Origin: Sulfurovum indicum
GTDB lineage: Bacteria; Campylobacterota; Campylobacteria; Campylobacterales; Sulfurovaceae
Assembly (NCBI RefSeq): GCF_014931715.1
Contig: NZ_CP063164.1
Coordinates: 1,612,001-1,676,000 of the forward strand
DNA length: 64,000 bases
Direction of reading: 5' to 3'
The notes below the pieces were generated by a model. The model had not been told where the DNA came from. It ran no database searches and saw nothing but the letters and a program-made list of their open reading frames with translations. The translations under genes and the position numbers were made by a program. Shown piece by piece: positions 1 to 64,000 of this stretch (positions are counted from its first letter, which is position 1; each line of letters starts with the position of its first letter).

Positions 1-151
1 CATCTTCTTCTCCAAGCAGTTGCAGTGCCCACCGGAATGCATGCATATCGAGTGCACCTGACGGTGTGACACCCTGATGCATGAACCCGTGCCGTCCGGC
101 ATCCTGTATACAGGCAAACAGTCCAGGATTGATCACTTCAAATGCCATCAT
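1..151 (-). CDS. pxpC: 5-oxoprolinase subunit C (PxpC/KipA family), N-terminal part only
   Basis: The reverse strand from 151 to the window edge reads MMAFEVINPGLFACIQDAGR and continues through a Gly-Val-x4-Gly-Ala-x-Asp motif. This is the start of the biotin-dependent carboxylase-like (AHS2/KipA) domain of PxpC. About 50 codons are visible; the rest is off the left edge. The start at 151 is preceded by AAGAG. With PxpB and PxpA upstream it would form the ATP-dependent enzyme that opens 5-oxoproline to glutamate. The gene follows pxpB after 73 bases that hold a heptanucleotide repeat. Confidence 0.85.
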   Translation of the reverse strand, partial: MMAFEVINPGLFACIQDAGRHGFMHQGVTPSGALDMHAFRWALQLLGEED

Positions 152-210
152 AAACTCTTGAGCATCTGTTCATATTCCGGGATAAAAGTATTGCCATGCA
201 ATACATACTG

Positions 211-245
211 CCACTCCTCGTTCCTCACTCCTCACTCCTCACTGA
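211..245. repeat. Heptanucleotide tandem array over the 3' end of pxpB
   Basis: Five consecutive 7-base units are visible on the plus strand: CCACTCC, TCGTTCC, TCACTCC, TCACTCC, TCACTGA. The pxpB stop codon (225-227) and its last residues (VRSEE) are encoded within the array. A one-unit gain or loss would therefore shift the C-terminal frame of PxpB. Confidence 0.8.
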
Positions 246-848
246 TACAAACCGTATTCTGTCTCCGATCTTAAACTTTTCAAAATCATCAAATGTTGTC
301 TGTCCGACAATGTTCCACCCTCCTGCACTCTCTTTAGGATAGATAGCTGTCTGCTCATTTGCAATGGCGACACTCCCTTTGGGCACTTTCTGTCTTGGAG
401 TAGGCAGACGAGGTATGGCGATACGCTGATCAACCACCCCCAGATAAGCGAATCCAACCATAAAACCGATAGCATAGACACGATAGGTGTGTGCCGTGTG
501 CAGTGCAATAACTTCGTTTATGCCCAAACCTGCATATTCAGATATACGTATAAGATCAGGTCCTTTGGTATAGTCAACAGGAATTTCAAAAAGTCTGGAA
601 TCTGTTTTGGTTTGACGGGGCGCCAGACTGTTTAAAGCATCCAGTACCTTTTGCTGTATATTCTGCAGAGAATATATTTTGTCATCAAAACGTACCCAGA
701 TGGAGGCATAAGAGGGCACTACTTCTATGAACCCTTCCCTGCCCTGCAATAAAAAATAGTCACGCTGTACCTTATCCAAGATCGCTTCATCGATGCGCGC
801 TTCATAGCGCAAAATGATACTGTCGCAGCTAACTGTCTCTATACGCAT
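225..848 (-). CDS. pxpB: 5-oxoprolinase subunit B (PxpB/KipI family)
   Basis: A 207-residue AHS1/KipI-family protein. It is recognised by the family block GFMVGFAYLG, then PRLPTPRQKVPKGSVAIA, then YPKESAGGWNIVGQT in the C-terminal half (about residues 125-185). With PxpA and PxpC it makes the cytoplasmic ATP-dependent 5-oxoprolinase. The family length of about 210-240 residues fits. Its start overlaps the end of pxpA by 20 bases, so the two are probably translationally coupled. The last codons lie inside a heptanucleotide repeat array. Confidence 0.9.
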   Translation of the reverse strand: MRIETVSCDSIILRYEARIDEAILDKVQRDYFLLQGREGFIEVVPSYASIWVRFDDKIYSLQNIQQKVLDALNSLAPRQTKTDSRLFEIPVDYTKGPDLIRISEYAGLGINEVIALHTAHTYRVYAIGFMVGFAYLGVVDQRIAIPRLPTPRQKVPKGSVAIANEQTAIYPKESAGGWNIVGQTTFDDFEKFKIGDRIRFVSVRSEE

Positions 849-1575
849 CGATCATATCCCGCAGTGCGATTACAAGCGAACGCGCCGTTTTGGTGTCACC
901 ATGTACACAGAGGGTATCGGCTTTCAAATGAAGCAATGCACCGTCATTGCTCTCCAGCACACCCTCCTCCAACAGACGCCCGATACGCCCAAGTACTTCA
1001 CTCTCATCTTCAATGACTGCACCTTTCTCACTTCGGGAAACCAGTCTCCCCTCATTGGTATAGGCTCTGTCGGCAAAAAGTTCATACATAAGCCTGATAC
1101 CGTATTTCTCTGCGATCTCTTCATACTGTTGGCTTTGCGGTGTAGAAAGAATAACCAGAGGCAAATCGATATTATACTTTGCAATACTATGTACGATAGA
1201 TTCAAAGAGTAAAGGCTCTTTCATCATTTGATTGTAAAGTGCGCCATGTGGCTTGACATAATCCACCTTTGTACCCTCTACCCGGCACATCGCATCAAGT
1301 GCACCTATCTGGTAGAGCATGAACGCCTCTATCTCTTCAGGTGTACACTGCATCACACGCCGGCCAAACCCCTGAAGGTCCGGATAGCTTGGATGAGCTC
1401 CAATACTTACACCATACATTTTTGCCAGGCGCACACTCTCTTGCATATGGGAAGGATCAGAAGCATGAAAACCACAGGCGAGGTTCGCCATATCAATATA
1501 AGGCATGATCTTGTTATCTTCCCCTATACGGTAGATACCAAATCCTTCACCCAGATCACAGTTTAGTTTCAACAT
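829..1575 (-). CDS. pxpA: 5-oxoprolinase subunit A (LamB/YcsF family)
   Basis: A 248-residue LamB/YcsF-family protein. It opens with the family signature LNCDLGEGFG, followed by the conserved NLACGFHASDP and GAHPSYPDLQGFGRR blocks and KPHGALYNQ in the middle. It is the subunit of 5-oxoprolinase that acts with PxpB and PxpC to convert 5-oxoproline to glutamate with ATP. Length is normal. It lies 12 bases downstream of the molybdopterin oxidoreductase gene on the same strand and overlaps pxpB by 20 bases, so it is an internal gene of a five-gene operon. Confidence 0.93.
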   Translation of the reverse strand: MLKLNCDLGEGFGIYRIGEDNKIMPYIDMANLACGFHASDPSHMQESVRLAKMYGVSIGAHPSYPDLQGFGRRVMQCTPEEIEAFMLYQIGALDAMCRVEGTKVDYVKPHGALYNQMMKEPLLFESIVHSIAKYNIDLPLVILSTPQSQQYEEIAEKYGIRLMYELFADRAYTNEGRLVSRSEKGAVIEDESEVLGRIGRLLEEGVLESNDGALLHLKADTLCVHGDTKTARSLVIALRDMIDAYRDS

Positions 1576-1587
1576 CTGCTATTACTC

Positions 1588-3399
1588 TCAACTGTCACTA
1601 TCCATTTTTTCAATTGTCACCTTCACTTCCTGATAACAGGCATTGTGCCCCTCATCACTCAAAATAGCAGGAGTAAGATAGTTCACACCAACCGTGTTAT
1701 TTGTTACAACCACACAGTTTGTCCGTATATCCTCATTCAGGTGTACAATGAAATCATACTCTCCATGCTCTGAAGTCAGGCGTACTTTCTCACCCTCTTT
1801 AAATCCGGTATCCGGATGTACCTGCACTCTGTTATCACGATAAAATTGCGTATTTAGCGATTTGGCAGATTTTGGAGAGAGCAACCAGAATGTCTCATCC
1901 GGTTTTTTATTTTTACTCTGTTTTCTATGTTTTCTAAAACGCTTGGGATTAATGAAATCATCATCATAGTCATCAATGAATTCAAACTCTTCATCCCCCT
2001 CTTCACCAAAACCATCTTCATAAGGACATGGATGGTATCCTGGTGAATAGAGATATCCATTCTCCTCTTTACACTGCTCAAGCCAGAAATTGATATAGTG
2101 GCTTTCACTCTCTAGCCCCTTGAATCCAAATGCATCAAAAAGGTATTTGGTAAAGTCATATTCAGAAATACCTATATCACTCTCAACAACCTTGTTCATC
2201 CTCTCTACATAGTGGTGTCCGTAACTGAGCCGTACATCCTCTTTTTCAAAGAAGTTCCTTGCCGGAATCACAATGCGTGCCAATTTGGAAGTCTCATTCT
2301 CATAAAGCCCGAAGTAAATTAGGTTGTCCACCTCTTTCAACTCTTTTAGCACACGGGAAGTGTCCGGCATCGATGCTGCCGGATTTCCACCCTGGACCAG
2401 TACAGTATCAAAGTATGAGAAGTTCGTCGTTGCTTTGGGTACACTGGTCGTATCAACCTTGAAAGGGTTTTCAAATCCGAGCTTTGAGGTACCCATATAG
2501 TGCACCCCGCACCCTTCCCTTCCGAACAGCCCCAGTACCGCTGCAAGTGCATCAATCGCCTGCAGCACATAGGAGCCTGTAGAATATTTCTGAACACCGG
2601 CTCCAACCAGAAAGACTACCTTCTTGTCTCTTAGATACTCCAGTACCCTTCCCATCTCTCCCAGATCGGTCCCGATATGCTCCAGGATCGCTTTGATACG
2701 GTGTTCTCTGGTATAGTCATAGAAGTCCTCATGCTCGGGTGCGAACTCTTCCAGCCACTCGGTATCATCACCATCTTCCATAAAGACAAAACGTGCTAAC
2801 AGAATAGCAACATAGTAATCCATACGTGGTTCTATCTGCATATGCAGGTCTGCCTGTTTTGCAATAGCAGTTCTTACCGGATCGATAACCACCAGACTTT
2901 TCCCTTCAAGAAACGGCATAATGTGTGCATTGGTCACTGTGATATTACGTCCCCATACCACTACAGTATCGGCCTTTTCTATTTGTTCCAGAGGCAGGTT
3001 TCTATGTATACCCCGGCTCTGAAGTATTCCCGCTTCACCAGCTGCATCACAAAGAGACCCATGAGTCAGAGATCCTCCTGTTTTTTCCATAAAAAGGTTG
3101 GTCACTTCCTGCATTACACCAAGATTACCTGAACCTCTCCAGAGTAAAGACCTCTCTGTTTTAAAGGCCTCTGCCACTGCAGACATTGCCTCCTCGGTGC
3201 TTACCTCTTTCCCGTCAACACGCGGTTTTACGATACGTTCTGCTTCATGCATGGACTTATTGAGCAGAGCACAAAGTGCACCGTTACCTGCAGGATGTAC
3301 TTTGTCACCCGACAGTTTGGGAAACTTCTCTTTATCAGCAATAATACGGCAGGCATCATAACAATCCAGTCCGCATGCGGTATTGATAATCTCACTCAT
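1588..3399 (-). CDS. Molybdopterin (bis-MGD) oxidoreductase, unknown substrate
   Basis: A 603-residue catalytic-subunit-like protein of the DMSO-reductase superfamily. Four Cys near the N-terminus (C9, C13, C17, C43) form a likely 4Fe-4S site with CX3CX3CX25C spacing. The motif THGSLCDAAG (C117) sits where family members carry a Mo/W-ligand region; that it is the ligand is inference. The C-terminal 100 residues (FWLLSPKSAKSLN to NTVGVNYLTP) match the molydopterin-dinucleotide-binding domain. Residues 460-500 form a very acidic then very basic insertion. No Tat signal is visible, so it is probably cytoplasmic. No electron-transfer subunit gene is adjacent. Its start overlaps the upstream HlyD-like gene by 4 bases. 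Substrate cannot be inferred. Confidence 0.82.
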   Translation of the reverse strand: MSEIINTACGLDCYDACRIIADKEKFPKLSGDKVHPAGNGALCALLNKSMHEAERIVKPRVDGKEVSTEEAMSAVAEAFKTERSLLWRGSGNLGVMQEVTNLFMEKTGGSLTHGSLCDAAGEAGILQSRGIHRNLPLEQIEKADTVVVWGRNITVTNAHIMPFLEGKSLVVIDPVRTAIAKQADLHMQIEPRMDYYVAILLARFVFMEDGDDTEWLEEFAPEHEDFYDYTREHRIKAILEHIGTDLGEMGRVLEYLRDKKVVFLVGAGVQKYSTGSYVLQAIDALAAVLGLFGREGCGVHYMGTSKLGFENPFKVDTTSVPKATTNFSYFDTVLVQGGNPAASMPDTSRVLKELKEVDNLIYFGLYENETSKLARIVIPARNFFEKEDVRLSYGHHYVERMNKVVESDIGISEYDFTKYLFDAFGFKGLESESHYINFWLEQCKEENGYLYSPGYHPCPYEDGFGEEGDEEFEFIDDYDDDFINPKRFRKHRKQSKNKKPDETFWLLSPKSAKSLNTQFYRDNRVQVHPDTGFKEGEKVRLTSEHGEYDFIVHLNEDIRTNCVVVTNNTVGVNYLTPAILSDEGHNACYQEVKVTIEKMDSDS

Positions 3400-4190
3400 T
3401 TTAACTCCACTTTGATTAATTCCGAGAAATGTTCTTCAGGTGCAGGAATATATATCTCAGCACGGTAGGAAGAGATAAATTTCTCATCTGCCACACGCCA
3501 CACTTTATTGATCTTATATTGTGTCTCTTTATCATTCAGGTAGACTGTTCTCTGCTTTACATCTTTAAGTTCTTCCGGCTCCAGGAATAGTACCAGCTTT
3601 GCTCTGCTTGCATCATCAACACGAGCTAAAGGTGTTCCAACCCCCACAAAATCTCCTTCTCTCACCAACAGCTTATAAAGATACTTTTTTTTCAAAATAA
3701 TCGATTTTTTTCTGATCGTATCTTCAAGCTGTGCCACTTTATACTGCATATCAAGTATCTGTTTTTTCAAAGATACAATCTTTTCATGGGTACTAAGATA
3801 TTGTGTTTTGGCCGAAGCAAATGCACTGTAAGCATTGTCTTTCTGGGTCTTTGAAGCAGTAGAAAGCTTGGAGATGCGATGATAATAACTCTCCTGACGT
3901 TTTACCGTCTCTGCGAGTGATGATGCAATCTCTTCATTTATCCCCAGCATCTCTTCGAGAAAAAGTATGCTCTTTTTTGTGTCATCAAGGTTGACTCTGT
4001 CCAACTGATCATCCAAATGGATTACACGCTTTCCGTCAACCATCCTGCCTTCTGCATCAAGATCGACATCGAGGACCAATCCACTCACTGCAGACTTCAG
4101 AGTAACTGATTCATACGGTTCAACTTTAGCATAATGCACTTTGGCAAACAGTAACAGCGAAAATACCATATATAGAAATATTTTTTTCAT
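3396..4190 (-). CDS. HlyD-like periplasmic adaptor protein
   Basis: A 264-residue protein with a Sec-type signal peptide (MKKIFLYMVFSLLLFAKVHYA). It has a split barrel-sandwich hybrid (SAVSGLVLDVDLDAEG near the N-terminus and LLVREGDFVGVGTPLARVDD near residue 175) enclosing a long coiled-coil hairpin (about residues 75-165). This is the membrane fusion/adaptor architecture, but short and without an adjacent transporter or TolC gene. It is the first gene of the operon running into the molybdopterin oxidoreductase and pxpABC. Why an adaptor heads this operon is unclear. Confidence 0.7.
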   Translation of the reverse strand: MKKIFLYMVFSLLLFAKVHYAKVEPYESVTLKSAVSGLVLDVDLDAEGRMVDGKRVIHLDDQLDRVNLDDTKKSILFLEEMLGINEEIASSLAETVKRQESYYHRISKLSTASKTQKDNAYSAFASAKTQYLSTHEKIVSLKKQILDMQYKVAQLEDTIRKKSIILKKKYLYKLLVREGDFVGVGTPLARVDDASRAKLVLFLEPEELKDVKQRTVYLNDKETQYKINKVWRVADEKFISSYRAEIYIPAPEEHFSELIKVELK

Positions 4191-4213
4191 GTATATTATT
4201 CTTTTTTGATTTG

Positions 4214-4222
4214 ATTATAGCA
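4214..4222 (-). promoter_or_regulatory. Extended -10 promoter of the HlyD-like/pxp operon
   Basis: The reverse strand reads TGCTATAAT, an extended -10 element, 24 bases before the ATG at 4190. No good -35 is present. The island boundary repeat lies about 30 bases further upstream. Confidence 0.55.
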
Positions 4223-4251
4223 AAATAGCTTTAACGGGAGCAGGTGATTTT

Positions 4252-4266
4252 AGGAGCAACGATAAG
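4252..4266. repeat. Displaced att copy (distal island end)
   Basis: Sequence AGGAGCAACGATAAG, identical to the 3' end of rnpB at 6717-6731. The bases on either side differ from those around the rnpB copy. It lies in the upstream region of the HlyD-like gene. Confidence 0.75.
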
Positions 4267-4327
4267 TTATATTCACTTACCGTCTACACGGTACTTTATT
4301 TTACATTGGTACAGTTTTTGGCACAAG

Positions 4328-4822
4328 CTAATTAATTTTTTTATACTCTTTACATGAAATGTTATCACCAAGATCACAGGCGCGTTTAAAAAGTTGTTTA
4401 GCTTTTTTATATCTTGATCTTTTTGAGCCTTTAATTTTAACTATTTCTCCTGTTTGTGCATCTTCCCAGCTACCTCTTAAATACATTTTTGCAGCAATAG
4501 CACATCCTGAACGCAAATCATATTTACAATCTGATTCCCATCTATCTACACTATTGTTAAAGTATGGTGATGCTGTAACGATTGTTGTTACAAAAGTTAT
4601 CATAACTAATGACAATATCTTTTTACTCAACTTCTCTCCCAGTATCTCCCTGCGGCTTTTATGTTCAAAGAACTCCGTACCCCCAAGCTCCAAGCCTTTG
4701 GCTTTGATTGTATCGACAACCTTTTGGGCTTTTTGCTGATCGTGCATATAGGCTTCGTCTTTGGCTTTGTCGGTGGAGAAGTCGGTGTAGGCTAAGCCGG
4801 TTGTTTCTTTGGGTGTAGCCAT
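4328..4822 (-). CDS. Unrecognised protein with internal signal-like segment and Sel1-like C-terminus
   Basis: A 164-residue protein I do not recognise. Residues 1-65 are polar. Residues 67-85 (KKILSLVMITFVTTIVTAS) look like a lipoprotein-free Sec signal or a single membrane helix placed internally. Residues 90-164 are cysteine-containing (C99, C107, C149, C157), and the end KAKQLFKRACDLGDNISC resembles a Sel1-like repeat of secreted Campylobacterota proteins. The DNA becomes visibly more AT-rich about where the hydrophobic segment begins. The protein may therefore be a fusion of an island protein with a secreted SLR protein. Its ATG overlaps the upstream stop codon (TGATG), so it is coupled to the 170-residue gene. 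Confidence 0.6.
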   Translation of the reverse strand: MATPKETTGLAYTDFSTDKAKDEAYMHDQQKAQKVVDTIKAKGLELGGTEFFEHKSRREILGEKLSKKILSLVMITFVTTIVTASPYFNNSVDRWESDCKYDLRSGCAIAAKMYLRGSWEDAQTGEIVKIKGSKRSRYKKAKQLFKRACDLGDNISCKEYKKIN

Positions 4823-5334
4823 CAGACAAGCCCCCGATCCTGCGGAAGCGACTGCACGGTGTAGCTCATATCCGCTACCCGCTTGTCGGTATTGAGCACA
4901 AGCTCTTTGAGGGTGGCAAAGTGGGTCAGTCCGTTTTGCAGCGTGGTTCTGAAGCCGTTATCCATATTGTTATTGATGGTTTTAAAACTTCTTCCTATCG
5001 CTTCCGCAAGCTCATCAAGCTCTTTTTTCACAAATGCCTTGACATCCTCGTTGCTGCCAAACGCACTGTCAAGCATCTCTTTAAGTTCGCCCTTGTCTAT
5101 CTTGACAGTATCTTTCAGTGCTTCCAGATGGATCGCCATCTCCACTTCGGAGTTTGAACGCTGCAACTCTTTCATAAAGCGTTCACCCTGCTCAATAATT
5201 GCAACAAGCTGCCCACGAGCCATCTCTTCAAGCTTCGCCTGTATTGCATCGACCTTTGAGATCAGTTCCGCGTTTTTCGCACTTATTACGTCAAGTCTTT
5301 CCATGATTTTTTCAAACATCTCTGTTGTTTCCAT
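4822..5334 (-). CDS. Coiled-coil protein of unknown function
   Basis: A 170-residue soluble protein, not recognised. It is almost entirely amphipathic helix: heptad-like stretches run over about residues 5-45 (MFEKIMERLDVISAKNAEL onward) and 80-130, rich in E, K and L. No signal peptide or membrane helix is seen. It lies inside the rnpB island, 45 bases after a small acidic ORF, and its stop overlaps the next start (TGATG). The pair may act together; function is unknown. Confidence 0.6.
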   Translation of the reverse strand: METTEMFEKIMERLDVISAKNAELISKVDAIQAKLEEMARGQLVAIIEQGERFMKELQRSNSEVEMAIHLEALKDTVKIDKGELKEMLDSAFGSNEDVKAFVKKELDELAEAIGRSFKTINNNMDNGFRTTLQNGLTHFATLKELVLNTDKRVADMSYTVQSLPQDRGLV

Positions 5335-5379
5335 CTGTTCTCCTTGGGCTACTTTTGGCTATTTTACCATATTTCATAA

Positions 5380-5550
5380 TCACTCATAATTTTTTTTCCA
5401 ATCATAATCCTCATATTCATCATACGTATCATCTTTAATTTCATCATCGAAAGAAATACCACTTTTCATTCTTTCCATGATCTCATTTCTATTTTTCATA
5501 TCTTCGATTTTCTTTATCTTTTCAATTGTATATTGTTTATTCTCTATCAT
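5380..5550 (-). CDS. Small acidic ORF, probably the 3' remnant of a larger gene
   Basis: A 56-codon frame starting MIENKQYTIEKIKKIEDMKN with an acidic tail (DDTYDEYEDYDW). The same frame stays open upstream to 5646 without a start codon, reading DDFLEIAKKHNYTFLTILL and on into the ATG. That looks like protein sequence and suggests a gene cut off on its 5' side near 5646, where the oppositely oriented integrase fragment begins. Function unknown. It precedes the coiled-coil gene by 45 bases. Confidence 0.45.
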   Translation of the reverse strand: MIENKQYTIEKIKKIEDMKNRNEIMERMKSGISFDDEIKDDTYDEYEDYDWKKNYE

Positions 5551-5588
5551 TCCATCGATTTCCAGCGGGTTCAGCAGGATAGTTAAAA

Positions 5589-5918
5589 ATGTATAATTAT
5601 GCTTCTTCGCTATTTCAAGAAAATCATCTACTGTTTGACAATATTTTCAAAGGTACAGGATCAAGTGGTCATGTCTCCAGTACAGGAATAGATTTTCAGT
5701 GGCGAAATATCAGGTCTCTTACCGGTGTACCTAAAATGAGACTCCATGATATACGACATTTAATTGGTTTTATCAGTATCAATAGTGGTTACAGTTTGGA
5801 ACAAACTGGATCCGTTTTAGGACATACTTCCACAGCTACCACCAAACGCTATTCCAACATGAAAGTAGAAAGTGCTACCGAAGTACTTCGGAATATGTTT
5901 GATAGGTTTACAGAATAA
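5589..5918 (+). pseudogene. Tyrosine recombinase (phage-type integrase), C-terminal fragment
   Basis: A 109-residue frame that keeps the C-terminal catalytic residues of tyrosine recombinases: H53-x-x-R56 in LHDIRH, G78-H79 in VLGHT, and the nucleophile Y88 in TTKRYSN. The first catalytic Arg, the Lys and the whole DNA-binding N-terminal domain are missing; homology appears to start near 5625. The upstream frame is closed by TAG at 5580. It is the likely remnant of the integrase that inserted the island at rnpB. Confidence 0.8.
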
Positions 5919-5959
5919 GTCTGATAAACTTCTGTTTTAAATAACAATTGGACTATTAG

Positions 5960-6367
5960 ATGGGAATACCTACAAAAGAAGAAATTTGTGCCTTTGTAAA
6001 ACATGCTTGTTCTTCAAACTCCAATAGTGAACTTTATTTATGTACAATCAATAGTAGTACTGCACAAAAAATCAAACAGCTTATTCCAATGATATTGACT
6101 AACTATGACGTGATTATTACGGAAGAATATGTAGGGCATGTTCGGAATGGTCATAAAGATGATCTTGAATATATTTGTCTTATCCCTGAGATCATATCTA
6201 ATTTTGATAGGGTTAGTAAAAGTATTGAACCGAACCGTAGGACAAAAAGGACTGAAATTTTTGTTGTATTTGAAAAAAGATATTCAGATAATACCGTCAA
6301 ACTTGTAAAATTGAGAGATATGAGAAAAAAGTGTTTATCTCTTAAAACGATATTTAGGAAAGATTAA
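5960..6367 (+). CDS. PBECR-like (phage Barnase-EndoU-ColicinE5/D-RelE-like) nuclease-fold protein
   Basis: A 135-residue protein. The pattern ITEEYVGHVRNGHKDDLEYI (H60, H65), then IPEIISNFDRV and a strand-rich tail ending LKTIF, fits the layout of PBECR domains. In those, a His pair precedes an 'ip.ii.npd.v' segment and a final K/T-containing strand. These domains occur in phage and conjugative-element polyvalent proteins and in toxins. Here the domain stands alone, with an N-terminal extension of about 45 residues. It lies 41 bases after the integrase fragment on the same strand. No obvious antitoxin partner is adjacent. The family call is by eye. Confidence 0.5.
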   Translation: MGIPTKEEICAFVKHACSSNSNSELYLCTINSSTAQKIKQLIPMILTNYDVIITEEYVGHVRNGHKDDLEYICLIPEIISNFDRVSKSIEPNRRTKRTEIFVVFEKRYSDNTVKLVKLRDMRKKCLSLKTIFRKD

Positions 6368-6375
6368 TAGATTGA

Positions 6376-6472
6376 CCGGTAGACCAAAAACTACCGGAAG
6401 AGTGATAGCTGTGGTTTGATGCCTTACTCTTTCGAGTAATCCCCAAACTTACGTCTTAAAACGGACGCTATC
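6376..6472 (-). ncRNA. Structured intergenic element of unknown class
   Basis: Several nested stems are visible. The outer pair GATAGC (6404-6409) matches GCTATC (6467-6472). Inside it, GTTTG (6414-6418) pairs with CAAAC (6444-6448) and encloses TTACTC (6424-6429)/GAGTAA (6434-6439). CGTC (6452) can pair with GACG (6464). A separate hairpin CCGGTAG/CTACCGG lies at 6376-6397. On the minus strand the innermost stem is capped by GAAA, a GNRA tetraloop, so an RNA transcribed on minus is more likely. I could not match it to a known riboswitch or sRNA family. Confidence 0.4.
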
Positions 6473-6547
6473 TGGTTTTACAATAACATTATAGCATATT
6501 TCTGTTAGCATATCAATATCAACTATTTTTCTTTTTTTTCTTTACCT

Positions 6548-6711
6548 TGTACCATAAAATCAAAATCTAAAAATGGTACATTTTTTAGTACAACCTACTA
6601 TGTTAAAAGGTGTATATTGATGCACTTTTATGCACAGTAGAAAAAATGAAAATCGTTAAAAATAATGGGTTTTTGTCGATGTAGTGGGAAGTTATGCACG
6701 ATTGTGCATAA
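6548..6711. repeat. Cluster of short inverted and direct repeats beside the rnpB att site
   Basis: TGTACCAT (6548-6555) is inverted as ATGGTACA (6573-6580). TGCAC occurs at 6621, 6631 and 6695 and inverted as GTGCA at 6704. TTATGCAC (6692-6699) and GTGCATAA (6704-6711) form a perfect 8-bp stem with a 4-base loop, 5 bases from the att repeat. Such repeats beside an att site could be recombinase or excisionase arm sites; this is inference. The rest of 6473-6716 is AT-rich with no gene that I can support. Confidence 0.5.
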
Positions 6712-6716
6712 TAGTC

Positions 6717-6731
6717 AGGAGCAACGATAAG
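6717..6731. repeat. att copy at the 3' end of rnpB
   Basis: AGGAGCAACGATAAG, identical to 4252-4266. On the minus strand it ends ...GTTGCTCCT, which pairs with the 5' end of rnpB. The gene is thus kept intact by the integration event. Confidence 0.75.
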
Positions 6732-7130
6732 CCGGGTTCTGTCGTTGGGTAGTTATTTATCTAGGCCTGTTGTTGCCAACAGGCTCAAGCGAAGCATGAG
6801 TGCCGATAAACGGCTTTGCAAGAGTTAATACCATATGCTTCTTGCTGCGGACAGGGTTTACCTGGCTGAGGATGTTACCATCCCCACCGGTGGGCTCTTA
6901 CCCCACCCTTTCACCCTTACCGGGGATGATAAGGGAGCAGATAATAAAGAGAAGGCAGCAGGTAATGCTCACTGCTCTCTTCTATCTGCTCCCTGGTCCC
7001 CGGCGGTCTACTCTCTGTTGCACTTGCCCTCAGATTACTCTGGCCATCCGTTAGATGGAGTCCTCTCTTGCGTGCAGCCCGGACTTTCCTCTCGTGGACA
7101 ATGCCACCAGCAACTACCTGTCGCTCCTGT
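6717..7130 (-). ncRNA. rnpB: RNase P RNA
   Basis: The minus strand carries the conserved 5' block GAGGAAAGTCCGGGCT (around 7076-7091) and the 3' block ending in AGAACCCGGCTTATC (around 6727). The termini AGGAGCGAC (from 7128) and GTTGCTCCT (to 6717) pair to form P1. Length is about 414 nt, normal for a class A RNase P RNA. A long variable helix is visible near 6932-6998, where GGGAGCAGATA pairs with TATCTGCTCCC. It processes tRNA 5' ends. Its 3' terminus is the integration site of the neighbouring island. Confidence 0.95.
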
Positions 7131-7135
7131 GGCGA

Positions 7136-7141
7136 ATTATA
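7136..7141 (-). promoter_or_regulatory. -10 element of rnpB
   Basis: The reverse strand reads TATAAT, about 7 bases before the inferred 5' end of the RNase P RNA. The -35 region is not clear. Confidence 0.6.
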
Positions 7142-7192
7142 CCATACAAAAAAGTGATTTGGTTAATAAAGGAAAGAAAAGTTTGTAGATTT

Positions 7193-7218
7193 AAAAAAGG
7201 TGGACAGAATGCCCACCT
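7193..7218 (-). terminator. Rho-independent terminator of the oor operon
   Basis: On the minus strand, AGGTGG and CCACCT form a 6-bp stem with a 9-base loop, followed directly by TTTTTT. It begins 17 bases after the oorC stop codon and separates the operon from the rnpB promoter. Confidence 0.8.
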
Positions 7219-7234
7219 CGGAGAAAAGATGAGT

Positions 7235-7804
7235 TTATCTCACTGGACCTTTTTCCAATGCTTCAAGTGCATACTTCTTACCAAGCTCATATGCTTTAAG
7301 GTTTGCTTCATGTACTTTTTTAGGTACTTTTGAAAGCATTGTATTGATAAGCAACTCTTCATCCAGAGCTTTCATCATCGTATTTGCAATTGCAAGTGCA
7401 ACTACAGATTGTGTAATTACGTTACCAACCTCTTCTTTGGCAATTGTAATAATAGGAATTTCATAAATATTCCATTTTTTTCTATCTTCTTCTGTCGGGT
7501 GTACCAGGTTTGGCTCGATTACTATCGTTCCACCTTCTTTTACACCATGCTTGAACTGCTGATAACTTACATCTGCAACGGAAAGCATAAAGTTGATCTG
7601 ACCATCAATAGCATAAGGATACCAGATCTCATTATCATCCAACTGAATATCAACTACTGTCGGTCCACCACGGACCTGTGAGGTATAAGTTGCAGTTTTA
7701 AGACCGAAGCCGCCTCCTTTGATCTTTGCTGCTGCAAAGATCTCTCCGGCCAGAAGAACCCCTTGTCCACCAACACCGGTAAATCTCATTACAATTCTAC
7801 TCAT
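7235..7804 (-). CDS. oorC: 2-oxoglutarate:acceptor oxidoreductase, gamma subunit
   Basis: A 189-residue pyruvate/ketoisovalerate oxidoreductase gamma-type subunit. It opens with IVMRFTGVGGQGVLLAGEIFA, the family glycine-rich motif, and has TYTSQVRGGPT in the next segment. It is the last gene of oorDABC. The complex reduces ferredoxin while oxidising 2-oxoglutarate, or runs in reverse to carboxylate succinyl-CoA in the reductive TCA cycle. It lies 11 bases after oorB and is followed by a terminator. Confidence 0.92.
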   Translation of the reverse strand: MSRIVMRFTGVGGQGVLLAGEIFAAAKIKGGGFGLKTATYTSQVRGGPTVVDIQLDDNEIWYPYAIDGQINFMLSVADVSYQQFKHGVKEGGTIVIEPNLVHPTEEDRKKWNIYEIPIITIAKEEVGNVITQSVVALAIANTMMKALDEELLINTMLSKVPKKVHEANLKAYELGKKYALEALEKGPVR

Positions 7805-7815
7805 GGCTCTTCTCC

Positions 7816-8673
7816 TTATATTTTTTTCTTGAAGTCATCTTGAGTGATCGGTCCTCTTTCACCCTGATGAACTTTTTGGATCTCTTTATACAATTCACAA
7901 TACTCACCTGCTTCTGTATCTTGTTTCAAGATTCCGGTAGGGAATAGGTTCAACTGCTCTTCCGGGCTGAGCTGATCATACTTTTTCTTGGAAACAGTAA
8001 TAGAGTCGATCCAGTCAAGGTTCTCCATTGCAGACTGCATTTTGTTCTTTCTACCAAGGTTGATGTGACAATTTGACATTGCCTCAACATAAGAGAAACC
8101 TTTATGTTCCATTGCTTGCAGCAGCAACTTCTCAAGCTTCTTCGGTGCAGTTACATTCTCTCTACCTACAAATGAAGCACCTGCAGCAATAGCAAGTTCA
8201 CAACCATCAAATGTAGGATCGATGTTCCCTGCTTTTTGAGAAACTGTCCACATACCCTGTGGTGTTGTTGGTGATGTCTGAGAGTTAGTCAGACCGTAAA
8301 TGAAGTTTTGTATAATAATCAATGTAATATCGATATTTCTTCTACACCCATGAATTGTATGGTTACCGCCGATCGCAAGACCATCACCGTCACCTGCTAC
8401 ACAAATCACCTTTTTATCAGGATTCGCCAGCTTGATACCTGTTGCAAACGCTACAGTTCTTCCGTGTGTCGTATGGACTGTATTGAAGTCAACATAAGAA
8501 GAGAATCTTCCTGAACAACCAATTCCTGAAACCACACACACATCATCTTTACTCCAACCGAGTTTATCGATTGCACGGATAAATGCTTTAAGGATTACAC
8601 CATCACCACAACCCCAACACCAAAGTGTTGGCATCTTTTCCATTCTTAAATATTCATCATAATTAAATGCCAT
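7816..8673 (-). CDS. oorB: 2-oxoglutarate:acceptor oxidoreductase, beta subunit (TPP-binding)
   Basis: A 285-residue thiamine-pyrophosphate-binding subunit. It shows WCWGCGDGVIL near the N-terminus, SGIGCSGR, and the TPP/Mg motif GDGDGLAIGGNHTIH followed by RRN around residues 93-112. It carries the catalytic TPP for CoA-dependent 2-oxoacid oxidation or synthesis. The start is 1 base from the oorA stop region, so it is tightly coupled. With sucCD, acl and icd nearby, the reductive (CO2-fixing) direction is likely. Confidence 0.93.
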   Translation of the reverse strand: MAFNYDEYLRMEKMPTLWCWGCGDGVILKAFIRAIDKLGWSKDDVCVVSGIGCSGRFSSYVDFNTVHTTHGRTVAFATGIKLANPDKKVICVAGDGDGLAIGGNHTIHGCRRNIDITLIIIQNFIYGLTNSQTSPTTPQGMWTVSQKAGNIDPTFDGCELAIAAGASFVGRENVTAPKKLEKLLLQAMEHKGFSYVEAMSNCHINLGRKNKMQSAMENLDWIDSITVSKKKYDQLSPEEQLNLFPTGILKQDTEAGEYCELYKEIQKVHQGERGPITQDDFKKKI

Positions 8674-8674
8674 C

Positions 8675-9811
8675 TTATAGCTCCTTTACTTTTTCAATAA
8701 TATCTGCAGGTGAGAATGGGCGACCATTCGTTTTTGTCAGCTTATGAATATCTCTTCTTCCCATAGATCTTTGTACTTCTTCGAGATATTGTCCCTGGTT
8801 AAGCTCAACAACAAGTACTTTGTCAAATTTCTGTCCCAGTTCATACATACGCTCTTCCGGAGACGGCCAGATCGTGATCGGTCTGAAAAGACCTGCTTTA
8901 ATCCCCTCTTCTCTCAATACGTTGATCGCTTCCTTGATCGCCAGAGACGCTGAACCGTAACCGACAAGAAGAATCTCTGCATCATCCAGCAGATACTCTT
9001 CATTGCTTTCGATCTCATCTCTGTGCTCATCAACTTTTCTAAAGAGTCTGTCAATCAGTTTTCTACAGGTTTCAATCTCTTCTGTCGGGAATCCCATTGC
9101 ATCATGGTGTAATCCTGTAAAGTGGTATCTGTATCCTGTATACATTGGATTCAATACAGCCGGCTCATCTTGAGCAACACCGTATGGTCTGTACTCTTCA
9201 GCCGGACCGTCAAATGTTTTTCTTGGTTTAATACCTGCTTTTACCTCTTCAACTGATGGAAGCATTGCTTTACCATGCATATGACCGAGTGTCTCGTCCA
9301 AAAGAACAAAAACCGGCTGCATAAATCTATCTGCAAGGTTAAATGCTCTTACAGTTTCTGTGTAACACTCTGCCAGTGTCCCGGCACATACAGTAATTGA
9401 TTTATAATCACCGTGAGATGGATTTTTGGCCTGAGCGATATCTCCTTGAGATACACGTGTTGGAAGACCTGTTGACGGCCCTCCTCTCATAACGTTAACG
9501 ACAACCAAAGGTACTTCTGCCATCTGCGCAAGACCAAGGTTCTCCGCTTTAAGTGAGATACCAGGTCCTGATGTTGCTGTCAGTGTTCTTACACCTGCCA
9601 TACCGGCACCTATAGCTGCAGCTACACCTGCTATCTCATCTTCCATTTGAATCGCTGTTCCGCCAACCTTTGGAAGAAGGTCAGAGATAGTGTGCATTAC
9701 TTCACTTGATGGAGTAATTGGATACCCACCAAAGAACATACATCCGGCATCTACTGCTGCAATCGCAGCCAGATCGTTACCAGTTGAAATAATCTCTCTT
9801 GTTGCTGACAT
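8675..9811 (-). CDS. oorA: 2-oxoglutarate:acceptor oxidoreductase, alpha subunit
   Basis: A 378-residue alpha subunit with the family N-terminal motif GGYPITPSSEVMH (around residue 28), IGAGMAGVRTLTATSGPG, and the MRGGPSTGLPTRVSQGD block around residue 110. The C-terminal third has the transketolase-C-like fold ending with RRDIHKLTKTNGRPFSP. It overlaps oorD by one base and is followed immediately by oorB. It is part of the oxygen-sensitive 2-oxoglutarate synthase complex. Confidence 0.94.
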   Translation of the reverse strand: MSATREIISTGNDLAAIAAVDAGCMFFGGYPITPSSEVMHTISDLLPKVGGTAIQMEDEIAGVAAAIGAGMAGVRTLTATSGPGISLKAENLGLAQMAEVPLVVVNVMRGGPSTGLPTRVSQGDIAQAKNPSHGDYKSITVCAGTLAECYTETVRAFNLADRFMQPVFVLLDETLGHMHGKAMLPSVEEVKAGIKPRKTFDGPAEEYRPYGVAQDEPAVLNPMYTGYRYHFTGLHHDAMGFPTEEIETCRKLIDRLFRKVDEHRDEIESNEEYLLDDAEILLVGYGSASLAIKEAINVLREEGIKAGLFRPITIWPSPEERMYELGQKFDKVLVVELNQGQYLEEVQRSMGRRDIHKLTKTNGRPFSPADIIEKVKEL

Positions 9812-10143
9812 TAGTTCGCCTCCTTATAATCTTCAGGTAATCTATACCCATTGTTTTTGATCGCTTCCTGTCTAGCTTTTGCCGAGTCTGTCAACTTAGC
9901 AAATTTAAACTCTTTCTTTTCAGCCACATAGATAGCAAAGTCTGGACAAGTAAGTTCACATTCATTACATCCAATACATGCTTCCGGTGCAACAATACTG
10001 ATCATTGCACCTAGTGTTGAAGTTGGTTCTGCTTTCATTGCAAGAACACCTGCAGGGCATGCGTCTACACAAATGTCACATGCTTTACATCGAGATGTAT
10101 CTACCCATACTGGAGTATTTTCCGGAGCTGCCATTACTGCCAT
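9811..10143 (-). CDS. oorD: 2-oxoglutarate:acceptor oxidoreductase, delta subunit (2[4Fe-4S] ferredoxin-like)
   Basis: A 110-residue protein with two 4Fe-4S motifs, CKACDICVDACPAG and CIGCNECELTCPDF. It is the electron-transfer subunit and the first gene of oorDABC, as in Campylobacter and Helicobacter. Its stop overlaps the oorA start by one base. Upstream, 10144-10308 has no gene and presumably holds the operon promoter. Confidence 0.93.
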   Translation of the reverse strand: MAVMAAPENTPVWVDTSRCKACDICVDACPAGVLAMKAEPTSTLGAMISIVAPEACIGCNECELTCPDFAIYVAEKKEFKFAKLTDSAKARQEAIKNNGYRLPEDYKEAN

Positions 10144-10308
10144 GTTTTCCCCTTTTTAGTTATAGTTATTTCGTGAGATATACTAAGGATTACCCTTATT
10201 CACTAAGTAAAGGATATCTTACTTTTCGTAATGTTGCTATAAATAAGCTTGAATTATTGGTTGTATAAGGGATGTTGTTACCATTCGAAGCAACAAAATT
10301 ATGCTTTT

Positions 10309-10587
10309 TCAGGTGTTAATTTTACCAATAGCACACGAGACAAAACTTTTTGCTTTTGCTGAACTGCTTTCAACAAATCCCAATTTCTCACCTACCAGAG
10401 GATATCCTAATGACTTCAGTGTCTTTGAGAGCATCTCTCTCTGATTTTCCTCTATATCGAGTGTTATCTCCCGTGGTTCGCACTCAAGATCAACCTTGAC
10501 TTCCCCAAACAGAGGACGCAATTTTTCTTTCAATGTGTGTGCACAACCTTCACATTTGACATTTTGCACTTTAAATGTTTGTATCAT
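10309..10587 (-). CDS. Heavy-metal-associated (HMA) domain protein, copper-chaperone-like
   Basis: A 92-residue protein. Residues 1-68 are an HMA ferredoxin-like fold with metal site VKCEGCAHTL (C12, C15), where the usual first hydrophobic-Met position is replaced. A C-terminal extension of about 24 residues ends with an extra Cys (SCAIGK). CopZ-type proteins carry Cu(I) to P-type ATPases; the metal here is inferred. It stands alone between oorD and sucD. The start is preceded by AAGG with good spacing. Confidence 0.75.
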   Translation of the reverse strand: MIQTFKVQNVKCEGCAHTLKEKLRPLFGEVKVDLECEPREITLDIEENQREMLSKTLKSLGYPLVGEKLGFVESSSAKAKSFVSCAIGKINT

Positions 10588-10914
10588 TTCGTTACCTTTT
10601 AATCATATTTAGTGTTTAGACACCATTCCATAAAAAAGATTAACCTGTCAAGAAAGTTTGAAGAAAATCATACATTAAATGCATTTTTTCTTGTTCAAGG
10701 AAGTTTTTCTACACAACTGCATTTGCTGACCTCGGGTTCTACTTTTTTCTTTTCTTTACTGAAGAAAAGAAAAATAGAACAGGAGGAACAAAACTAAATG
10801 TTCAATTATAATAAGTCACTAAACATAATAAGTTAATAAAGATTTTCGTTGCGTTAAAAGTAGATTAAAAAATGTAAACTTAGGTCTGGGAGAGATCCCT
10901 GACCTGAAAAAAGA
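10588..10914. other. Intergenic region with a long A/T-rich hairpin
   Basis: No gene that I can support. At 10736-10780 a left arm GTTCTA then CTTTTTTCTTTTCTT pairs with AAGAAAAGAAAAATAGAAC. This gives about 19 bp with two one-base bulges and a 5-base loop. AGGAGG follows at 10781, then an ATG at 10798 that opens only 12 codons (MFNYNKSLNIIS). The hairpin may be a bidirectional terminator or regulatory element. Confidence 0.5.
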
Positions 10915-11787
10915 TTATTTAGACAATACTTCTTTAACCGCTTTCCCGATATCTGCAGGAGAAACAACCACTTTTACACCTGCTGCTTCAAGTGCGTCCA
11001 TCTTCTCTTTTGCCGTACCTGCACTGCCGCTTACGATTGCTCCGGCATGCCCCATTCTCTTGCCTTTGGGTGCTGTCTGACCGGCAATAAAAGCAACTAC
11101 CGGCTTACTAATATTCTCTTTGATAAACTTTGCCGCCTGGATCTCAAGATCACCACCGATCTCACCAATCATCACGATAGCTTCAGTTTCTGGATCTGCC
11201 TCAAACATTGGAAGAAGCTGCTTGTAGCTAAGACCAATGATAGGGTCACCACCGATACCAACTGCCGTTGTAATGCCATACCCCTCTTTGACTACCTGAT
11301 TTGCTCCCTCATATGTCAGTGTTCCTGACTTGGAAATAAGTCCAACATTTCCCTTTTTGAAAATATTACCCGGCATAATACCGATCTTGCACTCTTCAGC
11401 AGTAATAACACCCGGACAGTTCGGTCCTATCGTCATCATTCCATGTTTTACTGCATAGGCTTTGGCCATCTGCATGTCACGTACAGGAGCACCTTCTGTA
11501 ATGATAACAGCCAGTTCAATTCCAGCATCAGCAGCTTCCATGACTGCATCTGCAACAAATGCAGGCGGGACAAATACCATAGAGACTGTCGCTCCTGTTG
11601 CATCAACTGCATCTTTCACTGTATTAAATACCGGCTTGCCAAGATGCTCTTGTCCACCTTTGTTCGGTGTAACACCACCAACAATATTCGTACCATAGGC
11701 AATACACTGCTCAGCATGGAAAGTACCTTCACTTCCGGTGAATCCCTGTACGATAACTTTTGTGTCTTTATTTACCAGAATACTCAT
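10915..11787 (-). CDS. sucD: Succinyl-CoA synthetase (ADP-forming), alpha subunit
   Basis: A 290-residue alpha subunit. It has the CoA-binding Rossmann start ([17 protein letters not shown]), the GPNCPGVIT block and the phosphohistidine motif [14 protein letters not shown] near residue 246. It interconverts succinyl-CoA and succinate with nucleotide phosphorylation. In the reductive TCA cycle it activates succinate for the neighbouring OorDABC. The start lies 1 base after the sucC stop. Confidence 0.95.
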
Positions 11788-11788
11788 C

Positions 11789-12964
11789 TTAGTTCGCTCC
11801 TTTTGCTGCTTCTACCGCTTTTTTCGCACCGTCTGCCAAGTCAGTAGCAGGAATAACATTGGCAATGTTTGCATTTGCAAGAATCTCTGCTGCTTCTACT
11901 GCATTTGTTCCATCCAGTCTAACCACGACCGGTACATGTACATCTACCAGTTTTGTCGCTTCCAAAATACCGTTCGCAATACGGTCACATCTTACAATAC
12001 CACCGAATATGTTAACAAAAATCGCTTTTACTTTCGGATTTTTCAGAATGATCTCAAATCCTTTTGCGACCGTTTCAGCATTCGCTTTACCACCTACGTC
12101 AAGGAAGTTCGCCGGCGTGCCACCCATATAGTTTATCGTATCCATCGTCCCCATTGCCAGACCTGCACCGTTAACCATACATCCAATCTCACCGTCAAGT
12201 GCAATATAGCTCAAACCATACTGTGCTGCTTCTCTCTCATCCGGATCTTCTTCAGAAATATCTCTCATCTCTTCGATTTCAGGGTGTCTGTAGAGTGCAG
12301 AGTCATCAAATCCCATCTTTCCGTCAAGTGCAAGGAAGTCGCCAGAGCCTGTTTTTATGAGAGGGTTTATCTCGATCATTTCGGCATCTTTATCCATATA
12401 GACTTTATAAAGCTTCGATGCAAAATCAATGAATTTTTTCTGCTCGTTCTTATCAGTAATACCAAGACCGAAAACCAACTCTCTTCCATGGAATCCTTGG
12501 AATCCGACTGCTGGATCAACTGCTACTTTTACAATCTTTTCCGGTGTCTCTTCAGCAACTTTCTCAATCTCCATACCACCTTCGGTAGAAGCCATGATCA
12601 CAGGCATCTCTTTCGCTCTGTCCAATACTACACCAAGATAGAGCTCATCCTGAATATCGGCACCCTCTTCTATATAGATCTTTTGGACCAGTTTACCTTC
12701 CGGTCCGGTCTGATGTGTAACCAGTGTCATTCCAAGAATCTCGCCAGCCAGCTCTCTAACCTCTTCAATCGATTTAGCCAGCTTAACACCTCCGCCAAGT
12801 CCACGGCCACCCGCATGGATCTGCGCTTTTACCACCCAGATATTTCCACCAAGTTCATGTGCTGCTTTTACAGCCTCATCCGGTGTATTTGCAACGATTC
12901 CTCGTGGTGTCGGCACACCATACTGGGCAAAAATCTGCTTTGCCTGATACTCATGAATATTCAT
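11789..12964 (-). CDS. sucC: Succinyl-CoA synthetase (ADP-forming), beta subunit
   Basis: A 391-residue beta subunit with an ATP-grasp domain: [20 protein letters not shown] at the start, [20 protein letters not shown] at about residues 44-63, and EINPL near residue 197. The C-terminal ligase domain has [11 protein letters not shown]. It forms the heterotetramer with SucD. Length matches the family. It is the first gene of sucCD. The 160 bases upstream contain no gene and end in the fumC terminator. Confidence 0.95.
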
Positions 12965-13097
12965 GCAGTCTCCTTTTTTTCAATAAGTTCCTTTATTGTA
13001 CAACTAACGCTGATAATATATGATTAATTGAATTATTATAAAGTGTGATTTTAATAAAGTGGTAAATTTTTACACAGTTTTAATGAGGTTTTCGGGG

Positions 13098-13122
13098 AAA
13101 AGGCAGCAAATTGCTACCTTTT
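13098..13122 (-). terminator. Terminator of fumC
   Basis: On minus, AAAAGG-T-AGCA and TGCT-G-CCTTTT form a stem around ATT, eight bases after the fumC stop. The distal arm supplies the only T-run. Confidence 0.6.
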
Positions 13123-13129
13123 GTAAAAT

Positions 13130-14527
13130 TTAAGCCTTGGGAGCAATCATTTCCTGCGGCTGAACATAACGATCAAACTCTTCTGCTGAAAGGAAACCAA
13201 GATTGATTGCTTCTTCTTTCAGAGTTGTACCGTTTGCATGTGCTGTTTTAGCAATTTTTGCAGCGTTCTCATAACCAATATACGGATTAAGTGCTGTTAC
13301 CAACATTAAAGAATCATTGAGGAATTTTTCGATCTTCTCTTCTATCGGCTGAATACCGACAGCACAATTAACATCAAAGCTTCTCATAGAGTCAGCCAAA
13401 AGTCTTACTGACTGTAGAATGTTGTAGGCAATAACCGGTTTAAAGACATTCAGTTCGAAATTTCCCTGTGAAGCTGCAAAACCAACCGCTGCATCGTTCC
13501 CCATCACCTGAACGGCAACCATAGTGATCGCCTCTGCCTGTGTTGGATTCACTTTGCCCGGCATAATGGATGAACCAGGTTCATTGGCCGGGATCTCAAT
13601 CTCTCCAAGTCCGCATCTCGGTCCGCTTGCCAGCCATCTGATATCGTTAGCAATCTTCATTAAGTTTGCTGCCAATGCCTTAAGTGCACCTGAAAGTACC
13701 ACTTCAGCATCATGACCTGTCAATGCATGGAACTTATTAGGCTGAGAAACGAAGCCATAATCTTTTTCCATAAAGCTATTGAGCTGTGCTGCAACTCTCT
13801 GTGAGAATTCCGGATGGGAGTTGAGTCCTGTACCTACTGCGGTACCTCCGATGGCAAGCTCTCTACAGTAAACAAGAGCATCTTCAATCTGTTTCAGGTT
13901 TGTTTCAAGCATAGCAACATATCCGCTAAGCTCCTGTCCCAGGGTCAATGGTGTTGCATCCTGAAGATGCGTGCGTCCAATCTTCACAATATCCGAAAAA
14001 GCTTTTGATTTTGCCTCAAGTGTTCCCTTAAGCTGTTTAAGTGCCGGGATAAGGTTATCTGTTACTGCCACCACCTCAGCAATTCTCATACCGGTTGGAT
14101 AAGTATCATTGGAGCTCTGCCCCTTGTTCACATCATCGTTTGGATGAACCAGATGTTCCTTGGTAAAATCTCCACCAAGAAGTTCTGTTGCTTTATTGGC
14201 GACTACTTCATTCATGTTCATATTTGACTGTGTACCCGAACCTGTCTGCCATACTACCAGCGGGAAGTTATCATCAAGTTCACCGGCAAGTACACTATCG
14301 CATGCTTTAACAATTGCATCAGTCTTGTCATCCTCAAGACGGCCAAGCTCATTGTTCACCAGGGCACATGCTTTTTTCAGGTTTGCAAATCCGTAAACGA
14401 CTTCCATCGGCATCTTTTCAACACCAATCTGAAAATTCTGTACAGAACGCTGAGTCTGGGCAGCCCAATACTTGTCTGCAGGAACCTGCATTTCTCCCAT
14501 AGTATCTTTTTCTATTCTATATTCCAT
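13130..14527 (-). CDS. fumC: Class II fumarate hydratase
   Basis: A 465-residue member of the aspartase/fumarase superfamily with the signature [13 protein letters not shown] (about residue 316), GSGTQSNMN near residue 97 and [16 protein letters not shown] near residue 184. It interconverts fumarate and malate without an iron-sulfur cluster. The start [16 protein letters not shown] is typical. It lies 13 bases after the first malate dehydrogenase-type gene on the same strand, so the two C4-acid steps of the cycle are coexpressed. Confidence 0.95.
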
Positions 14528-14540
14528 CTGTTACTTTCTC

Positions 14541-15485
14541 CTAATCAAAAAATTTATTCGCTTTAAGTATGTCTATCCCTTCCCGGATACTCTCTACTGA
14601 CGTTTTGAACTTTTCTCTGGTCGCATCATCCAGTTCAATCTCAATTATCTTCTCTGCACCGTGCTTACCAAGCACGACAGGTACACCGACAGAAACATCG
14701 CTGTATCCGTATTCTCCTTCAAGCAGCACAGAAGATGCAACAACTACTTTGGAGTCATTGAGTATCGCTTCAACCATATAGGCAATGGCACGGCCAGGAG
14801 CATAGTAGCCGGAAGTTCCAAGATGCTTGACGATCTCTGCCCCGCCGTTCCTGGTACGTTCAATAATCTCTTCCATTTCTTCTTTGCTAAGAAGTTCTAA
14901 TGTATTCACCGAACCAACCTGTACTTTATGTGGAAGAGGGATCATATGCTGTCCATGATCACCGATGACAAGAGTACCTGTCTGCCCTGCACCATATCCC
15001 AGTTTATTATATATCTGGTATGCCATTCTGGCACCATCAAGTGCCCCGGCCATACCAATGATACGGTTACGCTCCCACCCTGTCATCCTATGGATCACAT
15101 AGGACATCACATCAAGCGGATTGGAGACACAGATGATCACTGCATCAGGGGAGTACTTCATTACATCTTCCACAACACTCTTCATGATCTTTGCATTGAT
15201 CATTAAAAGATCTTCACGTGTCATATCCCCTTTTCGCGGTACACCGGCAGTAATAACCACAATGTCACAATCATTCACATCTGCCGGAGACTCTGCTGCT
15301 GTAACGATCGTACTGACAGGTGCATAATGTACCGACTGTCCGATATCAATCGCTTTTCCCTTGGCTACACCCTCAGCAATATCAAAAAGAACGATCTCTC
15401 CGCATACTCCCATCATACTCAAAGAGTATGCTGCAGTCGCTCCTACTGCACCTGCACCGATAATCCCTACTTTACGCTTTGTCAT
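14541..15485 (-). CDS. Malate/lactate dehydrogenase family protein, NAD-type
   Basis: A 314-residue protein. It has the dinucleotide motif GAGAVG (residues 10-15), Asp35 at the end of strand 2 (NAD preference), Arg84 and Arg90 in GVPRKGDMTREDLL (malate-type substrate arginines), D150-x2-R153 and catalytic His177. The catalytic loop reads GDHGQHMIPL, where the family usually has G-x-H-G-D. Malate dehydrogenase is the best call, but the variant loop leaves room for another 2-hydroxyacid. It directly follows a second paralogue with a 3-base gap and precedes fumC. Confidence 0.75.
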   Translation of the reverse strand: MTKRKVGIIGAGAVGATAAYSLSMMGVCGEIVLFDIAEGVAKGKAIDIGQSVHYAPVSTIVTAAESPADVNDCDIVVITAGVPRKGDMTREDLLMINAKIMKSVVEDVMKYSPDAVIICVSNPLDVMSYVIHRMTGWERNRIIGMAGALDGARMAYQIYNKLGYGAGQTGTLVIGDHGQHMIPLPHKVQVGSVNTLELLSKEEMEEIIERTRNGGAEIVKHLGTSGYYAPGRAIAYMVEAILNDSKVVVASSVLLEGEYGYSDVSVGVPVVLGKHGAEKIIEIELDDATREKFKTSVESIREGIDILKANKFFD

Positions 15486-15488
15486 AAA

Positions 15489-16460
15489 TTACTTCTTCTC
15501 TTCTCTAAGTTCTGCAAAAAAATCCAATTCGTGAAGCTTATCTATCATTTCCTGCACGGATGCAACAGAGTTCTTGAAACGCTTTTGCTGTAACGGTTTA
15601 AGTGTCATATTGATCACCTTTTCTGCACCACCTGCTCCAATCATGACCGGTACACCGGAAACTACACCGGAATAACCGTAATCATTTTCAAGTAGAATTG
15701 CACAAGAGTGTATCTGATTGGTATCTTTAAGAATTGCTTCAACCATAACTGTCGTTGATTTTGCAGGTGCATAGTATGCAGATCCGTCTCCAAGAAGGTT
15801 AACGATCTCTGCACCACCGTTTCTTGTTTTCCGTACGATCTCACCGATCTCTTCAGAGTCAAGCAGATCCTCAATAGGTACACCTGCTACAGTAGTAAAC
15901 TTGGGAAGCGGTACCATCGTATCACCATGTCCACCCATGACGGTAGCACGGATCTGACCTGCCCCGTATTCCAGCTTTTCATAGATAAAGTGCGCCATAC
16001 GTGCTGCATCCAGGATACCTGCCATTCCCATTACTCTTTCTCTTGGAAAGCCTGTATATTTGAGTGCTACATATGTCATTACATCGAGGGGATTGGATAC
16101 AACAACGACAATGGAGTCCGGTGCATGCTCCTTAATCTCTTTTGCATAGCTTTTGACGATCTCTGCATTTTTTACAAGAAGGTCATCTCTGCTCATTCCA
16201 GGTGTTCTTGGTACACCTGCAGTGATGATAACCACATCAGAAGCGGCCATATCTTCCGGACCTTTGGCCGCTTTTACAATAGTATGCTGTCTCGCTGCAT
16301 TGGCGGCTTGTGACATATCGAGTGCTTTTCCTTTTGCCACATCATAGTTTCTTCCGAGAAGTACTATATTGTGACATGCACCGTTCATTGCCAGAATAAA
16401 TGCAACAGTCGATCCAAAGTTCCCTGTACCGATAACTGTGACTTTTTTACCTTTTGCCAT
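15489..16460 (-). CDS. mdh: Malate dehydrogenase, possibly NADP-preferring
   Basis: A 323-residue malate dehydrogenase of the LDH-like group. It shows GTGNFG (residues 11-16), Arg85 and Arg91 in GVPRTPGMSRDDLL, D151-x2-R154, and the canonical catalytic loop GGHGDTMVPLP (His178). At the end of strand 2 the usual Asp is replaced by Gly36-Arg37 (VLLGRNYD), a change that in this fold favours NADP(H); that is inference. It reduces oxaloacetate to malate in the reductive TCA cycle. It is the first gene of an mdh-mdh-like-fumC cluster. A large palindromic element lies just upstream. Confidence 0.88.
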   Translation of the reverse strand: MAKGKKVTVIGTGNFGSTVAFILAMNGACHNIVLLGRNYDVAKGKALDMSQAANAARQHTIVKAAKGPEDMAASDVVIITAGVPRTPGMSRDDLLVKNAEIVKSYAKEIKEHAPDSIVVVVSNPLDVMTYVALKYTGFPRERVMGMAGILDAARMAHFIYEKLEYGAGQIRATVMGGHGDTMVPLPKFTTVAGVPIEDLLDSEEIGEIVRKTRNGGAEIVNLLGDGSAYYAPAKSTTVMVEAILKDTNQIHSCAILLENDYGYSGVVSGVPVMIGAGGAEKVINMTLKPLQQKRFKNSVASVQEMIDKLHELDFFAELREEKK

Positions 16461-16484
16461 CTCTATTCTCCCTAGTTATGAAAT

Positions 16485-16577
16485 CATAGGATCGACTTAC
16501 CAGCAAAACATCGCTCATAACTTCAAAAAAGTTATCAAAAATGTTTTGCAATGCCAATGAAGTCTTAGTGTCCTATG
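16485..16577. repeat. Nested palindromic element upstream of mdh
   Basis: Four arms nest symmetrically. CATAGGA (16485) pairs with TCCTATG (16571-16577), GACTT (16494) with AAGTC (16560), GCAAAACAT (16503) with ATGTTTTGC (16541), and ATAACTT (16517) with AAGTTAT (16529) around a 5-base loop. Together 28 base pairs match perfectly. It starts 25 bases upstream of the mdh ATG. It could be a MITE-like repeat or a structured 5' leader. Confidence 0.75.
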
Positions 16578-16645
16578 TATAAGTTTTGGATATCTATTTT
16601 ATCATAAAGAGGGTTACACAGAGCCAAAAAGCCCTGTGAGAAGGT

Positions 16646-16671
16646 AAAAAAAGCAGCAAGTGCTACTTTTT
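16646..16671 (-). terminator. Terminator of icd
   Basis: On minus, AAAAAGTAGCA and TGCTGCTTTTTTT form an A/T-flanked hairpin ending in a T-run. It begins about 18 bases after the icd stop. Confidence 0.75.
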
Positions 16672-16689
16672 GGCAATAAGTTGATGCTG

Positions 16690-18873
16690 TCAGATAGCGT
16701 CAATAATGCTGTTAAGTGTAGCAGACGGTCTCATAGCCGCTTCTGCTTTTGCATCATCCGGATGGAAGTAACCACCGATATCTTTCGGACTTCCCTCAGC
16801 TGCAAGAAGCTCTTCCAGGATCTTCTCTTCATTCTTTGCCAATGCATCTGCTACCGGTGTGAACTTCTCAGCAAGCGCGGCATCAGCAGTTTGTGTACTC
16901 AGCGCTTCTGCCCAGTAACGTGCTACCCAGTAGTGAGATGCTTTATTATCAGGCTCTCCACACTTTCTGCTTGGTGCTTTATCATTGTCAAGATAACCTT
17001 CATTCGCTTTATCAAGTGCTTCTGTCAATACACCGATCTTGTCATCTCCACCTTTTTGGTACTCCATTCTCAAAGACTCAGCCAATGCAAGGAATTCACC
17101 GAGTGAATCCCATCTGAGGTGACCTTCTGCAAGGAACTGATCTACGTGCTTCGGTGCAGAACCTCCTGCGCCTGTTTCAAAAAGACCACCACCTGCAAGA
17201 AGCGGTACAATAGAAAGCATCTTTGCAGATGTCCCAAGCTCAAGGATCGGATACATATCTGTCAAGTGGTCTCTAAGAACGTTTCCAGTAACTGATATCG
17301 TATCTTTACCGGCTCTTACTCTTTCGTTTGTATATCTTGTAGCCGATGTAACATCCATGATCTTGATGTCAAGACCGGTCGTGTCATGCTCTTTAAGATA
17401 TTCATTTACTTTTTTGATCATCTCAGCATCATGTGCTCTGTTCTCATCCAACCAGAACACTGCAGGGTTTCCAGTAAGTTTTGCTCTCTCAACAGCAAGT
17501 CTTACCCAGTCTTTGATCGGAATATCTTTCGCTCTGGACATTCTCCAGATATCACCTTTTTCAACCTCGAATCTCATCAGTTCGGTACCATCTTCAGCAG
17601 TAACTGTTACGACACCATCCTCAGCCATTTCAAATGTTGTCGGGTGAGAACCGTACTCTTCAGCTTTTTGAGCCATAAGACCCACATTCGATACATTACC
17701 CATGGTTGTGACATCAAACTGCCCGTTTTTAACACAGTCTGCTACCATCTCAGCATGGAACATAGCATAGGTACTGTCCGGGATGACTGCAACACACTCT
17801 AGTGCATCACCATTTCTATCCCACTGCTTACCACCTTCTCTTACAACTACCGGCATAGAAGCATCAATAATCACATCATTTGATGCATTAAAGTTTGTTT
17901 GACCTTTGTCTGAGTCGACCATAGCAATCTTTGGACTGTCACTCTCTACTACAGCTTTAAATGCAGCCAAAACTTCTGCCTCTTTTTCATGACCAGCAAG
18001 TTTTTTCTCAATGTCTGAGATACCCAGTCTGGCATCAACGCCCAGCTCGGCAAAAAGATCAGCATACTTTGTAAAGACATCCTCGAAGAATACTTCAAGT
18101 GCATGACCGAACATAATAGGGTCAGAGATCTTCATCATTGTTGCTTTGAGGTGAATTGACCAGATCACACCCTTCTCTTTTGCCTCATCGATCGTTTTTC
18201 GGATAAATGATCTAAGGGCCTTTACAGACATGAATGTACCATCAAGGATCTCTTTATCCAGTGCATCGATCGTCGCCAATTCTTTACCGTTAAGTGCAAT
18301 AGTCACTTTTTGTGCTTTATCCATAGTAACAGACTTCTCATTTGCATAAAAGTCTCCGTTACCTTCCATATGAGCAACATATGCTTTTGAGTTCTCAGAG
18401 AACGGCTTAAGTCTGTGTGGGTGTTTCTGTGCAAACTTTTTAACAGCTGCTGCTGCTCTTCTGTCCGAGTTACCTTCTCTCAGTACAGGGTTAACTGCTG
18501 AACCGAGACAAACATTGTATTTTGCTCTGATCGCTTCTTCTTCGGCATTTGAAGGATTTTCAGGGAAATCAGGAATATCATATCCCTGTCCCTGAAGCTC
18601 AGCGATACAGTCTTTAAGCTGACCAATTGATGCAGAGATGTTAGGAAGCTTGATGATGTTGGCTTCTGGCTTAAGAACCAATTCTCCAAGCTTGGACAAC
18701 TCATCTTCAGCAAGACCCATTGCAGCAAGCACACGTCCTGCAAGAGAAATATCTACCTGCTCAACATCCACACCTGCCTCACTAGCAAATGCTTTTACAA
18801 TAGGGAAAAGCGAGTAAGTCGCCAATGCCGGTGCTTCGTCAATTTTTGACCATAGAATCTTTGGTTTAGACAT
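16690..18873 (-). CDS. icd: Isocitrate dehydrogenase (NADP), monomeric type
   Basis: A 727-residue protein of the monomeric IDH family (about 740 residues). Family blocks include TDEAPALATYSLLP-like KIDEAPALATYSLFPI at the start, NIIKLPNISASIGQL near residue 92, and GTSAKMLSIVPLLAGGGLFETGAGGSAPKH near residue 560. It interconverts isocitrate and 2-oxoglutarate plus CO2 with NADP(H). With OorDABC and AclBA it supports the reductive TCA carboxylation step. It is monocistronic, with its own terminator. Confidence 0.95.
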   Translation of the reverse strand: MSKPKILWSKIDEAPALATYSLFPIVKAFASEAGVDVEQVDISLAGRVLAAMGLAEDELSKLGELVLKPEANIIKLPNISASIGQLKDCIAELQGQGYDIPDFPENPSNAEEEAIRAKYNVCLGSAVNPVLREGNSDRRAAAAVKKFAQKHPHRLKPFSENSKAYVAHMEGNGDFYANEKSVTMDKAQKVTIALNGKELATIDALDKEILDGTFMSVKALRSFIRKTIDEAKEKGVIWSIHLKATMMKISDPIMFGHALEVFFEDVFTKYADLFAELGVDARLGISDIEKKLAGHEKEAEVLAAFKAVVESDSPKIAMVDSDKGQTNFNASNDVIIDASMPVVVREGGKQWDRNGDALECVAVIPDSTYAMFHAEMVADCVKNGQFDVTTMGNVSNVGLMAQKAEEYGSHPTTFEMAEDGVVTVTAEDGTELMRFEVEKGDIWRMSRAKDIPIKDWVRLAVERAKLTGNPAVFWLDENRAHDAEMIKKVNEYLKEHDTTGLDIKIMDVTSATRYTNERVRAGKDTISVTGNVLRDHLTDMYPILELGTSAKMLSIVPLLAGGGLFETGAGGSAPKHVDQFLAEGHLRWDSLGEFLALAESLRMEYQKGGDDKIGVLTEALDKANEGYLDNDKAPSRKCGEPDNKASHYWVARYWAEALSTQTADAALAEKFTPVADALAKNEEKILEELLAAEGSPKDIGGYFHPDDAKAEAAMRPSATLNSIIDAI

Positions 18874-19284
18874 AGTCAGTTCCTTTAAGTTTAAATTATT
18901 TGTATGAGGAGTGTAGCATCATTTTTATCGCAGTCATATTAATCAAATAGTTTTCTCAAAGTTATATTTGTTCCTGTTTCTATTTTACACATTGGTAAAT
19001 AGTATTCTTGGCAATAAGGGCAAAATATCTTCAGCAGTCTATTGCTTTTTTTCTTGCCTGTTGCAGAAAGTGTTCCAAAGTGTTACCGAAGCATACACAT
19101 ACTTTGGCAGAAAATATTCATCTTTACTCTACTGTTTCAGAGGTCCAAATCGATACACTTTGAATCCATCAGTCACTTCTGCATAAACCTATAATATACT
19201 AAACCGGGTTAAAGATGCTATGATAATAAACAGATATAGTTGAATTTAAAAGCGTATCATAAAAAATGATATCAGGAAACAGAG
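18874..19284. other. Intergenic region, no supported gene
   Basis: An AT-rich divergent region between icd (minus) and the ZIP transporter (plus). A minus-strand frame around 19040-19185 reads VTDGFKVYRFGPLKQ, then an amber stop, then SKDEYFLPKYVYASVTLW. This resembles a decayed small gene but is too weak to call. TATGATAAT near 19217 could be the -10 of the ZIP gene. Confidence 0.4.
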
Positions 19285-20079
19285 ATGGAGTTTTTATATA
19301 ACTTACCTGTCATTTGGCAGGGAACAATTGCCGGTATCTTCATAGGACTAATGACTCTTGCAGGTGTTATTCCTCTGCTTTTCTTTAAACATATCGATCA
19401 GAAAAAACAGGACCTCATGCTTGGTATGAGCGGCGGGATCATGCTTGCTGCAACAACCTTCTCGCTACTTCTTCCTGCACTGGAAGAGAGTATAAAGGTA
19501 TTTTCACTTTCACCATTCTGGACGGTTACAATTGTTTCTGTATCGATGATGGCTGGTATAGGACTCATCAAAATAGTCAGCAGGTATTTCAACTTTGAGA
19601 ACTACATTCATACCCAAACGAACATTAGCAATGATTTTGCAAATAAAGTGTGGATCTTTATTTTTGCGATCACACTGCACAACTTCCCCGAGGGTATGGC
19701 GGTTGGAATGGGATACGGACAGGAGGATACCCATAAAGCAGTAAGTCTTACTATCGGTATAGGATTGCAGGATATTCCCGAAGGTTTGGCTGTAGGTTTG
19801 GCTCTTTTAAGTATCGGTTACAGCAAAAAAATCGCTGCACTTGGTATTGCCATATCAGGTATTGTTGAAACATTCTCAGCTCTTTTAGGCATATTAACTG
19901 TCAGTTTTATCAGCTTTATCTTACCCATAGGGCTGGCATTTGCTGCAGGGGCAATGTTCTATGTAATCATCTACGAGATCATACCGGATATTCAAAAACA
20001 CAACAACAAAGATCTAGCCGTCAACTCTCTTTTTGCAGGCTTTATTCTGATGATGTATCTTGATGTGATCCTCGGGTAA
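19285..20079 (+). CDS. ZIP-family divalent metal transporter
   Basis: A 264-residue inner-membrane protein with about eight hydrophobic helices. The two ZIP metal-site motifs are HNFPEGMAVGMGYG (helix 4) and QDIPEGLAVGLALL (helix 5). ZIP proteins import Zn(II), Fe(II) or Mn(II) into the cytoplasm; the substrate cannot be told. RBS GGAAACAGAG precedes the ATG. It is a single plus-strand gene convergent with dnaE. Confidence 0.88.
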   Translation: MEFLYNLPVIWQGTIAGIFIGLMTLAGVIPLLFFKHIDQKKQDLMLGMSGGIMLAATTFSLLLPALEESIKVFSLSPFWTVTIVSVSMMAGIGLIKIVSRYFNFENYIHTQTNISNDFANKVWIFIFAITLHNFPEGMAVGMGYGQEDTHKAVSLTIGIGLQDIPEGLAVGLALLSIGYSKKIAALGIAISGIVETFSALLGILTVSFISFILPIGLAFAAGAMFYVIIYEIIPDIQKHNNKDLAVNSLFAGFILMMYLDVILG

Positions 20080-20110
20080 GATCTTTTTTAAATCCGGCTT
20101 CAAGCATATC

Positions 20111-23100
20111 TCAGCTCTCCACAATAAGCGGTTCTTCTTTATAAATACCAAGCGCTTTTGCCTCTTCAAGGATCATTTCACTCACTTTATATTTACTCTC
20201 TATAATCACATCAGCCAGTTTGGATTTAATACGAAGCTCCAATGGCCGTTTACCGGGATAGCGTTCAACCAGACACATCAGGTCCTCTACCGTTTTTGCA
20301 TCAGGCATCAGATTAAGTGCCAAAATAAGCGGTGGCTGTTCAGGTTCCGGGGTATGCTTCTCCTCTTTTTTAACTTTTATCTTCTCTTTCTTGGCATCTT
20401 TGAGTGACTCGATCTTGAGAATATTCATCCGGGTAAAATCCCCATCTTTACTGATCTTCACCTTAAATGCGATCGGTTTGGTAATGTCAAAATCCTCTTC
20501 AAGTTCCTTGAGACGGTTCTCAAAGAGCATCAGCTCGATGTTCCCGTGCAGGTCCATAATATTGGCTATACCGAACTTGTTTCCTTTCTTGGAGATCTTT
20601 TCCGTAATCTCTTCAATCTTACCGATGAAAAGTGCCTGTGAACCGTCTGCCAGATCATCTATCTCGGAACTGAGGGTATAGTTGATGTTCTCAAGCGTTT
20701 CACGGTATTTGTCAAGCGGATGGCCGGAGACATAGAATCCCAGTGACTCCTTTTCCATCTCAAGGATCTCCATCGGCTCGAACTCATCCATCTCTTTAAG
20801 CTCCAGCCTGACAGACGTCATCTCCTCTCCTTCTCCAAAGAGGGAGCCTACTGCCATTTTTTTGGCTTCACCCGCCTTTTTGGCTGTCTCAATGATCTCC
20901 TCAATCTGTGAAAGCATCGCTTTACGGCTGTATCCGAAACTGTCAAGTGCCCCTGCTTTAATAAGTGACTCGATCACTTTTTTGTTCACTTTACTGGAAT
21001 CAATACGGGAGACAAAGTCTGAAAAGTCCTTGAATACCGCTTCGCCTCTGGCTTCAAGAATGGAATTTATAGCAATATCCCCTGCTCCCTTGATCGCACC
21101 CATACCGAACATGACAACCTCATCACCGTCAATACTGGTCGCTTCAAATACCAGACCTGACCTGTTGATATCCGGCGGCAGAAGCTTAATGCCCATACGT
21201 TTAAGCTCATCAACATACTTGACGACCTTGTCGGTATTGTTCTTCTCCAATGTCAAAATCGCTGCCATGAACTCCGTAGGGTAGTAGTACTTCAGATAGG
21301 AGGTGTAGAAGGTAATCATCGCATAGGCAGCAGAGTGGGATTTGTTGAACCCGTATCCGGCAAACTTGACGATCAGGTCGAAGAGGTTCTCCGCTTTGGT
21401 CTTGTCAAAACCTTTCTTCGCAGCCCCCTCGGCAAACTCCCCTTTGAGTTTATCCATCTCCTCTTTAATCTTCTTACCCATCGCACGACGCACCAAATCC
21501 GCTCCGCCAAGGGAGAAGCCACCGATGGTCTGTACGATCTGCATGACCTGTTCCTGATAGACGATGACCCCGTAGGTCGGTTTGAGGATCGGCTCAAGCT
21601 CCGGGAAGTCATAAGTGATCTCCGCACGACCATGCTTTCTGTCAACGAAGTCATCAAGCATCCCAGACTCCATCGGTCCGGGACGGTAGAGTGCAAGCAT
21701 CGCGATGATATCTTCAAAACCGTTCGGCTTAAGCTTCTTGGCAAGATCCTGCATTCCTGCCGATTCGATCTGGAAGAGCCCAAGTGTCTCACCTGTACTA
21801 ATATACTCATAGACTTTCGGATCTTCAATGTTTTCTTCGACAAAGTTAATACGCTTACCGTGACGCTTCTCGACCAGCTGGAGTGCCTCCTCAATGACCG
21901 TGAGTGTCTTGAGTCCAAGGAAGTCGAACTTGATCAGGTCGACATCTTCTACATACTTCCCGCTGTACTGTGTCGCAAGCGTATCCAGCCCTGTCGGTTT
22001 GAAGAGCGGAGTCTTCTGCCAAAGCGGTTCATTCGAGATGACCACACCCGCCGCATGGGTTCCGGCATTCCGGTTCAACCCTTCCAGTGCCAAAGCATAT
22101 TCCCAAGTACGTTTTGCCTGCGGATCACGCTCAAGCAGCTCTTTGATCTTAGGCTCTTTCTCATACGAACTTTTGAGGTCGATCCCCAGTTCATCAGGAA
22201 TGAGCTTCGCCATCGCATCGGCTTTGGAGTACGGCATATCCAGTACTCTGGCAACATCACGAATGACCCCTTTGGCAAGCAGCTTACCGAAGGTAATGAT
22301 CTGTGCTACGTTCACACGACCGTATTTTTCGACTACATAGTCCAATATCTCCTGACGACGCGCTTGACAGAAGTCCATATCGATATCGGGCATCGATACA
22401 CGTTCAGGGTTAAGGAAACGCTCGAAAAGCAGACCGTAAGGCATTGGGTCAATATCTGTGATCTCCAATGAGTAGGCTACCAGTGATCCTGCTGCCGACC
22501 CACGTCCGGGGCCTACCGGTATACCCATATCTTTTGCCGCTTTGACAAAGTCCCAGACGATGAGCATATAGCCGGGGAACTTCATATTATTGATAATATC
22601 TATTTCAACCTGCAGACGGTCTCTGTACTCCTGATGCTTCTGCTTGGGTACGATCTTCAAACGGCGCTCAAGCCCTCGTCTGGACTCTTCTATGAAAAGG
22701 GCTTTATCGTTCTCCAGCGAATACTCTTTATCCGGTTCGGGCAGCGTCAGCCCAATATCCGCCGCACGTTCCCTTGCAAACTTGAAATTCGGCGGTGTCG
22801 GATTCCCCAGCCTGATCTCAAGATTACACTTATCAGCGATCTCCTGTGTATTTTCCAAAGCTTCCGGAATATCTGCAAAAAGTTTTGCCATCTCCTCAGG
22901 TGACTTGACATAGAACTCATGTACTGAGTGACGGAGTCGGTTAGGGTCATCATAGAGTTTGTTCATCGCGATACACATAAAGGCTTCATGTGCATCGGCA
23001 TCTTCAGGATTGGTATAGTGGGTATCATTGGTTGCAATGATCTTGATACCTGTTTCCAGTGAAAGCTGAATGATCTGCTTATCAATGCGGTGCTGATCAC

Positions 23101-23677
23101 CGATGCCGTGCCGCATAATTTCCAGGTAAAAATCATCACCGAATACTTCTTTATACTTCAATGCCACCCGCTTAGCCTCTTCATACCCTTTGGCACCGAA
23201 TTTCAGGTTACGCTCCGAAAGATTCAAGTGCCAGTTAACCTCGCCCTGCAGACAGGCAGATGAACAGATGAGCCCTTCACTGTTCTCTTTAAGAAGTTCC
23301 CAATTGATCCTTGGATAATAGTAAAAACCGTTCAGATACGCTTGAGAACTCAGATACATCAGGTTTTTGTACCCGGTCTCATTTTTTGCATACAGACAGA
23401 GATGAAACCGCTGACGTACCGATTTGTCCCCAAGTTCAGACTGGTTATGGACATACGCTTCCATACCGATTATGGGCTTGATCCCCTCTTTTCTCATCGT
23501 ATTGTAGAAGTCGATTGTTCCGAACATATTGCCGTGGTCAGTCATCGCTACCGAGGTCATACCAAGCTCTTTAATCTTCTTTGCCAATGCTTTAATCTTG
23601 TTGGCACCATCAAGGAGAGAATACTCTGTGTGCAGATGCAGGTGCGTGAATTTCGGTTTTGTTGGTTCTTGGGACAT
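20111..23677 (-). CDS. dnaE: DNA polymerase III, alpha subunit
   Basis: A protein of about 1188 residues. It has an N-terminal PHP domain (FTHLHLHTEYSLLDG, then AMTDHGNMFG), the C-family polymerase core with active-site PDIDMDF near residue 415, the fingers and beta-binding segments, and a C-terminal OB-fold (IGKIEEITEKISKKGNKF). It is the replicative polymerase catalytic subunit. The frame opens four codons earlier at 23689, but GAGG lies 6 bases before the second ATG (23677; MSQEPTK), so I take that as the start. Confidence 0.96.
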   Translation of the reverse strand: MSQEPTKPKFTHLHLHTEYSLLDGANKIKALAKKIKELGMTSVAMTDHGNMFGTIDFYNTMRKEGIKPIIGMEAYVHNQSELGDKSVRQRFHLCLYAKNETGYKNLMYLSSQAYLNGFYYYPRINWELLKENSEGLICSSACLQGEVNWHLNLSERNLKFGAKGYEEAKRVALKYKEVFGDDFYLEIMRHGIGDQHRIDKQIIQLSLETGIKIIATNDTHYTNPEDADAHEAFMCIAMNKLYDDPNRLRHSVHEFYVKSPEEMAKLFADIPEALENTQEIADKCNLEIRLGNPTPPNFKFARERAADIGLTLPEPDKEYSLENDKALFIEESRRGLERRLKIVPKQKHQEYRDRLQVEIDIINNMKFPGYMLIVWDFVKAAKDMGIPVGPGRGSAAGSLVAYSLEITDIDPMPYGLLFERFLNPERVSMPDIDMDFCQARRQEILDYVVEKYGRVNVAQIITFGKLLAKGVIRDVARVLDMPYSKADAMAKLIPDELGIDLKSSYEKEPKIKELLERDPQAKRTWEYALALEGLNRNAGTHAAGVVISNEPLWQKTPLFKPTGLDTLATQYSGKYVEDVDLIKFDFLGLKTLTVIEEALQLVEKRHGKRINFVEENIEDPKVYEYISTGETLGLFQIESAGMQDLAKKLKPNGFEDIIAMLALYRPGPMESGMLDDFVDRKHGRAEITYDFPELEPILKPTYGVIVYQEQVMQIVQTIGGFSLGGADLVRRAMGKKIKEEMDKLKGEFAEGAAKKGFDKTKAENLFDLIVKFAGYGFNKSHSAAYAMITFYTSYLKYYYPTEFMAAILTLEKNNTDKVVKYVDELKRMGIKLLPPDINRSGLVFEATSIDGDEVVMFGMGAIKGAGDIAINSILEARGEAVFKDFSDFVSRIDSSKVNKKVIESLIKAGALDSFGYSRKAMLSQIEEIIETAKKAGEAKKMAVGSLFGEGEEMTSVRLELKEMDEFEPMEILEMEKESLGFYVSGHPLDKYRETLENINYTLSSEIDDLADGSQALFIGKIEEITEKISKKGNKFGIANIMDLHGNIELMLFENRLKELEEDFDITKPIAFKVKISKDGDFTRMNILKIESLKDAKKEKIKVKKEEKHTPEPEQPPLILALNLMPDAKTVEDLMCLVERYPGKRPLELRIKSKLADVIIESKYKVSEMILEEAKALGIYKEEPLIVES

Positions 23678-23778
23678 AGATAACCTCATTAAAATAAATC
23701 GTTTAAATTGATATTGGTTTTATTCTCAAAATAGTATCTAAATATAGCAGAGTTATCGTAAAAAGAGATTAAAATATC

Positions 23779-24099
23779 TTACGCTTTGGAACGCCAGACC
23801 CAAAAAAGAAACACTACCCCTATACCAATGTTCAGCCAGCTTACCCCGTCAGCAAACATCTTTTCAAGCTGCGCATAAAGCATACGCTGCATAGCAAGCG
23901 GTTCGGTGATGCTGTGGGTGTGTGCCCAAGCAGTGAGTTCGGGTTGCCAGATGTAGGTAATAAGTTCCGGAACAAAAAAGAAGAGGATGATCCCGACTAC
24001 ACCCCAAAGGGTGCGTTTGGGGCGGATGGAATCGACCGCTTTTTTGAGTTTTGGGTCGTGTACCATCCTCTCTTGGATTTTTTGAAGTTTCTGTTTCAT
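23779..24099 (-). CDS. Small membrane protein of unknown function
   Basis: A 106-residue protein with a positively charged N-terminus and two hydrophobic helices (LWGVVGIILFFFVPELITYI at about residues 31-50, and WLNIGIGVVFLFWVW near the end). No family is recognised. It follows the DJ-1-family gene after 6 bases and shares its operon with the FAD oxidoreductase, so a stress or redox role is possible but unproven. Confidence 0.7.
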   Translation of the reverse strand: MKQKLQKIQERMVHDPKLKKAVDSIRPKRTLWGVVGIILFFFVPELITYIWQPELTAWAHTHSITEPLAMQRMLYAQLEKMFADGVSWLNIGIGVVFLFWVWRSKA

Positions 24100-24105
24100 T
24101 GCAAG

Positions 24106-24666
24106 TTAACAGTAGCCAAGCAGCATACCCTCTTTGATCTGCTGTGCCGTCTCTTCTCCTACCAGACGTTTTACGATCGCCAGTCCGAAACAGACCGCCG
24201 TTCCTGGTCCTTGAGAAGTCATCACATTACCATCTTCGACTACTTTCTGGTCCGATACATACCCCGGATGGTCAATCTCTTCGACTGCTCCCGGATATGC
24301 CGTATACTTCTCACCCAGTACTCCGGCTTTTTTCAGAGCATACGGCGCTGCACACATAGCACCGACCACTTTTTTCTCCTTGAACTCTTTAAGCAGCTCC
24401 TGTACTCTCGCATTCTCCGCCAGTGCATAGGTTCCTCCCCAGCCGCCGGGAAGCACCATCATATCAAAATCATCACTGATAATATTTTTGATGGAGGTAT
24501 CTGCCTGTACGGTAATACCGTTGGCACCCAGTACCAGATTACCCTGCAGTTCATCTTCCAGGTAGGCTGTTCTTACCTCTATACCGCCTCTACGCATCAC
24601 ATCAATGAGCGCCACCGCTTCAAGCTCTTCAAATCCTTTTGCCAATGGTAACAGTACACTTGCCAT
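24106..24666 (-). CDS. DJ-1/PfpI family protein (YajL-like)
   Basis: A 186-residue DJ-1 superfamily protein. Conserved Glu14 (GFEELE), the nucleophile Cys105 in AMCAAPYAL and VLPGGWGG are all visible. Bacterial relatives are YajL/ThiJ chaperones or deglycases that protect against oxidative and carbonyl stress; the exact activity is unknown. It sits one base after the FAD oxidoreductase gene, consistent with a coupled redox-stress operon. Confidence 0.88.
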   Translation of the reverse strand: MASVLLPLAKGFEELEAVALIDVMRRGGIEVRTAYLEDELQGNLVLGANGITVQADTSIKNIISDDFDMMVLPGGWGGTYALAENARVQELLKEFKEKKVVGAMCAAPYALKKAGVLGEKYTAYPGAVEEIDHPGYVSDQKVVEDGNVMTSQGPGTAVCFGLAIVKRLVGEETAQQIKEGMLLGYC

Positions 24667-24667
24667 A

Positions 24668-25621
24668 CTACTTCTCCTTGTTTAATATATGATTTACTAT
24701 CCTAAATCCGTGGTTAAGCGCGATCGCAATGGAACCGCCGCTTTTAAATGCAATATCTCCGGCAATATACAACCCCTTGACTTCACTCTCATAGTTCTCA
24801 TCAAAGATCGGCTCACCACGCTCATCCAATGTTATACCACAACTCTTTAAAAAATCTTTAGGTGTCGTCCCTCCTATAGCATAGATCACACGGTCATAAA
24901 GTTCCGTACCATCGGTGAAATTGACTTTGACTTTTCCATGTTCATTCTCCAGACCTGCTATATCCACACCAAGTTTGAGAGTGACTGCATTTTTATCACT
25001 GTATTCCCTGATCATATTCTGGTTGGTTGGATTTGGACGTGAAAGTATCTCTCTTCTGTAATTTAAAGTCACTTCATTGCAGGAGCTCAATTCACAGGCA
25101 TACTCTACTGCACTGTCCCCACCACCGACAATCAGTACCTTTTCTCCACTGCCGCAACGCTCAAGATTGAAGTTGATCTTTGTTTTTAGAGAAGGAGGTA
25201 TCTTGTAGGAAGGCTTGTTTGGTTTTCCCATACGCCCGATACTGATGATCACATTTTTGGCTTTGTCAATACCGCATCCTGAAGAGACATAAAAAAGATT
25301 CTCATGTTTTTCCACTTTTTCCACTGCACAGTTAAAACGCGTATCGATCTTCTCATCATCCAGTAATGCATCAAAATAGTCCAGTGTACTCTCTTTGGTT
25401 CCGTCAAAAAAATCTACATTCCCTTCAAGCACCACTGTCTGTCCCTGCCAATCTTTGTCAACACGTTTCTGATCTTTGTAGAATTTTCGTATTGTATGGG
25501 AGTGATTCTCTGTCTTCTCGATCAACAGCACTTCTCCAAGACCGAGTACCTTCGCCTCAACAGCAGAGCCAATGCCACCCGGACCACCTCCAATGATGAT
25601 CAGGTCGTAGATCTTTTCCAT
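24668..25621 (-). CDS. NAD(P)/FAD-dependent oxidoreductase (thioredoxin reductase-like fold)
   Basis: A protein of about 317 residues with two Rossmann motifs, IIIGGGPGGIGSA at the N-terminus (FAD) and VLIVGGGDSAVEYA mid-protein (NADPH). It ends with the FAD motif GLYIAGDIAFKSGGSIAIALNHG. The redox CxxC of thioredoxin reductase is absent, so it is closer to YpdA/CzcO or ferredoxin-NADP reductase-like proteins. The frame opens at 25642, but AAGGAG lies 6 bases before the ATG at 25621, which I prefer. It heads an operon with the DJ-1-family and small membrane protein genes. Confidence 0.82.
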   Translation of the reverse strand: MEKIYDLIIIGGGPGGIGSAVEAKVLGLGEVLLIEKTENHSHTIRKFYKDQKRVDKDWQGQTVVLEGNVDFFDGTKESTLDYFDALLDDEKIDTRFNCAVEKVEKHENLFYVSSGCGIDKAKNVIISIGRMGKPNKPSYKIPPSLKTKINFNLERCGSGEKVLIVGGGDSAVEYACELSSCNEVTLNYRREILSRPNPTNQNMIREYSDKNAVTLKLGVDIAGLENEHGKVKVNFTDGTELYDRVIYAIGGTTPKDFLKSCGITLDERGEPIFDENYESEVKGLYIAGDIAFKSGGSIAIALNHGFRIVNHILNKEK

Positions 25622-26068
25622 CTGATACTCCTTTTCTAACAATAGATCTTCTATTTTAGCATTTTCAGGAACTTAACTCTATAGATAAGATCAAAAATGA
25701 TGTTTTTTTCACTCTTTGTCCAAAATTGATCACTTTTGTATACAATCTGAAAAAGATCTTTTTACCATCTTTACCGAACTTGTATCTATTTTTATTTCTT
25801 GTATCACCTTTATACAATACGCTGGCAAATACAAATAAGAGAAAAGAGTATCCTTGTATCTCTGGGAAAACAATCTTCTTTTTTGTACTGAAAAGATAAA
25901 GGAAAATCTATATTAAAAGGAGGTTCATAAGTTGTCTTGATTCTGTACATAAAGAATCACTGGCTGACAAACCAAGCCTAACCAGTCTAAATATAGCAAA
26001 AAACCGTAAGATAGCAGATGCCTGCAGGCAATACTCCTTTGCCTACAGGTACTGAACGGCAGAAACAA
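25622..26068. other. Intergenic region with CTTGTATC repeats and an efp-side hairpin
   Basis: No supported gene. CTTGTATC occurs three times (25779, 25798, 25853) and the palindrome TTGTATACAA lies at 25736-25745, upstream of the FAD oxidoreductase. These could be operator sites. At about 26014-26046 GCCTGCAGGCAA and TTGCCTACAGG form a hairpin after efp on the minus strand, followed later by a short T-run. TGATTC/GAATCA is a further short inverted repeat near 25938. Confidence 0.45.
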
Positions 26069-26635
26069 CTACTTCGCTTTTTCCAGATACTCACCCTCAA
26101 CGGTATTGACTTTAATCTTTTCACCCTCGAGTACATGGAAAGGGATCTGAATCACGGCACCACTGTTGAGTGTTGCCGGTTTTTTGCCACCTTGTGAGTC
26201 ACCTTTAAAGTTTGGTGGTGTCTCTACTACTTCATATACATACGTATTTGGAATCTCTACCGAGATAGCCTGACCATTATGGAAAAGAATTTCCGCTTCC
26301 ATACCGTCTACCATGAAGTCAAAAGTCTCTTTTCCTACCTGATCATGTGTCAGACCGATCTGTTCGAATGTCGTTGTATCCATGAACTGAAGAAATTCAC
26401 CATCATCATAAAGATACTGCATTGTCTTCTGCTCAAGTTCAGGTACTTCAAACTTGTCTCCAGCATGTACCGTCTTCTCAATAACTTTACCTGATTTAAG
26501 ATTCTTGATCTTAATACGGACGAATGCTGCACCTTTACCTGGTTTAACGTGTTGGAACTCTGTTACTTTATACGGGTTACCATCGATCTCGAGTCTTACA
26601 CCCTTTTTAATATCACCCATGCCGATTGTCGCCAT
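26069..26635 (-). CDS. efp: Elongation factor P
   Basis: A 188-residue EF-P with the three-domain beta layout. It starts [22 protein letters not shown]. The tip loop reads [10 protein letters not shown]; the Lys at its tip is the residue that is modified in some EF-Ps. C-terminal [12 protein letters not shown] is present. It relieves ribosome stalling at polyproline. It is monocistronic, with a hairpin downstream on the same strand. Confidence 0.96.
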
Positions 26636-26708
26636 AATACATCCTTAATAAAATAAATTGGAAGATTATAGCAAAGAGTTGGTAAAAGGATAATGGATAG
26701 ACGGTTTT

Positions 26709-26736
26709 GCACAGACCGGGATGACCCAGTCTTTGC
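26709..26736 (-). terminator. Hairpin after the RND efflux operon
   Basis: On minus, GCAAAGACTGGG and CCCGGTCTGTGC form a 12-position stem with two mismatches and the loop TCAT, 32 bases after the last RND gene. There is no T-run, so its terminator role is tentative. Confidence 0.4.
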
Positions 26737-26767
26737 TGTTTACGACCTTCGCATTCCTCTTTACTGC

Positions 26768-28489
26768 TTACTTCGTAATTGATATATTGTCGATGTCACA
26801 CTGCTCTTCAGGTGTAAAGTCCATCGCTTTCGTATTATGCATCAATACCGGTACAAAAAGAAGCGATACAAAAACAGCTGCAACCGTTCCTGAGATCAGC
26901 GCTACTCCCAAACCACCAAAAACAGGATCAGATGCAAGAAGTGCAGACCCCAGGATGATCGCAACCGCAGTTAAAGCAATTGGTTTTGCTCTCGTTGCTG
27001 CAGCAACAGCGATCGCTTTTCTTTTTTCCATACCATGACACTCCATCAGTGACTTGGCAAAGTCAATGAGCAGCAGCGAGTTCCTTGAACTGATCCCCAT
27101 CAGGGCAATAAACCCGATAAGCGATGTCGCTGTCAGGAAAAAAGTTTCACTTGTAAAAAGATTTGCAACCCAGTGTCCTACAATCACCCCTATCAAAGAA
27201 AGGAACGATCCCAGCAGGATAATGCCACTGAGAGCAAAACTTTTATAATAGATTACTAATAAAAGGAAGATCAATACCAACGCTGCAATAAATGCACTTC
27301 CAAGATCTCTAAAGGTGTCAAGTGTCACTTTCATCTCCCCATCCCATCGAAGCAGAAACTTCTCTCCACTCTTTTTATCGGTCAGATAAAGATCGAACAT
27401 ATAGGTCGTAAAACCTGCTTTTTCAATGTCATAATCCTTTGCGAACTCTTTGAGCATGACATCCCTTGCTGCGAGCAACGGATAGACTTGGGAGACCATG
27501 TCTGTCTCAGCTATGACATTAACCATTCGAGAAAGGTCTTTATGCATAATCGAAGGACTTGACTTGACTTTTCGGACGGTCACCACTTCACTTAGAGGTA
27601 CCATCATACCCTTCTTGTTCATCAGGTTCAATGAAGAGAGTTTGCTCTGCAGAGCTTCCTTGCTTTGTGAATACAGGCTCTTACTTGATTTTTCCAGTAC
27701 CAGGAACATCGGGATCTGATCAGGTGCATTCTTGGAGTTCTTATGTGCGATCTCCATACCTTCAAATGCCAGATAAAGAATGTTGTTTACCTGTTCTACA
27801 CTCAAACCGCTTCTAACGATCTTTTCTTTATCCGGTATCAACTCATATTTGTCAAAGATCTCATCCGCCATTATATCTACATCGACCAGACCATCTGTTT
27901 TCTGGAAAATATTAGCTACTTTCATAGATATCTCACGTACTTTATCCAAATTCTCACCGTGTACCTCAAGAACAATGGAAGCCAATGTCGGAGGACCTGC
28001 CGGCTGCTCTATGAATTTTATATTGGTTCCTTTGATAAGCGGCAGACACTTTTCTTTGACGATCGGGCGCAGTCTTTGTACCATCAGAAATGAAGGCTCG
28101 TCCCTGCTATGCTTATCGGTAAGATTCACTGCGATCTCAGCAACATTTTCTGTCATCTTCATACTTGCGCCTTTAACCAGTCCAGCATAATCAAGTGGAA
28201 TTCCCTGCCCTAAAAAGAGTTCAAGGTTCATGATCTCTTTCTCATTTTTAAGAATGTCAATAACACACTGACTCACCTTGTTTGTCTGTTCAACAGAGCT
28301 TCCCGTAGGAGTATCAATATACACAGAAAAGGTGTTGTCACTCTTGCCCGGAAGCATCTTTGCAAGTACAAGTTTGGAAGGGAACATCAGCAAAGAGAGA
28401 AAAAATGCAACTGCTGTTACAACGATAACCAATCTCTTCTTGCTTTTGCTGCCGAGGATACTATAAATAAGCTTTTCTAAACCTGTCAT
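26768..28489 (-). CDS. RND efflux permease, C-terminal half (split gene)
   Basis: A 573-residue protein matching the second half of AcrB-type RND permeases. It has TM7 (VIVVTAVAFFLSLLMFPSKL), the periplasmic porter/docking region and TM8-12, including GISSRNSLLLIDFAKSL, where the proton-relay Lys of AcrB is Arg. The ATG overlaps the stop of the N-terminal half (TAATG) and is preceded by GGGGAG, so it is made as a separate coupled polypeptide. The break lies in the cytoplasmic TM6-TM7 loop and no domain seems lost. Substrate unknown. Confidence 0.88.
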   Translation of the reverse strand: MTGLEKLIYSILGSKSKKRLVIVVTAVAFFLSLLMFPSKLVLAKMLPGKSDNTFSVYIDTPTGSSVEQTNKVSQCVIDILKNEKEIMNLELFLGQGIPLDYAGLVKGASMKMTENVAEIAVNLTDKHSRDEPSFLMVQRLRPIVKEKCLPLIKGTNIKFIEQPAGPPTLASIVLEVHGENLDKVREISMKVANIFQKTDGLVDVDIMADEIFDKYELIPDKEKIVRSGLSVEQVNNILYLAFEGMEIAHKNSKNAPDQIPMFLVLEKSSKSLYSQSKEALQSKLSSLNLMNKKGMMVPLSEVVTVRKVKSSPSIMHKDLSRMVNVIAETDMVSQVYPLLAARDVMLKEFAKDYDIEKAGFTTYMFDLYLTDKKSGEKFLLRWDGEMKVTLDTFRDLGSAFIAALVLIFLLLVIYYKSFALSGIILLGSFLSLIGVIVGHWVANLFTSETFFLTATSLIGFIALMGISSRNSLLLIDFAKSLMECHGMEKRKAIAVAAATRAKPIALTAVAIILGSALLASDPVFGGLGVALISGTVAAVFVSLLFVPVLMHNTKAMDFTPEEQCDIDNISITK

Positions 28490-30093
28490 TATTTCTCCCC
28501 TTTATCTTGATGATTGTGTGTCGGCTTTTTCAATAGTTTCAAACTCAGATACGGTGTAAAGATGTATGCCACAAAAAGTGAAGCGATCAGTGCTACCGGA
28601 ACATTATACGGAATAGGTTTCATGAATGACCCCATCATACCGCCTACGAATGCCATAGGAACCATCGTCAGAATGATCGCCAGTGTGGCAACATTTGTCG
28701 GTGCACCGATCTCATCTGTCGCCTCTATAAGCAGTTCGTCCATCTCTTTGGTATCCGCATCATGAGCATGCAGGTGTCTATGAATATTCTCAATTACGAT
28801 GATCGCCGCATCGACCAACAGTCCCAGCGAAAGCAGGAAGGCAAACAGTGTAATACGGTTGATCGTTTGACCGGAAAGAAATGCTACAAAGAGTGTAACA
28901 GCCAAAATTGCCGGAACAGTGAATGTAACAATAACCGACTCTTTCCAACCCAGTGCGAAGACAAGCATCAAAGCAATGATCACAATCGTAATGATCAGGT
29001 GTCGCATCAGTTCATTGACTGCTTCATTTGCACGTTCACCATAGTTCCGGGTAACCAGATATCCTATCCCTTTCTGGGCAAACTCCTCTTCATGTTCTTT
29101 CAATACTTCAAGTACATCTTCTGCAACAAACACGGCATTGGTACCGGCAAGTTTCGCCACCGTCAGTGTGATCTGACTGCGTTCTTCCCCAAGAGAGGAA
29201 GCATTTTCATTCTCTTTAAAACGTATTTTTGCTGTTTTAAAGTTCTGTATATCCACACCTTCAGTCACTTTTGCCACATCACGAAGATAGATAGGCGATC
29301 CCATATACTGTGCCACAATAACACTTCCTACATCCTCAACGCTTTCAATCGCATTCTTGACGCCGAAGATAACCAGTTTATTATCACGGGTACGGCCTTT
29401 GACATCCGGTACGTCCACAGCAACAGACTGTACCGCTTTCATAATCTGTCCCAGCGAGAGATGGTAGGCAGAAAGTTTTCCCATATCTACTTCAATATTA
29501 TACTGGGCTTTTCGTGCTCCCTGCAGTGTTGTTTTGGCAACATTTTCCACAGCATTGAGCTTCTGCTGGATTCTGCGTACCACCTCAAAGAGTTTGACAT
29601 CATCTACTTTTTTGTCTTTTGCATAAAAAGCGATCGTCAGAATAGGAATATCAATATCAATATCGAATGGCTTGACAAGCGGCTGCATAACACCTTTTGG
29701 CATTAGGTCCATATTCTGCATCACTTTATCATAAAGTTTAAGGTTTGAATCTTCCCTGTCTTCACCAATATAATACATAACACTTACAACACCGTAATTG
29801 TCAAATGCCTGTCCGTAAATATGCTCGATCCCTTTAACCTCACGGAGTTTACGCTCCAGAGGATTAATAATAATGTTTTCGATCTCACGGGGAGAAGCTC
29901 CGGGCATAGCTACTACAACCCCTCCTCCGGAGATCGCGATCTGCGGGTCCTCTTCACGCGGCATGATATTGAGTGCAAGATATCCCATAACAAGCAAAAA
30001 GGCACCCAATACTGCTGTTAGAGGATTGCGAAGAAACCCCTTAGCCAGCTTACCGGCGTAATCAGTCACCTGATATTCATTTTTCTTTTCCAT
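28489..30093 (-). CDS. RND efflux permease, N-terminal half (split gene)
   Basis: A protein of about 534 residues with TM1 (NPLTAVLGAFLLVMGYLALNIMP), the first periplasmic porter domains and TM2-6. TM4 carries GLLVDAAIIVIENIHRH, with one of the two proton-relay Asp of AcrB. It ends soon after TM6 (LLKKPTHNHQDKGEK). With the next gene it makes up about 1,107 residues, the normal size of one permease. The frame also allows GTG at 30096, but the ATG at 30093 with upstream AAGGG is preferred. It is the third gene of the pump operon. Confidence 0.88.
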   Translation of the reverse strand: MEKKNEYQVTDYAGKLAKGFLRNPLTAVLGAFLLVMGYLALNIMPREEDPQIAISGGGVVVAMPGASPREIENIIINPLERKLREVKGIEHIYGQAFDNYGVVSVMYYIGEDREDSNLKLYDKVMQNMDLMPKGVMQPLVKPFDIDIDIPILTIAFYAKDKKVDDVKLFEVVRRIQQKLNAVENVAKTTLQGARKAQYNIEVDMGKLSAYHLSLGQIMKAVQSVAVDVPDVKGRTRDNKLVIFGVKNAIESVEDVGSVIVAQYMGSPIYLRDVAKVTEGVDIQNFKTAKIRFKENENASSLGEERSQITLTVAKLAGTNAVFVAEDVLEVLKEHEEEFAQKGIGYLVTRNYGERANEAVNELMRHLIITIVIIALMLVFALGWKESVIVTFTVPAILAVTLFVAFLSGQTINRITLFAFLLSLGLLVDAAIIVIENIHRHLHAHDADTKEMDELLIEATDEIGAPTNVATLAIILTMVPMAFVGGMMGSFMKPIPYNVPVALIASLFVAYIFTPYLSLKLLKKPTHNHQDKGEK

Positions 30094-30095
30094 CA

Positions 30096-30893
30096 CTATG
30101 CCCTTATGATAATTTTGGCATACATTCCCGGATAAACAGCACGCTCTTTATGGTCGAACTCGATCTTGATCTTAAACTTGTGTGTCATAGGATTGGAACT
30201 TGGAATAATCGAAGAGATCTTGCCTTTTGCTTCAAACCCGATTGAAGGGATAGAAACATCTACCTCTTTCCCCAATTTGATATAGCGCAACTGTGTCTCA
30301 GAGATCTCAGCCACAATCTTCAGATTGCTGAGATCCGTCAGGATTACTCCTGGCATACCCGGGATCGCCATTTCACCTTCGTTAAGTTTTTTGGCAACAA
30401 TCACCCCATGGTTGGGAGCTGTGATCTTAAGGTAATTATACTGGTTAAGCACCTCTTCTTTTTTTGCCAAAGCCTGATTAACCTGTTCTTGTGCAATCTG
30501 AACCATATCTTTAAGGTTTTTGGCAGCCAGTTCAAGCGTTTCAAGTTCATACTTTGAGACCATCTTCTTTTTATAAAGACGCTGATGACGTGCAAGATTT
30601 GTCAACACATTATTGTATTGGTTCTTGTTCATCTGCAGTGCCAAACGTGCCTGGGAGATTGCCAGGTCTACCTGACGTTCTGCAGCTTCTATCTCTTTTG
30701 AATCAATTTCATAAAGCAGTTGCCCTTTATTGACAATATCACCTTCACTAACCGCCATTCTTTTGACATATCCCATATAACGGCTGGTCATCATCTTCTG
30801 ATTATCAGAAACAACCGAACCGCTCAGTTCAAACTCAACGGCATTCAGGCTTGTTAAAGCCACCAACATTAATAATGCTATTACTTTTCTCAC
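30096..30893 (-). CDS. RND periplasmic adaptor (membrane fusion protein)
   Basis: A 265-residue adaptor. It has a signal peptide (MRKVIALLMLVALTSLNA), lipoyl halves (VKRMAVSEGDIVNKGQLLYEI and TAPNHGVIVAKKLNEGEMA) around an alpha-helical hairpin (about residues 70-145), and a beta-barrel domain ending PGMYAKIIIRA. It is short because the membrane-proximal domain is absent. It bridges the RND permease and the TolC-like channel. It overlaps the TolC-like gene by 4 bases (ATGA) and the permease start region by one. Confidence 0.9.
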   Translation of the reverse strand: MRKVIALLMLVALTSLNAVEFELSGSVVSDNQKMMTSRYMGYVKRMAVSEGDIVNKGQLLYEIDSKEIEAAERQVDLAISQARLALQMNKNQYNNVLTNLARHQRLYKKKMVSKYELETLELAAKNLKDMVQIAQEQVNQALAKKEEVLNQYNYLKITAPNHGVIVAKKLNEGEMAIPGMPGVILTDLSNLKIVAEISETQLRYIKLGKEVDVSIPSIGFEAKGKISSIIPSSNPMTHKFKIKIEFDHKERAVYPGMYAKIIIRA

Positions 30894-32251
30894 ACTGCAC
30901 CTCCCCTGTTTAATATACTGTCTAGTTCAAAGACTTTTGTATTGCGTTTGTTTTTTGCTGTTAAAAGTTTCAGTAACATCTCCAACTCTTTGGATTGTTT
31001 GATCAATACATCTGAAATGGAGACCATACCTTCTTTGTAACGCGTACGATAGTTCTCGTAGACTTTTTTAGCAAAAAGTAACTGTTTTTTAAAACTTCTT
31101 ATGTCTGCATCTGCACTAAGTATTTCCGTTCTCAGTTTTTTTGCTTTTAGTGCAATACCTTTACGTGCCAATTCCACCTGATCTTTCACTTTCAGGTAGT
31201 TCACCTTTGCTTTTTCCATATTCTTCTCGTCAACACCGCCATTAAAGATATTCCATGAAAGCTGTACACCTACGGTGTAGAAATCTTTATCGGTAAAATC
31301 ATTCCATAGCGTATTGTCCGCACTGCCGTACTCTGCAAATGCACCTACTTCAGGAAGAAAACGGGACTTTTCAAGCTCTACTGCATGTTCACTGATCTGC
31401 AGCCCGAGCTTTGCTTTCTGGATATCAAGGTTATTTGATTCAAGTGCTGTTCTGTCTACACTTGGCATGGGTGCTACATCATATACACGCTTGATGCTTT
31501 TGACATCTTTGTTAAGAAGAAATGAAAGAAACTGGTATGCGAGTTCACGGTTGAGTTTCGCCTGATTATACATACTCTCCGCTTCTGCTTTTCTTGCCTG
31601 TACCTCCAGAAGATCTATCTCCTTTGCATAGCCCTCTTTTTGCATCGCACGTACCACATTCTCAAGTGTTGAAATGTTCTTCATGATCTTTTTAAGATTA
31701 AAAATATAGTTCTCCACCAAAGATATATCATAAAAAGCTTTCTTTGTCTCATATATCTTGGCATTAAGCAGCTGTTTGGTGTCAAGCTGACTCATCTCAT
31801 ACAGCATCTTGCTGATTCGACTGTACTCTGTCAGTTTGCCACCGGTATAGAGAGGAAGCATATAAGATATTTTTGTCTGAAAATGGTTACGGGCATCAGG
31901 ATAGTTCAAGTCATGAGGCTGTACCGTCAATATATCAGTAGTTCCTGGAGGCGGGGCTAAAAAATCACTGAAACCGAAATCACCAAATGTCGCTTCACGG
32001 CTTTGCAACTTGAATCCGAAGACATTTCCCGCATCATTGGATCGCATTGCCATAAGTGTTGCATCCAACTTACCATAGTTCATCCCTTCAACAGCCTTGG
32101 ACTCAAGCTTTTTTATCTCGGCATTAAACTTTGCAATCTTAAGTTCAAGATTCTCTTTTTTTAACATCTCTATCGCCTGTTGCAGACTTAACTGCTTGAT
32201 TTCGGCAAAGAGAGGCATCGATATACACAATAAAAACCATATTTTTCTCAT
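30890..32251 (-). CDS. TolC-family outer-membrane efflux protein
   Basis: A 453-residue outer-membrane factor. It has a signal peptide (MRKIWFLLCISMPLFA) and two repeats of long coiled-coil helices with beta-strand regions such as FQTKISYMLPLYTGGKL and FYTVGVQLSWNIFNGGVDEKN, typical of OEP/TolC. It is the first gene of the operon tolC-like, adaptor, permease N, permease C. It forms the exit duct of the tripartite pump. Confidence 0.9.
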   Translation of the reverse strand: MRKIWFLLCISMPLFAEIKQLSLQQAIEMLKKENLELKIAKFNAEIKKLESKAVEGMNYGKLDATLMAMRSNDAGNVFGFKLQSREATFGDFGFSDFLAPPPGTTDILTVQPHDLNYPDARNHFQTKISYMLPLYTGGKLTEYSRISKMLYEMSQLDTKQLLNAKIYETKKAFYDISLVENYIFNLKKIMKNISTLENVVRAMQKEGYAKEIDLLEVQARKAEAESMYNQAKLNRELAYQFLSFLLNKDVKSIKRVYDVAPMPSVDRTALESNNLDIQKAKLGLQISEHAVELEKSRFLPEVGAFAEYGSADNTLWNDFTDKDFYTVGVQLSWNIFNGGVDEKNMEKAKVNYLKVKDQVELARKGIALKAKKLRTEILSADADIRSFKKQLLFAKKVYENYRTRYKEGMVSISDVLIKQSKELEMLLKLLTAKNKRNTKVFELDSILNRGGAV

Positions 32252-32398
32252 ACGTATTCTCTCCTAAGATAATCAACTATTATAGCACAAGAAATTGTGA
32301 TAGACGGAATATCTTCTATTTTTGCCGCGATTATAACTAATATAATTTTAAGTAATGTTTAAATTATTTGAATAAAGTGATTAATTTGTATTGTTTTA

Positions 32399-32424
32399 GT
32401 AAGTCAAACTGATGTTTGACTTAC
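32399..32424 (-). terminator. Hairpin downstream of serA
   Basis: GTAAGTCAAAC and GTTTGACTTAC form a perfect 11-bp stem with a 4-base loop, about 16 bases after the serA stop. No long T-run follows on minus, so it may terminate weakly or protect the 3' end. Confidence 0.55.
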
Positions 32425-32439
32425 CTTGAGAGAGTATTG

Positions 32440-34029
32440 TTAAAGAGTTGCGTGCGAAACGCTTATACATGCATCAAGTGCAGAGAGTGCATCGAGTACT
32501 GCTTTGGATACCTGACCATCCACGCGTACTACTGCCAATGCCTGCTGCTTGTTGTCTCGTCCGAGTCTGAAGTCCGAAATATTTAGACCATTCTGTGCAA
32601 GAATATGTCCGACATCACCGATCACGCCTGGAGTGTCTGTATTTCTAAAGAATATCATTGTTCCTTTAGGCTCTACTTCAAGCATATAATCATCAATCTC
32701 GATAATACGCTGTACTGTATCATCAAAAACAGTTCCGGCTATCGTAATCGTGCTGTCTGCTGTAGTGAGTTTGATCTTTACTTTATTTGTAAATCCACTG
32801 GTGTTTGGCAGTACTTCATTGGTTAATTCAATACCACGCTCTTTGGCTACGAATTCTGCATTGACATAATTCACCTGGTCTGCCACAGATTCGGTCAGAA
32901 CTCCCACTGCAGCAAATGTCTGCATAGATGTCAGATAATCTGATACTGGTCCCTTAGCCGTTACTTTGATGGATTTTACCGCACTTTTTGTTACCTGTGC
33001 AGAGAGATGCCCCATCTTTTGGATCAGCTCAAGATACGGACGTACGAAGTCAGGCAACTCATTTTCTTTTATTGGCAGGTTCAAAGCATTTGGGTAGGCA
33101 ATCCCTTTGGCCGCAGCAATAGCATTTTCTGCTGCCTGTATAGCGATGTTTCTCTGTGATTCTTTGGTATTTGCACCAAGGTGCGGTGTTACTGTAACAT
33201 TGTTCAGATCAAGCAGAGGATGGTCCGTTGCCGGTTCTTTATTGAACACATCGATCCCGGCCATTGCAATCTTTCCGGACTTCAATCCTTCAAGAAGCGC
33301 TTCTTCGTTGTAGAGTCCACCACGTGCACAGTTGATAAGAATGACACCATCCTTCATCTTGGCAATCTCCTCTTTTCCGATCATACCAATGGTCTCTTCT
33401 GTTTTTGGTGTATGGATCGTAATAATGTCACATGCCAGGATATCATTGAAATTCTTAGTGTATTCAATATCAAGATCGGTTGCTTTGCTTGGATCGATAT
33501 AGGGGTCATATGCGATCACATCCATCTCGAAGGCTTTGGCACGTTTACCTACACGTGAACCGATATTACCAAAACCGATAATCCCTAGTTTTTTGTCTTT
33601 CAATTCTGTGCCATACCAGTCCTGTCTTCTCCAGACGCGATCCTGTTTAAGATTATTATGTGCATACGGGAACTGACGTACACATGAGAGCATGTGTGCC
33701 ATTGTGAGTTCAACAGCTGCAATCGTATTGGCAGTCGGGACATTCATCACAACAATCCCCTGCTTACTTGCACCGGGAATATTGACATTGTCTACCCCCA
33801 CACCTGCACGTACAACTGCAGTGATCTTCTGTGCCGATGCCAAAAATGCGTCATCGACATCGGTTGACGAACGGGTGATCGCAACATCCGCCAGGGGAAT
33901 TATTTCTGCAATCAGTTTGTCTTTTGGTTCATCTGCCGCATTGATCAGTTCTATCTCACTGTCATTGGCTAAAATATCCAGTCCGCTTTGATGTATATGG
34001 TCACAAACAACAATCGTTTTTTTTGACAT
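32440..34029 (-). CDS. serA: D-3-phosphoglycerate dehydrogenase, long form with ACT domain
   Basis: A 529-residue protein. An N-terminal 2-hydroxyacid dehydrogenase domain has LGIIGFGNIGSRVGKRAKAF (NAD motif, about residue 145), NCARGGLYNEEAL and HLGANTKESQ (catalytic His). An intervening substrate-binding domain is followed by a C-terminal ACT domain (TPGVIGDVGHILAQNGLNISDFRLGR) for serine feedback. It catalyses the first step of serine synthesis. A single gene between the efflux operon and rpsA. Confidence 0.95.
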   Translation of the reverse strand: MSKKTIVVCDHIHQSGLDILANDSEIELINAADEPKDKLIAEIIPLADVAITRSSTDVDDAFLASAQKITAVVRAGVGVDNVNIPGASKQGIVVMNVPTANTIAAVELTMAHMLSCVRQFPYAHNNLKQDRVWRRQDWYGTELKDKKLGIIGFGNIGSRVGKRAKAFEMDVIAYDPYIDPSKATDLDIEYTKNFNDILACDIITIHTPKTEETIGMIGKEEIAKMKDGVILINCARGGLYNEEALLEGLKSGKIAMAGIDVFNKEPATDHPLLDLNNVTVTPHLGANTKESQRNIAIQAAENAIAAAKGIAYPNALNLPIKENELPDFVRPYLELIQKMGHLSAQVTKSAVKSIKVTAKGPVSDYLTSMQTFAAVGVLTESVADQVNYVNAEFVAKERGIELTNEVLPNTSGFTNKVKIKLTTADSTITIAGTVFDDTVQRIIEIDDYMLEVEPKGTMIFFRNTDTPGVIGDVGHILAQNGLNISDFRLGRDNKQQALAVVRVDGQVSKAVLDALSALDACISVSHATL

Positions 34030-34063
34030 CTTATACCTTTATTTTAATTTTGAAAGTTTTTAC

Positions 34064-34081
34064 GAGCCCGGGGAAGGGCTC
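34064..34081. terminator. Short GC hairpin between rpsA and serA
   Basis: GAGCCC and GGGCTC form a 6-bp stem with a 6-base loop, 51 bases after the rpsA stop and 34 bases before the serA start. No T-run is seen. It is a possible weak terminator for rpsA. Confidence 0.35.
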
Positions 34082-34132
34082 ATTATTAACGCAGTTTATT
34101 GAGTTTTACTTAAAAAAGTATTCTCTGAAGTC

Positions 34133-35785
34133 TTATTTTTTAAGGATATCCCCAAATGCATCACCAAGCGTCATACTGTCATCCTGGTCAAGATTCAATT
34201 TCTCCATCGCCTCACGCTCTTCCTGACGCTCAAGTCTCTTTACAGAAACTCTTATTCTGTCAGAATTTGGATCGATAAAGCTGATTACACCTTTGATCTC
34301 CTGTCCTTTTTCAATCTCATCAAATTTTAAAGGGTGCAGATCTTCAGTTCTTATGAGCGCATCCACATTCTCATCCAATGCAATAAATACACCGAAATCT
34401 TTTTTATCTTTCACAATCCCTGTTACAATAGAGCCAACCTTGTGATTCTGTGCAAATGCTGCAACTGGAGAGTCTTCCAATGCTTTTTTGCTCAAAGAGA
34501 TTTTTCCCGCATCCCTGTCGATCTTGATAATCTTAACTTCAACTTCATCACCTACATTCAGCTCAGATTTTGCATTTTTTGATTTATCCCAAGAGATCTC
34601 CTGGTTATGCAGAAGACCCTCAACCGGTCCTACTTTTACAAATGCACCGAAATCTGTAACAGATGTAACGGTTCCTTTAACTATATCACCAACTCTATAC
34701 TCGGAAGTAAAGGCATCCATTGGTTTTGGAAGAAGATTTTTAAGACTTACTCTGAGTCTTCTTCCCTCTTTGTCAATCTCGATCACTTCGACATTGATCT
34801 CTTCTCCGTTTGTCAAATAATCTTTAGGATGTTTGACATTTTTATCCCAGGAGATCTCAGAAACGTGAAGGAATGCTTCAAGGTCTTCTCCAAGATCAAC
34901 AAATACACCGTAAGGTTCAATATTGGACACTGTCGCTGTCACTGTATCACCTACACCGATGATAGCGTCTATATCTGACCAAGGATCAGGATTTGCATCT
35001 TTTATAGATAGAGAAAGATGTCTCTTCTTCTTGTCATAATCCAAAGCAATGACATTAACCTCATCACCCTCTTCAAAATATTTGGAAGGGTTTACAGGAC
35101 CTTTATGAGAGATCTGTGAGTAGTGAACCAGACCATCCATTCCACCTACATCTACAAACATACCGTAAGAAGTAATCTTCTTGATCGTACCAATTACCGG
35201 TTCTTTGTTTTCAAGTAATGATGCGACTATCTCCTCTGTTTTCGCTCTGTCTCTCTCAATAAGCTCTTTTCTGGAAACAACTACAGAACCTTTCTCTTTA
35301 TCCACTTTTACGATAACTGCTTTAACTTTTTTACCGATCGGATCTACTTTGGATGAAAGGTATGAAAGTGTGCGTGGCATAAAGAACTCAAGTCCGTCTA
35401 CCTCAACTACATAGCCGCCTTTGTTCTTTTTCGTTACCACACCCTCGATGATATACTCTTGCTCTTCGTCATATTCTGAAATAAACTCATTAAGTGCTAC
35501 ACGGCTCAATGCTGCTTTGTAAGAAATACGCCCTCTACCCTGGTTAACTACTTCAATCTCATCTCCAACATTGAAAGCAACATTGCCCTCCTCGTCTTTG
35601 ATCTCATCAAGGTTGAGATTCGCATCTCTTCCTCCACCAATATCAACCACTGCAAGATTGTCTTTCTCATCGATCTTAACGATCGTACCTGTAACCAAAT
35701 CACTTCTTGACTCTGATTTTTTGAACGATTCCTCAAGCATCGCCTCAAAATCTACATCTTCTATTTCGATATCTTCGAACTTCAT
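34133..35785 (-). CDS. rpsA: 30S ribosomal protein S1
   Basis: A 550-residue protein built of six S1 (OB-fold) repeats. The clearest are KVGSIVTGIVKDKKDFGVFI, RVGDIVKGTVTSVTDFGAFV, GVGDTVTATVSNIEPYGVFV and EPVIGTIKKITSYGMFVDVG. The N-terminal repeats are more divergent and bind the ribosome. It recruits mRNA to the 30S subunit. It is separated from aroA by 192 bases containing the aroA terminator and a heptanucleotide array in its own upstream region. Confidence 0.95.
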   Translation of the reverse strand: MKFEDIEIEDVDFEAMLEESFKKSESRSDLVTGTIVKIDEKDNLAVVDIGGGRDANLNLDEIKDEEGNVAFNVGDEIEVVNQGRGRISYKAALSRVALNEFISEYDEEQEYIIEGVVTKKNKGGYVVEVDGLEFFMPRTLSYLSSKVDPIGKKVKAVIVKVDKEKGSVVVSRKELIERDRAKTEEIVASLLENKEPVIGTIKKITSYGMFVDVGGMDGLVHYSQISHKGPVNPSKYFEEGDEVNVIALDYDKKKRHLSLSIKDANPDPWSDIDAIIGVGDTVTATVSNIEPYGVFVDLGEDLEAFLHVSEISWDKNVKHPKDYLTNGEEINVEVIEIDKEGRRLRVSLKNLLPKPMDAFTSEYRVGDIVKGTVTSVTDFGAFVKVGPVEGLLHNQEISWDKSKNAKSELNVGDEVEVKIIKIDRDAGKISLSKKALEDSPVAAFAQNHKVGSIVTGIVKDKKDFGVFIALDENVDALIRTEDLHPLKFDEIEKGQEIKGVISFIDPNSDRIRVSVKRLERQEEREAMEKLNLDQDDSMTLGDAFGDILKK

Positions 35786-35856
35786 ACCTATCCTTATGTG
35801 TACACAAATTTTGCGTTATTATATCGAAATTTTTTATTAGGATGCTTAGAAAGATA

Positions 35857-35919
35857 GGTAGAAGGTAGAAGGTAGAAGGTAGAAGGTAGAAGGTAGAAGG
35901 TAGAAGGTAGAAGGTAGAA
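35857..35919. repeat. Nine perfect GGTAGAA heptanucleotide repeats upstream of rpsA
   Basis: Nine consecutive identical copies of GGTAGAA fill 35857-35919 (63 bp). They lie 72 bases upstream of the rpsA ATG and directly after the aroA terminator. Perfect identity suggests recent expansion and likely length variation between strains. A 7-bp change would alter promoter geometry, not a reading frame. Confidence 0.97.
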
Positions 35920-35949
35920 AAAATTTTACAGGTTGGCTGAGACCAACCT
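35918..35949 (-). terminator. Terminator of aroA
   Basis: On minus, AGGTTGG and CCAACCT form a 7-bp stem with a 6-base loop, followed by GTAAAATTTTTT. It lies about 29 bases after the aroA stop. Confidence 0.7.
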
Positions 35950-35977
35950 TAACCTGTTCCCTACTCCTTATTACCTG

Positions 35978-37261
35978 CTATCTCACCGCTATGCTCTCCA
36001 GTACCTCAAAATAGGCAGGGAAAGTTTTTGCTGTACACTCCGGATCATTGATCGTTACTGATACAGGGTCAAGTGCCAATAAAGAGAAACACATTGCCAT
36101 ACGATGATCATCATAGGTATCGATGGCTGCATGTTTAAGCTGTTTTGGAGGAGTAACAGTCAGATAATCTTCCCCCTCTTCCACTATCGCACCGACCTTT
36201 CGCAACTCTGTGGCCATCGCATAAAGTCTGTCTGTCTCTTTGACACGCCAATTGTAGATATTACGCAGTGTAGTCGTTCCATCGGCAAAAAGTGCTGTAG
36301 TAGCAATGGTCATTGCCGCATCTGGAATATGGTTGAAGTCCATATCGACTGCACGCAACTCACCTTTTGTAACAGCAATATAGTCATCACCCCACTCTAC
36401 TTTTGCTCCCATCTTTTCCAATACATCTGCAAACGCAATATCACCCTGAATACTGTTCTTTCCAATACCCGTTACCTTAACCGTTCCTCCCTTGATCGCA
36501 GCAGCTGCCAAAAAATAGGAAGCAGAAGAGGCATCCCCTTCAACCATATACTTCTCTACTGCTTTGTAGATCTGTCCGGCTTTGACAATAAACTTTTTAT
36601 AATTCTCATTGATCACCTCGACACCGAAAACACGCATTATCTCCAGCGTAATGTCAATGTAGGGCTTAGAAACCAGTTCACCAACAATCGTTATATGCAT
36701 ATCATTCTGTGCCATCGGTGCGGCTATCAACAATGCAGTCAGGAATTGACTTGAGATCGTTCCGTCTATCTCAACCTTTCCGCCTTTCAAACCATTGGTC
36801 ACGATCCTGATCGGAGGGAATCCTTCTTTCTCTGTATAAGAGATATCAGCTCCGGCACTTCTGAGTGCGTCGACCAGGTGTCCTATGGGACGCTCTTTCA
36901 TACGCGGCTCTCCTGTTAGCAGGTAGTCTCCGCTTCCCAGTGTCAGTGCAGCACACAATGGCCGCATTGCTGTTCCTGCATTTCCCAAAAAAATCTCCAA
37001 CGGGGCATTACAGTGGAAAGGACCGCCATTACCCTTCACAATACACTCCGTTTTGTCTTCTGAAAGCGTATAACTAACTCCCAGCTGTTTTAGTGCATTG
37101 AGCATATGCCTGGTATCATCACTCTCAAGCAGATTGGTGATCTTTGTTGTTCCCTCTGCCAGTGCAGCAATCAATAATGCGCGATTGGAAAGACTTTTAG
37201 AACCGGGAAGTTTCACTTCACCATCAATCTTGCTGATCGGTTTAAGTGTAATACTACTCAC
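35978..37261 (-). CDS. aroA: 3-phosphoshikimate 1-carboxyvinyltransferase (EPSP synthase)
   Basis: A 427-residue EPSP synthase with [18 protein letters not shown] near the N-terminus, [13 protein letters not shown] at about residue 92 and [16 protein letters not shown] near residue 340. It joins shikimate-3-phosphate and phosphoenolpyruvate in aromatic amino acid synthesis. The start overlaps the ispH end by 8 bases, so it is coupled in the pheS-pheT-ispH-aroA run. Confidence 0.96.
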
Positions 37262-38114
37262 TCTTTCCTACCTCCTCTACCCGTACCATACTCTGAATCG
37301 TATCGATAACGTTTTGCACAATCCAATCAGGCGTAGAGGCACCTGCTGAGATACCACAAAGTCTTTTACCTTTAAACCATGACGTATTCAGTTCTGTTTC
37401 ATTCTCTATCAGATAACTGTCACTGCAGTAACTTTTACAAATCGAATGTAGCTGTTTCGTATTCGAAGAGTGTTTCCCCCCGATCACGATCATCACATCG
37501 GCATCTTTTGCCAGTTCTGCGGCCGCATCCTGGTTTTCAAAAGTTGCATTACAGATAGTGTTAAAAACACGTACCTCTTTATGGTGTGGTATCAGTGCAT
37601 TGACAACCTTGAGAAAATCCTCCGGTTTTCTGGTAGTTTGCGCCACCACAGCCACTTTGGAGAGAATTGGCAAGCCGTCAAGTTCTTTTACATCTGCAAC
37701 AATAAAAGCATTTTGCTGATCTTTGGCATAAGAGACCACCCCTTTGATCTCTGGATGATTCTTGTCGCCAAAGATCACAATTGAGTAGCCTTTCTCACTC
37801 ATTTGTGCCACAATATTCTGCGGGGTTGTCACATAGGGACAGGTCGCATCAATGATCTCATTCTCCTGAGCCTTTAACTGTGCCAATTCGTCTTTAGGAA
37901 TACCGTGGGTACGAATAACAACTGCATCGCGTCTATCGACATCCTCAAGCTTCTCTGCAAGCCCGATATTGAATCCCTCTTTTAGACGGTTTATCTCATC
38001 TTTGTTATGGATAAGAGGTCCATATGTCTTGCTTCCCTGATGCTCTTCAGCAATTTTGATAGCCCGTTTAACCCCAAAGCAGAAACCGTAACTGGATGCA
38101 AGCTGTATCTTCAT
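37254..38114 (-). CDS. ispH: 4-hydroxy-3-methylbut-2-enyl diphosphate reductase
   Basis: A 286-residue IspH. The three Cys that hold its iron-sulfur cluster are in [11 protein letters not shown] (C12), [12 protein letters not shown] and [11 protein letters not shown]. Conserved TTRKPEDF and SSNTKQL are also present. It performs the last step of the non-mevalonate isoprenoid pathway, making IPP and DMAPP. It follows pheT by 2 bases and overlaps aroA by 8. Confidence 0.96.
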
Positions 38115-38116
38115 GA

Positions 38117-40453
38117 TTATCTAAGCCCCGCATTGCATTCTAACTGAAGGGTATCCATGATCTGCTTCATAACACCTTCAATATCACTCTCTTCAAGTGT
38201 TCTTTCCATTGACTGGATAAAGAAACGAATAGTCAAAGACTTTTTGTCTCCCAACTTCTCATCGGTATATATATCTACCGGATAGCTCTCTTTCAAGAGC
38301 GGCAGTTCCAGACTATTTAGAACCTTTGCTACTTCATAATAACTGAGCGACTTGTCAATAACTATACTGAGATCTTTATAGACTCCCTGAAATTTGGAAA
38401 TAGGCCCGGCATTGATATGTTTTGGCAAAAGAACATCAAAATCGATCTCTGCGATGAATGTTACAGGAATATCATACTCCTCCTGTACACTTGGATGCAG
38501 CTTGCTCATGAATCCGCTGACCTTGCCGTCAATGATAATATCTGCTGACTGATACGGATGGATAAGACCATTCTCATGTGTACACGGTACCAACTCAAAA
38601 TGCCCGATAACACTGCCAAGTTTCTGTGTAAATGTGGCAAAGTCTATTAGCGCTGGCTTTCCTGCATTTTTTACACTCTCTGCCTCAATCTGTCCGGCAA
38701 AGACAAGAGCAATTCTCTCCGCCTGCTTTCTTTGTGCATCAAATACCGCACCGATCTCAAACAGAGGAATTGATTTCTTTGTATAGCTGACATTGCGTTT
38801 GACAGCAAGCAGAAGGTTCGTTAAAAGTGTGCTTCTAAGTGTATTCAGCTCTTCAGCAATCGGATTGGCAAGTTCCAACGTTTCATCAGTCGTTACAAAT
38901 CCGTACTTCTCCAACACCGCTTTCTCACTGAATACATAGGAGACATTCTCATAGAAGCCGACACCTACTGCTCTGTTTCTGAAACTTTTCTTCGCTTTGT
39001 ATCTGTCAAATGTCGCATTAAGACGCTTCTTCTCTGCAAAGACAAGCGGCTTTGCAGGAATATTGTTGATTCCAATGATCCGAACGATCTCCTCGGCAAT
39101 ATCCTGAATATTCTTTATATCATGCCTGAAAAGCGGTACGGATGTAGCAATCTGGTGATCGTTCATCGCAGAGATTTCAAAGTCGAGTTTCTGTAATACA
39201 GTTACGATCTTGCTCAACTCCACATCCATACCTACGATCGCAGAGATCTCTTTTGCATCAACCAGTACTTTTTCCTCTTCTCTCTCTACTTCAACATTCA
39301 GTGATCCCTCATAGCAGTTGATCTGGGTATACTTTTCCATCATACAGGCAAGGTATGCCAAACCGAATGAAAGGTCAGGGTTGGAACCTCTGGATGTTTT
39401 ATAATAAAGGTCATCTTTTTCCAGTGCCTCTTTGGCTACAGCCTCTACCAGTGTATCCGGATAGATATAGCTTGCTTCTATCAAGACCTCCTGACTTTTG
39501 GCAGTCGGTTTTGTCTCCTCTACCTGATTAACTCCGACTATACTGACATGTTTCCCGTTGACATGGACATGTACGATTCCTTTTTGGTATCCTTCAATGC
39601 TTACTATCACCTTATCATCTTCAGGAGCACAGAAACTTGCACAATCATACATACGTAAGATTACACCTGTACTGTGTGTCGTATATGCCAGGATCTCGGA
39701 AAGCGGATTGTCCGCCTCAACGTTCACCATGGCAAGACGCAGTTTGATCAGAAAACTGCTCGCACTGTTTTCAATGTTTGCCAGCTTATACCGAAGATCG
39801 GCATCCATCTCACCCTTTGTATGAAGATCCGCCTTACGTGCTATTCCCAGCTTCATACGTTCTTCCTGCTTGTACTCGAACGGCTTCATCTCGATATTAA
39901 GTGCCGCTGAGAGGTCCCGTGCCACGCCGTAGATACTCAAGCAGTCACCACGGTTGGCGGTCAGTTCCAGTTCAATGATCGTGTCAGCTACTTTCTCATA
40001 ACTGTTCAGTTCACGTCCCACTTCCAATTCACCGATACTCTCATCAAGTATCATGATCCCTTTACCCATTTCCGGCAGTCCGAGTTCAGAGGAGGCACAG
40101 ACCATCCCTTCACTCTCTACACCTCGAAGTTTGGCATGCTTGATCTCAAAATTCCCCGGAAGTACCGCACCAATAGTTGCAACTGCAACATACTCTGCAT
40201 CCACAACATTGGCAGCTCCACAGACGATCTGACGCACACCGGAACCTACATCGATCTGACAAACATTCAGTTTGTCTGCATCAGGATGTTTTTCACAGGA
40301 GACAATCTTCCCGACAACCACTTTAGAGGCGATCGTAACCTGCTCCATACTGTCCACTTCCAGTCCTATAGAATTGAAGGTCTCATAGAGCTTTTCATTC
40401 GAAACACCGCTTAGGTCTATAAACTCATTTAACCAGGATCTTGTTACTATCAT
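38117..40453 (-). CDS. pheT: Phenylalanyl-tRNA synthetase, beta subunit
   Basis: A 778-residue beta subunit. The N-terminal tRNA-binding EMAP-like domain ([20 protein letters not shown], about residues 45-65), B3/B4 editing, B5 and catalytic-like modules are in order. A C-terminal ferredoxin-fold anticodon-binding domain ([20 protein letters not shown]) completes it. It pairs with PheS in the tetrameric enzyme. It overlaps pheS by 4 bases. Confidence 0.96.
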
Positions 40454-41442
40454 CTAAACTGCTCCAACAAACGAATATCTCCTTCAAACAGACTTCTCAA
40501 GTCCGGTATCTTGTGCATTAGCATTGCAATGCGCTCTACTCCCAGACCAAACGCATAACCGCTTACATCCTTATACTCTACCGCTTTAAAGACATTCGGA
40601 TCTACAATACCACATCCCAGAATCTCTATCCAGCCTGTATGGGAACAAACACGACACCCCTCTCCACCGCAGAAGATACAGGAGATGTCCACCTCAGCAG
40701 AAGGCTCGGTGAACGGAAAGAAGCTTGGACGGAAGCGTACATCGACATCACCGAACATGTACTGCAGAAAATCTGTCAGGATCGCTTTGAGATTCGCAAA
40801 AGAGATCTTTCCTTTCTCATCCACAACCAGCCCCTCAACCTGATGAAACATTGGTGTATGCGTTACATCGTAATCACGTCTGAAAACCGACCCGGGTGCA
40901 ATCATACGGATCGGCGGTTTCTCTTTAAGCATCGTTCTGATCTGTACCGGAGAGGTATGCGTACGAAGTAATCCTCCGTCCTTAAAGTAGAAGGTGTCCT
41001 GCATATCACGTGCCGGATGATACTTTGGAAGATTGAGTGCTTCAAAATTATGAAAATCATCTTCAACCATATACCCACTCTCTACCGAAAAGTTCAGTGC
41101 TACAAAGTAGTCGATAATCTTGTCCATTGTCTCCATGACCGGGTGCAGTGCCCCTTTTTGTGCCAAAGTACCGTAAAGTGAGACATCGATCGCTTCATTT
41201 TTAAGCATCCTCTCGATCTCTTCTGCTTTCAGGGTCTCATAACGTGCATCAAATGCCTCCTGAAGTAACGCTTTCTGCTTGTTCAATCCTTCGGCAAAGG
41301 CTTTCTTCTCCGGTCCTGGAATATCTTTCATCTTGGCGAACTCTGCTGCAAGAATACCTTTTTTTCCAAAAAGTTCTATACGCACTTTTTCCAATGCTTC
41401 AAGTGAATCAGCCTGAAGTATCTTTGCTTCTAAATTTTCCAT
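40450..41442 (-). CDS. pheS: Phenylalanyl-tRNA synthetase, alpha subunit
   Basis: A 330-residue class II synthetase subunit with an N-terminal coiled coil, motif 2 ([11 protein letters not shown], then [18 protein letters not shown]) and motif 3 ([12 protein letters not shown]). A Cys-rich loop ([12 protein letters not shown]) resembles a zinc knuckle. The frame stays open to 41550, but the extra N-terminal residues are unlike PheS. The ATG at 41442 has GGAGC just upstream and gives the usual start (MENLEAKIL). Confidence 0.95.
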
Positions 41443-41655
41443 AATGCTCCATTTTAGAATGTCTAAAAAGCACTGCTCCCTAGACTGTGTTAACACTGGC
41501 TTTGGTCCAGCAGCCGACTCTGGCAACTGCTTGCATGGCAGTGTCAGCACTCTATTTTTACCTATTAAATTGCCGTGATTTTATCCAAAAGTAACTAATA
41601 GTGGGATTTAGTGTGTTATAATTGCCCAAAACAATTACTCATAAGGATAATTATC

Positions 41656-42009
41656 ATGTGTATATTCTGCAAGATCGTCAATGGAGAGATCCCAAACAAT
41701 ACAGTACATGAAAATGAACAGTTTCTGGCATTTCATGACCTCTATCCAAAAGCACCTGTTCACATCCTTGTCATTCCAAAGCAGCATGTAGACTGTTTTC
41801 AGGATGTCCAACCGGAAGTTATGGCGGGAATGACGATGTTTATCCAGGAAGTGGCAAAGAAAACCGGTCTTGACAAAACGGGCTACAGACTTGTTGCCAA
41901 TAATGGTGAAGACGGAGGGCAGGAGGTTATGCACCTGCACTTTCATATACTTGGTGGAGGAAAACTGAGATGGGATCACAGCCATGAAGATCCGCATAAG
42001 AGCATTTAA
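41656..42009 (+). CDS. HIT-family nucleotide-binding protein (HinT-like)
   Basis: A 117-residue histidine-triad protein. It starts MCIFCKIVNGEIP and has the catalytic triad motif VMHLHFHILGGGKL near residue 98. HinT-like proteins hydrolyse AMP-lysine-type phosphoramidates; the cellular role is uncertain. The frame opens earlier at 41611, but AAGGATAATTATC precedes the ATG at 41656. It is divergent from pheS. The following 227 bases (42010-42236) hold no gene that I can support. Confidence 0.92.
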   Translation: MCIFCKIVNGEIPNNTVHENEQFLAFHDLYPKAPVHILVIPKQHVDCFQDVQPEVMAGMTMFIQEVAKKTGLDKTGYRLVANNGEDGGQEVMHLHFHILGGGKLRWDHSHEDPHKSI

Positions 42010-42236
42010 CTATACTCTCTTTCCCGGGATATTCCTGATTTCAGGAGTATCCTGTTTCATACCGGCTACACTCAATATAATATTTAAAACAGTCAGCACT
42101 TTTCAGTCTGCAAAGACTTTCTGTTCTTATTCTTTTTCTTTGTTACATTGCCATAAGAGGAATGAACAGAGAACAACAAGATTAAAGTTTTATCCCAATA
42201 CTCCCGTATCAGGCAGGCAAGTGACACATGTTTGTC

Positions 42237-44072
42237 TCATAGATCAATCTCTGCCAACTTCTCTTCATACTCAGCCACGATACCATCATCCTTTTCCGTA
42301 GCGGCTTCCAACCGTTCAAACCACTCGTCAATCTGCACTTGATAGGTTCCTACCTCTTTGGAAAGTTCCATAATCGCACTAGTGTCTCCGGAAACTGATG
42401 CTTTATCCAAAGCTTCATTCTTAAGTACCATCTCCTGCTCAAGCTTCTCAATATATTCTTCACACAACTTAATCTCTCTGGTATAAGGTTTGCGTTTATC
42501 GTTTCTTTCCCGAGTAAGCATACTGCGCAGCCTCTTACGCTCTTTGTAATCGATCTTCGGCTTCTTCTTTTTGGGCTTGTTCACCTCTTCCTCTTCCCAG
42601 CCTATCTTCTCAAGGAATTCATCATACGTACCATCAAAATACTCTGCACCCCCTTTATGGAAAATGATGAGTGTATCTGCCAAACGTCTAAGCAGCATCT
42701 CTGAGTGGGTTACCATAATAAGCGATCCTTTAAATCCTTCTATGGCATCTGCCAAAGCATCAATAGAGTGCATATCAAGGTGGTTGGTCGGTTCATCAAG
42801 AAAGAGAAGATTGGCTGGTGTAGCAATGATTTTTCCAAGCATTACACGGCTTCTCTCTCCTCCGGAAAGTACCTCTATCTTTTTATCACCAAGCTCTCCC
42901 GGAAACATCATACGTCCGGCAATCGCCCGTGCTTCCGGTATACCAAGCTCTTTACTGGCTGACGCAATCTCTTCAACAATCGTTGCAGTGGTATTGAGCC
43001 GCTCAATATTGGTCTGTCCGAAATGGGCAAATTTAGTAGAGGGATGATAGTGCAGCTCTCCCTGTAGTCTGGAAAGTTCACCGGCAATGTAGTTAAGAAG
43101 CGTTGACTTACCCTTACCATTCTTTCCGATGATCGCAATGCGTTTTCCCTTCTCCAATGCAAAAGTAAGATTTTGGAACAGAAGTTCATTCGGCTTATAC
43201 CCAAACCCTATATTCTCAACACGCATCATGATCTTTGCCGGGCTCTCAGCATAATTAAAGTCAAATGAGAGATCGGCCTCACTCTCCAGGTCTCCCATCT
43301 CTTCCATCTTGTCAAGCTCTTTTTGTTTTGACTGTGCCATCGCAGCTGTAGAGGCTCTGGCCTTGTTACGTGCTACAAACTCCTCAAGCTCTTTACGCTT
43401 CTTTTCCTGATTGGCTCTGGTCTTCTCATAGGTTTCATCTTCCATCTCAAGAGTTGCATAGTACTTATGCGTATCTCCTTCGATCAGACGCAGCCCTTTT
43501 CTGTGTACGCCCATCGTATGGGTACTGACTGCATCCATGAACTCCCTGTCATGAGTTATAAGTATTACTTCTCCCTCAAACTCATGAATAAACCCCTTTA
43601 ACCAACGTAAGGAGGGAAGGTCAAGATAGTTGGTAGGCTCATCCAGCAGGAGCATATTCGGCTCGGTCGCCAAAAGTTTGACAAGGTTGATACGTATCTG
43701 GTATCCACCCGAAAAGCTCAGCGGGTTTTTATCAAGATCAGCTTCACTGAACCCTAAACCAAAAAGCAGCTTCTCTATCTTATAGAAGTTCCACTGCTCA
43801 TCTTCGGGCAAAACCAGAGCACACTCTTCACGCACACTATTTTCAGTAAAGGCAAAATGCTGTTTTAGTGCACCAATACGATAGTTCCTGGGGATACTTA
43901 TCTCTCCACTGTCATAACTCTCTTCACCTAGTATCATCCTAAAGAGTGTCGATTTTCCTGATCCGTTACGTCCGACAAATCCGATCTTCTGGTTCTTGGC
44001 TACTTTAAGGCTGACATCACGAAAAACAGTCTGTCCGCCGAAGCTTTTTGAGAGGTTGGTGAGTTGTATCAT
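42237..44072 (-). CDS. ABC-F family ATPase (ribosome-associated)
   Basis: A 611-residue protein with two ABC domains and no membrane segment. Walker A motifs are GRNGSGKST (about residue 35) and GKNGKGKST (about residue 315). Signatures are LSFSGGYQIR and LSGGERSR, and Walker B ends LLLDEPTNYLD and LFLDEPTNHLD. A charged linker and a C-terminal coiled coil follow. ABC-F proteins act on translating ribosomes; a YheS/Uup-like member is likely. Confidence 0.92.
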   Translation of the reverse strand: MIQLTNLSKSFGGQTVFRDVSLKVAKNQKIGFVGRNGSGKSTLFRMILGEESYDSGEISIPRNYRIGALKQHFAFTENSVREECALVLPEDEQWNFYKIEKLLFGLGFSEADLDKNPLSFSGGYQIRINLVKLLATEPNMLLLDEPTNYLDLPSLRWLKGFIHEFEGEVILITHDREFMDAVSTHTMGVHRKGLRLIEGDTHKYYATLEMEDETYEKTRANQEKKRKELEEFVARNKARASTAAMAQSKQKELDKMEEMGDLESEADLSFDFNYAESPAKIMMRVENIGFGYKPNELLFQNLTFALEKGKRIAIIGKNGKGKSTLLNYIAGELSRLQGELHYHPSTKFAHFGQTNIERLNTTATIVEEIASASKELGIPEARAIAGRMMFPGELGDKKIEVLSGGERSRVMLGKIIATPANLLFLDEPTNHLDMHSIDALADAIEGFKGSLIMVTHSEMLLRRLADTLIIFHKGGAEYFDGTYDEFLEKIGWEEEEVNKPKKKKPKIDYKERKRLRSMLTRERNDKRKPYTREIKLCEEYIEKLEQEMVLKNEALDKASVSGDTSAIMELSKEVGTYQVQIDEWFERLEAATEKDDGIVAEYEEKLAEIDL

Positions 44073-44159
44073 TTATCTATCCCGTCAGATGAATTGAGCG
44101 GCATTATATCCTAAACATCATTACACACGATTACATCGCAACTATGCTATAGTAAAAGT

Positions 44160-44366
44160 ATGAAAATAAAAATATGTAAACACTTTCACGATATTAAAAA
44201 GTTTAAAAAAAAACTCTCAAAAACATTTCCGGATGATTCTGTCATCGTCAAATCATGCATAGGTATGTGCAAAACCTGTAAACAATATCCTTTGGCAAAA
44301 ATAGACGGGGTCAAAATAAAAGAGAAAAGTATCAAAAAGATCATCATTAAAATAGAGGATCTTTAA
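44160..44366 (+). CDS. Small DUF1450-like cysteine protein
   Basis: A 68-residue basic protein. The spacing of Cys (C6, then CIGMCKTC at residues 33-40) followed by PLAKIDGVKI resembles DUF1450/YuzB-type thioredoxin-fold proteins that may bind metal or a cluster. Function unknown. A possible -10 (TATGCTATAGT) lies only about 10 bases before the ATG, so the message may have a very short leader. Confidence 0.65.
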   Translation: MKIKICKHFHDIKKFKKKLSKTFPDDSVIVKSCIGMCKTCKQYPLAKIDGVKIKEKSIKKIIIKIEDL

Positions 44367-44413
44367 AATATTTCTCTTTTATTCAGCAGTCGATCACTTT
44401 ATCCTGGAGTATG

Positions 44414-44893
44414 CTACTGAGATGCTTTTATTACCTCAAAAGCATCAATCGGTTCTTCAAATGCGATAAAGAGTACACACGGTTCACCTTTTTCACAAAA
44501 AGCAGTATGCGACAGTCTGGAAGGTCCGTAGGCATACGTTCCCGGCTCCAAAAGTTCTGTATCCTGATTATCATAGGTCACCTTCAGTTTCCCCGAAAGA
44601 AGTATCATCCTTTCTGCTGAAGTATGCCAATGATGAGGAATAGCAAAATTAGCAGGTACTTTAAAGAAGATATCTGTATTTCTCTTGGCAGGATCTCCGT
44701 GAAGCACTGCTATCTCACACCCTTTAGGAATAAATGATGGACAGGGACCCCATTTCAGTTTACTGTCATTATGGGTATAGGCTACAGCTGTTTCTGTTGC
44801 CTTCAGTACCGATGCCAACATCAACACTGAAGGGACAATAACCAATAATATACCTCTTTTCACTCTACTATACTTTTTCTTTAACTCAAACAT
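44414..44893 (-). CDS. Exported cupin-domain protein
   Basis: A 159-residue protein with a signal peptide (residues about 10-36, ending LKATETAVA). A single cupin follows, with the metal-binding motif PHHWHTSAERMILLSGKL and a second motif near GPSRLSHTAFCEKG. Four Cys occur in the exported part. Periplasmic location is inferred; the enzyme activity is unknown. The frame opens at 44938, but GGAGGTGTATT precedes the ATG at 44893. Confidence 0.8.
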   Translation of the reverse strand: MFELKKKYSRVKRGILLVIVPSVLMLASVLKATETAVAYTHNDSKLKWGPCPSFIPKGCEIAVLHGDPAKRNTDIFFKVPANFAIPHHWHTSAERMILLSGKLKVTYDNQDTELLEPGTYAYGPSRLSHTAFCEKGEPCVLFIAFEEPIDAFEVIKASQ

Positions 44894-45054
44894 AATACAC
44901 CTCCATTTCCAGTTAGGGACCTTGGCTTTATTATTCATTATAGGTTATTCTCTATGCAGTGCTTGTGTAACAGGACTGCATATTCACTCCACAAAAAGCG
45001 TATATACTGAAATCAGCTATTTTTATAATGAGGTAAACGCCTTGAAGGAATGAA

Positions 45055-46023
45055 ATGAAAAAGAAAAAAACTCTCAGAGAGAAAAGGAACCCCTTCAGTA
45101 TTGCAGTTATCCAGGCATCTCCAGTATTTATGAATAAGGATGCAAGCATCGAAAAAGCCTGTACCCTGATCAGTGATGCGGCAAAGAAAGGGGCCAGCCT
45201 TGCTGTTTTCCCTGAAGCTTTTATACCCTGCTATCCAGACTGGATATGGCATATACCTCCCGGAGAGATCACCCTCAACCAGGACCTCTATGCAAAACTC
45301 TTACAACAGGCTGTCATTGTCGGCAGTGATGATACAGACAGGTTGTGCCATGCTGCGAAAAAAGCGGGTATTTATGTTGTCATTGGCATCAATGAAAAGA
45401 ACAGCATGGCAAGCGGAGGAAGTCTCAACAATACCCTTCTCTTTATTGATCCGGATGGAAATATTTTCGGTCGTCACCAAAAACTTATTCCGACAGCACC
45501 TGAACGGACTATTTGGGGTTATGGAGATGCAAGTACAGTAACAGTCTATGATTGTGACCTATGTAAGGTTGGAGGGCTGATCTGCTGGGAGAACTATATG
45601 CCACTGGTCCGCTATTCTCTCTATGCTGAAGGAATAGAGTTGTATCTTGCACCAACCTATGATGAGGGAGAAACATGGAATGCTTCCATGAGGCATATTG
45701 CAAAAGAGGGACGATGTTTTGTGGCCGGATGCTGCATGGTATTAAAAAAAGAAGAAGTACTCAAAAAACTTCCTCAATTGGAACCATACTATACTGCCCC
45801 AGGAGAATGGATCAATAAAGGTAACAGTGTTATAACTAACCCGGATGGACAAACACTCTCCGGTCCGCTGAATGCAGAAGAGGGAATACTCATAGCTCAA
45901 ATCGATCTTCATTTGCTGGATGCTTCAAAGTGGAACCTGGATGTTGCCGGACACTATGCACGCCCCGATGCATTTGAGTTGACCATAAGGAAAAGTCCTG
46001 CTCCCATCATCAGGTTCAAGTAG
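45055..46023 (+). CDS. Nitrilase-type carbon-nitrogen hydrolase
   Basis: A 322-residue nitrilase-superfamily protein with the catalytic triad Glu54 (VFPEAFIPCYP), Lys143 (RHQKLIPTAPER) and Cys177 (GLICWENYMPL). The sequence around the Cys and the PCYPDWIW segment favour a branch 1 nitrilase (nitrile to carboxylate) over an amidase; the substrate is unknown. It is divergent from the cupin gene, 161 bases between the starts. Confidence 0.88.
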   Translation: MKKKKTLREKRNPFSIAVIQASPVFMNKDASIEKACTLISDAAKKGASLAVFPEAFIPCYPDWIWHIPPGEITLNQDLYAKLLQQAVIVGSDDTDRLCHAAKKAGIYVVIGINEKNSMASGGSLNNTLLFIDPDGNIFGRHQKLIPTAPERTIWGYGDASTVTVYDCDLCKVGGLICWENYMPLVRYSLYAEGIELYLAPTYDEGETWNASMRHIAKEGRCFVAGCCMVLKKEEVLKKLPQLEPYYTAPGEWINKGNSVITNPDGQTLSGPLNAEEGILIAQIDLHLLDASKWNLDVAGHYARPDAFELTIRKSPAPIIRFK

Positions 46024-46036
46024 CATCTCGTTTACT

Positions 46037-46065
46037 TTGCTCAGCGTTTAGAGAGATGGTATAAT
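46037..46065 (+). promoter_or_regulatory. Promoter of the cytochrome c/EF-hand gene
   Basis: TTGCTC (46037-46042), 17 bases, then TATAAT (46060-46065). The AAGGAGG ribosome site follows, 24 bases before the ATG at 46090. Confidence 0.6.
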
Positions 46066-46089
46066 GGATACTGAGAAAAAGGAGGAAAG

Positions 46090-46707
46090 ATGAAGTTTAC
46101 TGCAAATTCAATAACAATCATTACCCTGATCACTCTATCATGTATAGAAGCATCCTCAGAGAAGATTGATACCAGGCTGCTCTACAAGAACAAATGTAAA
46201 ATATGTCATACGACCAGGCTGGTAACACTCCAGGGAAAAGGAAACCTCACAGGTCCTCCTGCTGACGAAGTGATGCTCCATGTCAAAGAAAAATATCCGG
46301 AAAAAGAAGAAGCTGTCAAATTTATGGTAGATTATATCATGGACCCCAGTGTAACGAAAGCACTTTGTGCTTCTATCGACAAATTTGGGCTCATGCCTTC
46401 CATGAAAAATACAATAACTCCGAATGAGGCTAAAGCCATCTCAGAAATGATGTTCGATACTTTTCCCCGTGAAGCTTTTTCAAAAATGGAGATGCAGAGT
46501 CGCAGAGGTATTACCTTTAAGACGATCGACCGTAACGGTGACGGCAGTATATCACCTGAAGAGTTCAAACTTTTCCGTGCGAAGCGCAACAATATAGACC
46601 CCGAAAGCTTTCGGGGAAACCTCTATTTTCAAAAAGTGGATCTGGATCATAATGGGAAGATGAGTAAAGACGAGTTTCAAAAGATGCGTGAAGGGAGAAT
46701 GAGGTAG
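46090..46707 (+). CDS. Periplasmic cytochrome c with two EF-hands
   Basis: A 205-residue exported protein. It has a signal peptide (residues 1-21), heme motif C36-K-I-C39-H40, and likely distal Met at M102 or M105 in GLMPSM. The C-terminal half holds two canonical EF-hand loops (D147-E158, DRNGDGSISPEE, and D184-E195, DLDHNGKMSKDE). A monoheme cytochrome joined to a calcium-binding pair suggests Ca2+-dependent folding or docking. The partner is not known. It has its own promoter and a strong RBS. Confidence 0.82.
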   Translation: MKFTANSITIITLITLSCIEASSEKIDTRLLYKNKCKICHTTRLVTLQGKGNLTGPPADEVMLHVKEKYPEKEEAVKFMVDYIMDPSVTKALCASIDKFGLMPSMKNTITPNEAKAISEMMFDTFPREAFSKMEMQSRRGITFKTIDRNGDGSISPEEFKLFRAKRNNIDPESFRGNLYFQKVDLDHNGKMSKDEFQKMREGRMR

Positions 46708-46731
46708 ATGCACTTCTCTTTTCATTCCACC

Positions 46732-47199
46732 CTATGAACAGCAGGCTCCGCCAAAACCATCATCCGGTTCAATACTGCCGCTACCAGAAGCAATGCCTTC
46801 TCTATCAGCAATTTTATTACCGTTATATATGATTGTATAGCTTATCTTTACAGAGTCTCTAACGGAGTTAATAGTCGTGCAGTAATTTTCTAATGAAGCC
46901 AGAATGTAACGCTTTGCTTTAGTTGCATCAAAAGAACCGTCAAACGCGTAAACAATATGCATCGAAGCAAATTTCATAGGTACTTCCATTTGACGCTCAA
47001 TCTCAGCAGAAACTTTATAGTTATTCACAGCATATCCGTCTTTTTCTGCCATAACCACAAGATCGATCCCTGTACACCCAATAATCCCCGTGGCAAAATA
47101 CTCTACCGGTGTAATCTCTTTACAGTCAAGGATATAAGAAGATTTAACGGTATTTGCTTTAAATTTTTTTTCACCCATATATTCTAAAGATACATTCAT
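46732..47199 (-). CDS. OsmC/Ohr family protein
   Basis: A 155-residue protein of the OsmC fold. The two redox Cys of the family are plausible at C42 (IIGCTGIDLV) and C107 (SLENYCTTINSV). OsmC/Ohr proteins reduce organic hydroperoxides with lipoylated or thiol partners. A glycine-rich C-terminal tail ending GGACCS is unusual. It is convergent with the cytochrome gene. Confidence 0.85.
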   Translation of the reverse strand: MNVSLEYMGEKKFKANTVKSSYILDCKEITPVEYFATGIIGCTGIDLVVMAEKDGYAVNNYKVSAEIERQMEVPMKFASMHIVYAFDGSFDATKAKRYILASLENYCTTINSVRDSVKISYTIIYNGNKIADREGIASGSGSIEPDDGFGGACCS

Positions 47200-47275
47200 G
47201 TTATTTCCTTATATTTATTTTTGTAAGTCTACTATGAAAACCCTATAATTTCTACATCATACTTTTTTAATACAC

Positions 47276-47896
47276 TTATATTGTATTGTATGCACGATCT
47301 CCGGCATCACCCAGACCGGGAAAAATAAACTTGTCATCCGTAAGCTTTTCATCTATCTGTACAATATAGAGTGCAATATCCGAATGCTTCTGCTTTACAA
47401 TCTCAAGTCCTTCCGGTGCACCTATAAGATTGAGTGAAAGTATCTTTTCAGGCGCTTTCCCTTTAATGACAGATATCGCATCACAGAGAGAACCGCCTGT
47501 GGCTACCATAGGATCAACAAGGATCACTGTTTTGCCTTCACAGGAGGGAACACGATCATAGTAAAGTACGCTCTGATGCGTATCTTCATCACGTTTCATC
47601 GCCAGAAATCCGGAAGATGCTTTGGGGAAAAGAGCTCCAAGCGCTTCAATCATTGGAAGTCCTGCACGTAAAATAGTGACAAAAAGAAGATCCTCCTCCC
47701 TGATAAAACCAAAAAAGTGCTCTCCCTGCCATGTTGTGATCTGACGTGACTCAAGCGGTTCTGATTTGAGTGCTTCATAGACCAATAAACGCGTCAACTC
47801 CTGTACGATATGTCTAAAGCGCAATGCATCAGTTCCTGTCTCACGTAAATGGTTCAACAGTGTTTTGGCAACCGGATTGGAGAGCTCATGTATCAT
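47276..47896 (-). CDS. upp: Uracil phosphoribosyltransferase
   Basis: A protein of about 206 residues with the PRPP-binding motif ILVDPMVATGGSLCDAI (about residue 125) and the C-terminal GLGDAGDRAYNT uracil-binding block. It salvages uracil to UMP. The frame opens ten codons earlier, but GGGGG lies 8 bases before the ATG at 47896 (MIHELSNP), which gives the usual family length. Confidence 0.94.
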   Translation of the reverse strand: MIHELSNPVAKTLLNHLRETGTDALRFRHIVQELTRLLVYEALKSEPLESRQITTWQGEHFFGFIREEDLLFVTILRAGLPMIEALGALFPKASSGFLAMKRDEDTHQSVLYYDRVPSCEGKTVILVDPMVATGGSLCDAISVIKGKAPEKILSLNLIGAPEGLEIVKQKHSDIALYIVQIDEKLTDDKFIFPGLGDAGDRAYNTI

Positions 47897-48020
47897 ACTA
47901 ATACCCCCATTTCTAAATAATATCACCTATATTATACTCTATTCTATACTCTTTAGCAGATAGATATCTATTATTGTTTTTCTTATGATAGAATAAACAA
48001 TCTACCCCAAAAGGTCGCGT

Positions 48021-49364
48021 ATGGCAAAAAATGTAAAGAATCTTCCAAAACCACACCGGTCTGAGATCAGTTTTGACGATGTTGTAGGACACAAACATGT
48101 CAAAGAGCGCCTTAAGACGATCATCAAGATCATCAAAAAACCAGAACTGTTTGAACGCTTTGATACATCCATACCCAAAGGCTTGCTTCTTTACGGACCT
48201 GTAAGTGTAGGAAAAGGCATGCTGGCAAAAGCATTCGCCCATGAAGCGAAACTTCCCTATTACGAAATATCAGGCTCCAGGCTTTTTGATATTGACTATA
48301 TTAAAGAAGTATACGAAGCGGCCTCCAAACACAGTCCATCTCTGGTTATCCTTGAGGATATTGATATCAAAGGTCTTCTACAGGGTACATTCACCAACGT
48401 CTCCTTCTCTGACATTGCAAAAGTACTCGAAAGTACCGATGGCAGAGTATTCACCATTGCCACTTCCCAAACACTTGAGTCAGTCGGTGAAACACTGACC
48501 GCTCCGCAAAAGCTTGATTTTTTGATCGAAGTTTCCAAGCTGGACAAAGATGCAAGAAGGTTTTTCATTACAAAAATCCTGAAAAAACCTCATGACCCCA
48601 AAATAGACATTGAACGTATCGTACGTTATATTACAGGAATGAGTGCTGTAGAACTTGAACGTCTGGGACGTATGGCAGTGCTCAATACGATCGAACAGGG
48701 AAAGAAGAAAATCACTGAAGAGATTCTTATTGAACAGATCAACATCATTAAATACGGTCACAAGGTCGATAAACAGATGGTCAGAGACCTGGAGAAAGAG
48801 TTACAGATGACAGCCTACCATGAGGCAGGACATGCCGTACTCTCTACACTTTTACTTCCTCATATAAAGATCGAACAGGTCACCATTGCACCCCGGAGCA
48901 AAACACTCGGTTTTGTCTCCTACAATGCAGATGAACCACTCTCAAACATCACCAAGCAGGAACTCTTCTACGATCTTTGTGTACTGCTTGCAGGACGTAT
49001 TGTCAAAATGAAAAAAGCTGGCAGTGATAAAATGGACAGTGGTGCCATAGACGATCTTTCCCAGGCTTCCTTCCAGATCTATGCTGCCATTACGACTCTT
49101 GGTATGGACAACGAGCTGGGGCTTATCAATATAGAGACAATCACTCCGGTGACTGATACTTTTCTTAAAGAGAAAATAGAAGAGAGATTTCTACATTGGC
49201 TTAAAACTGCCCAAAGGTACAGTAAAAAACTTGTCAATGCACACTGGGAGACTATAGAGAGACTGGCAAAGAAACTGATAGAAAAAGAGATTGTGGAAGG
49301 AGATGAACTTCTAAAACTGGTTGGAAAGAAAAAAGCGACCTTTAAGCTACCTAAAAGTCTATAA
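48021..49364 (+). CDS. Soluble FtsH-like zinc metalloprotease with degenerate AAA domain
   Basis: A 447-residue protein resembling FtsH without its N-terminal membrane anchor. The AAA region (about residues 15-245) has a Walker A of GPVSVGKG (59-66), where the Thr/Ser after Lys is Gly, and a Walker B of LVILEDID. The second-region-of-homology arginines are missing (TAPQKLDFL in place of RPGRFD). The protease domain keeps zinc motif HEAGH (267-271) and the third ligand in SGAIDDLSQAS. It is therefore probably an active peptidase with weak or no ATPase, or a regulatory paralogue. It is divergent from upp. Confidence 0.82.
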   Translation: MAKNVKNLPKPHRSEISFDDVVGHKHVKERLKTIIKIIKKPELFERFDTSIPKGLLLYGPVSVGKGMLAKAFAHEAKLPYYEISGSRLFDIDYIKEVYEAASKHSPSLVILEDIDIKGLLQGTFTNVSFSDIAKVLESTDGRVFTIATSQTLESVGETLTAPQKLDFLIEVSKLDKDARRFFITKILKKPHDPKIDIERIVRYITGMSAVELERLGRMAVLNTIEQGKKKITEEILIEQINIIKYGHKVDKQMVRDLEKELQMTAYHEAGHAVLSTLLLPHIKIEQVTIAPRSKTLGFVSYNADEPLSNITKQELFYDLCVLLAGRIVKMKKAGSDKMDSGAIDDLSQASFQIYAAITTLGMDNELGLINIETITPVTDTFLKEKIEERFLHWLKTAQRYSKKLVNAHWETIERLAKKLIEKEIVEGDELLKLVGKKKATFKLPKSL

Positions 49365-49452
49365 AATATACCTTAATATTAAATTAATTTAATAAAAATA
49401 TAATTTTTCGTTAATTGGTGGTTAATTTAGTTACTATATGATGGCGCAGTCG

Positions 49453-49483
49453 AAAAAAAGGGAGAGTTTTTCCACCCTTTTTT
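49453..49483 (+). terminator. Terminator after the FtsH-like gene
   Basis: AAAAAGGG (49455-49462) and CCCTTTTTT (49475-49483) form an 8-bp stem with a 12-base loop and a T-run. It sits between the FtsH-like gene and the lysozyme-like gene. A 20-codon frame (49438-49500) overlaps it. Confidence 0.7.
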
Positions 49484-49510
49484 CTATTACTTTATTATAG
49501 GAGCATAACC

Positions 49511-50143
49511 ATAGAGACACTATTGTATATAGCTGCACTACTTATTGCTGCAAAATTTTTACTACATCCTTCTATCGGTCATAAGAAATCCGGATATCTT
49601 TCAGATATTTTGCAAAAACTTTCCACTTTGATAATAGTCCTGTTACTGACTGGAACCACAGCTGAAGCATCCTATACCAAAATTGCCAAGACAGCAGGGG
49701 TAAGTCATACTACCATGCAAAAAATCGTTAAAAAAATCGTAAAGATTGAATCTACAACAGGCAGCTATCATGCATACAACCGTAAAAGCGGTGCCTACGG
49801 ACGCTATCAGATCATGCCAAAAACAGCCAGAGCCTATGCAAAAAGACTGGGTATTCCCTACAGTAAATGGAAACTTCCACGCAATCAGGACAGAATATTC
49901 CAAGCTATACTCAAAGACAATATACGCGCTCTCAAAAAAAACGGTATTAAGATCAGCGCATTTACCATCTACGGTGCACATCAGCAGGGTGCCGGAGGTT
50001 TCAATGCTATCATGAAAAATAAAAAGCTGACCAGGCAGTTGGAAAGGAATCTTCGTAACAACCTTCCAAAAAAACTGAGAAAGACACACCGTTCAAAACT
50101 TACAATGGTATGGAAAGATTACTGGAGGAAGAAATTTTCCTGA
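49511..50143 (+). CDS. Exported lysozyme/transglycosylase-like protein, start codon uncertain
   Basis: A protein of about 206-210 residues. An N-terminal hydrophobic region and a second one (TLIIVLLLTGTTAEA, likely the export signal) precede a domain with KIESTTGSYHAYNRKSGAYGRYQIMPKTA. That is the lytic transglycosylase/lysozyme-like catalytic Glu and 'G-x-x-Q-I-M-P' layout. The C-terminus is very basic. AGGAG (49498-49502) is placed for a start at 49511, but the codon there is ATA; the first standard start in frame is TTG at 49523. It may be a mutated start or a genuine weak one. Confidence 0.7.
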   Translation: METLLYIAALLIAAKFLLHPSIGHKKSGYLSDILQKLSTLIIVLLLTGTTAEASYTKIAKTAGVSHTTMQKIVKKIVKIESTTGSYHAYNRKSGAYGRYQIMPKTARAYAKRLGIPYSKWKLPRNQDRIFQAILKDNIRALKKNGIKISAFTIYGAHQQGAGGFNAIMKNKKLTRQLERNLRNNLPKKLRKTHRSKLTMVWKDYWRKKFS

Positions 50144-50273
50144 GAAGAGAGATTACCCTCTCCCTCCCATACTCTATGCGGGCATGTATATAAGAAGTTA
50201 TAAGAGGGAAATTGATTGAATAATGACTATTGAACTATGCATTAGCACGTACAATGTAGTAATAGGGAAAAGT

Positions 50274-51662
50274 CTAAACTAATGAATTTAGCCATGCTTT
50301 TAAACTTTCCACCTGCTCCAGGGTCCTGTTTGTAGCCGTACCACCCTCAGATTGACGCGCATTCATCGAAGCACGGATATCAAGCAGGGCAATGACACCT
50401 TCACCAATGCGTTCATCGACACTTTGCAATTCCGCCAAAGAAAGTTCGGAAATATCCACACCTTTCTCTTCTGCAAGGTTCACCACATTACCGGTAATGT
50501 GGTAGGCATCACGGAATGGCAACCCCTGTTCTTTAACAAGGTAGTCTGCCAGGTCGGTAGCAGAGAGATGCCCTACCATGCAAGCACGCTCCATCGCCTC
50601 TTTGTTCACTGTCATGTCAGCGATCATTTCATTAAGAACCTGCAAACTGAGAAGTGCTGTTTTGACAGAGTCAAATACACCCTCTTTGTCTTCCTGCATA
50701 TCTTTGTTATATGCAAGCGGCAGTCCTTTCATCACGGTTAGAAGTGCAACAAGGTTACCGTTCACTCGTCCTGTCTTGCCTCGAAGAAGTTCAGGGATGT
50801 CCGGATTCTTCTTCTGCGGCATGATGGAACTCCCTGTTGCATGACGGTCGGAGAGTGTTATCCACCTGAATTCAGCAGCACTCCAAAGAATGAGCTCTTC
50901 ACTCAAACGGCTCATATGCATCATCATCGTAGCAATGTTAAAGAGTATCTCCAGAGCAAAATCACGGTCACTCACAGTATCCAGACAGTTGAGTGTCGGT
51001 GCATTGAAACCCAGTTTGTCTGATGTCGTCTGTCTATTAATAGGGTGTGGTGTTCCTGCCAATGCTGCACATCCGATGGGTGAATAATTATTACGCTCAT
51101 ATGAGCCCATAAAACGCTCATAATCACGTTTGAACATACTTGCATACGCCATCATATGGTAACCGAAGTTAATAGGCTGTGCGTGCTGCAGGTGAGTCAT
51201 TCCAGGCAGCATTGTCTCGGCATTCTCTTCCGCTACTTTAACAAGTGTCTGAATATTCTCCAAAAGCAGCTCAGCTATGGCCTTGGTGTTATTCTGTACA
51301 TAAAGTCTGAAATCAAGTGCCACCTGATCATTACGGCTTCGTGCCGTATGCAGGCGTTTGCCGGCATCACCGATACGGCGTGTCAGTTCACCCTCGATCG
51401 CCATATGGATATCTTCATCATCTCCATCAAGGCTCAGCCTGCCCTCTTCAATATCTTTGAGTATCTCATACAATCCCTTTTCTATCTTCTCATAATCCTC
51501 TTCAGAGATGATCCCCTGCTCTTTGAGCATATAAGCATGTGCACGTGAACCCTCAATGTCTTCTCTGTAAAGTACTTTATCGAACGGAAGTGAGTTGTTC
51601 AACTCCTGAAGCAGTTGTGAACTCTCTGCTGAAATTCGCGCTGAAGCGATCTTTTTTGCCAT
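50274..51662 (-). CDS. argH: Argininosuccinate lyase
   Basis: A 462-residue aspartase/fumarase-superfamily lyase with the signature [16 protein letters not shown] near residue 280, [11 protein letters not shown] near residue 104 and [11 protein letters not shown] near residue 154. It splits argininosuccinate to arginine and fumarate. Length is normal. No other arginine gene is adjacent. Confidence 0.96.
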
Positions 51663-51718
51663 AATAGTATCCTAGTCATATAAATTAGTGTATTTTAGCG
51701 AAAAAGCAATAAATGGAT

Positions 51719-51823
51719 GGCACGTACGTGCCAAGCGTTCAGCGTGTAGCGCTAAGCGTTAAGAAGAACATTAATTTCATGCTCTTTCTCTTTCTGAACG
51801 CTACGTGCTTAACGCTGAGCGCT
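51719..51823. repeat. Degenerate heptanucleotide arrays in inverted orientation, with palindrome
   Basis: Between argH and 5S rRNA, a run of 7-base units related to AGCGTTA (AGCGTTC, AGCGTGT, AGCGCTA, AGCGTTA; 51734-51761) is mirrored by TGAACGC, TACGTGC, TTAACGC, TGAGCGC (51795-51822). AGCGCTAAGCGTTAAG (51748-51763) pairs with CTTAACGCTGAGCGCT (51808-51823) with one mismatch. GGCACGTACGTGCC (51719-51732) is a perfect palindrome. The element may also act as the end signal of the rRNA operon. Confidence 0.75.
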
Positions 51824-51930
51824 CTTCTACATAGTTTATTGGCAGACAGAAGTATAGATTTGAAATAAAAAGTAACAGTGATAAAAAGTGATTGATTATT
51901 GTTAAAGTAGAAGTAGTAAGTAAAAACTCA

Positions 51931-52048
51931 AAGTGGCAGCGACCTACATTCCCACCAGCGTAGCCGGCAGTATTATCGGCGATGGGAGGCTTGACTTCCA
52001 GGTTCGGAATGGAGCTGGGTATGACCCTCCCTCTAACCCCACCACTAA
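51931..52048 (-). rRNA. rrf: 5S ribosomal RNA
   Basis: The minus strand carries the conserved 5S core CCCAGCTCCATTCCGAACC and the termini TTAGTGGTGGGG and CGCTGCCACTTT, which pair. Length is about 118 nt. It is the last gene of the 16S-tRNA-Ala-23S-5S operon. Exact ends are approximate. Confidence 0.95.
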
Positions 52049-52152
52049 GAGAAGTAAGAACACCTTGATGTGCTTAATTCTCTTTGCTTTGAAGCTTTGA
52101 GATACTTAGTATTGTTAAGAGTCTAAATAATGTTGGATTACAATTCAAGTTT

Positions 52153-52175
52153 GCACTTAATAAGGTAGTACCTTA
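52153..52175 (-). other. 3' arm of the 23S rRNA processing stem
   Basis: This 23-base segment (GCACTTAATAAGG then TAGTACCTTA) is complementary to 55070-55092 with one mismatch, bringing the two ends of 23S together. It is a typical RNase III substrate. Confidence 0.75.
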
Positions 52176-55068
<2,893 letters not shown>

Positions 55069-55069
55069 C

Positions 55070-55092
55070 TAAGGTACTACCTTATTAAATGC
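55070..55092 (-). other. 5' arm of the 23S rRNA processing stem
   Basis: Pairs with 52153-52175 (22 of 23 positions). A boxA-like GTCTTTAACAA lies on minus at 55147-55157 in the 23S-tRNA spacer. The rest of 55093-55365 holds no tRNA-Ile or other gene. Confidence 0.7.
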
Positions 55093-55365
55093 AAAATGAA
55101 CTTCATGTGTTACCACTTGGTTCGTTGTTGTACATTAATAAGTGTCTTGTTAAAGACGTTATTGAGTTTCTTGCACATGAAAGATATCATTGCTGATATT
55201 TTCTTGTTAAATTGTAATTTGTTTAAACTTGACTCGATAATTTTTTACCTCGTCTCGTTTGCAACATTACGTTAGACTCTTAACAATAATAAGTTAAATA
55301 TCGTTAGGATTAAATCCTAATTCAAACACTTCTTATAAGTACTTGAATTAGGACTCTCTCGCTAA

Positions 55366-55441
55366 TGGTGGAGAATAACGGGATCGAACCGATGACCTCC
55401 TGCGTGCAAAGCAGGCGCTCTCCCAGCTGAGCTAATTCCCC
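55366..55441 (-). tRNA. tRNA-Ala (TGC)
   Basis: A 76-nt cloverleaf with CCA encoded. The acceptor GGGGAAT pairs with ATTCTCC, the anticodon loop is CTTTGCACG (anticodon TGC), and the T arm contains GGTTCGATCC. It lies in the 16S-23S spacer and is the only tRNA there. Confidence 0.97.
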
Positions 55442-55566
55442 AAATTAATTCAAAGATCCCTAATGATCTTTATCAACCAAACATAAGCTGTACAGCGTAC
55501 CAAACAAACCAAGTCTTTTCGATTGTTGCTTCCTGCATTGTGAGACACAGAAAGTCTATACTCTTG

Positions 55567-57080
<1,514 letters not shown>

Positions 57081-57213
57081 TAAAATAGAATGGTTTGAAC
57101 CATTGTCAGAATCACTTAAATATTTGCTATCTAAGTTCATCTTTATCACTTTTTATTAAAAAAGTGCAAAAATTAAATCTCAAATAGACGTTGATTTGTT
57201 TACTTATATTTGG

Positions 57214-57226
57214 TTGTCAAAGATCA
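57214..57226 (-). promoter_or_regulatory. boxA-like antitermination site in the rrn leader
   Basis: Minus strand TGATCTTTGACAA resembles boxA TGCTCTTTAACAA. It lies between the promoter and 16S. A 7-bp hairpin CTTAGCT/AGCTAAG (57241-57259) lies just upstream of it. Confidence 0.55.
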
Positions 57227-57281
57227 CTCACTCTCACTCTCTTAGCTAACTCAGCTAAGGTCTCTGTGTTTGTGGACGCGT

Positions 57282-57310
57282 ATTATAGCACCGAATTACT
57301 CCCTTGTCAA
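57282..57310 (-). promoter_or_regulatory. rRNA operon promoter
   Basis: On minus, TTGACA (57305-57310), exactly 17 bases, then TATAAT (57282-57287): a consensus housekeeping sigma promoter 200 bases upstream of 16S. The remaining 57311-57592 is AT-rich, with no gene seen. Confidence 0.9.
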
Positions 57311-57592
57311 GAGGTTTTCCTAAAAATTGCAAAAATTTTGTAATTTTTTTTTGTGCTTACATTATATATGCAAAAAACGGTGATATTTTCATTACACTCT
57401 AAACAAATCTTATGTCATATGACTCAAGATTGTAAGAGGTAAAGAATATTCATATTTAATAAAAAAATTACACATTATTATATTTTCTTTTTTCAAACAC
57501 TACAAGAAAAAAACTAACAAAGGTGAGGTAGGAACAAAATTCAATAAAAAGAGGTTTAAAGTGGGAAAATAAAGTTTAGTAAGCCTTAAACA

Positions 57593-57620
57593 CAAATGAC
57601 ACGGGCTTCCGTGTCATTTG
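57593..57620 (-). terminator. Terminator of the acl operon
   Basis: On minus, CAAATGACACG and CGTGTCATTTG form a perfect 11-bp stem with a 6-base loop, beginning 8 bases after the aclA stop. Only a short T-run (TGTTT) follows. Confidence 0.7.
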
Positions 57621-57628
57621 CCGCATTA

Positions 57629-59446
57629 TTATGCAATCGGTTCAGCCTTTTGAACGTCGTAAAGAATATCATCCATTGGGTGACGATACATTGGCATAGC
57701 CAATCTTTTCTCATCAAGTACATGACCGATGAATCCAATGGATCTTCCTACGATGAAGAATGCATTCAGTGTACCAGAAGAGATGAACTCATCGATCTCC
57801 GGCTCAGAATAACCAAGTGCTCTCCACATATCTACCATCAAGATACCGATGGTACCGTCAACATTGAGAATAAGGTTCTCTTTCTTGGACGTTGTAAGTG
57901 CTTCAACTGTTCTTGCATAGTCCAGAAGCGGTGTAGCAGGGAAATTCTCTGCTGCATAGTCCATAAGTCCTTTTACTCTCAGGTCAGGGTTTTTCAAAGA
58001 TTTGATTCTGTGGCCGATACCCGGAATTGGCACACCTTCTTTCTTCATGTAGCTGAGAAACTCTTTTGGTGAAAGATCGTTATCATCTGCATATTTGAAG
58101 TATTGTGCTGCGCCATCAATCGCACCACCAAATCTTGGTCCGATAGTCAAAAGACCTGTTACAAGAGACTCAACTACTGATTTTCCTGCTCTTGCTGTTA
58201 CTTTTGCATTGTGTGCACCGGAAACTGCCGGTCCATGGTCTGCAACCGTTTTGATAACAGTCTCAATAAAATCTGTTGCCCATTTCGGATACTGTTTTTT
58301 GAACCAAAGAAGGGAGATAACATCACCGATACCCTTACCTGTACTTGGAAGTGCTACAGAAGAGATTGGGAATCCTGCATATGTTGCCTCTTCTCCTCTG
58401 TCATCAGAGATCGTACAGATGAATTGTTTAGGTCTTCTGTAGGATGGCATTGTATTGATTGCCGGCTCTTCAATATCTTTAATAATACCTTCTGCATGCA
58501 ACTCTTTATACACGCCGTTGATCACTTCCGGAAGATCATTGAATGATGCAGGAACATGAATACCTGCTTCTTTCATTGCTCTGTTCTTTGCTTCAGCAGT
58601 TTCTCTGTCATCATTAGCCGATGCACCAGCATGACCGAACTGAACGCCTGAATCATAATACTTCGCGATCGTTCCGATACACCAGGCGATGATAGGCTTT
58701 TTGATCTTTCCTGACTTAACTGCTTCAATCACTTTGTACTCTTCAGTACCACCTACTTCACCAAGAAGAACCATATATTTTACATCAGGATTCTCTTCCA
58801 TTCTGAGAAGGTTGTCAATAAAGACAGAACCAACAAATCTGTCACCACCGATCGCAACACCTTCTGCAATACCGTCAGCATTGATCGCAATGATATTTGA
58901 AAGTTCGTTGAAAAGACCGCCTGAACGTGTCACAAGACCACAACTTCCTGCTCTGTGAAGCTTGGAGTTGATGATGTTCTCGATCGTACCACCGATGTTG
59001 GCGATTTTAAATGCACCTGGAGCAATCGCACCTACTGTTGCAGGTCCGATCACTGTTACATTCTTCTCTCTTGCATACGCGTTCATACCACGTGCAAGTC
59101 TTTCAGGAATACCTTCAGCTGTGATCATAATTGTACTGAAGCCACCAATATTGAGTGCTTCCATTGTCACGTCATATGCTGTTCGGAACGATGCGAAGTT
59201 CAAAAGGACATCTGCCTGTGGCTGTGCTGCTTTCGCTTCAGCTGTACTCTTGTAAAGAGGAATCATCACCTCATCTGCACCCCAGAAGAACTTCTCGAAC
59301 TTGTTCCCTGAAGTTGGTGCAACGATCGCTGCAACTGACGGCTTCTCTCTTTTGATCACATAATCGTAATCCAACATTCTCTGGATCGCAGTTTTGTTGT
59401 TATTCCAAAAAATCGCTTGTGTATCTTTAGTAAATAATTTTGACAT
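57629..59446 (-). CDS. aclA: ATP-citrate lyase, alpha (large) subunit
   Basis: A 605-residue protein. The N-terminal part is succinyl-CoA synthetase alpha-like with the phosphohistidine motif VQFGHAGASAND (about residue 273). The C-terminal part (from about residue 380) is citrate-synthase-like, with GIGHRIKSLKNPDLRV and the final MYRHPMDDILYD. With AclB it cleaves citrate to oxaloacetate and acetyl-CoA with ATP, the step that defines the reductive TCA cycle. It follows aclB by 10 bases, as in Sulfurimonas and Chlorobium type clusters. Confidence 0.95.
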   Translation of the reverse strand: MSKLFTKDTQAIFWNNNKTAIQRMLDYDYVIKREKPSVAAIVAPTSGNKFEKFFWGADEVMIPLYKSTAEAKAAQPQADVLLNFASFRTAYDVTMEALNIGGFSTIMITAEGIPERLARGMNAYAREKNVTVIGPATVGAIAPGAFKIANIGGTIENIINSKLHRAGSCGLVTRSGGLFNELSNIIAINADGIAEGVAIGGDRFVGSVFIDNLLRMEENPDVKYMVLLGEVGGTEEYKVIEAVKSGKIKKPIIAWCIGTIAKYYDSGVQFGHAGASANDDRETAEAKNRAMKEAGIHVPASFNDLPEVINGVYKELHAEGIIKDIEEPAINTMPSYRRPKQFICTISDDRGEEATYAGFPISSVALPSTGKGIGDVISLLWFKKQYPKWATDFIETVIKTVADHGPAVSGAHNAKVTARAGKSVVESLVTGLLTIGPRFGGAIDGAAQYFKYADDNDLSPKEFLSYMKKEGVPIPGIGHRIKSLKNPDLRVKGLMDYAAENFPATPLLDYARTVEALTTSKKENLILNVDGTIGILMVDMWRALGYSEPEIDEFISSGTLNAFFIVGRSIGFIGHVLDEKRLAMPMYRHPMDDILYDVQKAEPIA

Positions 59447-59456
59447 TCTCTTCTCC

Positions 59457-60803
59457 CTACTTCTCTTCTAGTGCCATACGTACGATATCTGTTACGTGAG
59501 TCTCAGGACCATATACTTCGATAGGTATCTCTAATCTATCTGCTGCTTCTTTAATATCTTTAAGACCTTTTTCATAGTTAGGTCCACCACGTCTTACATA
59601 GACTCTTATACCTACTTCTTTCATTTTCTCTGCATACTCTTCAAATGCCTGAATGATCCCTGTAAATGTTTTGGCGACATCAGTAAAGTTCGCGATCGCT
59701 CCACCGATGATGAGGATCTTGTCTCTTCCCTTTGCATCTTTTTCTCTTGTCATCAGATCAAGAATTGTCTCTGCATAGAACTTGGTCTCACCGGTAGTTG
59801 GTCCGCCGGAGTACTCACCATAGTTGGCAAGGTCCTCAATACCGGCAAAGTCTGCAATTGTATCGGCATATACAACTGATGCTCCACCACCGGCAACCAT
59901 TGTCCAGATACGTGCTTCAGGCTTAAGAAGAGTCAGCTTCAAAGATGCACCTGTTTTTGCATCTGCCTCTTCAATTGCTTCAACTTCCGGAGATTTCGCT
60001 TCCATACCGAATGCTGTCGGATATTCGATGTCACCCCAGTGGTCTACCATCATGAAACCTGCTGTATCATCAAGTTTTGCAACCATATCAAGCAGCTCTA
60101 CATTACTTCCCTGAAGAACGAACGGGTTTATCTCAAGGTATGCGAAGTTAAGCTCTCTGTATGCTTTGAAGAACCCAATAGCAAACTCGGCAAATGCCTC
60201 TTTATCTTCTTCTTTTACATCAGCCGGGATATTTTCTCTGATCTTCGCTTCAATCTCTTCTTCTGTTGCAGTGATAGGGAAGGCTACTTCAGTCACTTTC
60301 TCTTCCCATCCCTCTTCAACTTCCATACCACCTTCGGCAGACATATAAAGTACATCTTCATCACCTACAACTGTTGCAGAGATATAGTACTCTTCACTCT
60401 GGTCATGCGGAGTGAACGGCTCTACGATAAAATGTGTCAGGTAATCTTCTGAAGGCTCACCTGCAGGAGTGTCACCGTCAAATGAGAAGTATACTTTCTG
60501 TTTCTCAGCTCTCTTCTCATCGATCCACTTTGCAGCATCTTCCAGTGTCACATCACCAGGCTTGTCTACTTTGAAAAGTACAAGACCGTTCTTTCCTCTT
60601 TTACCAAAAAGCATATCTGGCTTTGCAACAAGCGCTTTCTCATTCAACCATGGATGTGTTGTCTTTGCAGCCTCTCTCAGTTCATCACCAGTCTGTACCA
60701 ATACCGTTTGGTAAGGGTAATTAAAATTTGGAAAGTAAACATCCCAATGTCTTGCCAAGATAGACTTGGCATCGTACTCTCTAATCGCTTTTTGAGCCAT
60801 CAA
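59457..60803 (-). CDS. aclB: ATP-citrate lyase, beta (small) subunit
   Basis: A 448-residue ATP-grasp subunit related to succinyl-CoA synthetase beta. It starts MMAQKAIREYDAKSILARHWD and has KPDMLFGKRGKNGLVLFK (ATP-grasp), FAYLEINPFVL and WTMVAGGGASVVYADTIADF. It pairs with AclA. Together with OorDABC, Icd, SucCD, FumC and Mdh in this window it supports autotrophic CO2 fixation. A second Met one codon in is an equally possible start. Confidence 0.95.
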   Translation of the reverse strand: MMAQKAIREYDAKSILARHWDVYFPNFNYPYQTVLVQTGDELREAAKTTHPWLNEKALVAKPDMLFGKRGKNGLVLFKVDKPGDVTLEDAAKWIDEKRAEKQKVYFSFDGDTPAGEPSEDYLTHFIVEPFTPHDQSEEYYISATVVGDEDVLYMSAEGGMEVEEGWEEKVTEVAFPITATEEEIEAKIRENIPADVKEEDKEAFAEFAIGFFKAYRELNFAYLEINPFVLQGSNVELLDMVAKLDDTAGFMMVDHWGDIEYPTAFGMEAKSPEVEAIEEADAKTGASLKLTLLKPEARIWTMVAGGGASVVYADTIADFAGIEDLANYGEYSGGPTTGETKFYAETILDLMTREKDAKGRDKILIIGGAIANFTDVAKTFTGIIQAFEEYAEKMKEVGIRVYVRRGGPNYEKGLKDIKEAADRLEIPIEVYGPETHVTDIVRMALEEK

Positions 60804-60920
60804 GTTCTCCTTTAATTTTGTTCCCTAAAGTGTAGCATGTAGATGTTTTAAGTTTCGTTTGGCTAATTAAAACGATAAGAAATATATAAATATTGTGTAT
60901 TTTAGAAACAGTTTTTCACT

Positions 60921-62009
60921 TCATTTGTCATTAGCACAAAATGGGATGCCATAATAGCGTAACTGCAGTCCCATTCTCCCTTTCACATCGTAACACTCCA
61001 CTCCTTTTACTTTAAGCTTCTGTGCCAAAATATATGGTTGATAGATACGGTTGGCAAAGTGTTTCTCTTTGTTGTCCGAAAGATAGAAAAGTTCTCTGTT
61101 AAAAATGATCATCAGTGCTGAAAACACAAGAAAAACGATACCTACATAAAAAGCACGAAGATAGCGTTTCTGAAACTGCGGCAGACGTACACGCAGACTA
61201 TGCATGAAAAGATCAACCATCGCTATTGTAGAGATCATTACATATGGTGCGAAGTCTGTAATGTATACCTTCTGCCGAATGGAGAGCAGAAGAGAGGCAG
61301 CCAATGCAGTAAAAGAGATATACCACATCAGTGTTTTCTTCTCACGAAGCAGAATACGATACATCGTATAGAAAAAATACAAAAAAAGCAGCGGAGAGAA
61401 AACAGCCGCATACAATCCAAATATTTCAATGAAGTGTCCCGACGGCCGTCCGCCTATTTCAATGCCTTTGGCAAGGTACAGAAAAGCAGTAATAAATGCT
61501 GCAGAAAACATAGACAGTGCCTTATCTTTGTATGCGATACCATAAAAAAGCAGTGCAACAAAGAAAATAATGGAAGCTTCATGGATGAAAAAAAGTGCCA
61601 ACATAATCAAGGGCAGGAGAGTAAAGTGTTTTCGTTCATACAGCAGTACAAAAAGAAGTACCAGTGCCAAAACAATGATCCCGACATTAGCTAATACAGT
61701 CGCAGTAAGAATACCCGGCAAAAACATAAAAAGTGCCGTAGAGAGGTAAACATCTTCTCTTTTTGCAAAATAACGCTGACCCAGTTCATAAAAAATACGT
61801 ATACTTAAAAAAGCAAAGAGCACAAAAAATATCCGCAATCCCAAAAAACCTGGAACTATGGCGCTCCCCCACTGCATCAGAAGAGAGACAAGATCAGAGG
61901 AAAGATAGAGATTTCTTGCTTCGTGTGGCGTGATAGGTGTTGTAGTGGCCAGATAGAATGAGGCAGTTACATAGAAAAAAAGAAGCCAATGAAAGTACTT
62001 TTTTTTCAT
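60921..62009 (-). CDS. GT39-like polytopic membrane protein (putative glycosyltransferase)
   Basis: A protein of about 362 residues with roughly nine or ten hydrophobic helices. The first periplasmic loop TTTPITPHEARNLYLSSD resembles the 'phEa.y' acidic site of dolichyl/undecaprenyl-phosphate-sugar transferases (GT39/ArnT clan). The short C-terminal soluble part is Cys-containing. The substrate is unknown. The frame opens at TTG 62024, but GAGG precedes the ATG at 62009 (MKKKYFHW). It follows trpG/pabA closely. Confidence 0.6.
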   Translation of the reverse strand: MKKKYFHWLLFFYVTASFYLATTTPITPHEARNLYLSSDLVSLLMQWGSAIVPGFLGLRIFFVLFAFLSIRIFYELGQRYFAKREDVYLSTALFMFLPGILTATVLANVGIIVLALVLLFVLLYERKHFTLLPLIMLALFFIHEASIIFFVALLFYGIAYKDKALSMFSAAFITAFLYLAKGIEIGGRPSGHFIEIFGLYAAVFSPLLFLYFFYTMYRILLREKKTLMWYISFTALAASLLLSIRQKVYITDFAPYVMISTIAMVDLFMHSLRVRLPQFQKRYLRAFYVGIVFLVFSALMIIFNRELFYLSDNKEKHFANRIYQPYILAQKLKVKGVECYDVKGRMGLQLRYYGIPFCANDK

Positions 62010-62029
62010 CTTGCAATGCCTCAATTGCT

Positions 62030-62599
62030 TTAGAGTTTCAGAAAGTTGTCTAGCATCTCATGTCCATATTCACTCATAATCGACTCAGGATGGAACTGTA
62101 CACCGTAAATTGGTTTGTCTTTAATCTGTAAAGACATGATCTCATCATCATCCGTACTGTATGAGGTCGCAATAATATGCTCCGGAAGTTTCTCCCTGTT
62201 CACTGTCAGAGAATGGTATCGTGTAGCCCTGAACTCTGTAGGAAGTCCTTTGAAAATGGGAGTTTGCGCAATCACCTCAACCTGGGAAGTTTTTCCATGC
62301 ATCATATGTTTGGCACGTATAACTTCTCCTCCGAAGGCCTGGGCAATACTCTGATGCCCCAGGCAAATTCCGAATATCGGTGTTGTATCAGCAAACTCTT
62401 TGATGACATCAAGTGTCACACCTGCATCATCCGGCGTAGATGGTCCCGGAGAGAGAATGATCTTCTCAGGATTCAATGCTTTGATCTCCTCAATGCTCAT
62501 CTCATCATTTCGAATGACTTTCAGATCAGCACCCAACTCTCTGCAGTACTGCACGACATTGTAGGTAAAACTGTCGTAATTGTCTATCATTAATACCAT
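62030..62599 (-). CDS. Glutamine amidotransferase subunit of anthranilate/aminodeoxychorismate synthase
   Basis: A 189-residue class I glutamine amidotransferase. The catalytic Cys79 is in FGICLGHQSIAQAFGG, and the His/Glu are in YGVQFHPESI. The start MVLMIDNYDSFTYNVVQY is typical of TrpG and PabA. It supplies ammonia to a chorismate-using partner. No trpE or pabB is adjacent, so TrpG and PabA cannot be separated, and it may serve both. Confidence 0.9.
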   Translation of the reverse strand: MVLMIDNYDSFTYNVVQYCRELGADLKVIRNDEMSIEEIKALNPEKIILSPGPSTPDDAGVTLDVIKEFADTTPIFGICLGHQSIAQAFGGEVIRAKHMMHGKTSQVEVIAQTPIFKGLPTEFRATRYHSLTVNREKLPEHIIATSYSTDDDEIMSLQIKDKPIYGVQFHPESIMSEYGHEMLDNFLKL

Positions 62600-62652
62600 A
62601 ATTTTTCCTAACTTTCTTATCGGATAAAAGTTATTTTATCACGCTTTGTCTA

Positions 62653-63714
62653 TCAATATACTTTGAGTTCATTGTAAAGACTGTCACGCTCGACCGGAAT
62701 AAATCCCGAATTTTTAATCATTGCAACAAAATCATCAAGGTTCATACCATGTGCCGAAGCAGCGCCTGCTGCAGACTGAATGGACTCTTTTTCGATCGTT
62801 CCGTCAAGATCATCTGCACCGAACTCCTGGGCGATAAGCGCCAGATTGACGGAAGCAGTTACCCAGTAAGCTTTAATGTGGGGAATATTATCAAGCAGTA
62901 TACGACTGATAGCATAGGTCTTGAGTATCTCCTGTCCAGAAGGAAAGTTCTCCACTTTCAAAAAATTGTTATCCCGCTGATAAACCAGAGGGATAAAAGC
63001 ATTGAAACCACCGGTTTTATCCTGAAGATCCCGTAGTCTAAGCATATGGTCGATTCGGTGTGCACGTGTCTCTACATGTCCAAAAAGCATCGTGGCATTG
63101 GACTCTCTGCCTCTTTCATGCCACTTTTTGTGGATCTCAAGCCACTGGTCAGAGGTAACCTTGCCTTTACAGAGATACTCTCTTACCTTTTCATCGAAGA
63201 TCTCTGCACCACCTCCAGGCATAGAGTCCACTCCGTTTTCCATCATCATATCGAGTACTTCATCATAACTGAGCCCATATTCACGATGCAGAAAATCCAC
63301 TTCGGCAGCAGTCATTGCCTTGACATGAACACTGGGAAACTGCTCTTTGATCTTGCGGAAAGCTCCCATATACCACTCTACTCCGTCATTAGGGTTGTGT
63401 GCAGAGACAATATGCATCTCTTTAGCCCCTTTCTTTACAGAGTTTTCAACAATCTTCAGAATCTCATCATGGCTCATTGTATACTGGTCTGGGTTTTTAC
63501 GGCTTGCCGAATAGGCACAGAATTTACAAATATCAGCACATACATTGGTCGGATTGATATGACGGTTGATATTGAAAAAGCTTTTGCTGCCGTATTTCTC
63601 TTTACGTATCTTATCAGCAAGTTCACCAAGAGTGTAAAGGTCAAGATCGTACAGTGCTTCCCCCTCTTCCCGGGTCAAGCGTTCACGATTGCGTACTTTT
63701 GCTATCAAATCCAT
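62653..63714 (-). CDS. mqnE: Aminofutalosine synthase (radical SAM)
   Basis: A protein of about 353 residues. The radical-SAM cluster motif is C-x3-C-x2-C in VCADICKFCAYSASRKNPD. Also seen are MHIVSAHNPNDGVEWYM, MPGGGAEIFDEKVR and NATMLFGHVETRAHRIDHM. It converts 3-enolpyruvoyl-benzoate-type precursor and SAM to aminofutalosine in the futalosine menaquinone route of Campylobacterota. The frame is open to 63894, but GGA lies 7 bases before the ATG at 63714 (MDLIAKV), which matches family starts. A Met four codons upstream is the alternative. Confidence 0.93.
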   Translation of the reverse strand: MDLIAKVRNRERLTREEGEALYDLDLYTLGELADKIRKEKYGSKSFFNINRHINPTNVCADICKFCAYSASRKNPDQYTMSHDEILKIVENSVKKGAKEMHIVSAHNPNDGVEWYMGAFRKIKEQFPSVHVKAMTAAEVDFLHREYGLSYDEVLDMMMENGVDSMPGGGAEIFDEKVREYLCKGKVTSDQWLEIHKKWHERGRESNATMLFGHVETRAHRIDHMLRLRDLQDKTGGFNAFIPLVYQRDNNFLKVENFPSGQEILKTYAISRILLDNIPHIKAYWVTASVNLALIAQEFGADDLDGTIEKESIQSAAGAASAHGMNLDDFVAMIKNSGFIPVERDSLYNELKVY

Positions 63715-63827
63715 ATTTCTGTCCATTATAGTAAATTTCGGTATTATATCACTAAAACCTGAGTTCAGCGGAGTGTAATACTTACTTACCGCACCAACTG
63801 AATAAACAGATAAGAGGGGTATAAAAG

Positions 63828-64000
63828 TTGGACAGTCTAAAACGTGAAATCGAGTCACTGCTGTATGAGAATGCACCTGACTTTGAGATTGCAAAAATAT
63901 TGAAAAAGGATATCAAAGCCTACTTTGAAACACTGGAGGAGACCTTTGCTACTACCGGAGGAAAAGATTTTCTGGTCAAACATACCAAGAAGATCGATAC
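63828..64000 (+). CDS. N-terminus of a protein, possibly a GlnD-like nucleotidyltransferase
   Basis: A TTG start with GAGGGG 7 bases upstream opens LDSLKREIESLLYENAPDF, then a helix-rich stretch ending GGKDFLVKHTKKIDT at the window edge (57 codons). The final 'G-x-D-F-L-V-x-H-T-x-x-I-D' run recalls the region before the nucleotidyltransferase domain of GlnD-type proteins in Campylobacterota. This is from memory of the family pattern and is tentative. It is divergent from mqnE. Confidence 0.4.
   Translation, partial: MDSLKREIESLLYENAPDFEIAKILKKDIKAYFETLEETFATTGGKDFLVKHTKKID

Follow-up and report, generated by a model that had tools for sequence, protein, structure and literature searches.

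A decayed filamentous prophage probably occupies the 3' end of the RNase P RNA gene of Sulfurovum indicum

Almost every bacterium carries the RNase P RNA gene, rnpB, which is essential. In the stretch of the Sulfurovum indicum genome analyzed here (64,000 nucleotides, termed the window), the last bases of this gene recur at a second point next to the HlyD-like/pxp operon, which raises the question of what lies between the two copies and how it came to be there. A sequence-only reading of the window had proposed a small island integrated at the rnpB 3' end, and we followed up this proposal by comparing the locus with those of related genomes.

The gene is a class A RNase P RNA on the minus strand (6712-7129; full-length match to Rfam RF00010, 277 bits), which places the 15-mer AGGAGCAACGATAAG at its 3' terminus. 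The repeat that had been described as linking this terminus to a second point is indeed perfect, with exact copies at 4252-4266 and 6717-6731 and no further site within two mismatches across the window. The rnpB-proximal core, which reads CTTATCGTTGCTCCT on the minus strand, includes the 3' strand of helix P1, as indicated by comparison of P1 pairing across genomes, and the distal core would be a displaced rnpB end; because the two copies are identical, the host's own copy cannot be told apart in this genome. Frequent recurrence of the 15-mer had been named as evidence that would speak against integration, but the 2,209,694-base genome contains no third exact copy, and just three more sites match with two mismatches.

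We compared the rnpB loci and the DNA past their 3' ends in 61 genomes of the genus, most of the relatives being MAGs, with the contigs of three of them (G009, G005, and G012) stopping within the element. Empty sites, predicted as junctions at which rnpB adjoins the HlyD-like gene, were found in seven species (G052, G019, G017, G046, G029, G026, and G060), where this gene lies 59-226 bp past the 15-mer and is followed in most cases by the same oxidoreductase gene. The same interval is filled in the window genome (2.47 kb), G055 (3.7 kb), G056 (13.2 kb), G023 (4.3 kb), G057 (3.1 kb), G034 (1.5 kb), and G053 (0.7 kb). In each of these seven regions, the far border repeats the rnpB end of its own genome with at most one mismatch, against 0.0008 expected by chance per region; the distal rnpB-end copy of the G035 element shows two differences. 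In G023 (locus L044) and G057 (L043), the rnpB-end repeats flank islands with TOTE-type primase, AAA ATPase or HigBA-like genes, i.e. defence-like cargo at the same rnpB site, and no integrase was seen in either island. A further 15-mer core, near 6697 in L238 (G012:C9), is flanked on either side by phage-like arms and neighbours an OLD-like nuclease, an AbiE-like pair, and a PBECR gene; this arrangement suggests an attP or a point where two elements meet, and a circular phage was ruled out, as end overlap and phage genes are both absent.

The insertion moved rnpB 2.45 kb away from the HlyD-like operon. The distal copy had been placed about 30 bases from the promoter of this operon, and we measured 32 bases to the TATAAT of the HlyD-like gene (4214-4219, minus strand). 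The accompanying claim that the upstream region of the operon was changed holds for the DNA farther upstream, which was replaced, but not for the 15 bp and the approximately 35 bp around the -10 box, which were kept. Accordingly, the promoter region (4191-4251) is as in the empty sites, with 80-95% identity over 31-50 bp to G060, G007, G019, G029, G037, and G052. It is possible that expression of the operon changed after the insertion. We also considered the rnpB end as a -35 box of the HlyD-like promoter, a role that we do not claim, since the spacing fits only in G052.

Between the repeats, the window contains an integrase C-terminus and accessory ORFs, as had been read from the sequence, and these are bordered by phage-like arms. 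The distal arm (4267-4344) is recognizable by an identity of 72-78%, over window positions 4251-4344, to the elements of G055, G056, and G035 at their right ends. It is followed by three ORFs on the minus strand: one with a weak Sel1-like C-terminal end (4328-4822; E 0.12) and weak partial matches in 4 genomes, a coiled-coil-like ORF (4822-5334) present in 1 of 175 family genomes (its own), and a short ORF (5380-5550) for which no relative was found. The coiled-coil-like ORF was rejected as a shared island gene, its relatives being absent from the 175 family genomes and from IMG/VR. No phage-like sequence was found from 4345 to approximately 5550, and this middle segment could derive from a second event. 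On the plus strand, the ORF at 5589-5918 corresponds to the C-terminal third of a tyrosine recombinase (PF00589, E 7e-7; PHROG integrase, E 1e-7), with the HDIRH and LGHTSTATTKRY motifs and the catalytic Tyr, and is 94-96% identical over 91 aa to the full-length integrases of G009 and G035. Close homology begins abruptly at 5643, upstream of which the sequence is degenerate and includes an in-frame stop (TAG inside the longer match); the integrase is thus not intact and only residues from about 270 of 360 are preserved. A PBECR3-like ORF and the arm beside the rnpB-proximal core (6530-6716) complete the element. Together with the core (6530-6731), this arm is 89%, 78%, and 74% identical to the same place in G035, G009, and G055, respectively, and G009 shares the collinear order of integrase piece, PBECR3-like ORF, and proximal arm, with 87% identity over 878 bp (window 5641-6518).

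Searches by tblastn revealed no Rep, secretin or pI/Zot in the window, and no Zot was found elsewhere in the genome of this species. What survives is both att ends, the integrase C-terminus, and one cargo gene, and to judge from this content the window copy is a dead prophage remnant rather than a complete prophage; it would be mobile, if at all, only with an integrase from outside. As its own hallmark genes are absent, the inovirus label of this copy rests on its ends, its integrase, and its relatives, and the integrase clade is one that tailed phages use as well.

These relatives include full-length elements. Those of G056 (13.2 kb) and G035 share a gene order of integrase (358-360 aa), HTH_17, Rep (PF05840, E 4e-14), secretin (PF00263, E 3e-23; PHROG protein IV), Zot-like ATPase, a large Ser/Thr/Asn-rich protein, and a coat-like protein, on the basis of which we assign both to filamentous phages. 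The combination of pI/Zot, Rep, and secretin with the integrase is found in G035, G056, and G397. The slot between integrase and rnpB varies: in G009, as in the window, it is taken by a PBECR3-like ORF, in G056 its product matches PemK weakly, and in G035 its product matches MuF_C very weakly. Neither the integrase nor the Zot protein had a match in 50,697 deposited phage records.

Helix P1, in which the first nine bases of rnpB pair with the last nine, indicates which copy came from where. The G056 5' strand, AGGTGCAAC, is fully complementary to the distal GTTGCACCT but meets a mismatch in GTTGCTCCT, the present end of rnpB; for G035, the 5' strand AGGAGTGAC pairs perfectly with the distal GTCACTCCT, and its pairing with GTTGCTCCT, at which rnpB ends, involves two wobbles. 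Most simply, the distal copy in both genomes would be the former host end and the copy at rnpB would have arrived with the phage, in which case the crossover would lie before the last few bases. In G054 (L065), which is probably another occupied site, the rnpB 5' strand AGGTGCAAC faces the 3' end GTTGCTCCT, giving the same P1 mismatch as in G056.

We searched for integrases in 399 genomes of the order, 175 genomes of the family, and contigs taken one per species. The closest integrases are located at rnpB, and they are intact in G035, G009, G056, G028, and G231 as well as in G397 and G315, which belong to another family and whose rnpB end differs from that of Sulfurovum. Full-length integrases beside rnpB, which the sequence-only reading had suggested seeking elsewhere, therefore exist in other Sulfurovum, in another genus of the Sulfurovaceae, and in another family of the order. 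Nine of the 37 integrases placed in a tree form a clade (support 96/92), of which seven members lie directly at rnpB. The other two are the IMG/VR contig L082 and G005; the G005 contig stops 46 bp short of the gene, and its upstream sequence closely matches that of G012, which carries a truncated integrase at rnpB. On L082, CTTATCGTTGCACCT lies between the integrase and tail/lysis genes, and Rfam detects no rnpB; on sequence evidence, this site is an attP carrying the 15-mer without rnpB. Among the tested integrases outside the clade, none is at rnpB and several sit at tRNA genes. A pattern scan of IMG/VR for the 15-mer returned 87 contigs, which by our estimate is roughly the chance level for a collection of this size, and among the 80 loci next searched for a clade integrase only the already known L082 emerged.

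The clade integrase is carried by inoviruses (G035, G056, and G397, the last with a Zot match of E 5e-16) and by tailed phages (G231 and G315 with TerL, G231 also with a portal protein, and G028 with a GpA-type terminase). In G397, the borders of the 15.2-kb element carry CTTATTGGTTTACCTA, which is that genome's own rnpB end. The integrase is directed towards rnpB in the Sulfurovum inoviruses and away from it in G028, G231, G397, and G315; in the tailed prophages L131 (G231), L128 (G315), and L039 (G028), its orientation is thus opposite to that in the Sulfurovum inoviruses.

Considering that sites occur both empty and occupied, together with the two ends of the element, the integrase clade, the attP, and the displaced host end in two relatives, all read from DNA sequence, we regard it as very likely that the island is the remnant of an inovirus prophage, integrated by site-specific recombination at the rnpB 3' end and later deleted down to one cargo unit. 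Of the initial proposal, integration itself is upheld by the empty sites, the integrases at rnpB, and the non-repetitive 15-mer, while the generic island gives way to a decayed inovirus prophage. Upon recombination, the phage copy would become the new rnpB terminus and, because it supplies the 3' strand of P1, would leave the essential gene whole, the resulting chimeric RNase P RNA presumably being functional; the host's own end would be displaced to the far side of the element, beside the HlyD-like operon. On circular DNA, the ends of the full elements would join at CTTATCGTTGC[AT]CCT. Deletion after insertion would then have removed the Rep, secretin, Zot, and coat genes and most of the integrase, leaving as cargo a PBECR3-like predicted RNase and a convergent structured RNA, whose most likely role would be to restrain the RNase.

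Two other histories of the locus were weighed against this one. A non-phage island or an element without an integrase may have used the rnpB site, the integrase fragment stemming from an earlier occupant; the TOTE/AAA cargo between rnpB-end repeats in G023 and G057, where no integrase is seen, and the middle ORFs of the window, which have no phage relative, fit such a history. However, the collinearity with G009 runs from the integrase piece through the PBECR3-like ORF into the proximal arm, and at the other side the distal arm resembles inovirus right ends, so we judge this explanation unlikely. Alternatively, the 15-bp repeat could have arisen by chance or by duplication of the rnpB tail, with no integration and with rnpB neighbours that merely vary, since the gene order downstream of rnpB is also variable without any repeat in several genomes (G038, G030, and G018). 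Against this, the repeat tracks the genome's own rnpB variant in seven species, empty-site alleles exist, a phage attP contains the same 15-mer, and an integrase clade is bound to rnpB. With only two exact copies in the genome, and with distal repeats in seven regions against the low chance expectation for each, a coincidental repeat was rejected, and we consider this explanation highly improbable. We retain the decayed inovirus prophage as the most likely origin of the element and turn to its cargo.

The cargo ORF (5960-6367, plus strand, 135 aa) encodes a predicted RNase resembling PBECR3 (PF18812, E 8e-7), the score of 29.4 bits being just under the curated cut-off of 30. In 17 aligned solo PBECR proteins, Y49, H60, H65, K106, and an LKT motif are conserved. 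The window protein has G59 in place of the R found in nearly all relatives in this alignment, and for this reason it may be weakened. The AlphaFold model has a pLDDT of 93; compared with the PDB, it gave nothing below E 0.3, some of the best matches being RNase toxins.

Six bases past the end of this ORF, and convergent with it, is a structured small RNA of about 105 nt (6374-6479, minus strand; model R1), supported by covariation and genome searches and overlooked in the sequence-only reading. Eight bases ahead of its start is a TATAAT -10 box (6488-6493, minus strand; promoter match 11/12), found at a like position in most close relatives. Rfam gave no family match up to E 5. The RNA is predicted to adopt a fixed multi-branch shape with a near-invariant UUUUUGGU loop. 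For the first eight relatives (aligned by MAFFT), 97.6% of pair cells are standard and two-sided changes occur in 15 of 27 pairs, a covariation equalled by no shuffle; for 38 matches fitted to the structure, 23 of the 27 pairs show two-sided changes, with 172 two-sided cells compared to 53 expected (0 of 500 shuffles). The minus strand is taken to be the RNA because it offers G-U pairs, one such pair recurring in 25 of 33 sequences, where the opposite strand would have A-C.

Searches with the R1 model placed it in 25 of 175 family genomes and 23 of 399 order genomes. At 23 of the 37 genome sites across the order, it is located beside a PBECR domain, either with a solo PBECR ORF that stops no more than about 10 bases away (19 sites) or with the domain inside long frames that run past the RNA (4 sites). 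At L262, L276, L277, and L278, R1 is antisense within long polyvalent-type frames, directly past the PBECR domain. No PBECR domain lies beside R1 at the remaining 14 sites, one of which (L243) is cut by a contig end. Such orphan RNAs, with no PBECR gene alongside, include L249, L254, L255, L259, and L260, and the one in the G056 prophage is about 200 bases from the PemK-like gene.

We tentatively propose, at somewhat less than even confidence, that the PBECR3-like RNase and the convergent R1 form a new phage-borne toxin-RNA pair, in which the UUUUUGGU-loop fold would bind and block the nuclease domain and would track this domain, in antisense, into polyvalent-type proteins. Rather than an antitoxin, the RNA could be a transcript end, a regulator acting in antisense or an RNA retained for other reasons, which we rate at slightly short of an even chance. 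Its convergent position, unlike the upstream placing in type III systems, and the sites devoid of a PBECR domain would agree with such roles, but its structure is conserved far past the needs of plain antisense pairing and it accompanies the PBECR domain even within long polyvalent-type frames. The proposed pair resembles type III toxin-antitoxin systems (ToxIN, CptIN, and TenpIN) in placing a predicted RNase beside a small structured RNA gene on mobile DNA. Type III systems are defined by a repeated RNA located upstream on the same strand, with a terminator ahead of the toxin gene (PMC5086642), whereas R1 is present as one copy that follows the gene on the opposite strand, without the repeated upstream RNA and terminator, and the protein is PBECR-like rather than ToxN; owing to this layout and the single copy, we do not file the pair under type III. 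The convergent arrangement also allows a type I mode, with the RNA pairing with the toxin mRNA. PBECR domains are known as predicted RNases of the BECR fold, occurring solo and in polyvalent phage proteins, and the parts of that description available to us mention no RNA partner (PMC5512222). In the literature searched, itself incomplete, we found no report of an RNA beside PBECR, and the pair may go beyond known kinds.

The island itself, a prophage at the 3' end of an RNA gene, is of an already known kind, to which the rnpB site appears to be new. It shares with other elements at such ends a tyrosine integrase, a short core, a restored gene, and a direct repeat at the far side, the difference being the target, rnpB. 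The sites tallied in the TIGER/Islander resource paper are tRNA/tmRNA, coding, and intergenic, with rnpB unmentioned (PMC12424338), and in the literature that we searched, whose coverage excludes many subscription papers, no report of rnpB as an attachment site was found. Cryptic inoviruses, to which the relatives correspond in having Rep, secretin, pI/Zot, coat, and integrase genes, have Campylobacterota among their known host clades, and their described att sites are repeats in tRNA genes or beside the integrase (PMC6813254). As far as the available part of the source describes it, the tRNA-dependent lysogeny of mycobacteriophages is a parallel in that the site is a host RNA gene and the supplied end matters to the host RNA, which here is the RNase P RNA (PMC10865867).

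An integrase clade aiming at the last 15 bases of rnpB adds one more to the few structural RNA genes that serve as integration sites. Since filamentous and tailed phages share this clade, the specificity for the rnpB site moves between unrelated viruses. The locus provides a testable case of a host ribozyme with a virus-derived 3' end, and the structured RNA next to the PBECR gene is a candidate for a new RNA family whose function can readily be tested.
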